Source of the DNA: Candidatus Poribacteria bacterium
Lineage (GTDB): Bacteria > Poribacteria > WGA-4E > WGA-3G
Reading direction: 5' to 3'
NCBI GenBank assembly: GCA_021295715.1
Contig: JAGWBV010000046.1
Span: 1-34,618, forward strand
DNA length: 34,618 nucleotides
Positions 1 through 34,618 of the stretch are shown piece by piece. Numbering within the stretch: position 1 is the stretch's first letter; every line of letters starts with the position of its first letter. The position numbers and the translations under genes are program-made. The notes below the pieces were generated by a model. It searched no databases and was not told the DNA's origin. It saw nothing but the letters and a program-made list of their open reading frames with translations.

Positions 1-25
1 AAGTCAAACACTTTTTCAACTTGTG

Positions 26-1792
26 TTAAGTAATTTCGGTGATACCGATAACTGAGTTGCCTGCTTGTATTCCTGTGAATTGTTTCTGGAACAGGTCGTG
101 GTATACACCACCGCGTTGAATCAGTTCGGCATGGGTGCCGACTTCAACGAGCCTACCCTCTTTGAGAACAAGGATTTTGTCGGCGTCTAAAATGGTTGAG
201 AGTCGGTGCGCGATGACGAAACTGGTGCGTCCTGCCATGAGGCGTGTGAGTGCTTCTTGGACGAGTGCCTCGGATTCTGCATCCAAAGACGAGGTGGCTT
301 CATCGAGAATGAGGATTCTAGGGTCTCTGATAAGCACACGAGCGATAGCGATCCGTTGCTGTTCACCGCCAGAGAGTCGAACGCCGCGCTCACCAACTTT
401 CGTCTCATACTGCTCTGGGAAATTCATGATGAAATCGTGTGCGTTTGCTAACTTTGCAGCAGCGACGACCTCCTCGTGTGTTACTGCTTCTGGGTCTTCC
501 GCACCCAGACGGATATTGTAGGAGATGCTCTCGGCGAACAAATACGGATCTTGAAAAACGATGCCGATATGGGCGCGTAGAGACTGGATTTGGATCTCTT
601 GGGTGGGAATGGCATCTATCAAGATACTGCCTTGCTGTGGGTCATAGAAACGTGGAATTAAACTGATGAGGGTGCTTTTACCCGCACCACTGGGTCCAAC
701 TAATGCAACCATCTCATCGGGTTCCGCTTGAAAGTTCATTTCTTGTAAAATCGGTTCCGCTTCGTTATATTCAAAGGAGACGTCGGAGAATTGGACACGT
801 CCCTCAATATGTTCTATCGGTGTTCCTTCTTGCGATTCTTCCTCGTGTTCATCGAAAAACGCGAAAATACGCCGAGCCGCAACCATGATTGACGGGATTC
901 CGAGATGGAGTTTTACAAGTTGTGACACAGGCGCGTGTACATTGCCAAAATAGTGTATGATGACAAGAAGCTCACCGATGGTAATCGCATCGCGCAGGAC
1001 GTAACCCCCGCCTATGAAAAATATGAGACCCTGGGCTAACCAGAATAGAATGATGGTGAACCCACCGCCTGCCTGCCGAATGAGTCCGTGTCTAATGCCG
1101 ATTGCGATGAGCCGTTCGATAAACTGGCGTAGGTTCTTTAAATCATAAAATTCCTTTCCTAATCCTTTCAGCTCACGAGAACCAGCAATGCTTTCCTGTA
1201 GTTTACTTGACAGGAGTGCGTTCTGTTCTTGGATTTCCTCACCCATTCGACCGAGCGGTTTATCCAAAACGGCGGGGATGATTATGTTTACGGCGACGAG
1301 TAATAAGGAGAGAATACACAACTGCCAATTGATGTATGTAATAATACCGAGTGTTACAACGAGCATAATACCGTTTATGATATAGTCACCAGCAAACAAG
1401 TTGAATCCTTGCACCGCTGTTGGCGTATCTGATGTGAATGTCGCCATGACTTTGCCGGTTTGGTGCGTGTCGTAAAATTTGAATCCTAATTTGCGGAGAT
1501 GGTGGTAGGCTTCAAATTGAATGTCTTTCGATCCATTCTCCGAAACCTTCGCGGGAAAGTAAGTCGTTCCAAATCGGAAAAAGTACATACCGGCTGCAGT
1601 TAGAGCATAGAATCCGCAGGTAGGTAGCAACAGTTCAGCGTTTTTTGGGATAAAGACGTCGTCAATCAGAATCTTCCGAAGCCAGGGCCATATAAGGCTA
1701 CAGCCTGAGTTACCCAGGGCACAGAAGATAAAGAGGACTTGGAAGTGCCAATACGGTTTGAGATACGATAACAGTCGCAGAATGTCTTTCAT
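26..1792 (-). CDS. ABC exporter half-transporter (permease-ATPase fusion)
   Basis: A 588-residue type IV ABC exporter subunit: an N-terminal membrane domain (about residues 1-320, several hydrophobic helices) followed by a nucleotide-binding domain. Visible motifs are Walker A GPSGAGKS (366-373), Q-loop VFQD (412-415), signature LSGGEQQR (473-480), Walker B ILILDEAT (493-500) and the H-loop histidine (529). It should pump a lipid, drug or peptide across the inner membrane as a dimer; the substrate cannot be told. I chose the ATG at 1792 because it begins MKDILRLLSY, matching the start of the neighbouring paralogue, and sits one base past that paralogue's stop. A longer reading to 1852 would overlap it. 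The neighbour is broken, so this protein either homodimerises or has lost its partner. Confidence 0.93.
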   Translation of the reverse strand: MKDILRLLSYLKPYWHFQVLFIFCALGNSGCSLIWPWLRKILIDDVFIPKNAELLLPTCGFYALTAAGMYFFRFGTTYFPAKVSENGSKDIQFEAYHHLRKLGFKFYDTHQTGKVMATFTSDTPTAVQGFNLFAGDYIINGIMLVVTLGIITYINWQLCILSLLLVAVNIIIPAVLDKPLGRMGEEIQEQNALLSSKLQESIAGSRELKGLGKEFYDLKNLRQFIERLIAIGIRHGLIRQAGGGFTIILFWLAQGLIFFIGGGYVLRDAITIGELLVIIHYFGNVHAPVSQLVKLHLGIPSIMVAARRIFAFFDEHEEESQEGTPIEHIEGRVQFSDVSFEYNEAEPILQEMNFQAEPDEMVALVGPSGAGKSTLISLIPRFYDPQQGSILIDAIPTQEIQIQSLRAHIGIVFQDPYLFAESISYNIRLGAEDPEAVTHEEVVAAAKLANAHDFIMNFPEQYETKVGERGVRLSGGEQQRIAIARVLIRDPRILILDEATSSLDAESEALVQEALTRLMAGRTSFVIAHRLSTILDADKILVLKEGRLVEVGTHAELIQRGGVYHDLFQKQFTGIQAGNSVIGITEIT

Positions 1793-1793
1793 G

Positions 1794-3479
1794 TTACGTC
1801 CCCTTTTGCATCCCTGTGAACTGTTTCTGGAATAGGTCGTGATATACACCACGCCGTTGAATCAACTCGGTATGCGTGCCAGATTCAACGAGTTCTCCAT
1901 CGCTGAGTACAAGAATCTTGTCAGCGTTCAAGATGGTTGAGAGTCGATGTGCGATGACGAAACTGGTGCGTCCTGCCATGAGATGTGTAAGTGCTTCTTG
2001 GACGAGTGCCTCGGATTCTGCGTCCAGAGACGAAGTGGCTTCATCGAGAATAAGGATTTTCGGGTCTTTGATAAGCACACGCGCAATGGCAATGCGTTGC
2101 TGTTCGCCTCCTGATAACTGAACCCCACGCTCACCAACTTTACTCTCGTATTGTTCAGGAAATTTCATGATGAAGTCGTGCGCGTTTGCTAACTTCGCTG
2201 CGGCGACGATCTCTTCGTGTGTTACTGTTTCTGGATCTTCTGCCCCCAGACGGATGTTGTAGGAGATACTCTCAGCGAATAGATATGGCTCTTGAAAAAC
2301 GATGCCGATGTGTGATCGCAACGATTGGATTTGGATTGTATTGATCGGCGTGGTGTCGATGCGGATAGTGCCGTGTTGGGGGGCATAGAAACGCGGTATG
2401 AGGCTCACCAAGGTGCTTTTGCCAGCACCGCTGGGTCCGACAATCGCAATTGTTTCGCCGGGTTCTGCTTGAAAACGAATCTGTTTCAAAATCGGTTGAT
2501 CTTCGCTATACGCAAAAGAGACATCAGAGAATTGAACGCTACCCTCAATGTGCATGATGGGTGTGCCATCTTGCGGTTCTTCCTCGTGTTCATCAAAGAA
2601 CGCAAAGATCCGACGAGCCGCCGCCATGACGGATGGAATGCTGAGATGAAGACTTACGAGAAAGTGCACTGGACGCTGCAGCGCATTGAACCACATGACA
2701 ACTGCAAAGAGTTCTCCTATGGTCATGGCATCTTGTAGGACGTACCCACCTCCCACCAGAAGCACCAGCGCATCGCTGAGCCACCAGATGACTAAGATAT
2801 CTCCTACCTTTTGGAGCTTTACCTGTTTGATACGGATTGTCACAAGTTGTTTCAGAAAGTGATGGATATTTTTTAAATCGTAGAGTTCTTTTCCCAACCC
2901 CTTGAGTTCGCGAGAACCGGCGATACTTTCCTGCAGGTTGCTTGACAGCACAGCGTTCTGTTCTTGAACTTCTTCCCCGATTCGATTGAGGGACTTGTTT
3001 AAAAGAGCTGGTATCGAGACAGTCACGCCGACGAGGAGCAGTGAGAGAAGGCATAACTGCCAACTAACGTTCAGGACGACAGGGATGGTAACAATGAGCA
3101 GCTGGCAAATATCTGAAACCCCTCAATCGCCTTGGGTGTATCTGATGTGAAGAGTGCCATGACTTTTCCGGTCTGCTGCGTGTCGTAAAATTTGAAGCCT
3201 AATCTACGGAGGTGATGGTAGGCGGCGAGTTGGATGTCTTTCGCGGCATTTTGTGAGACCTTTATAGGGAAGTAAGCGAACCCAAGTGTAAAGAGGTACA
3301 TGCCGAAGGCTACCAGCATCCAGAGTCCGCAAGTAGACAGCAATTTGTCGGCATCTTTTGCGAGAAAGACGTCATCAATCAGAATCTCCGCCAAAGTAGC
3401 CGAGTTGGCAAAGAATGTAAAGCCCTTGGAAATGCCAATACGGTCTTATGTATGACAGGAGCCGCAGAACATCTTTCAC
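1794..3479 (-). pseudogene. Decayed tandem copy of the ABC exporter
   Basis: This is a paralogue of the downstream exporter, very similar over the ATPase domain, but no single frame covers it. A GTG at 3479 after an AAGGGAAG ribosome site begins VKDVLRLLSYIRPYWHFQ. That frame stops after about 35 codons because, relative to the intact copy, about 26 bases are missing near 3390-3420. The frame then resumes as the AEILIDDVF... segment (3071-3394) and is lost again near 3095-3115, where about 22 bases are missing. The remainder (1794-3026) keeps Walker A, LSGGEQQR and Walker B. Both deletions are not multiples of three, so these are not simple base-call slips. A truncated ATPase-bearing protein from 3026 is possible but would lack the first membrane helices. 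Confidence 0.85.
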
Positions 3480-3516
3480 TTTATCTTCCCTTGCGAATTG
3501 GGATTTGATTCTATTC

Positions 3517-3693
3517 TAACCCAAGTTGCTACCTAATAGGTTTTGGGTGTTTAGACACAGATTTTTTAGGAAAAGAATCTCTTTACACCCCGTAGGGGTG
3601 GTATTGCTTCGCAGTGAGAATAGAAAATCGGACATTCAAGGAACTGCACCCCGTAGGGGTGCTATGTGAATGAGAAACTGGCAACTTGGGTTA
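3517..3693. repeat. MITE-like intergenic element, family A (complete copy)
   Basis: A 177-bp segment bounded by perfect 13-bp inverted repeats, TAACCCAAGTTGC (3517-3529) and GCAACTTGGGTTA (3681-3693). Inside are two exact copies of the palindrome CACCCCGTAGGGGTG (3586-3600 and 3647-3661), each a 6-bp stem with a GTA loop. No protein is encoded. Related pieces occur at 7014, 13493 and 16042. The right terminal repeat overlaps the stop codon of the peptidase gene. Confidence 0.75.
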
Positions 3694-6600
3694 TTCTACA
3701 ATATTTTCGATATTTAAAGGCTGAGTCATTTTCTTATTATCTGCTTCTAATTTCTCACGACTTGCGACGACACAAATTGAGGCTTTATCCTTATTTTCCT
3801 CAAAAATTTGGAGCAAGGCACGTTTTACCGTCTGGGGGGTTGCGCGTCGGAGTTGGGCATATCTATCTTCGATCATTTCCCGTGTCTGTCCAGTGAGATA
3901 ATGTGTAAGCGCATCGGTCGAGGCTTGACTGGGGCGGACTGTTTTTTGGTAATCCGATGCCGTCGCGATAATCGCTTTGTCAAGGTCAGTCTGTGTCCAC
4001 TTCGATTGTATGATATAATCAGCAGTCTGATCAAAAACATTGAGTGACCGAGCGACGTGCGGATCAAAGTATGAGCCTTGGTAGAGCATAGCATCAAATG
4101 GGTTATATTCGAAAACACCACCGTAGGCATTGCCCTTGAGCCGGATTTCGTTCATAATGTAATCATGGCTCAAGATATGCGAGCCGATAGTTAAGAGCAC
4201 TGAATCCTGATGTGAATAGTGTGGTGCCGGTATTATGTGCGCGCAGTTCGCAACTTGAATCGGAGCCACCAATCCTTCGCGTGGATATATGTCGAATGCC
4301 TCAAATCCTATTGGCGTCGGGTTTATCGGCTCATCACGCATGTTGTCAATCCATTCGGCAAACTTCCCGCTGAGCATCTCAAAAGCCGCATCAGAACCGG
4401 TGAAACTGGCAGTCACGCGACCGCGCACTAACAGGAAATCTCGAATTTGTTCAATAGCGTCTCTGAGTTCCTCATGAGATTCATCAAAATGGTTAAGCAA
4501 CATCTCGCTCACGCGAAACTGTGTTGTCCCGAAGACGACCTCTGAGAGATATGCCTGTGGCGAAAATCCGCGGGCAGCGTGATGGTTCGCGATATCTAAA
4601 CAACGATAACCGTGGGCATAGGTCCGATACTCTGTTACCGCTTGGTTAAGGACATCGCGAAGCCGTTCGGTATCCCGCGGATTCACAGCAAAGAGCAGAT
4701 CGCGCAGAACATCCAAAGCGGATCCCATTTTGTCATCAAGTGCTTTCAGTCGGAACTGCATATTCCAGACAGGCTTATCAGGGTCAAGTGCGTGTGTGCT
4801 AAAACTTGGGAAGCAGTCCAGTCCACCAGTAACCGATGCCGTGTGTTGTGCTACTTGTTCGTAATTTAGATCGCCTGCACCGAGTTTGCCAATGGCATCG
4901 CTGTATCTCGGTAGATACTGCCAAAGATGTTCCGGTAACCCGTGCAAGTCAAAATTTAGTGCGAGGTAATTCACGCCGTTGGAAAAGACATCGTTTCGGA
5001 GCAACGGACGTCCGTTAACTGTCTCAACGGTTGTGGGAATATGCAACGGTTTCTCGGGAAGATCTGAGACATGCAGTTGCGGCAGCTTCGCCAGATCCTC
5101 GGGCGAGTTGGGTTGTCCGTTGAGACGTTCAAGTTCAGCGGCATCCGCAGCGATCTGTCTCATTTGCTCATCAGTGAGTTGTGAGCGGATGGCTGTTAGC
5201 CGCGTTTCCTCACTCGCATGAAGATAAGCCAGCATACCCGCGTCAGGGGTGAGGACAGTTGTCAATTGATGTGGGTTGTCAAGGAGTCGTTCACGAATAA
5301 GTTCATTGAAGATGCGCGGATTTTGCTCCCAACGTTGACGAATAGCAGATAAGACCGCTCCCATCTGTAAAAAGAGGGTCGGCTCCTTTTCATATATCCA
5401 CGTATTTACGACACGTTCCATCAGCTGAAATGAGAATCTTGGCGTAATTTCCTGATAGTCATAGGTGATTTGTTGAAACGCAGCTTCCACCTTCTCTTTG
5501 TCAATTTCTATGTCCGCAATTTGAGCCAATGTATTAACAATCAATTCCGTGAAAGCCTCAATACGGTCTGCTTCACTTCCTGTCAAACCTACGTGAAAGG
5601 TGGTGTGTGGACCCATAGTGTTGACGCCGGGAGACATATAAAACCCGTCATCATATATGTCCGCACCGAGTTTTGAATCAATAATTGCTTTTCGAAGGGG
5701 GGCTCCCTCGTTGCCGAGCAGAATGAGTCCTAAGATGCGGCATAAGACGACCTCTTCGGGATCCGTTGCATCTCCCATGCGCCAACTGAGCATCAGGTAT
5801 GTCTTTTCAGTGAGTGGATCCGCTGGATCAATTGGATAGACATCCCTCACAATCCGCGGTGCTTCCCATGTCGGCGGGTGTGTTATTTCCGGGCGGAGTA
5901 GTGGAAGAAGCCCGTTAGTCTCAGTCCTTGGGGTCCCTGTCAATTTATCGTCGAGGAATACAAGATAATCGTTTGTCGGAATATTGCCGTAGAAGAAGAA
6001 GTAACAGTTCTTCGGATGATAATAGGTTTGGTAGTAAGTTATGAGTTGTTCGTAGGTCAGATCGGGCATAACCAGTGGATTTCCACCACCATTGTGGGCA
6101 TAGCAGGTATCAGGCAAAAGCCCCTTAGTTATAGCCATAAATAGGTACTCTTTTGGGTCGGACAAACCGCTTTTCACTTCATTGTAGACAATCCCATTTA
6201 TTTTTAGTCCTTCCGTAGGCCGCGCCGGATCTACAGGTTCAAGATGGTGACCTTCGCGTTTGAAAGTTTCCCTTGTGAGTAGCGGATGAAACACAGAATC
6301 AAAGTGAACTTCTGCAAGATTGAACAGATCTTTCTTGACATTGCTTGAGCCATAATAAAAGGCATGATCAAAATAGTTCATGGCGTTCGCGTCGGCATAG
6401 GTCGCCAGACTCATCTTCATGATCTCAAAGAAAACCTCTTTTACTGGATAGTTGCGAGACCCCGCCGTTACAGCGTGTTCGAGGATATGTGTTAATCCTG
6501 TATCATCGAATGTTGGAGTTGTCGGACTGATTGAGAACCAGTTTTTGGTGTCATCTGTATGGAGGTGTAGGAGTCGGGCACCACTTTGCTGATGTGTGAG

Positions 6601-6756
6601 TTCTATTGCCACCCCTCTCAATTCGTCAATCGGTGTGACAGCTTTCACCTCAAAGCCGTGAAGATGTTGCCCTGGATAAAGATTAACGGATGGACGTTGA
6701 GTCTCCGTTCTGACCTGTCGGAGTAGGTTGTGTTTGCTGCTTTGTTTCAAATTCAT
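3691..6756 (-). CDS. M16C-family zinc metallopeptidase (PreP/Cym1-like)
   Basis: A 1021-residue protein, the full size of the presequence-protease branch of family M16, which folds into a closed chamber and degrades unfolded peptides. The inverted zinc motif HxxEH is present as HILEH (His90, Glu93, His94). The third ligand is expected about 100 residues on and is found as Glu193 in VYNEVK. The conserved SRNYPVKE and PLLTRETFKREG stretches around the motif also fit. No signal peptide is evident, so a cytoplasmic peptide-clearing role is inferred. The ATG at 6756 is preceded by GGAG. The gene stands alone between two intergenic repeat regions. Its TAA stop (3691-3693) lies inside a terminal repeat of the family A element. 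Confidence 0.93.
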   Translation of the reverse strand: MNLKQSSKHNLLRQVRTETQRPSVNLYPGQHLHGFEVKAVTPIDELRGVAIELTHQQSGARLLHLHTDDTKNWFSISPTTPTFDDTGLTHILEHAVTAGSRNYPVKEVFFEIMKMSLATYADANAMNYFDHAFYYGSSNVKKDLFNLAEVHFDSVFHPLLTRETFKREGHHLEPVDPARPTEGLKINGIVYNEVKSGLSDPKEYLFMAITKGLLPDTCYAHNGGGNPLVMPDLTYEQLITYYQTYYHPKNCYFFFYGNIPTNDYLVFLDDKLTGTPRTETNGLLPLLRPEITHPPTWEAPRIVRDVYPIDPADPLTEKTYLMLSWRMGDATDPEEVVLCRILGLILLGNEGAPLRKAIIDSKLGADIYDDGFYMSPGVNTMGPHTTFHVGLTGSEADRIEAFTELIVNTLAQIADIEIDKEKVEAAFQQITYDYQEITPRFSFQLMERVVNTWIYEKEPTLFLQMGAVLSAIRQRWEQNPRIFNELIRERLLDNPHQLTTVLTPDAGMLAYLHASEETRLTAIRSQLTDEQMRQIAADAAELERLNGQPNSPEDLAKLPQLHVSDLPEKPLHIPTTVETVNGRPLLRNDVFSNGVNYLALNFDLHGLPEHLWQYLPRYSDAIGKLGAGDLNYEQVAQHTASVTGGLDCFPSFSTHALDPDKPVWNMQFRLKALDDKMGSALDVLRDLLFAVNPRDTERLRDVLNQAVTEYRTYAHGYRCLDIANHHAARGFSPQAYLSEVVFGTTQFRVSEMLLNHFDESHEELRDAIEQIRDFLLVRGRVTASFTGSDAAFEMLSGKFAEWIDNMRDEPINPTPIGFEAFDIYPREGLVAPIQVANCAHIIPAPHYSHQDSVLLTIGSHILSHDYIMNEIRLKGNAYGGVFEYNPFDAMLYQGSYFDPHVARSLNVFDQTADYIIQSKWTQTDLDKAIIATASDYQKTVRPSQASTDALTHYLTGQTREMIEDRYAQLRRATPQTVKRALLQIFEENKDKASICVVASREKLEADNKKMTQPLNIENIVE

Positions 6757-6796
6757 TGTGAATCTCCAAACTCTCTATGTTCTGGAACACGAATGA

Positions 6797-6840
6797 AACT
6801 TCGGTCTGAAAAGGAGAACAACCTCCCACAGACCGAAGTT
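6797..6840. promoter_or_regulatory. Strong hairpin in the leader of the peptidase gene
   Basis: AACTTCGGTCTG (6797-6808) and CAGACCGAAGTT (6829-6840) are perfect 12-base complements. The 20-base loop itself contains GGAG and CTCC, which could pair. It lies about 40 bases upstream of the peptidase start codon, so if transcribed it is in the 5' leader. No U-tract follows on either strand, so a simple intrinsic terminator is unlikely. Outside this hairpin and the repeat at 7014-7078, I see nothing else in the 350-base gap between 6757 and 7107. Confidence 0.6.
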
Positions 6841-7013
6841 GACCGGAAAAGGGTATATCTCAAGCAAGTATATTTCTTGACTGAGAAAACCCTATTCTCG
6901 GTCCCTCTATGCGCGTATTATTACTACAAACGAGTGCGGAAAACGTTGCACATTTCCGTTTTCTTTATTAATTACGCGGTTTGGAGACGAGAAGGTTGCA
7001 TTATTTCTGATCC

Positions 7014-7078
7014 CTTACCGCAGAGGGGTACTATTGCCTCGCAGTGAGAGTAAATAGGTGGCAACTTGCGTTATACTA
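7014..7078. repeat. Partial copy of family A intergenic repeat
   Basis: This segment matches the internal and right-end parts of the 3517-3693 element: an imperfect CCGCAGAGGGGT palindrome half, then TTGCCTCGCAGTGAGAGTA (compare TTGCTTCGCAGTGAGAATA at 3604) and a GGTGGCAACTTGCGTTATA end. No matching left terminal repeat is visible in the gap, so it is probably truncated. Confidence 0.55.
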
Positions 7079-7107
7079 TAGCAAATCGCAAAAATGGAAG
7101 AATGTTT

Positions 7108-8133
7108 TTATTCCTGCCAAATGTCGATTTCGCGATAGAAACGGATGGCACCCGGATGAAAGGATGTCCCTGTATTTTTGACGACGTTTTTCGGGTTGAT
7201 GGCTTTGCCAGCACCGTGCCGTTTCACGACTTCCGCTCGGTGTGTATACAAAGTCTTCGTGAATTCGTAGACGATGTTTTCATCTGTATTCTCAGCGGTA
7301 ATCAGGTGCATCGCGCCCACGTTCATGCTCGCGAACGGCTCCGTCTGTCCTTTGTAGGTATCGGCAGGGATCGTTACGGCATTAAAGAAAGGATAGTCTG
7401 CAAAGAGCGACTGTTTCGCCGCTTCGTCAAACGGGATGAAGAAGATGTTTTGAGACGTGCTGGCTTGTGTCGCGGCCGGTGTTGGGATCGCACCACCGAC
7501 GAATGCAGCGGCGGCAGAACCGTCCGCTAACAAATCTACCGCTCCGATGTAAGTGCTATTGATGGGTGTGAAATCGTCGTACGTGATGCCGTGTGCCGCC
7601 AGTATCGGTTTAAGGAAATACTCGAAGCCTGCACCTGCGGGTCCAACAACGATCCGTTTACCGGCGAAGTCTCGGATACTACGGACATCGGAGGACTGCG
7701 GTGTAAGGAACAGCCCAACGTTCGGAGCAAGCGTCATGACGGTTTGGATAGTGTGTTCAGTTGCCCACGCGCCTTCGCCCCGCACAGCAAAATAGGAAAT
7801 TGCGGCGTTGGCGAGCGCGAATTCCAGTTCACCCTTCACGATCCGTCGAATGTTTTCCTGTGTGCCTTTAGTAGCTTCGGCGGTCACTTCCCAATTCGCT
7901 TCTGAGACGTTACCATCAACGACCTCAGCAATTGCGGAACCAACGACGAAGAACGCACCACCAGCAGGAGCAGTGCCGATGCTGATATAGCGGCGTTTTG
8001 TAGAATTATCGTTCACTAACTCGGCAGGGGTGTCGCCCTTTTCGTTTTGGGCAGTGTTTTGTTTTGAGGTATTGTCGCACCCGATGGCGAGTATAACGCA
8101 GAAAATCGATAGATAGGACAGGATTGATTTCAT
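7108..8133 (-). CDS. TAXI-family solute receptor lipoprotein
   Basis: A 341-residue extracytoplasmic solute-binding protein of the TAXI type (TRAP-associated extracytoplasmic immunogenic protein). The N-terminus is a lipoprotein signal ending ILAIGC, so Cys19 is the likely lipidated residue. The mature protein starts the family hallmark ISIGTAPAGGAFFVVGSAIAEVV and continues with GELEFALANAAISYFAVRG and the ligand-lobe segment AGKRIVVGPAGAGFEYFL. Such receptors usually deliver dicarboxylates, glutamate or similar anions to a large fused TRAP permease. No permease gene is in the window, so this is an orphan here and its ligand is unknown. The start is supported by AGGAG eleven bases upstream. 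It follows the halogenase-like gene by 56 bases on the same strand and may share its transcript. Confidence 0.88.
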   Translation of the reverse strand: MKSILSYLSIFCVILAIGCDNTSKQNTAQNEKGDTPAELVNDNSTKRRYISIGTAPAGGAFFVVGSAIAEVVDGNVSEANWEVTAEATKGTQENIRRIVKGELEFALANAAISYFAVRGEGAWATEHTIQTVMTLAPNVGLFLTPQSSDVRSIRDFAGKRIVVGPAGAGFEYFLKPILAAHGITYDDFTPINSTYIGAVDLLADGSAAAAFVGGAIPTPAATQASTSQNIFFIPFDEAAKQSLFADYPFFNAVTIPADTYKGQTEPFASMNVGAMHLITAENTDENIVYEFTKTLYTHRAEVVKRHGAGKAINPKNVVKNTGTSFHPGAIRFYREIDIWQE

Positions 8134-8189
8134 GAGGGACTCCTATGGATTATGGTTATTTCAGGCTAACAAAATCTTCTTATTCCCTA

Positions 8190-9452
8190 TTAATTGAGTG
8201 GTACTTCAGGTGGAAGTGGACACATCTCTGCCATCGCGGGGAAGATATGCGTTACGTCTTTTCTAAACACATCTCCACTCAAGATGTCAACAATGCCTCC
8301 CTGATGCTCCGGATATTCTGATAGGAACCGTGCAAAACTAAATTCCTTAGTGTAGAAAGCGTAGACGAGTTTCCGAAATGCCTCCATCCCCTTTACAAAC
8401 GCAGGTCCGAAACTTCCGAGTTGTGCTTCGGAGAAGTCATTCTTATCGAACGCTTCGATGATGACATCCGCTGCCATCTCTCCAGATTTGAGTGCCAGAA
8501 ACAGTCCAGTTGAATAGACGGGATCCAAGAATCCGAATGCATCACCTACGAGCACCCAGTTGTTGCCTGCGATACGGCTGGCGCGATAGGAGAAGTCTTT
8601 TGTGGTCTGGATGGGGAGGAGTTGCTTCGCGCCTTCGAGCCGTTGTTGCAATGGTGCACACTTCGCGAGTTCTTCGGTGAAGATTTTTTGGGCATTGAGT
8701 TTACCATCGGCATCTCTTCGATTCTGGAGGAGATAGTCTAATTCACCGACAACCCCGATACTCGTGCGGTTATAAGGGAGCGGGATCGACCAGAACCAAG
8801 AATCTTTCTCTTCGGTGTGGAGAATGAGCGTTGCCCCTTCGTCGATACCTTCGTCTCTGTGTCCACCTTCGTAGTGCGTGAAGAGCGATGCCATTTTGAG
8901 GTTCGGTTCTATCGTATTTAGGTTCAGTTGCCTGCCGATGAGTGACCGCTGCCCAGTAGAATCCACGATAACAGTGGCGTTAAGGGTTTCACGGGTGCCG
9001 TCTGTGTGTTGTGTGACGACACCAGTTGCTGTGTCCCCTTCAAAGAGGACCTCTCGGACACCTGTTCCTTTGCGGATTTCTACCCCTTTTTCTTCTGCAT
9101 TGTCCAAAAGCATCTCGTCGAACTCACTCCTTAGGACCTGCCATGTGACGGCACTTTCATGCGGATTGGTTTGAAAGAAGTAGAACGGCGTGGAGGCTTT
9201 ACCGGAGCGTGAGTAGAACTGCACACTGTATTTCTGCGGGAAATGACTTGCCCGCAGTTTCTCAAGCATACCGAGCCGTTTGAAAGTCCAGTACGTCGCG
9301 GGAATCAGTGATTCTCCGATTTTGAATGTCGGTTCAGATTCCCGTTCAAGGAGCAGGACGCGGTGTCCTTGTTCCGCGACAAGCGTTGCCACAGTACTCC
9401 CGGCGGGTCCGCCCCCGATAACGATAGTGTCGTAGGTGTGGTGTGTGTTCAT
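8190..9452 (-). CDS. Flavin-dependent halogenase-like FAD oxidoreductase
   Basis: A 420-residue FAD-binding monooxygenase-fold protein. It carries the Rossmann motif GGGPAGST (13-20), the GESLIP motif (46-51), the WxWxIP signature as WFWSIP (219-224) and the second FAD motif GDAFGFLDPVYSTG (303-316). In flavin-dependent halogenases a lysine beyond GESLIP forms the chlorinating intermediate; Lys74 in FPQKYSVQF is at about that place. WxWxIP is associated with the halogenase branch, as opposed to hydroxylases and geranylgeranyl reductases, but is not proof. The natural partner, a flavin reductase, and any polyketide or peptide synthesis genes are absent nearby. The start is only nine bases beyond the stop of the BrnA-like gene, with no clear ribosome site, suggesting translational coupling. 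The alternative is a related oxidoreductase that does not halogenate. Confidence 0.8.
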   Translation of the reverse strand: MNTHHTYDTIVIGGGPAGSTVATLVAEQGHRVLLLERESEPTFKIGESLIPATYWTFKRLGMLEKLRASHFPQKYSVQFYSRSGKASTPFYFFQTNPHESAVTWQVLRSEFDEMLLDNAEEKGVEIRKGTGVREVLFEGDTATGVVTQHTDGTRETLNATVIVDSTGQRSLIGRQLNLNTIEPNLKMASLFTHYEGGHRDEGIDEGATLILHTEEKDSWFWSIPLPYNRTSIGVVGELDYLLQNRRDADGKLNAQKIFTEELAKCAPLQQRLEGAKQLLPIQTTKDFSYRASRIAGNNWVLVGDAFGFLDPVYSTGLFLALKSGEMAADVIIEAFDKNDFSEAQLGSFGPAFVKGMEAFRKLVYAFYTKEFSFARFLSEYPEHQGGIVDILSGDVFRKDVTHIFPAMAEMCPLPPEVPLN

Positions 9453-9460
9453 TCGTTGAT

Positions 9461-9724
9461 TTATCTATGGGCGTCCATATACGTTCGGAGCACTATATTT
9501 ATCCGCGTGTGATAATCTTGTCCCCGTCCTTTGAACCATTCCAAGATTTCATGTTCAATCTGAAGATAATTTTCAGGAACAATTGACTGGGCATTTTCCC
9601 AGAAGTCGTCATCGAGTTCGGGGATCTCTGGTGTATCAATCGCGTCCTCACGGAGGCTCTCAATTTCAGAAGCCGTGTTTTTGAAAGTCTCATCTTTGGA
9701 TTTGTTCGTGAAAGTAAATATCAC
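9461..9724 (-). CDS. BrnA-like antitoxin
   Basis: An 87-residue acidic protein whose C-terminal half, from PELDDDFW through EILEWFKGRGQDYHTRINIVLRTYMDAH, has the pattern of BrnA-type antitoxins, whose ribbon-helix-helix-like domain binds DNA and represses the operon. The usual partner BrnT is missing. Instead it follows, one base after the stop, a small protein and then a PIN-domain gene. The start is GTG at 9724; no better start is near. It is followed within nine bases by the halogenase-like gene, an unusual neighbour for an antitoxin. Confidence 0.7.
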   Translation of the reverse strand: MIFTFTNKSKDETFKNTASEIESLREDAIDTPEIPELDDDFWENAQSIVPENYLQIEHEILEWFKGRGQDYHTRINIVLRTYMDAHR

Positions 9725-9725
9725 T

Positions 9726-9926
9726 TTAATCTGCTGCTTCTTCGTCCTTCGACTTTTCTATTTTTCGTTTCTCATTCGGTGGATCCACAAATTTGTATTT
9801 GCCAGACTTCCGGTATTCTTTTTCTAATGCCTGGTAGTGAGCAATCAGTTTGCCGACATCATGATCAAATCGCGCGGAGATTTCTCGGCGAATTCTGCGA
9901 ATTTCGTCGATTTCATAGTTTGTCAT
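9726..9926 (-). CDS. Small charged protein, probable antitoxin of the PIN protein
   Basis: A 66-residue highly charged protein beginning MTNYEIDEIRRIRREISARF and ending in a Lys/Glu-rich tail. Small proteins with the pattern IxxIRxIRxxIS.xFDHDxxxLxxHYQ are, to my knowledge, often encoded directly after PIN-domain genes of this type, so an antitoxin role is inferred from position and size. The ATG at 9926 begins one base after the PIN stop, with AGGAG twelve bases upstream. A TTG at 9938 in the same frame would overlap the PIN gene but sits immediately on the AGGAG, too close to serve as start. I assign no biochemical function. Confidence 0.65.
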   Translation of the reverse strand: MTNYEIDEIRRIRREISARFDHDVGKLIAHYQALEKEYRKSGKYKFVDPPNEKRKIEKSKDEEAAD

Positions 9927-9927
9927 T

Positions 9928-10419
9928 TTAGTCGTCAACTCCTAAGTAATTGAGTGGCGTTGCCAACTCCGGTGTTGGTAAACCAAGTTCTTGATTAATC
10001 TGCCGGATAAGATAAACTTTGTTAAGGTTCGCAATATGATTGCAATTCCACGTTAAAAGAGCATCTACATTATGAAACGAGGCGATTGCCAAGTGAAGTG
10101 CATCCCCAAAAGGATCTTGAGGCATTATCAACCTGTCAATATAGATTTGTGTAATGCGGTGAATTTTTGGGGAAATTGACAACATCTCAAGGTTTTCCAC
10201 TAAATCGATCCGATCCTGTGTTTTTTCACTTGTTCCGTCACTGAGTTCCTCAATTACAGCTAAACTTGAAAAGAGAAGGAATTTATCCGCATATTGGTCC
10301 CACCATTTCCGAGTCCAGTTCTGCTTAGCAATCGATTCAGTATCCTTGCGCAATGTGTAATAAAAACTCGGAATTGACGTTTCAATGTAGACGCGATGTT
10401 GTTGTTCGTTATGTAACAA
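9928..10419 (-). CDS. PIN-domain protein (VapC-like putative ribonuclease toxin)
   Basis: A 163-residue PIN-domain protein: N-terminal VYIETSIPSFYY, central LAVIEELSDG and the C-terminal GDALHLAIASFHNVDALLTWNCNHI. PIN domains cut RNA with a cluster of acidic residues. Here the first acidic position is Glu in ETS rather than the usual Asp, which is normal in the YIETSIPS subgroup. The start is TTG at 10419, preceded by GGAG eight bases away and an in-frame stop directly upstream; no ATG or GTG is available. It is the first gene of a three-gene cassette, so the toxin-like gene precedes its putative antitoxins, the reverse of most type II systems. Confidence 0.82.
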   Translation of the reverse strand: MLHNEQQHRVYIETSIPSFYYTLRKDTESIAKQNWTRKWWDQYADKFLLFSSLAVIEELSDGTSEKTQDRIDLVENLEMLSISPKIHRITQIYIDRLIMPQDPFGDALHLAIASFHNVDALLTWNCNHIANLNKVYLIRQINQELGLPTPELATPLNYLGVDD

Positions 10420-10493
10420 TTATAGTCTCCAAGAATTTAAATGTCAAGGTAACCAATTTGACATCAAGTGACAACAGTTTATCCTATTTTTCT

Positions 10494-11721
10494 TTACGAT
10501 GACCGCTCATCAGTGAATCTGTTTGATTTAAGCTCGGATCTCGGTAGTGTTTCGAGGGGGACTGCTTTCACGACGGCACGCAAACCTAACTCGTCTCGAA
10601 TCGCAGCGGCGACGGCGGTAGCAGTTTCAGCAGGATTTGGATGTATAGATTCAATCTGGATTTCCAATTCGTCGAGCGTACCTGTTCCATAGACACGTGC
10701 CGAGAACTCGCGGACATCTGGAAACTTGAGGATGATGTTTTCGAGTGTAGCAGGATACACGTTCAGACCGCGGATAATCAGGGCATTGTCTATCCGTCCG
10801 ATAACGCCTCCTTCAAGGACACGGCTCTCCTTACCGCATTCGCACAGTGCTGATTTAAGCTTGACGAAGTCTCCCGTCCGATAACGGATAACCGGCATAC
10901 CGACGCGCCCTAAATTCGTAATGACTTCCAGTTTCTGGATCAAGTACTTCACAGATGAACTCCTCTTCGTTGAGGTGGACACCTGCCTGTGGCTCGCACA
11001 TAACACCCCAGGCACCGACTTCTGTTGCACCCGCATGATCGTAGGCACGCGCCCCCCAACGGCTTTCAATCCGTTGCTTCGTAGCGGGTAGACTCGCTCC
11101 CGGTTCACCGGCATGGATGGTCACCCGAATGGAAGTTTCTTCAGATAGATTGATGCCGTCTTGTTCAGCGACTTCAGCAAGCCGCAACGCGTATGTCGGT
11201 GTAGCGATGAGCACCGTCACGTCGTTGCTAAGAATCGCGCGTAGCCGTTGGTCAGAGGTCATGCCTCCATTGGGGATGAGGAGCGCACCTAACTGCTGCG
11301 CACCGTGATACGCACTCCAGAAACCGATGAAGGGACCGAACGAAAAGGCGATCATGAGTCGGTCGGCTGCGGTGACGCCAGCGGCACGATAGATTTCTCC
11401 CCAGCATTTGCCCCACCAATCCCACGATTCCGCTGTATCTAACCATCGCAATGGTGAACCCGTTGTGCCTGAGGTGCGGTGAAGACAAGTATACCGCTCC
11501 AACGGAAAGGTGAGATTCGTCCCGTAAGGCGGATGCGATACTTGGTCGGTGCTGAGTTCTTCCTTTGTGGTAAATGGGAGTTGACGGTAGTCCTCCAACG
11601 TTTGCAAGTCGTTTGGGTGCGTGACCCCGGCTTCGGTGAGTTTGTGTCTATAGAAGGCGTTAGTTTCCAACACCGGAACAAGCATCTCACGGAGGCGGTG
11701 TAATTGTGTTCTTGTATCCAT
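10494..11721 (-). pseudogene. Phenylacetate-CoA-ligase-like AMP-forming ligase, frameshifted
   Basis: Two overlapping frames together make about 408 residues of a PaaK-type acyl-CoA ligase, which activates a carboxylic acid as an adenylate and then a CoA thioester. The upstream part (11721 down to about 10930) has the adenylate motif TSGTTGS (83-89) and HAGEPGASLP; the downstream part (about 10935 to 10494) has EVITNLGRVGMPVIRYRTGD, the hinge region IIRGLNVYP and the C-terminal ELKSNR lysine segment. The frame changes at about 10925-10937, right after EVLDPETG, by a net one extra (or two missing) bases. The join also lacks the short linker normally found there, which argues for a real deletion rather than a single miscalled base. 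It starts twelve bases beyond the DUF433 gene. The substrate is unknown. Confidence 0.8.
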
Positions 11722-11732
11722 GTTTCTTGAGT

Positions 11733-11942
11733 TTAACGGGTAGATATGGGGGACTGAACTGCGAAATGGAATGCTGCGCGTATACCTTCCTCAGTCAAAC
11801 GGGGGTAGGCTTCAAGTAATTGCTCAATTGTCTCACCCGCTGCGATTTTTTCTAAGATTAATTCGACAGGAATGCGAGTACCTGCAATAACGGGTTTGCC
11901 CATCATGATTGACGGATTAGATTCGATCAGTTTTGTATCCAT
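11733..11942 (-). CDS. DUF433 antitoxin-like protein
   Basis: A 69-residue DUF433 protein: MDTKLIESNPSIMMGKPVIAGTRIPVELIL is the family start, followed by a helix-turn-helix-like ETIEQLLEAYPRLTEEGIRAAF. DUF433 proteins usually act as antitoxins next to a DUF5615 PIN-like toxin, but no such toxin is visible here, so it is a solitary copy or regulates the ligase immediately downstream. The ATG at 11942 is preferred because of AAAGGGATGAAG just upstream; the reading to 12020 would add a non-family extension that comes from repeat DNA. Confidence 0.8.
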   Translation of the reverse strand: MDTKLIESNPSIMMGKPVIAGTRIPVELILEKIAAGETIEQLLEAYPRLTEEGIRAAFHFAVQSPISTR

Positions 11943-11960
11943 GTCTTCATCCCTTTCATA

Positions 11961-12062
11961 CGTAGGTTGGGTTGAACGTCTCTGAGACATCAAATGTCCC
12001 GAACCAAATACCCGGCACATCTCAATCCCTTCATCTCTGTCAAAGACAAAGTGAAACCCAAC
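11961..12062. repeat. Half-copy of the family C repeat
   Basis: CGTAGGTTGGGTTGAACG (11961-11978) and GTGAAACCCAAC (12051-12062) are two modules also found in the nested element at 29135-29449 (29171 and 29263), in the same order and about 90 bases apart in both places, although the DNA between them differs. This suggests a shared ancestral element or two separate short palindromic units. Confidence 0.45.
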
Positions 12063-12069
12063 AACTACT

Positions 12070-12128
12070 GTGTGCTGACTGCTGACTGCTATGCCTCTGA
12101 CTGCTGACCGCTAGCTGCCTCTGCTGAT
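12070..12128. repeat. Imperfect CTGACTGCTGAC tandem repeat
   Basis: A low-complexity stretch built from degenerate copies of CTGACTGCTGAC/CTGCCT just after the radical SAM gene. It has no coding potential. Such slippage-prone DNA may vary in copy number between strains. Confidence 0.5.
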
Positions 12129-13469
12129 TTAGGTATATCGCGTGTTCTGGTATTCAGGGGCATAGAACGCCGGAAGCAGGCTATCGACTTGGAGCAATCC
12201 GCGTTGCGTCAGTTGGATTTCATCTGATGCGGCGTTGACACGCAACATGCCATCGTTTTGCAGTTTCTCGAAGGGTTCAGCAAAAGTATCGAGGATGTCT
12301 GTGTCAAACTTCGCTTTGAAATAGGAGGGTCTGATCTGTCCGAGTTTGAGTTGCAGGATCATCTCCCGCGTCAATCGTTCCGTTTCTGTCGGTTTCAGTG
12401 CTCGGTAGACTGGAATCCTATCTTCCGCAAGGTGACTGAGGTAGTCTCCCCATGAAGGTGCGTTCTGGAAATGAATTCCGCTGAGGTGTGAGAAGGAGGC
12501 AACACCTGTGCCTACCATATCGCTTCCCTGCCACACAGCATCGCGATAGACAAACTGGCAATGCTTATCTTTCTTGAGCACTGTATACGCGCTGGATTGT
12601 GTGTAACCGGCTTGCTCAAACTGTTCAAAGGCGTATTGGTGCCATTCGCGTTTCAGTTTCCAATCTGCGACCGGCAGGGAATCGCCACCGAGAATATCTT
12701 TAGAATAGACAGTGTTAAATGGCAATTCCAACTGATAGACGGTGACGCTATCCGGATCAAGTTCAATGGTCTTTTGGACGGTTTCTCGCCAACTCTCCCA
12801 CGTTTCACCGATCATGCCTGAGATAAGATCAATGTTGACCTGATCGAACGCCAAAGTCTTTATCCACGGGACGATACGATACACCTCTTTGGAAAGATGT
12901 GCCCTACCGTTTTCAGCGAGGATCTCGTCGTTCAGATTCTCAACACCGAGACTCAAACGGGTTACACCGATCCCTTTGATCGCATCTACTTTCTTTTCTG
13001 TCAAGGTCCCTGGCTCACATTCAAAAGCGATCTCTTCGGCGGCATCCCACGGCATTACCCGTTTCACCCTGTCAACGAGAGCCGTCAGGTGTTTCACGCT
13101 GATATAGGAAGGTGTCCCGCCACCGAAATAGACGAATTTCAGGGGTCTATCCGCGATTGCGGGTTGTGCACTGTAGAGTTCAACCTCTTTCGCGAGTGCG
13201 TTCAGATACGTGTCGATTTCCGAGCTGTTTTTATCGGTGTAGACGCGGAAATAGCAGAATTTGCACCGCTTGCGACAAAAAGGGATGTGGAGGTATAACC
13301 CGAGTGTAGCATCTGGACGCGGTTGTTCGCTGAGCGCGCGTTGCACCTCTGGCACATCGGACTCGCCCCATACCGAATACGGTGGGTAGTTGGAGACGAA
13401 AACGCTTCCTACGGTTGTATCTTTTGAATCTATGCCTGCTGTCGCAGGTTCCGGTTTTGTTTCAGGCAT
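12129..13469 (-). CDS. HemW/HemN-like radical SAM protein
   Basis: A 446-residue radical SAM enzyme of the coproporphyrinogen III oxidase-like superfamily. The [4Fe-4S] site is CRKRCKFC (Cys65, Cys69, Cys72) followed by an aromatic residue, and the SAM-binding FGGGTPS is at 115-121. EFxPGT-like FECEPGT, TRLSLGVENLND and the VNIDLISGM segment follow as in HemN/HemW, and a C-terminal winged region (RLTREMILQLKLG) completes the family layout. True HemN has CxxxCxxCxC, which is absent, so oxygen-independent coproporphyrinogen oxidase activity is unlikely. Haem chaperone (HemW-like) or another HemN-like chemistry, including class C radical SAM methylation, remains open. The N-terminal FVSNYPPYSVW extension is unusual for HemW. 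GGGAG lies eight bases upstream of the start. Confidence 0.82.
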   Translation of the reverse strand: MPETKPEPATAGIDSKDTTVGSVFVSNYPPYSVWGESDVPEVQRALSEQPRPDATLGLYLHIPFCRKRCKFCYFRVYTDKNSSEIDTYLNALAKEVELYSAQPAIADRPLKFVYFGGGTPSYISVKHLTALVDRVKRVMPWDAAEEIAFECEPGTLTEKKVDAIKGIGVTRLSLGVENLNDEILAENGRAHLSKEVYRIVPWIKTLAFDQVNIDLISGMIGETWESWRETVQKTIELDPDSVTVYQLELPFNTVYSKDILGGDSLPVADWKLKREWHQYAFEQFEQAGYTQSSAYTVLKKDKHCQFVYRDAVWQGSDMVGTGVASFSHLSGIHFQNAPSWGDYLSHLAEDRIPVYRALKPTETERLTREMILQLKLGQIRPSYFKAKFDTDILDTFAEPFEKLQNDGMLRVNAASDEIQLTQRGLLQVDSLLPAFYAPEYQNTRYT

Positions 13470-13492
13470 TATGGATGCTCCCTTACCTTACT

Positions 13493-13642
13493 TAATCCAA
13501 ATTGCTACTCACAAATTTTGGTGTTTTTGATAGGGGTGTTTTTGCTTGGGCATTTCTACGTATTGCTTGGGTATTTCTGCGTATTTCCCTTTCTGCGGAT
13601 TTCAGCAAGGTTTTTACGCACTTTCCCTACCCCGTAGGGGTG
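13493..13642. repeat. Family A intergenic repeat, diverged copy
   Basis: TAATCCAAATTGCTACTCACAAATTTTGG resembles, in pieces, the left end of the 3517 element, and ACCCCGTAGGGGTG (13629-13642) is the same palindrome. Between them are near-repeats of TATTGCTTGGG and TTTCTGCGTATTT. GTGTTTTTGCTTGGG (about 13537-13551) recurs exactly at 25530-25544. The right inverted repeat is not recognisable. It fills most of the 244-base gap between the propeller and radical SAM genes. Confidence 0.5.
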
Positions 13643-13713
13643 ATATATCTATAGAGAACTCACATTCAAATAAGTTCACAATATTATAACATTAAACCAT
13701 AAATCGTGCCAAT

Positions 13714-14916
13714 CTATGGTGACCCGAAGCAGTACAGGATCCCGTCCTCTGTTCCAATGTAAATTCTACCGTCGGAGACGCTCGGTGAGGCGACGATAGA
13801 TGAACCTGTTGCGAATTCCCACACCGGTTCTCCAGTCGTAATATCTAAAGCAATAAACAACCCGTGAGTTGTCCCTAAAAAGGCACGTTTGCCAACAATC
13901 ACGGCGGAAGACTCAATACGAGATTTAGCGGTATGGGTCCATAGCGGCTCACCCGTCGCCTGTGAAAGCGCATGCACCATCTTATCGCGTCCGCCGATAA
14001 TAACGCTGTCTTCCGTGAGAGCGGCTGAGGCAAAGAACGGGAATCTACGTTTGGGATGCCGATACCGCCACGCAATCTTCCCAGTGTCTAACGCGATCCC
14101 CAATATTTCGGTGCCATACGTGCCGCAATAGACGCGGTTTTGTGAAATCGCAGGACTCGCACCCACATACGCACCGAGATTTACCTGTTGCGTCTGTGCG
14201 CCGTCGTCAATATTGATGACACGGAGATAACTGTCGCATCCGGTGACAATCGCGAAATTCTCTGCCTTACCAGAATCGTTTGCGATGTGCGTCCAGACCC
14301 CAGGGGTGCCGTGGACATAGCCCTCGGTCTCTAATTTCCAGACCAATTCCCCGTTCTCTCGGTTCAGACAATAGAGGAATCCGTCATACGAGCCGAACAG
14401 CACGCGGTCGCCAACGACATTTGCTGATGATATGATTTCACCTTCCGTCGTAAACTGCCATTTCGTTTCTTGGGTGTTAATGTCCACTGCATGGAAAATC
14501 CCATCCCCATCACCGAAGTAGACGACACCGTTGTGAATAGAGGGCGAAGCTTTGATCGCTCCCTCTACCTGATACGTCCACTTTTTTTTGCCCGTTTGCG
14601 CGTCGATCGCGTAGAGGGTTCCATCTAATGCGCCGACATAGACTATGCCATCAACGACTGCAGCGGTAGATTCAATCATATCTCCCGCTTGGAAAGTCCA
14701 AAGCAATTGCGGATTTTCAGGAAGTTCTGAATCGGCGAGACCAGTGAGTTGTGGGTTCCCACGAAAACTTGCCCAGTTGCCAAAAGATGCATGCGAGACG
14801 AGGAACAGTAGGAAAATTAGAAAGGTAGCAGGCACACTCCGTTGTGCCGTCGCTTTTGCCTTTTTAAGATATGTACGATTCCGCTCATCTACTTGCATTT
14901 CAATAGACGTGTTCAT
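13714..14916 (-). CDS. PQQ-type beta-propeller repeat protein (exported or membrane-anchored)
   Basis: A 400-residue protein with a hydrophobic segment at about residues 28-46 (VPATFLIFLLFLVSHASFG) that is a signal peptide or anchor, followed by seven or so repeats of the type G.VYVG..DG.LYAIDAQTGKKKW. These are the tryptophan-docking blades of PQQ-like/BamB propellers. It has no catalytic domain, so a scaffold or binding role on the outer side of the inner membrane is inferred. The ATG at 14916 overlaps the alcohol dehydrogenase stop by 17 bases; an ATG at 14898 would remove the overlap and shorten the N-terminus by six residues. Neither has a clear ribosome site, which suggests coupling to the upstream dehydrogenase. 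Confidence 0.85.
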   Translation of the reverse strand: MNTSIEMQVDERNRTYLKKAKATAQRSVPATFLIFLLFLVSHASFGNWASFRGNPQLTGLADSELPENPQLLWTFQAGDMIESTAAVVDGIVYVGALDGTLYAIDAQTGKKKWTYQVEGAIKASPSIHNGVVYFGDGDGIFHAVDINTQETKWQFTTEGEIISSANVVGDRVLFGSYDGFLYCLNRENGELVWKLETEGYVHGTPGVWTHIANDSGKAENFAIVTGCDSYLRVINIDDGAQTQQVNLGAYVGASPAISQNRVYCGTYGTEILGIALDTGKIAWRYRHPKRRFPFFASAALTEDSVIIGGRDKMVHALSQATGEPLWTHTAKSRIESSAVIVGKRAFLGTTHGLFIALDITTGEPVWEFATGSSIVASPSVSDGRIYIGTEDGILYCFGSP

Positions 14917-16024
14917 AAAGATTCATAAAGTCGCTAATGTTGAGGGGACGCGGATTGAACTGTGCTGTCCACTGTGTCGCCGCTTCCTTTGCCAATGTCG
15001 GTATGTCTGCCGTTCCAATTGTGAATTGGACCGGATAATCCCGAAGTCTGTTCGGTAAATTGCCAATCTGCTTCAGCGTTGTAATTCTGTCCGCTAAATC
15101 TCCGTCTGGATGTAGCTCACGGTAGGTGTCTCCTGCGACAGTGCTATTGAATCGGATGACGTGCGGTAACATCAACGCCACAGCGACACCGTGGATGACT
15201 TCGTATCTTGCCGTCAAGGGGTTAGCACAGGCGTGTGCGGCACCCAGCATCGAGTTTTCAATCGCAAGTCCCGCGAGGTAAGCACCAAACAGCATTTTGC
15301 TTCGGGCTATAGAGTTGTTTGTGGATTCAAGACACACCTCAAAATGTGTGTCTAGCAACTCCCATGCGTGTCGTGCAAACATCTGAGACATCGGGTTGTG
15401 TCTCGTTGAGACGAAACTTTCAACGGCGTGTGCAATCGCATCTATACCGGTGATTGCAGCGATCGGTCTCGGCAAGGTTTTGGTGAGTGTTGCATCCAAA
15501 ATTACAGTCCCGAATCGTGCTTTTGTATCGCCACACGCCATTTTGATGTGTGTATCTGCCTGTGCGATGAGTGCGAAGGATTGCGCCTCGCTTCCAGTGC
15601 CGATGGTCGTCGGAATACCGATAGAGGGTAGCATCGGTTGTGTTGCCTTGTTTGTGCCCCAGTAGTCCTCCATCTTTCCGCCGTTTGTGAGCAGGAAGTT
15701 TACGCCTTTCGCACAGTCCATTGAGCTACCGCCGCCGAGTCCGATGATGAGATCTATCGGCGCGTTGGTCTTCGCGACCGCAAGTGCAGCATCAACATCT
15801 TCTGTTGTCGGGTTGGGGATAGTGTCGGCAAAAACATAAGCGGCGATCCTTTCGCTTTGCAGTGCTGAGACGGCTCTTGCGAGGATGCCTGCCTTTTCGA
15901 TACCGGCATCTGTCACGAGGAGGACACGGCTCCCACCGCGTTCGCGGGTCAGCTCACCGAGTCTCTCGATCGTGTTATCACCGTAGATGACTTGTTGGTT
16001 CAGTTCGCAGTCAAAAGTTTCCAT
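14900..16024 (-). CDS. Iron-containing alcohol dehydrogenase
   Basis: A 374-residue group III (Fe-dependent) alcohol dehydrogenase. The N-terminal nucleotide-binding half has GLGGGSSMDCAKG and the PSIGIPTTIGTGSE loop; the metal-binding half carries DATLTK (Asp), GIDAIAHAVES (His) and GAAHACANPLTARYEVIHG (two His), the usual Asp-His-His-His set. It oxidises a primary alcohol or reduces an aldehyde with NAD(P)H; the substrate is not evident. It may be the first gene of a two-gene unit with the beta-propeller protein, whose start overlaps its stop. Upstream lies a family A repeat at 16042-16187. Confidence 0.92.
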   Translation of the reverse strand: METFDCELNQQVIYGDNTIERLGELTRERGGSRVLLVTDAGIEKAGILARAVSALQSERIAAYVFADTIPNPTTEDVDAALAVAKTNAPIDLIIGLGGGSSMDCAKGVNFLLTNGGKMEDYWGTNKATQPMLPSIGIPTTIGTGSEAQSFALIAQADTHIKMACGDTKARFGTVILDATLTKTLPRPIAAITGIDAIAHAVESFVSTRHNPMSQMFARHAWELLDTHFEVCLESTNNSIARSKMLFGAYLAGLAIENSMLGAAHACANPLTARYEVIHGVAVALMLPHVIRFNSTVAGDTYRELHPDGDLADRITTLKQIGNLPNRLRDYPVQFTIGTADIPTLAKEAATQWTAQFNPRPLNISDFMNLYEHVY

Positions 16025-16041
16025 ATATGAAATCCGATGTA

Positions 16042-16187
16042 ATAATTCAAGTTGCTACCGAATGAGTTATAGACGTTTGAATAAGTTTTCAAACCCTTTC
16101 CTCACCCCCGCAGAATGCCACACGCGCATTCTGACGTTGATTCAGGGGTGCTATGCGTGTAAATAAGTGGCTTGCGTTATAATATAG
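16042..16187. repeat. Family A intergenic repeat upstream of the alcohol dehydrogenase
   Basis: The left end TTCAAGTTGCTACCGAAT matches the AAGTTGCTACCTAAT of the 3517 element. The right end GTAAATAAGTGGCTTGCG followed by TTATAATATAG (16159-16187) matches the right end at 7050-7078. A long imperfect stem is seeded by CACCCC (about 16103) and GGGGTG (16145-16150). The terminal repeats are imperfect here. With the adjoining TnpB right-end region it accounts for the gene-free stretch 16025-16325. Confidence 0.55.
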
Positions 16188-16227
16188 CACACTTATCGTG
16201 CGTACCAGTGGAGGATTGTATTGTATA

Positions 16228-16330
16228 AGTCCTGTCAATGGTACCCACACGCTAAAGCGTGGGGCTTGTGCTTCCTCGCGACTGCGGTTTTCTCTTAGAG
16301 TCCACCGTCTGAGTGTCGCTCCACTTTAGG
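16228..16330 (-). ncRNA. Putative TnpB guide (omega) RNA scaffold and element right end
   Basis: In tnpB elements of the IS200/IS605 group the omega RNA spans the 3' end of tnpB and the element's right end. Immediately after tnpB here, a hairpin CCCACGC-TTTA-GCGTG (minus-strand sense, 16244-16264) lies in the expected place and resembles right-end hairpins of such elements. Exact RNA ends cannot be set from sequence alone. Confidence 0.4.
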
Positions 16331-17419
16331 CAGCCAAGCCTGCCCGTTTGATATTGATAGCAGCGTTGATGTCCCTGTCGTGGTGAGACCCACATTCGGG
16401 ACATGTCCACTGTCTATCTGAAAGAGAGAGGTCTTTATTAGGGTATCCACAATCAGAGCAAGGTTTTGTTGTCGGAGTCCATTGTCCGATTTTGACGAAG
16501 GTTTTACCGTGCTTTGCACACTTCTGCTCAAGTATCTGGAGAAACTGGTAGAAAGCGTGGTCGGAGACCTTGCGTCCCCAGAGGCGTTTCATACCGTCAA
16601 GGTTCAAAGTCTCAAAGCAAAGCGTATCAAACGCTGTGCAAAGTTCGTCAGCAAGTTTCCATTGCCAATCTTCTCTTTGTCGGGCAACTTTTCTGTGGTG
16701 TCTTGTCAAAGCACCACACGCACGATACCAATTGTTAGAACCTTTGACTTTGCGACTCAGTGCCTTGTTGAGAGATCGCAACGTTCTCAGGCATTGTTTG
16801 AAAAACTGCGGAGATGCTATCTTGTCGCCTGCGTCGCTCGTCAAGAATGTTGTGTTTCCGTAATCAAATCCTGCGCTCTGACCCGTCTTGGATTTGGGTT
16901 CGGCATCGTCAACAGTCTCACACGAAAAGCATATCCAATAATCACCGCACCTATCGCGTTTGAGTGTGATCGTTTTGATGACACCGCTAATTTCACGGTG
17001 TTTATGAAAAGAGAACCCTGTCTCTATAGAGTTGATTTTGATACGATTCCCTTCAAGTTCGTATCCAGCTTGTGTGAACGTCATGGAGTTGTATTTCTGA
17101 CGCGGTTTTATCTTCGGGAAACCGACTTTACGTGTGGTTTCACCCGCTTTACGCGCTTTTATGTTATCAAAAAAAGCGTCCCGAGATTTGCCGTAACGCA
17201 ACACAACGTCTTGAACAACTTGACTCGGTAAATCTTTCCAATGCGTTTAGCAACGTGGGCATTGAGGCGAGATATTGATATGTTTTTACCAAGCATGTGG
17301 TGATACCTACGATCGAGTTGCATGATATGAACGTGTATCTGCCACATATCATCAATCATATTACCAATCCTAACTGTGTTCGATTGGTTCTGGAGTTTGA
17401 ACTTGATCGCTTTTCTCAT
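16326..17419 (-). mobile_element. tnpB: TnpB of an IS200/IS605-type element, with one frameshift
   Basis: A tnpB gene of about 364 residues, read in two frames. The N-terminal part starts MRKAIKFKLQNQSNTVRIGN (17419). The rest (from about 17240 to 16326) runs on as WKDLPSQVVQDVVLRYG and carries the RuvC residues. Counted from the methionine at 17204, these are Asp114 (GFDYG), Glu198 (FETLNL) and Asp278 (DRDIN), with the zinc finger Cys249, Cys252, Cys268, Cys271. TnpB is an RNA-guided nuclease that favours retention of its element. The frame changes at about 17240 in CGCATTGGAAAG; one added T restores a normal protein. No tnpA is present, so it depends on a transposase in trans or is immobile. 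The left end in 17420-17607 is not identified. Confidence 0.85.
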
Positions 17420-17607
17420 TGACCGCTTTGACCTTCAATTCAGTCTTTTATGGCTTGGAGTGTCTTGTTCATTGTTCGGTAATCACGCTTTTTATTTTCT
17501 ATTTTGAGTGGCATAATATATTACCTTTCTATTATGAGGAGGAAAGTCAAGGGGAAGGTTGGTTGTCTCGGATATTGGATTTGAGAGGTGTGTGCTCATT
17601 CGCGATA

Positions 17608-18381
17608 CTAAATAGACAGGGCACAAAGGTCAGCAGTGTGCCAGCTGACCGTGCGATCATCAATCTTCTCAGCACCCCGGTTCAGGTACCCATCAATTGA
17701 TTTACCGTCAAGCACTCGGACTTCAAACGTATAAGGTGGGTCTATTTTCAATGGCGCAATCTCAGTGATATTTCGGCAAGCCTCCGCAGCAGTCTCTCGA
17801 ATCAAGTCTCGCGACCGTTCTGGTGATAGGTGCAATGCGAGCTCTTGTCCGAGCCCCTGTTTGGTCTCAACACCATAAATGTTCGGTATGAGTTCTTTTG
17901 CTTCGGCAACCGCTTTATCGTCACCGGAGATGAAAACCGTTGGGACATCGAAAGTGCCTGCGAGTGCGGCACGGCATCCAAATTCTCCGATCTCTTTCCC
18001 ATTGAGTTTGTAGTATTCAATGGACAAAGAGGAATACGTATGACTCAACGGAGCGTTTGGCGTGCCTGCCATGGCGTGTTGCCCTAAGAAAAAGAGAGCA
18101 TCATAAGTCTCGTCGAGATAGTAGGGCGGACGGATAGGACCCCGCGCGATGAGTTTCGCCTTCGGATGGAATTCGAGCACATCAATGCCGCCAGTCCCAT
18201 GTCCATCCCAGACCACGATTTCTGCGTCCGCATCCACATCAAGGATGCCATCAACAGCAGCATTGACCTCCTGCGTCAGTAATCTCATGGCAGTCTGTTT
18301 CTGGGGACCTTCTTCACGAGTTTGACTGAAGCGGGATACCATCGCAACCCCTTCTAAGTCGGTTAAGATGTAAATCTTCAT
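17608..18381 (-). CDS. M55-family D-aminopeptidase (DppA-like)
   Basis: A 257-residue protein of peptidase family M55, whose founder DppA is a zinc D-aminopeptidase forming a barrel-shaped oligomer. All expected metal and active-site positions are present at nearly the family numbering: Asp8 and Glu10 (TDLEGV), His61 (WDGHG), His102 (LGQHAMAG) and Glu133 (GEFGCRA). Known members release D-amino acids from D-peptides, possibly from cell-wall material. The start lies four bases after the korB stop with no separate ribosome site, so it is the last gene of the CBS-CBS-korA-korB operon. That link to ferredoxin-dependent oxoacid metabolism is not explained by the known activity. Confidence 0.9.
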   Translation of the reverse strand: MKIYILTDLEGVAMVSRFSQTREEGPQKQTAMRLLTQEVNAAVDGILDVDADAEIVVWDGHGTGGIDVLEFHPKAKLIARGPIRPPYYLDETYDALFFLGQHAMAGTPNAPLSHTYSSLSIEYYKLNGKEIGEFGCRAALAGTFDVPTVFISGDDKAVAEAKELIPNIYGVETKQGLGQELALHLSPERSRDLIRETAAEACRNITEIAPLKIDPPYTFEVRVLDGKSIDGYLNRGAEKIDDRTVSWHTADLCALSI

Positions 18382-18385
18382 GCGC

Positions 18386-19432
18386 TTATGTCACAGTCCA
18401 CGTTTCGCCGGCGTTGAGGAGTGCTTCGAGGTTGCCTTCGCCCATATGGTCTTTTGCAGTGCGAATCTGGTTCGTCATCAGGTCTTCGTAGCAAGGTTGA
18501 CGGACACTGCGGAAGATGCCGATGGGGTCCGGCATATCAAGCGTGTCACTCATCCGGGCAAGGAAATTCGCCAACGTGGTGTTTTCGGCATACTGGTCGT
18601 GGACGATGAGATCCTCAGTGGCGTATTCACCATTTGTGGTTTTCACGACTTCGGGCTGGAAACCGTTCAGTCGGATACCCTTATCGTGTTCCGCTCCAAA
18701 GACGAGGGGTTCACCGTGTTCCAGAATCACCGTGTTGTCAGCCTTTGTGTCTTTCTCTGTGTATTGAAAGAAGGCACCGTCGTTAAACACGTTGCAGTTT
18801 TGGTAGATTTCGATAAACGAAGTGCCCTTGTGCTCAAACGCCGACTTGATGATGGCTCGGAGATGATTTGGATCTCTGTCCAGCGAGCGTGCCACGAATG
18901 AAGCACCGGAAGCCAATGCGAGGCTAATCGGATTAAAGGGGGTATCCACTGAACCGAGAGGGGTGGATTTCGTCTGTTTCCCTTGCTCTGATGTGGGGGA
19001 GTACTGTCCTTTCGTAAGTCCATAGATACGGTTGTTAAAGAGCAGAACGTTAACATCGAAATTGCGACGCATCAGATGGATAAAATGGTTGCCGCCGATT
19101 GAAAGCGCATCGCCATCTCCTGTGATAATCCACACAGAGAGGTCGGGGTTCGCCATTTTTACACCGGAGGCGATCGTTGGAGCTCTGCCGTGGATGGTAT
19201 GGAAGCCGTAGGTGTTCATATAATATGGAAATCGGCTTGAGCATCCGATGCCAGAGATAAAGACGATGTTTTCTTTCGGGATGCCGAGTTCCGGCATAAT
19301 ACGTTGTGTCTGAGCGAGAATGGAGTAGTCGCCGCAACCCGGACACCATCGGACGTCTTGATCGGATTCAAAGTCCTTTTTAGAGAGGGTGGGGGCTCCA
19401 GCCGGAATGCGTGAGTTTCTTTTGCGTCTCAT
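18386..19432 (-). CDS. korB: 2-oxoacid:ferredoxin oxidoreductase, beta subunit
   Basis: A 348-residue thiamin-diphosphate-binding subunit. The TPP/Mg motif is GDGDALSIGGNHFIHLMRRN (105-124) followed by NNRIYGLTKGQYSPTS. Candidate [4Fe-4S] ligands are Cys30 and Cys33 (CPGCGD), Cys64 (GIGCSS) and Cys213 (YQNCNVFNDGA), as in two-subunit 2-oxoglutarate:ferredoxin oxidoreductases. Together with KorA it interconverts a 2-oxoacid plus CoA with acyl-CoA and CO2, with ferredoxin as electron carrier. 2-Oxoglutarate is the most likely substrate by overall resemblance, but pyruvate or branched-chain acids cannot be excluded. It begins 29 bases after korA, and no delta (ferredoxin) subunit is encoded nearby. 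Confidence 0.92.
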   Translation of the reverse strand: MRRKRNSRIPAGAPTLSKKDFESDQDVRWCPGCGDYSILAQTQRIMPELGIPKENIVFISGIGCSSRFPYYMNTYGFHTIHGRAPTIASGVKMANPDLSVWIITGDGDALSIGGNHFIHLMRRNFDVNVLLFNNRIYGLTKGQYSPTSEQGKQTKSTPLGSVDTPFNPISLALASGASFVARSLDRDPNHLRAIIKSAFEHKGTSFIEIYQNCNVFNDGAFFQYTEKDTKADNTVILEHGEPLVFGAEHDKGIRLNGFQPEVVKTTNGEYATEDLIVHDQYAENTTLANFLARMSDTLDMPDPIGIFRSVRQPCYEDLMTNQIRTAKDHMGEGNLEALLNAGETWTVT

Positions 19433-19461
19433 GATTTGTTTACCGCCTTTTGGCGTTAGGG

Positions 19462-21315
19462 CTAAACGTGCCCTGTGTCTTTAAGTATTTCGTCAATTTT
19501 CGATGCCAACTCAAAAACGTGGAAGGGTTGCCCTTGCACCTTGTTAAACCCGACTGCATCAATGAGATAGGTGCTGCGAATGAGTTGGCGGAGTTGACCA
19601 CTGTTCTGTTCTGGGATTAAAATCTTTTTGAATCTCTGTAGAATGTCGCCTAAATCTTTCGGGAAGGGGTTGAGATGTCGGAGATGGACGTGTCCTATTG
19701 GACGTCCGTCAGTGATACAGTTTTCTGCTGTGGTTCGGATGGCACCGTAGGTGCCGCCCCATCCAAGGAGTAGGATGTCCCCTTCTTGCGCACCGAACAC
19801 TTCTGTCGGCGGGAACTCATCGGCGATGCGTGCAACCTTTTCTGCACGGATTTCCACCATCCTTTGGTGGTTTTCGGCATCGTAACTGACGTGTCCCGTC
19901 ACATCTGATTTCTCCAAGCCTCCAATGCGGTGTTCTAAGCCCGCAGTGCCGGGTTTCGCCCACGGACGTGCCAAGGTCTCTGGATCACGTAAATAAGGTT
20001 CAAATCCGTTGCGGGTATCTGCGCTCACTGCGAAATCGGGTCTAATTTCCGGTAGTTCGGAAAGTTGCGGAATCTTCCACGGTTCAGCCCCCATCGCAAT
20101 GTAGAGGTCGGAGAGGAAGATCACCGGTGTCCTATATTTTACGGCGACGCGGCACGCTTCGTAGACGGCTTCAAAGCAGTCGAATGGACGGGACGGCGCA
20201 ATGATAGGCAACGGCGATTCACCGTTCCTGCCGTAGAACATCTGCAAGAGATCCGACTGTTCCGTCTTTGTCGGCATTCCTGTTGAGGGACCCGCTCGCT
20301 GGATGTTACAGACCACGAGTGGGAGTTCGGCAATCATCGCGAGGTTAATCGCTTCCGATTTGAGCGCAAGACCGGGTCCACTGCTACCGGTCACGCCGAG
20401 TGAACCGCTAAATGCCGCACCGATTGCGACACCGACGGCGGCAATCTCATCCTCCATCTGCATCGTGACGACACCGAAATTCCGGTATTGTGCAAGTCCG
20501 TGGAGAATATCACTCGCCGGTGTTATCGGGTAGCTGCCGTAAACAAGCGGCAGACCAGATTGATACGAGGCTGCGACAAGTCCAAGCACCGTTGCCATGT
20601 TACCTTCGATATTTCGGTAGGTGCCGGGTTCAAAGTCGGCAGGCTTCACATCGTATGAGACGGCAAACTGCTCGGTCGCTTCGCAATAGGTATTCCCAGC
20701 ACGGAGCGCGAGAATGTTGGATTCTATATACTGTGGTTTTTTCGCAAACTTCGCCTTGATCCACTTCATCGTGTATTCCATCGGACGATTGTAGAGCCAG
20801 AGGATCATACCGAGGGCGAAAAAGTTCTTACATCTGTCGATTTCTGGGACGCTTAATTGTGTCGCTTCGAGTGCTGTTCGAGTGAGTTGTGTTAATTCGA
20901 CACGGAAAACCTGGTATTTCGTGAGTTTGTCGTCTTCGAGCGGATCTTCTTCATATCCTGCAAGTCGTAGGTTGCGGCGCGCGAAATTGTCGGTATTTAC
21001 AAGCAGGATCCCGTTGGGTTTGAGTTTGTTGAGGTGTACCTTTAAAGCGGCGGGATTCATCGCGACGAGGACATCGCAGAGATCTCCGGGAGTGTGAATT
21101 TGTTCGCTTGAGAAGTGGAGTTGGAACCCGGACACGCCAGCTAACGACCCAGCGGGTGCACGGATTTCAGCGGGGTAATCGGGTAGCGTGGCGACATCGT
21201 TCCCAATGAGGGCGGTGGTTTCAGTCATTTGTGTGCCAATCGTCTGCGATCCATCGCCGGAGTCGCCAGCAAATAGGATTGTCGCTTCCTCGATTTGCTC
21301 TACTGGCTTGCGCAT
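19462..21315 (-). CDS. korA: 2-oxoacid:ferredoxin oxidoreductase, fused gamma-alpha subunit
   Basis: A 617-residue fusion. The N-terminal gamma domain (about 1-200) starts ILFAGDSGDGSQTIGTQM and binds CoA-side elements. The alpha domain (about 225-617) has GSYPITPASDILHGLA, EDEIAAVGVAIGAAFSG, TGSSGPGLALKSEAINLA and QRAGPSTGMPTKTEQSDLLQ, all typical of KorA. The ATG at 21315 is chosen because AGGA is eight bases upstream; a GTG one codon earlier (21318) is an alternative. The gene follows two CBS-pair genes and a structured 105-base gap, and precedes korB. The gamma-alpha fusion with a separate beta is the simple two-subunit architecture found in aerobic and microaerophilic bacteria as well as anaerobes. 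Confidence 0.93.
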   Translation of the reverse strand: MRKPVEQIEEATILFAGDSGDGSQTIGTQMTETTALIGNDVATLPDYPAEIRAPAGSLAGVSGFQLHFSSEQIHTPGDLCDVLVAMNPAALKVHLNKLKPNGILLVNTDNFARRNLRLAGYEEDPLEDDKLTKYQVFRVELTQLTRTALEATQLSVPEIDRCKNFFALGMILWLYNRPMEYTMKWIKAKFAKKPQYIESNILALRAGNTYCEATEQFAVSYDVKPADFEPGTYRNIEGNMATVLGLVAASYQSGLPLVYGSYPITPASDILHGLAQYRNFGVVTMQMEDEIAAVGVAIGAAFSGSLGVTGSSGPGLALKSEAINLAMIAELPLVVCNIQRAGPSTGMPTKTEQSDLLQMFYGRNGESPLPIIAPSRPFDCFEAVYEACRVAVKYRTPVIFLSDLYIAMGAEPWKIPQLSELPEIRPDFAVSADTRNGFEPYLRDPETLARPWAKPGTAGLEHRIGGLEKSDVTGHVSYDAENHQRMVEIRAEKVARIADEFPPTEVFGAQEGDILLLGWGGTYGAIRTTAENCITDGRPIGHVHLRHLNPFPKDLGDILQRFKKILIPEQNSGQLRQLIRSTYLIDAVGFNKVQGQPFHVFELASKIDEILKDTGHV

Positions 21316-21336
21316 CACAATCGTCCTTTTTTATGA

Positions 21337-21406
21337 TAGGTGCGCGTTTGGTAAAGGGCACCTACCGGAAATTAGAAGATAGGTGTACCCTTGGCAAGCG
21401 CACCTA
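21337..21406. promoter_or_regulatory. Inverted-repeat structure in the korA leader
   Basis: TAGGTGCGC (21337-21345) and GCGCACCTA (21398-21406) are exact complements, enclosing a second pair, GGGCACCT and AGGTGTACCC. The block lies between the second CBS gene and korA and could form a nested hairpin or cruciform. It may be an operator, an attenuator-like element or a processing site within the operon; sequence alone does not decide. Confidence 0.5.
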
Positions 21407-21423
21407 AGAAAGTTTTGAGGCAT

Positions 21424-21957
21424 TTAGGCACCTTCCCGAGCTTTCAGGGCATCTCGAACGGGTTTCGGCGGTAGCGTTAAGACTTCTTGGAGAAATTCCT
21501 CAACGAGATAGGACATCACGTCACGAATGGATACCATACCAATCGGACGATTTTCCGTGTCAACAATAGGAACGTGTCGGTAACCGCCCCGCGCCATGTA
21601 AAGAATAGCAGTGGTCAGTGTATCTTCCGATTGTGCTGTCTGTGGATCTGCTATCATGAACTCTCTAACGTTAATGTTATCCAAGTCTCCGACCTGTTTA
21701 TTGAGAATTTGGTTGAGTACATCTCGTTCACTAAAAATCCCGCGGAGATAACCGTTCTCAACAACCGGGGCCGCACCGATGTTATTTGCTAAAAGCAGAT
21801 CTATAGCCTCGTTCGTGCTGGAATCGATGTCAATCTGAAGGATGGGACGCATCAAATCTTTTAGCAAAACTTGAATCTCTTGCGCTTTCCATGCTCTTAA
21901 CGCATCATCTTCGTCCATCTGCTCTAATTCTTCATCAATTGCCAAGTCATATAGCAT
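21424..21957 (-). CDS. CBS-domain pair protein, second of two
   Basis: A 177-residue protein consisting of a short acidic N-terminus (YDLAIDEELEQMDEDDALRAWK) and one Bateman module: CBS1 around VKDLMRP...GAAPVVENGYLRGIFSERDVLN and CBS2 around REFMIADP...YRHVPIVDTENRPIGMVSIRDVMSY. Such modules bind adenine nucleotides and sense energy state. The ATG at 21957 follows a strong AGGAGG and gives this compact form; reading on to 22062 would run back into the preceding CBS gene. It is the second gene of the predicted operon leading into korA. Confidence 0.9.
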   Translation of the reverse strand: MLYDLAIDEELEQMDEDDALRAWKAQEIQVLLKDLMRPILQIDIDSSTNEAIDLLLANNIGAAPVVENGYLRGIFSERDVLNQILNKQVGDLDNINVREFMIADPQTAQSEDTLTTAILYMARGGYRHVPIVDTENRPIGMVSIRDVMSYLVEEFLQEVLTLPPKPVRDALKAREGA

Positions 21958-21971
21958 GGTTACGCCTCCTA

Positions 21972-22397
21972 CTACTGGTTTTCTATAAATATGGCGATAT
22001 GTTCTAAGATATCGCGGGTTGAAATTATTCCGATGGGGTATGCCTCTCCTTGGTCGTCCCAAACACAGAGGGGCAGGTGCCGGAAGTGACCAAGATGCAT
22101 CAGGTTTAGTGCGAAGGCAATTGGGTCACTGGCGCGTAGGGCTTCTGGATCCGCTGTCATCACCTGTTCGACCTTAAACTCCGCTGGGGCTGCGCGCTGT
22201 CCACTTAGATGCTGGAGTAGATCCCGTTCGGTGATGATTCCAACTAATTGTTCATCCTCATCAACGACGAGAACACACCCTGTTCCTCTCTCTTGCATCA
22301 GGTCAATGACGACAGAAACGGGGGATCCGACTTGCACGGTGGTGGGTTGCTTGTAGTCCAGGGTGCTGATCGGCAAAGACAGCGTTCTTGTGTCCAT
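21972..22397 (-). CDS. CBS-domain pair protein, first of two
   Basis: A 141-residue protein that is nearly all Bateman module: VVIDLMQERGTGCVLVVDEDEQLVGIITERDLLQ, then VEQVMTADPEALRASDPIAFALNLMHLGHFRHLPLCV and GIISTRDILEHI. Its stop is 14 bases before the start of the second CBS gene. Two different stand-alone CBS proteins in front of korAB suggest a heteromeric AMP/ATP-responsive regulator of the oxidoreductase or of its gene expression; this is an inference from gene order. AAAGGA precedes the start. The 213-base gap upstream (22398-22610) shows no gene or clear signal. Confidence 0.9.
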   Translation of the reverse strand: MDTRTLSLPISTLDYKQPTTVQVGSPVSVVIDLMQERGTGCVLVVDEDEQLVGIITERDLLQHLSGQRAAPAEFKVEQVMTADPEALRASDPIAFALNLMHLGHFRHLPLCVWDDQGEAYPIGIISTRDILEHIAIFIENQ

Positions 22398-22610
22398 CGT
22401 ATCTATTCCTTTACTATAACGTCAGAAAACAGATTTGGGTTTCTTATTCTTCTCCTTAAAAAAGGATACCACATTTTTCACCGATTTGCAAGAAAATCTT
22501 CGGCAAAGAATTTCGACTGCATTTTATCCGCGCGGGATGTTTGGAAGTAGACAATCGGCTATCAGTGATAACATTCAAGAGTCGGAATTCAGAGATCACT
22601 CTACGAATGT

Positions 22611-23552
22611 TTATACTGCCAATGTGATAGCGCGAGAGGAACGTGAACCCCATCCGGGAATAACAATCGTCCATCTCCCCGCCGGTCCACCTGCTACCAT
22701 CAGCAGCAGATCCTCTGCCGAGTATTGCTGTGTGGTGTCGGCGATGTATTGTCGGATGTCGCCTTTGTTAAACCCGTCCTCTGAGATCGTCTTTGCGTGT
22801 TCAACGCCAATGACGAGTATGGTTTCACCGACACTGTTGCCGGGGGCAGCGATGTTCTGTGAGATTGTGTTGAGGATCCCTTCCGCGGTATTGTTGCCGT
22901 GGTCGTTGACGGTTTGCGGACCGGCACCCGCGAAGATGGTGACAGTGCTATCGCCCGTATTGAACCCACGCTCGACATGCAACGGATCCCAAGGGCTTTC
23001 TTCCTCTTTTTCGGCGATGCAACAGGTATATTTTCCAGCGTGTCCGAATGCTGACCGATCCAGTTCACCGGGCAATCCGCCACCAATATTGGTGCAGATG
23101 AGCCGTAACGTGCGACCGATCGTTGCGTTCGCTCGCCATCCTTGTCCAAAAAGGTTGAATCCGTCGTTGATTTCTAACTGCTTTCGGATGGGTCCGTTCA
23201 CAACGAGCACCGGTGAGACATGGGATGTTGTAACTTGAACGCCGTGGAGGTTGAACTGCTCAGACGTCATCGCCTCCACTGCGGTGAGAATCAGCGGTAA
23301 ATATTCCGGTTTGCATCCAGCCATAACGGCATTAATCGCAACCTTTTCGACGGTAGCTCTTCCCCATTTTGGAGGGACTGCTGCGATGAGTTCATCTGGA
23401 TCACGGTCTGTTCCGCTGAGCATACGTTTGACGCGTTCAGGGGTCGGTGGAACGACGGGAAGCCCATCCGTCCATCCGTTCTGATAGCAGACCTCGATGA
23501 GGTCCTCGGTTTCGTCAATTTCTAACGCTGTGGACTGCCATTCTTGTGCCAT
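22611..23552 (-). CDS. Conserved protein of unknown function
   Basis: A 313-residue protein beginning MAQEWQSTALEIDETEDLIE. It carries conserved-looking blocks: CYQNGWTDGLPVVPPTPERV, WGRATVEKVAINAVMAGCKP, NLFGQGWRANATIGRTLRL and PWDPLHVERGF. I recognise this as a widespread uncharacterised family in environmental bacteria, but cannot assign a reaction; the motif spacing suggests an enzyme rather than a structural protein. Homologues are, as far as I recall, sometimes encoded beside small UGSC-type proteins; none is here. The start at 23552 has AGAAAGGA in good position, whereas the ATG at 23573 does not. The gene is divergent from the dehydratase at 23715 across 162 bases. Confidence 0.75.
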   Translation of the reverse strand: MAQEWQSTALEIDETEDLIEVCYQNGWTDGLPVVPPTPERVKRMLSGTDRDPDELIAAVPPKWGRATVEKVAINAVMAGCKPEYLPLILTAVEAMTSEQFNLHGVQVTTSHVSPVLVVNGPIRKQLEINDGFNLFGQGWRANATIGRTLRLICTNIGGGLPGELDRSAFGHAGKYTCCIAEKEEESPWDPLHVERGFNTGDSTVTIFAGAGPQTVNDHGNNTAEGILNTISQNIAAPGNSVGETILVIGVEHAKTISEDGFNKGDIRQYIADTTQQYSAEDLLLMVAGGPAGRWTIVIPGWGSRSSRAITLAV

Positions 23553-23680
23553 GTGTGTTTCCTTTCTGAACATTGCTTTTGAATATGTGCGTTGGGATAT
23601 GCTATCATATTATCATAGATTTAATAGGTTGGCAAGGGCTCTTTGTCCTTGTAGGAGGGAACTCCGATTCCCGACGCTTT

Positions 23681-23714
23681 TAAAATACATTTCTAAAATA
23701 CATCAGGAGAAAAA
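23681..23714 (+). promoter_or_regulatory. Leader of the dehydratase gene with direct repeat and strong RBS
   Basis: TAAAATACAT occurs twice (23681-23690 and 23694-23703), followed by AGGAG about six bases before the ATG at 23715. The divergent spacer 23553-23714 must hold promoters for both flanking genes, but I see no convincing -35/-10 pair. Confidence 0.4.
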
Positions 23715-24680
23715 ATGAAATCTATGACCCTTCAGGAAATTATTGCGGCGCGACCCGTCGTATCACAATATTTAAAGCCTACACCTTTGGTTCACTATCC
23801 AGAGTTGTCCGAGAGACTCGGATTTCAGGCATACATCAAGCACGAAAATCATCATCCAACGGGGAGTTTTAAAGTACGCGGCGGCATCAATTTTATGCAC
23901 CACCTACCGCAAGCGCAACGTGAAAAGGGTGTGCTTACAGCGACGCGCGGGAATCATGGACAGTCGATCGCCTATGCGGCGGCGCAGTATGGTGTCAAGG
24001 CGACTGTTGTTGTGCCACACGGGAATAACCCTGAGAAAAACAGCGCGATGCAAGCGTTTGGTGCCGAACTCATTGAACACGGTGCTGATTTTGACGAGGC
24101 ACTTGCGCTCTGTGAAACGCTGCAAGCCGAACGCGGGCTTTACTACGTTCATCCGTGCATGGAGCCTGCACTGTTCCACGGTGTCGGCACCTATTCACTT
24201 GAGATTTTCGAGAGTCTCCCAGACGTGGACGCAATCATTGTCCCTATCGGCGGTGGGAGCGGTTGCTGTGGGGCTATCACAGTTTCCAAGGCGATCAATC
24301 CGAATGTCAAGATCATCGGTGTGCAAGCGGAAAATGCACCAGCTATCTACCGTTCATGGAAGACAGGAACGCGTGTAGAAACCGATTCTTGCGATACCAT
24401 CGCAGATGGAATCGCGACCCGCTCGCCGTTTCCGTTGCCGTTGTCCATTATCAAAAAAGGCATTCACGACATTGTCCTGCTTAGCGAGGTGGAACTTGAA
24501 GAAGGTATCCGTTTGGCGTTGCGGTGGACGCATAACTTAGCGGAAGGCGCAGGCGCGTCTCCGATAGCAGCAGCGCATAAACTCACAGATACGCTGGCAG
24601 GGAAACGCGTCGTAATGGTGATGAGCGGTGCGAATCTGGACACGGAAACCCTCAAGAGAGTCCTCTCCTACCAGTTGTGA
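23715..24680 (+). CDS. Threonine/serine dehydratase-type PLP enzyme
   Basis: A 321-residue fold-type II PLP enzyme, the only plus-strand gene in the window. The PLP lysine is Lys53 in TGSFKVRGG; the cofactor phosphate loop is GGGSG (179-183); TRGNHGQSIAYAA is the substrate-binding Asn loop; MSGANLD near the C-terminus supplies the pyridine-nitrogen-side serine. There is no C-terminal ACT-like regulatory domain, so it resembles the catabolic or promiscuous branch rather than biosynthetic IlvA. Threonine or serine deamination to the 2-oxoacid is likely; related enzymes use hydroxyaspartate or ectoine-derived substrates. Its 3' end overlaps the convergent neighbour by 13 bases. Confidence 0.92.
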   Translation: MKSMTLQEIIAARPVVSQYLKPTPLVHYPELSERLGFQAYIKHENHHPTGSFKVRGGINFMHHLPQAQREKGVLTATRGNHGQSIAYAAAQYGVKATVVVPHGNNPEKNSAMQAFGAELIEHGADFDEALALCETLQAERGLYYVHPCMEPALFHGVGTYSLEIFESLPDVDAIIVPIGGGSGCCGAITVSKAINPNVKIIGVQAENAPAIYRSWKTGTRVETDSCDTIADGIATRSPFPLPLSIIKKGIHDIVLLSEVELEEGIRLALRWTHNLAEGAGASPIAAAHKLTDTLAGKRVVMVMSGANLDTETLKRVLSYQL

Positions 24681-25393
24681 ATTACGTAGACGGGAGCAGA
24701 TCCGTCAGTCAATTGGATGGTTGCCGATTCCGCGCCTTCTACGAACTCGTTGCGAAGAGCGTTTGTTAAATCGGGGTGGATGTGTAGCGATCCCAAGTCC
24801 CAACGTAGATTTTCGCTTTTTTCGACGATGACGTTGGGAGATTCCGCAATGAGAGAAACGCGTTGCAGTCCGTTGTTTTTTCGGGTTAAATGCACTGCTG
24901 ATAGCACATAGTGGATTGTTTGTCTCGGATCCCGTATCTCGGTTATGTAAGGTTCACCCGCAGACACACGATAATGCCCAAAACGCATCAGGTTGAGATT
25001 CCCAAGGAACTGATCTGTTTCATATTCTGTTGGACGCGGTAAACCGCCATAGATGATGATATGTCGGCAGTTGAACTGTTCTAAGGCGTAGTCTACGGCG
25101 AGTTGTCCATCGGTGTAATCTTTGTCCGTTTTTCCTACCCATTCCTGAACGATCTGCTTTGCCTGTGTGAGCGGTTTGGAACCCCGATGTGGGATCGAAT
25201 CCATATCACCTATAAGGACATCAGGGATAAGCGATCTATCCGTATCCCGATTGAGTTCATCAAATATACGGATGCCTCCATCAGCACAGATTAGCGGGAA
25301 CCCGTTTTCTACCGCGACTTCGATCTCTTGACGGTAAAAGTCGTGGTACCGTGTGTCGTAGTAGCCGTTGAGGAAAATAAGTGCTGCTTTCAT
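24668..25393 (-). CDS. Thiamin-pyrophosphokinase-like protein
   Basis: A 241-residue protein of the thiamin pyrophosphokinase fold, which transfers pyrophosphate from ATP to thiamin. Hallmarks are ICADGG (35-40), PDVLIGDMDSI (58-67) and KTDKDYTDGQLAVDYAL (88-104); the Asp-rich set that binds metal and ATP is intact. The C-terminal thiamin-binding beta region is divergent, and the N-terminal FLNGYY is unusual, so the acceptor could be something other than thiamin. The ribosome binding site AAGG lies in a repeat leader shared with the DegT gene. The 3' end overlaps the dehydratase tail to tail (24668-24680). Confidence 0.82.
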   Translation of the reverse strand: MKAALIFLNGYYDTRYHDFYRQEIEVAVENGFPLICADGGIRIFDELNRDTDRSLIPDVLIGDMDSIPHRGSKPLTQAKQIVQEWVGKTDKDYTDGQLAVDYALEQFNCRHIIIYGGLPRPTEYETDQFLGNLNLMRFGHYRVSAGEPYITEIRDPRQTIHYVLSAVHLTRKNNGLQRVSLIAESPNVIVEKSENLRWDLGSLHIHPDLTNALRNEFVEGAESATIQLTDGSAPVYVIHNW

Positions 25394-25399
25394 CTTTTA

Positions 25400-25483
25400 A
25401 TTTTACCTTGCGGTTCGGTCAAGTGGTTTCAGACTTTGCTACTCTTCCCGTAGAGCCGCCCTCCATTACATTACGGACTACGC
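25400..25483 (-). repeat. Leader repeat, family D, copy 1
   Basis: Plus-strand ATTTTACCTTGCGGTTCGG (25400-25418) and the block CCGTAGAGCCGCCCTCCATT (25448-25467) recur at 28429 with the same 48-base spacing. In gene sense it forms the 5' leader of the thiamin-pyrophosphokinase-like gene and supplies its AAGG ribosome site. The rest of the 277-base gap holds GTGTTTTTGCTTGGG (25530-25544), shared with 13537, and no gene. Confidence 0.6.
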
Positions 25484-25670
25484 GCTTTGGACTAACTTTT
25501 ATAACGCCAGTTTGAAAATAAATCTGTAGGTGTTTTTGCTTGGGTGTTTCCCCTAGGTAGAGCGGTAAATACGCCAAAAAAATCGCAGAATGTGGAGAGA
25601 TGTGTCGTTTTTCAAGACACTTTCTGTGTCAATACCGGTAGCGAAACCCAACTTGACCCTTTTATCAAAC

Positions 25671-26585
25671 TCACGTTTTTATAACAATATTGTATGACGG
25701 AAGCAGTTGGCTCGGATAGTAGGAGCGTTTGACACGTTTTAGGTTCTCTAATCCTGAATCGTCCATTGCGTTTATCCATCTGTAGGTCCCCATCAATTCC
25801 TTACACAACTCGCGGTAGATGAACTGCGCGAGTCCTTTTATTCCAAGTTCTGTAATCTCAAATAGCACACAGAATGTGTCCGCGTTCAGTGGATGCCCGA
25901 AGGTGTAGCCTCTGATTTCCTCATCAATACGGACAACCCTGCCGAGAAGTCCGAGTGTCTCCGCATCCGCAATTGCGATTCGGTGCGCCGATCGGGAATC
26001 CTCAAGCATCGCACAATAGATTGCGTCGTCACATGTTGCTGCGCGTTCGGCATGCCACGCGTCATAGAGTCCGAAGCACGCCTCGCTGTCGGCGGTGCAG
26101 TAGGGTCTAAATTCTGCCGACGGATACCGCTCGATAAAGGCGTTATAGGCGTTGCGCTTGCTCTTGAAGCGATTGCCGCGCAACTCACCGAGTGTCCGTG
26201 TCTCATAGAGGTATTCCGTCTCCTTCAAGGTAGCGCGGAATCCGTCCTTTTCAAAAAAAGTCCGCAGCTCCTGTGGAACATTTTCGATTCTGGCGATGTG
26301 TGGATTCCGATTTGATTCTAACATAAATTGATATGCCATGCGAATAACATTTCGGTAGGTGTCGTTTTCAGGATCGCACGGCATCGGTAGAATCGGCATG
26401 AAATAGTCTTCAGCCTGTTTTGCGAAGATACATAGATGTTCCGCGAGCAGTACCCAATAAAACTGAAAATGCTCTTTCCACACGTAGAGCGGTGCGAAGG
26501 TGTAGTTGGAAAGACGCGTTCCCATCTGACGCGCATATTCGTCAAAAAGTGGCTTGTCATTAAGGGTGAGCGGTTGAAGTCGCAT
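25671..26585 (-). CDS. DUF2156 (MprF C-terminal-like) acyltransferase-fold protein
   Basis: A 304-residue protein matching the DUF2156/LPG-synthase C-terminal family, a double GNAT fold. Seen: the N-terminal LTLNDKPLFDEYARQ, the conserved LYVWKEHFQFYW, the core FFEKDGFRATLKETEYLYETRTLGELRGNRFKSKRNAYNAF and the C-terminal INAMDDSGLENLKRVKRSYYPSQL. In MprF this domain moves aminoacyl groups from tRNA onto phosphatidylglycerol, but stand-alone cytosolic members have no proven substrate. There is no membrane flippase domain here. It starts three bases after the YkgJ-type gene stop, so the two are co-translated. Confidence 0.85.
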   Translation of the reverse strand: MRLQPLTLNDKPLFDEYARQMGTRLSNYTFAPLYVWKEHFQFYWVLLAEHLCIFAKQAEDYFMPILPMPCDPENDTYRNVIRMAYQFMLESNRNPHIARIENVPQELRTFFEKDGFRATLKETEYLYETRTLGELRGNRFKSKRNAYNAFIERYPSAEFRPYCTADSEACFGLYDAWHAERAATCDDAIYCAMLEDSRSAHRIAIADAETLGLLGRVVRIDEEIRGYTFGHPLNADTFCVLFEITELGIKGLAQFIYRELCKELMGTYRWINAMDDSGLENLKRVKRSYYPSQLLPSYNIVIKT

Positions 26586-26588
26586 CTG

Positions 26589-27152
26589 TCAGCTTTTCAT
26601 TGCGATTAGGAGATCGCTTCTACTCAGCGTATGGACAATTTTTACGGTGTCTTGGTAATCACCGATTAAGCACCAGTTGTCGATTATCTGCGCTCTGACC
26701 GATTCGGATTCGACGTAATCGATAACGTGGCGGATATGTTGCTGAAAGGCTTCCGTTTCAAGGTGTGCCTCACCAAATGGGCAGAGAGTATCTACGCCAA
26801 GCACAACATCGTTACCATCCTCGCTGAGCATCAGTGCGAACGGATAGAGTTGGCAGTCAAGCGGACGTATCGGATAGATGGTGCAGTGACTCGTCTCTGG
26901 TTCAAAAAACGGACAAATATAGAAATCGTTGTGCGGTTTTAGTTGGATCTGTGCGCTTTTTCCGTCTGCCTGTGGACGGAACAGTTCAGGATCGGCACCG
27001 TGTGCAATTGCGTTTTCTGTCTCTATCGCTGTGAAGATAGGCGCGAGCGGACTAGCTGCTTCTAAAAAACGGCAACAGACATCACACGAAAAACAAACGT
27101 CGCTGGGGATAATTTGGTAGAGGGTAGTGTTCTCTGGGTTAGGTGTATCCAT
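26589..27152 (-). CDS. YkgJ-family cysteine-cluster protein
   Basis: A 187-residue protein with cysteine pattern CFSCDVCC near the N-terminus and CPFF...C.IYPIRPLDCQLYPF later. This is the layout of the YkgJ/UPF0153 family, thought to bind zinc or an iron-sulphur cluster. Its biochemical role is not established. It is the upstream partner of the DUF2156 gene (three-base gap). AAGGA lies a few bases ahead of the start. The 126-base gap above it holds two copies of GATTAT(A/G)AACCC but no gene. Confidence 0.85.
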   Translation of the reverse strand: MDTPNPENTTLYQIIPSDVCFSCDVCCRFLEAASPLAPIFTAIETENAIAHGADPELFRPQADGKSAQIQLKPHNDFYICPFFEPETSHCTIYPIRPLDCQLYPFALMLSEDGNDVVLGVDTLCPFGEAHLETEAFQQHIRHVIDYVESESVRAQIIDNWCLIGDYQDTVKIVHTLSRSDLLIAMKS

Positions 27153-27278
27153 CTTGTGTCCTTGAAATGTGGGTTCGGTGGCAAACCAACACCTCCGTCC
27201 TGGACGCGATTATAAACCCGAAGCCCGTTTGTAGTAGGGAAACCATTCATTGCCCGTTCTTTGGTTTCTGGGACATGA

Positions 27279-28424
27279 TTATGAACCCAAAATCTTTCCT
27301 ATTTCATCAATTACAATCTGAATCTCCACTTCGGTTAAACCAGGATGGAGCGGTAGACTCACGACGCGTTCAAATGCCGCCTCAGCACACGGGAAATCGC
27401 CGACACGGTAGCCGTATTGCTCCTGATAAAACTCGAAGAGGTGTAACGGGATGTAGTGGACACTGCATTCGATGTTTGCCTCGCTCAAGGCTCTGATAAA
27501 TCCGTCACGTTCACCGGGTGGGAGTTGGATAATGTAGAGATGCCACGAATGCTCGTTGAGATTCTCCGGTGCTACTGGTGTCCTGACGTTCGGAAGATTC
27601 GCGAGTTCCTTTTGATAAATCTGCGCGAGATCTCGACGGCGTTCATGCTGTTTGTTGAGTTTCATGAGTTGGCACAACCCCATTGCTGCTTGAATATCGG
27701 TCATGTTGTATTTATAACCTTCAGTAGCGATGTCATAACGCCAGATATCGCGCTGTGACTGGCGCGCCCAAGCGTCCTTATCGATGCCGTGGAGTCGCAT
27801 CGTGCGGAGCGGTTTGGCGAAGGCATCGTTGTTGGTAGTAATCATACCACCTTCCCCTGTTGTCAGATTTTTATTCGCATAGAAACTAAATGCTGACAGA
27901 TCACCGATACTGCCGATGTGTTGCCCTTTGTATTCAGTCGGGATGGCGTGGGCAGCATCATCAATAAGGACAAGGTTATGGTTGCAGCAGATGTCCAATA
28001 ACGCATCCATGTCACACGGGAGACCCGCAAAATGGACAGGCATTATTGCCTTCGTGCGTCGGGTTATCGCCTGTTCAATTTTGGTTATGTCGATGTTCAA
28101 CGTATCAGGATTGATGTCTACAAAGACCGGTTTTGCTCCGACATATCGGATCGCCTCAGCAGTGGCGGTGAAAGTGTAAGGGGTCGTGATAACCTCATCC
28201 CTACTACCGATTTCGGCGACAACAAGACTTAGATGCAGCGCGTGGGTGCAGGAGCTGACAGCAATGGCGTGTTTAACACCGAGGTACTCGGCGAAGGCAC
28301 GTTCAAATTCGCGCACTCTGTTCCCTGTGCTAATCCATTTAGAGGCGAGCACTTGGCTAACGGCTTCGATTTCGGTGTCATCAATCCACGGACGACTAAA
28401 GGGTATAAAAGGGTTTTTTGCCAT
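27279..28424 (-). CDS. DegT/DnrJ/EryC1/StrS-family sugar aminotransferase
   Basis: A 381-residue PLP aminotransferase. The cofactor lysine is Lys185 in SFYANKNLTTGEGGM; the ring-stacking and Asp region is VLIDDAAHAIPTEYKG (152-167); SSCTHALHLSL binds phosphate; the C-terminal EHSWHLYIIQLP and CSVHYIPLHLFEFYQEQYGY are family signatures. These enzymes transfer an amino group from glutamate to a keto-sugar nucleotide for surface polysaccharide or antibiotic sugars. No sugar-nucleotide or glycosyltransferase genes flank it, so the specific sugar is unknown. The ribosome site AAGG, ten bases before the ATG, lies within a repeated leader (28429-28512). Confidence 0.93.
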   Translation of the reverse strand: MAKNPFIPFSRPWIDDTEIEAVSQVLASKWISTGNRVREFERAFAEYLGVKHAIAVSSCTHALHLSLVVAEIGSRDEVITTPYTFTATAEAIRYVGAKPVFVDINPDTLNIDITKIEQAITRRTKAIMPVHFAGLPCDMDALLDICCNHNLVLIDDAAHAIPTEYKGQHIGSIGDLSAFSFYANKNLTTGEGGMITTNNDAFAKPLRTMRLHGIDKDAWARQSQRDIWRYDIATEGYKYNMTDIQAAMGLCQLMKLNKQHERRRDLAQIYQKELANLPNVRTPVAPENLNEHSWHLYIIQLPPGERDGFIRALSEANIECSVHYIPLHLFEFYQEQYGYRVGDFPCAEAAFERVVSLPLHPGLTEVEIQIVIDEIGKILGS

Positions 28425-28428
28425 TTTG

Positions 28429-28512
28429 ATTTTACCTTGCGGTTCGGGGAAGTTCGTCTTGGGTTCAGGATTGTCTCCGTATACCCGCCTTCCATTTCGT
28501 TTCAGGCTTCGC
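28429..28512 (-). repeat. Leader repeat, family D, copy 2
   Basis: The second copy of the leader found at 25400: the same 19-base ATTTTACCTTGCGGTTCGG (28429-28447), and CCGTA (28477) at the same 48-base spacing, ending TTCAGGCTTCGC. It lies directly in front of the DegT start and provides its ribosome binding site. Confidence 0.6.
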
Positions 28513-28516
28513 TTTT

Positions 28517-28969
28517 TTATTTTTCCATAGTTTGTTGCAAAATTTGGATCATTGCTTCAAGAGCAAGGGTGTAACTATACGTGCCGAAACCGCCGATGAC
28601 ACCGACAGCGATCGCCGAGATATAGGAATGATGCCGAAATTCTTCACGGGCATAGATGTTAGAAAGGTGAATCTCTATGACGGGAAGTGCAACCGTAGAG
28701 AGTGCGTCTCGGATGGCGACGCTGGTATGTGTGTAAGCAGCGGGGTTAATCAGGATACCGTCTGCCCAGTCGATGTGGTCTCCGATGATTGAGATGAGTT
28801 CGCCTTCGTGATTGGATTGAAAAATTTTGAGCGTAATCGCGTGCGGTGATGCGGCTGCTTGACGATCAAGCATAACGTTAATATCTGATAATGTTTGGTG
28901 TCCATAAATCTCTGGTTGGCGTTTCCCTAAAAGGTGTAGATTCGGTCCGTGGAGGACGAGAATGTTCAT
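28517..28969 (-). CDS. aroQ: Type II 3-dehydroquinate dehydratase
   Basis: A 150-residue AroQ, the normal size. It performs the trans dehydration of 3-dehydroquinate to 3-dehydroshikimate in the shikimate pathway. Family signatures are all present: [17 protein letters not shown] with the catalytic Tyr22 and flexible-lid Arg17, [17 protein letters not shown] with Asn75, and [17 protein letters not shown] with the catalytic His101. The family usually has GPNLNLLG; here the second Asn is His12, a tolerated variant. No other aro gene is nearby. AAGGA precedes the start. Confidence 0.96.
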
Positions 28970-29108
28970 GCGCGTGCTTCCTTTTTCTCTGAAGTATTGC
29001 CTTTCCTGAAAGAGTATACAGTGGATAAGAAAAATTTACAAAGTTTTTTCGTGCCTGCTGGAGAGGTAGGGGTGGGGAGTGAAGTAAGTCAGCTTGCTAT
29101 GGAGGGGA

Positions 29109-29134
29109 AGTTGGGTTTCGCTTTGCTCAACCCA
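29109..29134. repeat. Short palindromic unit next to the nested repeat
   Basis: GGGTT and AACCC flank TCGCTTTGCTC, giving a compact hairpin. Palindromes of this GTTGGGTTTCGC...TCAACCC type are widely scattered in some bacterial genomes. It abuts the larger nested element and shares its GTTGGGTTT module. Confidence 0.5.
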
Positions 29135-29449
29135 TAGGTGTCAATTTTAGAAGCAACCGCCTCTTACCGTCGTAGGTTGGGTAGAACGGATGCCACCAAA
29201 ACCGTAAAAAATCAGAGAAAAACGGAGATTTCTCCATATACGCTATATTCACCACATACTTAGTGAAACCCAACGCATTTGTTGTGAAGTTCCGGGGTTC
29301 TAAGGCTATGAAGTTGGGTTTCACTCGGTGTTGCGTGTATATGATGTCGTGTTGGATTTGACGTGTGTTTGGCAGACTGACATCCGCCTTCCGCAATGCC
29401 GTTCTACCCAACCTACGGACACCCCACGGAAACCTTAAATTGACACCTA
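29135..29449. repeat. Triple-nested inverted repeat, family C
   Basis: Three perfect inverted repeats are nested: outer TAGGTGTCAATTT (29135-29147) with AAATTGACACCTA (29437-29449); middle CGTAGGTTGGGTAGAACGG (29171-29189) with its complement (29399-29417); inner AGTGAAACCCAAC (29262-29274) with GTTGGGTTTCACT (29313-29325). The 315-bp block occupies most of the 518-base gap 28970-29487, which otherwise holds no recognisable gene. It could be a composite of inserted miniature elements or a large folded RNA. A weak 94-residue reading on the minus strand inside it is not supported. Confidence 0.75.
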
Positions 29450-29487
29450 CCTTGGATTGAGGAAATTAGTTATGTGCACAGATGCCA

Positions 29488-30702
29488 TTACGCATCAATG
29501 GCGTGTCCGAATTTCTCACGGAATTCATCGTGAACCATCTGCTCATAACCCGTCGTTTCCGTTATCGGGAGGTCGATAGGCATCATCCCCAAACGTGATG
29601 ATTCGTATAGACCGATACACATCTCGACATCTTTCCGACCGCCGATGCCGTATTCCGGTGGCTCTCCTGTGAGTGCTGCCCTCGCTGTTGTCATAATCTC
29701 TTCCGCGGTTCCGACATTCCAATCGTCGATTGGGTATGTTCTGAAAGGATTTTCATAGACAATCTGTGGGTCGGTATGCACGACAATTCTGGAGAGAACA
29801 TCTACGCCCTCGATGTGATGCCGTTCCGTTTCAATCGGAATTTCTTTCATTTCACCGTTGTCGATAACCCGCAGTGGGAAATCGGAAGTCCAGAAATCGG
29901 CATCTGTTATCACGCCCTTCGTTCCCATAATCTGCCTGTACTTAATTGTTTCCTCTCCGACTTGGGAGGTCTCATAGACACCGACAGCACCGCTTTCAAA
30001 TTCGATAAGCGCGTGCCCCCAATCTTCGTAAACGCTGTTGGGTCCGGGAGCGAATTGCTTGGTAATTCCAGTAATTCTCTTCGGTTCGCTTTGGGCATAA
30101 AACCGAATCTGAGACATCCGATGAACACCCATGTCAATGCAAACACCGGAGTGGGAAGTAAATGTCGATATAGGGGACTCGATACCGCGCGGCTTTCCTG
30201 CTCCATGAACAAACGGCCTACGTCCGAAGGGTTCAACAAAGTGCACTCGCATAATATCACCAAGCACACCTTCCTGAATGAGTTTTATGATGATTCGATC
30301 CCCCGGCATCCGAAAGTAGTTTTCAGCGACCTCAAAATGGACGCCGTTTTCTCTGCAACTGTCTATGATTACATCACAACAGGCGAGGGTAGGTGCCATC
30401 GGTTTTTCGACGATCGGGTGCATCTTGTGTTCAGCGACGATTTTCGCGATCGGATGATGTGTATAATCGCCGGTGCTAATGTCTACAACGTCGATGTCAC
30501 CGTGTTTCTCCAGCATCTCTTCGACATTTGTGTAGTACGGGAGACCATACGCTTCACCCGCTTCGCGAGCCGTATCCGCGTCTACGTCACATACCGCTAC
30601 GTAATCCAGATCCCCTCTTTTCGTCAATTCGGCGATTGTCGGTAGATGCCAACGTTTCGCGACCCAACCACAACCTACGGATGCAATCTTGGCTTTCCGC
30701 AT
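29488..30702 (-). CDS. Gfo/Idh/MocA-family oxidoreductase
   Basis: A 404-residue NAD(P)-dependent sugar-type dehydrogenase. The N-terminal Rossmann domain begins KIASVGCGWVAKRWHLP; the catalytic-lysine motif EKP is at 99-101 (VEKPMA); the substrate-domain Asp-x-x-x-His is CIDMGVHRMSQ (Asp190, His194). Members oxidise or isomerise sugars, cyclitols and related compounds. It is one of two such genes alternating with two dioxygenases, suggesting one pathway, although a 151-bp insert-like element separates it from the upstream PhyH gene. AAGGAG sits seven bases ahead of the ATG. Confidence 0.93.
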   Translation of the reverse strand: MRKAKIASVGCGWVAKRWHLPTIAELTKRGDLDYVAVCDVDADTAREAGEAYGLPYYTNVEEMLEKHGDIDVVDISTGDYTHHPIAKIVAEHKMHPIVEKPMAPTLACCDVIIDSCRENGVHFEVAENYFRMPGDRIIIKLIQEGVLGDIMRVHFVEPFGRRPFVHGAGKPRGIESPISTFTSHSGVCIDMGVHRMSQIRFYAQSEPKRITGITKQFAPGPNSVYEDWGHALIEFESGAVGVYETSQVGEETIKYRQIMGTKGVITDADFWTSDFPLRVIDNGEMKEIPIETERHHIEGVDVLSRIVVHTDPQIVYENPFRTYPIDDWNVGTAEEIMTTARAALTGEPPEYGIGGRKDVEMCIGLYESSRLGMMPIDLPITETTGYEQMVHDEFREKFGHAIDA

Positions 30703-30776
30703 TCTTTGTCTCCTTAACGCTTTTCTTTTTCTCTAAACACATTCTCAAAATGACGTTCGTGCGTCTCTATAAGAGT

Positions 30777-30927
30777 AGGACTTACGCATACGGCTCTTTT
30801 GTAGCATGATGCACGTCGCATCTGGGCGAGTCCGCCGCAAAACTGTCAGTTTGTGCCACAGACCGCCTGCGTTTTTTATCCGCTTCCTTTCTCATGGCGC
30901 GGGAGTGATCAAAATTGCGTAAGTCCT
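30777..30927. mobile_element. MITE-like element, family B
   Basis: A 151-bp segment with perfect 12-bp terminal inverted repeats AGGACTTACGCA (30777-30788) and TGCGTAAGTCCT (30916-30927). TAAGAG flanks both sides (30770-30775 and 30929-30934), one base away from each end, as a possible target-site duplication. It encodes nothing. Ends of this AGGACTTACGCA type are, to my recollection, seen in miniature elements of other bacteria. It lies between the PhyH and Gfo/Idh genes and may split their transcript. Confidence 0.75.
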
Positions 30928-30943
30928 GTAAGAGAATTAAATC

Positions 30944-32155
30944 TTACTGAGAGGATTGTATCTTCTCAGTCAATTCCTCGTCAACAGTGATTGCCAGATG
31001 TCCCTGTGGTCCAACCATCTTATTTACCATGATTGACGCAAGCTCTTTATACTCAAGCGCAGTCAGTTCTTCTGCCAAGGGACTGTTGATAAAGTTCTTA
31101 TAGGGACGACTGGTATCCATGAACGGCATGATGTACATCGGAATGACCGCCTGCAACATCGCCGCCCGTTTATGTGGCGTGCGATTTACGCCTGCGCGAT
31201 GCCAAATCCGAGAATCGTAGACGATGTAACTCCCCGGCGGTGCTTCAACCACATCTGCATCCGGTCCGGTGTATGGCAGCCCTTTGGATTCACGGTGCCC
31301 GTCCTGTCTGGAGGTGTTCCCGTTTACCCACTCGACCGGTGGACCTTGACCGAGTGTATGGGATCCGAGTTTGAAACAGGTCGCTCCGTTTTCCTTGCGG
31401 AATTCCGAGACACAGAGATTGCGTTGGACACCCATGACCAGACCATCGACCTTGTGAACAGGGATTCGGTTGACAACTTCACTGCCGGCAATACCCCAGA
31501 GATAGGGGAAATCAGAGTGCCACCCTTGAACCTTCCGTCTACCGTCGTCTGGTGGGAGTATTGCGAAGCCCGGTGAGTGTCCGAGACGGATTTCCTGCGT
31601 CTGCATGTACTGACGCATCAACCACAAAGATACGGGTTCCGTCGCAATCTTTGCGACCGCTGCAGTCTCATTCAACGGGGGAATGCGCCGCTCATAGGTG
31701 CCTTCTTCCCAGCGACCCGTGCAACTCACCCGCTCCAACTCTTCGACAATATCAGGAGCAATGATGGAGGGGAGGCAGACCCATCCGTTCTGTTTGAATG
31801 ATTCCAAATACTCAGATGGCAGGTGTGCAGGACCGTGTCCAGCGGAGAACACAGCACCTTCGGATGCTGGACTGCCATCCTCCATGAGTAGAATTCCTTC
31901 ATGACGTAGGTAGCAGTCGTCTTTGACATCAACGGGTTCTGCCTCGAGTTGGATCCCAGTAACGACATGACGATAAACATTACTGCCTTCAACTTGCTCC
32001 CATATTACATCATCGTCAACATAATGAAAGACTGAAAGTTCGTTAATCTCGGAGACACCGAGAAAATCTCCATCGGCATTACGAAGTAGTGTAAAGTGCA
32101 TCGACGGCTTTTCAACCCGGACAACGCGTTCCTGAAAAATGTCATCTTTCACCAT
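30944..32155 (-). CDS. Phytanoyl-CoA dioxygenase-family (PhyH) oxygenase
   Basis: A 403-residue Fe(II)/2-oxoglutarate-type dioxygenase. The facial triad is His213 and Asp215 (GWHSDF) and His319 (DSRIWHRAG), with a 2-oxoglutarate-binding Arg nearby in the NRTPHKR segment. An N-terminal region of about 110 residues without similarity to the core precedes the family start YLESFKQNGWVCLPSIIAPDIVEEL. PhyH enzymes hydroxylate lipids, amino acids, phosphonates or sugars; the substrate here is unknown. AGGAG lies ten bases upstream. The gene follows a Gfo/Idh dehydrogenase by 47 bases, consistent with a hydroxylation-then-oxidation pathway. Confidence 0.9.
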   Translation of the reverse strand: MVKDDIFQERVVRVEKPSMHFTLLRNADGDFLGVSEINELSVFHYVDDDVIWEQVEGSNVYRHVVTGIQLEAEPVDVKDDCYLRHEGILLMEDGSPASEGAVFSAGHGPAHLPSEYLESFKQNGWVCLPSIIAPDIVEELERVSCTGRWEEGTYERRIPPLNETAAVAKIATEPVSLWLMRQYMQTQEIRLGHSPGFAILPPDDGRRKVQGWHSDFPYLWGIAGSEVVNRIPVHKVDGLVMGVQRNLCVSEFRKENGATCFKLGSHTLGQGPPVEWVNGNTSRQDGHRESKGLPYTGPDADVVEAPPGSYIVYDSRIWHRAGVNRTPHKRAAMLQAVIPMYIMPFMDTSRPYKNFINSPLAEELTALEYKELASIMVNKMVGPQGHLAITVDEELTEKIQSSQ

Positions 32156-32202
32156 CGGTAGTAACTCCTGAATAATTCTGAAATTCTACGTTTGCATATT
32201 AT

Positions 32203-33243
32203 CTAATGAATAACCCCTACCTCTGCGAGCCAAGCGTCCAGCAGCTGCATGTTACCGAGCGTGTCGTCCCAAGACATCGCCGGTGCTTGTCGGTCAGCAA
32301 TATGTGCCGCAACCGTATCTGCCTCGTAGGTAAAGAGGTCCCGATCTACATCAACAGTAAATTCGGTGGATTCCCGATTTTGATAAGATTCAACGATAAT
32401 CTTTGTTGACGGGAAGGCTGTATCAAGTGGCAACGGTGTTCTCGCACCTCGGCAAGGCGATGAGGGTAGCCACGGGTTCGGAATCGTGAGGGTTCCGTCC
32501 GTTCCGTAGATGATAACGCTGCTTCCATAACTACATTCAACAGCACAAATGATCTCCGCGATAATATCGTTCTCAAATTTCAGGGACGCGACTGCGATGT
32601 GATCAACACCTGTAGGACCGATTTTTCCGTTACCTTTTACGGAGATCGGATCCAGAAACGGCTTGTGCGCCGCAGCACCTGCGATTTTCCGAGCCATTGA
32701 AGCCGTATAGCCGCCGATGTCGAGGATACCACCGCCTCCCATTTCATGGTTATAGATTCGGCTCTGTGGGTTGAAACCCGAACGGTAGCCGAAGGTCGCG
32801 CGGATGACTTGAACATCACCGATCGCACCCTCTTGTATCAGTTCGACCATCTTCGCTATCTGCGGGTGGCAGCGATACATGAAGGCTTCCATGAGGAACA
32901 CGTCGTTTTCACGTGCAGCATCTACCATCGCCGCAGCTTCGACACGGTTCATGCTGATCGGTTTCTCCACGAGGAGATGTTTTCCGGCTTCAGCACACGT
33001 TATCGCCCATTCCGCATGAAGTGGATGGATTGTGGCGATATAGATAGCGTCGATATCATCGTCCGACAACAGATCAGCGTAATCGTTATATTGGCGCGGG
33101 ATGCCGAAGTCGTTGACGAGTCTGTCCATCTTAGATTGGGTGCGACTCCCAACGGCAAGAATCTGCCCGGAGTCTGTAAAACGCATTCCGTTACAGAAGA
33201 CATAAGCGATGCCACCTGCACCCATAACGCCCCAGTTTAACAT
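32203..33243 (-). CDS. Gfo/Idh/MocA-family oxidoreductase (dihydrodiol-dehydrogenase-like)
   Basis: A 346-residue NAD(P)-dependent oxidoreductase: Rossmann start WGVMGAGGIA, IAT.HPLHAEWA, then the EKP motif (93-95, LVEKPISMNR), the EAFMYRCHPQ motif and the substrate-domain LDIGGYTASMARKIAG. The EAFMYR/HPQ and GGY pattern is closer to the dimeric dihydrodiol/trans-1,2-dihydrobenzenediol dehydrogenase or xylose-dehydrogenase branch than to the other Gfo/Idh gene in this cluster, so the two are not recent duplicates. An AGGAGG precedes the ATG by nine bases. It starts 16 bases after the PhyH-type gene at 33260, so the two are likely co-transcribed. Confidence 0.93.
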   Translation of the reverse strand: MLNWGVMGAGGIAYVFCNGMRFTDSGQILAVGSRTQSKMDRLVNDFGIPRQYNDYADLLSDDDIDAIYIATIHPLHAEWAITCAEAGKHLLVEKPISMNRVEAAAMVDAARENDVFLMEAFMYRCHPQIAKMVELIQEGAIGDVQVIRATFGYRSGFNPQSRIYNHEMGGGGILDIGGYTASMARKIAGAAAHKPFLDPISVKGNGKIGPTGVDHIAVASLKFENDIIAEIICAVECSYGSSVIIYGTDGTLTIPNPWLPSSPCRGARTPLPLDTAFPSTKIIVESYQNRESTEFTVDVDRDLFTYEADTVAAHIADRQAPAMSWDDTLGNMQLLDAWLAEVGVIH

Positions 33244-33259
33244 GTCTCATTTCCTCCTA

Positions 33260-34440
33260 TTAACCTTTCGCAGCTTCTGCGCGCTTGCTTGCGAGCGGAT
33301 GCATAATACCGGCACCGGGGGGCCAGACCCCTCGGTCTGCTTTGATCCACTCACATAATTTCTGAGCGTGTGGTGTCAAGGTTTCCCAAATTTCGTGGGG
33401 CATAATCCTGCTGAAACCGTGTTGTGAACGCCACGGTGCGGCGTACTCCACGTTTGGGAGTGCGCGTATTTCCTTGGAAAGATTGGGGGTTGCGCCATGC
33501 CATGCCCGGTTATCTCTAAACACACCGGAACCCGCTGTCGCACCGACGAGCGTCGAATGTTTCATCCAATCGGGTTCATCACCCGGTGGTGGCGGATTTT
33601 GCTGCAATGTATGTGTTCCAGGAATTTGACGGATCGGACCATTTTCCCACGTCAGATCACACATGATGAAGTTAATGGTTACAGTCGGCGGGGTCATCTC
33701 CATAATCATCTTTTGTGAGGGGACATCAAGATTTCCGTTATCGTCTCTATGGAGTTGGAGACCAAGGCGTTCCGCTTGCCGAATACGTGCTTCGGTGAGG
33801 TGCTGTGAATCCCTACCGTCAGAATGCAAGTGTTGGTACTCTACTGCACCGGGGAGACAGAGGTCGCCGCCGGAACCCCACACCCGGTAGTCCGAAGAAC
33901 CGAAGATTTCTGTGACGATAGGGGTCGTTGTCGGTAAATCTATCATGCTTGCCCAAGCGGGATGGTGCAGCATCTGTCTTGAAGCCGAAGAGGTACCGTA
34001 ACTATAGCGGTGTGGCAGCCGTCCGGTTTCGGTTATGTATTTCCTGTTATCGGGTCCTGGTATTGACAGGATGTCGCGTAGTGCTTCGGCACACCCTTCT
34101 CTCCAGCGAGCAAGTTGCTCGGCGTTGAGCAGGTCCTTAACGACAGCGAAACCGTCACGATGGAAAATTCGAGCGATTTTCTCGGTTTCGTGGGGTTCGC
34201 AGATTTCAAGTCCACGAATGCCGTTGTGATCGCGTAACTTTTCGCGGAGTGCCTCGACCTCTGGATCGTCGTAAACACGACGTTTGGGTGAGTTAGGGTC
34301 TGCTACGCCGAATCCTCTTTTGCCGGGGAAGAGATTTCCTTCCGCATCGACGGTTTCATTGACAGGTGTATTCTCATCCCATCCGACCCGCGTTTCATCT
34401 CTTCCAATTCTGCGGTGAAGGGGCGTCCGTTGTTACTCAT
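33260..34440 (-). pseudogene. PhyH-family dioxygenase, near-intact with N-terminal frameshift
   Basis: A PhyH-type Fe(II)/2-oxoglutarate dioxygenase of about 393 residues. One long open frame (from about 34432 to 33260) holds NETVDAEGNLFPGKRGFG, the AEQLARWREGCAEAL helix and the triad His206-Ser-Asp208 (HLHSDGRD), His314 (RAWHGATP) and Arg324. Its only start codon, ATG at 34440 after AAGGAG, is in another frame (MSNNGR). One extra base in the four-G run at 34420-34423 (plus strand) joins the two as MSNNGRPLHRRIGRDETRVG. The break is therefore a one-base contraction of a homopolymer: sequencing error, phase variation or recent loss. Without repair, only a shorter protein from the internal ATG at 33973 could be made, and it would keep the triad. 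Confidence 0.82.
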
Positions 34441-34618
34441 AGTCTAACTCCTTACTCCCACCTACTGCAAGTGGGGAAAATATGTTTTTTCGTGTAGACA
34501 GCGAACGTCAAGAGCAAATGACTTTAGAATAGTTTTTAATCTATCATGCCTCGTATTTTTTGTGCAATGGTTAATTTGCTTGAGAAGATATTTTGAATCT
34601 GCTATGATAGTTATATTA

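Follow-up and report, generated by a model that had tools for sequence, protein, structure and literature searches.

Nested inverted repeats in a Poribacteria intergenic region as a probable REPIN-like dimer carried between IS4-family ends

What could place three perfect inverted repeats, one inside another, in a single gap between two genes? The question arises at positions 29135-29449 of the window, which here means the whole 34,618-nucleotide stretch of Candidatus Poribacteria DNA that was analysed. An earlier note had described nested perfect pairs of 13, 19 and 13 bp over these 315 bp as exceeding chance, and had offered two explanations, miniature elements inserted into one another or a large structured RNA. 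The gap separates a class II dehydroquinase gene from a GFO/IDH/MocA oxidoreductase gene, both on the minus strand.

Three nested pairs, two kinds of boundary

An inverted-repeat scan of the window recovered all three pairs: an outermost pair at 29135-29150/29434-29449 (16 nt, 94% identity, the outermost 13 perfect), a 19-nt pair at 29171-29189/29399-29417 (100% identity), and an innermost pair at 29245-29274/29313-29342 (30 nt, 77%) that is perfect over 29262-29274/29313-29325. To assess the odds, we counted, across the 34.6-kb window and in 30 first-order Markov sequences, perfect 13-mer inverted repeats whose arms start no more than 320 bp from each other. The window held 10 such start pairs, 9 of them from the three nested repeats (the tenth is at 3517/3681), while the Markov sequences held a mean of 0.1 (maximum 1) and no 19-mer pair. 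The scan and this control confirmed that the nest lies far beyond chance.

A search with positions 29100-29480 gave 23 matches in the own genome and found matches in 26 of 40 genomes when extended to relatives, the own genome counted among them. The aligned copies showed two kinds of boundary by eye: an outer one, TAGGTGTCAATTT...AAATTGACACCTA (29135-29449), and an inner one, GTAG...CTAC (29172-29416), which occurs with or without the sequence outside it. Each end was then searched separately genome-wide, as had been proposed, and many copies of the outer end or of the inner (REP) end were found without the other. Far from being found only here, the outer end occurs 34, 57, 55 and 60 times in the own genome (G000) and in the relatives G010, G005 and G018 (reversed controls, at most 1 per genome), and the GTAG motif of the REP end 53, 91, 46 and 87 times (reversed controls, 0). 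The parts of the window copy are as follows.

29110..29134, minus strand: compact REP-like hairpin GTTGGGTTTCGCTTTGCTCAACCCA, adjoining the outer left end (hairpin read by eye)
29135..29150, plus strand: left end of the IS4-type miniature element, TAGGTGTCAATTTTAG; its first 13 bases match the end of the intact element
29172..29274, plus strand: first long-loop GTAG REP, 103 nt (5' arm 29172-29189, 3' arm 29262-29274)
29275..29312, no strand: 38-nt linker between both REPs (from the sequence and the dimer alignment)
29313..29416, minus strand: second long-loop GTAG REP, 104 nt, facing the first (from the sequence, unit anatomy and alignment)
29434..29449, minus strand: right end of the IS4-type miniature element, CTTAAATTGACACCTA (from the inverted-repeat scan and end-motif search)

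The proposal of nested miniature elements thus held in its nesting and not in its number: there are two elements rather than three, the 19-bp and inner 13-bp pairs being the stem strands of two REPs. Three separate insertions were ruled out by the anatomy of the REP units.

Outer ends of an IS4-like element

G018 has five places where outer ends face each other at a distance of 1465 bp; in the own genome, contig C38 has such a pair at 1423 bp. Two full-length copies read for genes, one from G018 and one from the own genome (L077, L082), encode transposases of 442 and 454 aa; both match PF01609 as well as the IS4 model NF033592, with scores of 199 and 200.5 bits against a cut-off of 115. We identify the outer pair from these matches as the ends of an IS4-family insertion sequence, with full-length copies carrying a DDE transposase in the own genome and in a relative. 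The YREK motif is incomplete in both transposases, reading V-x2-R-x3-E-x6-K with V in place of Y, so "IS4-like" is the safer name. Outer ends also lie at bases 44-66 of the own-genome contigs C23, C74, C121 and C132, which suggests that the IS4-like element may have broken the assembly and may be undercounted.

The sample for flanking repeats comprised 40 distinct outer-bounded elements, many of which had been selected because they resemble the window. CA precedes and TG follows the end motif in 35 of these, and direct repeats flank 19 (20 bp long in 13 elements and 19 bp in 6; 15 are perfect), against a mean of 2.5 and a maximum of 8 in a shuffled-partner control. A stricter count, in which the ends were read in another way, found 16 of 39, with a shuffled mean of 1.7 and a maximum of 7. 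By the former test the other 21 elements, the window copy included, showed no duplication. At 19-20 bp, the duplications are longer than the 7-13 bp listed for IS4 subgroups in Table 1 of PMC2266710. By eye, the duplicated sites are REP hairpins of the GTGCGGTT...AACCGCAC kind in 15 of 19 cases; the other four are not such hairpins, so this target rule is not strict. A short GTAGGTKCGG REP family surrounds a second RAYT (122 bits, NF047646) in L062 and several of the loci L146-L158, and hairpins of the GTAGGTKCGG type are the usual landing sites of the IS4-like element. The outer pattern alone retrieved loci with 17 elements; the GTAGGTTGGG REP was absent from all 17, and 7 of them contained the second REP family present in these genomes.

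In the window copy, the left outer end has the CA before it that is seen in the 35 elements with CA and TG on both sides; the usual TG after the right outer end is absent, and the duplication test found no direct repeat of the left flank after the right end. The compact hairpin on the left (29110-29134) is what the target rule would predict, and a hairpin of the same kind stands at the corresponding place in G040 and G008 (by eye); it is probably the target site, present as the left copy of a duplication. The same flank in G043 reads as an altered outer end, then the hairpin, then TACCTTAG, from which we infer that the right duplication of the window copy may have been lost by a small deletion between two CACCTA copies. 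We inspected the aroQ-oxidoreductase gap by eye in 10 relatives: G013, G043, G040, G008 and G010 have other REP-like hairpins or remnants, G004 has a short remnant, and G007, G001, G009 and G018 have neither hairpin nor remnant. None of these 10 gaps offered a clean empty site for the window insertion. Elsewhere in the window, positions 16326-17204 encode a 292-aa TnpB-type protein with OrfB_IS605 and Cas12f1-like TNB domains.

A dimer of long-loop REPs, and RAYT genes in relatives

GTAG stands at the start of both 19-bp arms, and the two units that these arms open are closed by the inner 13-bp arms. We therefore read the middle and inner pairs as the stem strands of two facing GTAG-type REPs, that is, as a REPIN-like dimer at 29172-29416. 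The loci collected contained 58 distinct facing dimers. The own genome has nine exact inverted pairs; 35 of its 53 motif matches lie outside such pairs, and single half units are common. For example, the second REP half and the linker occur without the first REP on contig C111 of the own genome (92% identity over query 175-319). The window itself contains a single long-loop GTAG half unit of 101 nt at 11962-12062, where it overlaps the beginning of a minus-strand DUF433 gene (11733-12020); the closing arm of this half unit is 8 bases, and a repeat scan of 11900-12120 with a 12-bp minimum found no inverted pair there.

Among 144 distinct closed REP units, 141 were 94-105 nt long and three were 31 nt, a count that excludes motif matches without a closing arm in reach (e.g., L031, L104, L106, L107, L110 and L115). 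A wider limit gave 151 units: 144 of 94-105 nt (mean 102.2, standard deviation 1.6), three of 31, one of 53 and three of 147-156. Standard REPs are units of 20-40 bp with a short loop; given their length of 94-105 nt, we class the present units as a long-loop variant. In each unit, a 7-bp stem is followed by a conserved GA/AG mismatch, two more pairs and then a ~74-nt loop. Loop length varies far less than loop sequence: of 72 loop columns, only 4 are at least 80% identical. At a 70% identity threshold most loops do form two large clusters (60 and 45 loops), and 20% of loop pairs score above the 99th percentile for shuffled pairs; clustering at identity 0.60 stays within the shuffled range and carries no meaning.

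The dimer might fold as two hairpins or as one long nested form. Beyond the GA/AG mismatch, A-T and G-C pairs substitute for one another within units (93 A-T and 31 G-C, against 4 A-C, 2 G-T and 11 other); because the units are related, the Fisher value of 3e-23 for within-unit pairing is not a true probability. The same position across dimer halves is unmatched (A/A in 37, A/G in 20 and A/C in 1 of 58), which favours two hairpins. The neighbouring position agrees between the two REPs of a dimer in 46 of 58, as a single long hairpin would want. In an alignment of 33 dimers, which left out nine non-redundant dimers for weak similarity or unsure orientation, the arms are nearly invariant, and each competing structure has one pair with double changes (4 cells under the two-hairpin fold, 8 under the nested one).

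A close RAYT (at least 74% identity) was found in 9 of 38 genomes of the genus (Candidatus Poribacteria), and the RAYT of this clade scores 208 bits against NF047646 (cut-off 80). In the own genome, whose assembly is 96% complete, no close RAYT but only a distant protein of 288 aa was found; the nearest protein there reaches a score of 69, below the cut-off of 80. Long-loop REPs lie beside the RAYT gene in all six loci inspected in relatives, and in G021 they form in part a tandem array with a spacing of 113-114 bp. Ten Poribacteria RAYTs of the clade, from named records of which several are the same as the relatives' genomes, divide into six with long units, two of these also with a compact unit, and four with units of 29-33 nt. 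At 43 other RAYT loci, most had compact units or none, the exceptions being L285 (104 nt), L252 (106-107 nt) and L244, L251, L259, L265, L274 and L275 (55-92 nt). On the RAYT tree the long-loop label needs one change, on a weak branch (59/41; 62% of 200 bootstrap trees). We take the long loop to have arisen within this RAYT clade by growth from a compact REP.

Two of the RAYT loci deserve separate mention. L252, from an unclassified bacterium, has facing GTAG units of 106 and 107 nt with the stem GATGGGG at 3592 and 3893, near a RAYT, and is possibly an independent long-loop REP dimer. L067 contains a 323-codon reading frame (946-1914) with a repeated peptide (MRGCKPRQR...) that runs into a RAYT; this frame is probably REP arrays read as protein.

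Competing explanations, nesting and known systems

A large RNA between two same-strand genes, its nested helices kept for RNA function, would suit the location between two minus-strand genes, the near-invariance of the arms across 33 dimers and the strong folding of both strands. The nested stretch does fold better than all 100 dinucleotide shuffles on either strand (z -5.6 and -7.6); the arms alone would produce such scores, and in the dimer alignment they are too invariant for covariation to decide. The loops show hardly any predicted pairing: outside the arms, the alignment-fold consensus gives only 2 pairs, both in one loop. There was no Rfam match at the gathering threshold, promoter-like and terminator-like sites were at chance level, and the copies are dispersed, with differing neighbours, lone half units and target duplications. 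We consider the RNA explanation highly improbable. It is also improbable, though somewhat less so, that the inner dimer is the miniature element of a DDE transposon of its own, with GTAG...CTAC as terminal inverted repeats rather than a REP dimer. The nearly perfect ends of 18-19 bp in the 33 aligned dimers would fit such a transposon, as would one 1413-bp stretch of G018 that has these ends and holds IS3-family reading frames. However, these frames are two fragments below the model cut-off, met a single time, and look as if they had been inserted into a dimer. Four dimers without outer ends (L053, L083, L108 and L112) show no target duplication by eye, and neither the many matches outside exact inverted pairs nor the position of units next to RAYT genes fits terminal repeats. 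With this single 1413-bp stretch to its credit, the IS3 family was rejected as owner of the inner ends.

We consider it likely that the 315-bp stretch is a compound: IS4-family ends moved in trans, with a REPIN-like dimer as cargo, nested once long ago and spread by IS4-type transposition. The left junctions (outer end to GTAG) and the right junctions (CTAC to outer end) are alike in the own genome and in relatives (by eye), and the left distance is mostly 30-40 bp; together these point to one nesting event. The nesting thus looks like one old event, with the compound spreading afterwards. Duplications of 19-20 bp surround 11 of 20 nested elements, indicating that at those sites the compound moved as one unit. 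Under this explanation, the IS4-family transposase would act in trans on the outer ends, making staggered cuts of ~20 bp, often around a REP hairpin, which would leave the hairpin duplicated; the target site of the window copy would follow the same rule. The REPs of the dimer would have spread as single strands by means of the RAYT carried in close relatives. Nesting would have happened once, before these species split, and the compound would then have multiplied by IS4-type transposition, most visibly in G010.

Of the 31 dimers in G010, 18 are bounded by outer ends on both sides and another 10 on one side. Nesting is rarer in G001 (6 of 30, from all pairs among the first 100 of 159 matches), G007 (3 of 22, of 24 pairs), G000 (2 of 9) and G018 (1 of 17). 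The contrast between G010, without a close RAYT, and G001, with one (Fisher p 0.004), had suggested nesting as a substitute for a lost RAYT; this idea was dropped given G018, also without a close RAYT (1 of 17), and G007 with one (3 of 22).

Overall, the locus is known mobile DNA, two kinds nested, in which two variants look unusual. One is a REP loop that is long yet almost constant in length; the other is an IS4-like element that duplicates 19-20 bp of its target, often centred on a hairpin. Neither variant turned up in the open-access literature searched. REPs are thought to depend on RAYT reading the GTAG, the stem irregularities and the loop, and a loop several-fold longer, with compact cousins in the same RAYT clade, amounts to a natural experiment in RAYT recognition. 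REPs would gain a second means of multiplying from a transposase whose insertion duplicates a REP hairpin. A tentative idea that we think may well be wrong joins the two variants: a Poribacteria REP loop may have grown to ~74 nt and kept its length while its sequence drifted, so that RAYT or strand geometry would measure length, while an IS4-like element duplicating two helical turns would land on REP hairpins and carry REP dimers. If true, each IS4-like insertion would add a REP hairpin, and REP numbers would be driven by two unrelated transposases.

Among known systems, the IS4 family as described in PMC2266710 resembles the outer element in transposase score, CAT-type ends (as in IS231 and ISH8) and size (~1.4-1.5 kb); the differences from the subgroups in its Table 1 are the length of the duplications and the V for Y in YREK. 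The same source reports long but variable repeats for IS1634 and IS1549 (IS1634 family). ISPpu9 (PMC8450116) is another element, likened to this one by its insertion into REPs. The TnpAREP/REP recognition work (PMC8266576) reported that REP activity in E. coli requires the GTAG and a mismatch in the stem; the sequences here keep both, whereas the loop is long and unconserved. REPINs (PMC3116915) share the two inverted REPs with a spacer, a proposed replicative unit, and the tie to RAYT; the present dimer spans ~245 bp, against ~71 bp between the outer invariant parts in a GI doublet, a difference explained by the ~102-nt length of each REP. The GTAG REP families and REPtrons of PMC3733652 share the GTAG tag, the 7-bp stem, facing dimers and units beside RAYT genes, with loops of 2-20 bp in its Table 1 against ~74 nt here. 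That source also reports REP dimers inside longer palindromes in A. variabilis and H. neapolitanus; in the Poribacteria locus, the surrounding palindrome is identified as IS4-family ends.
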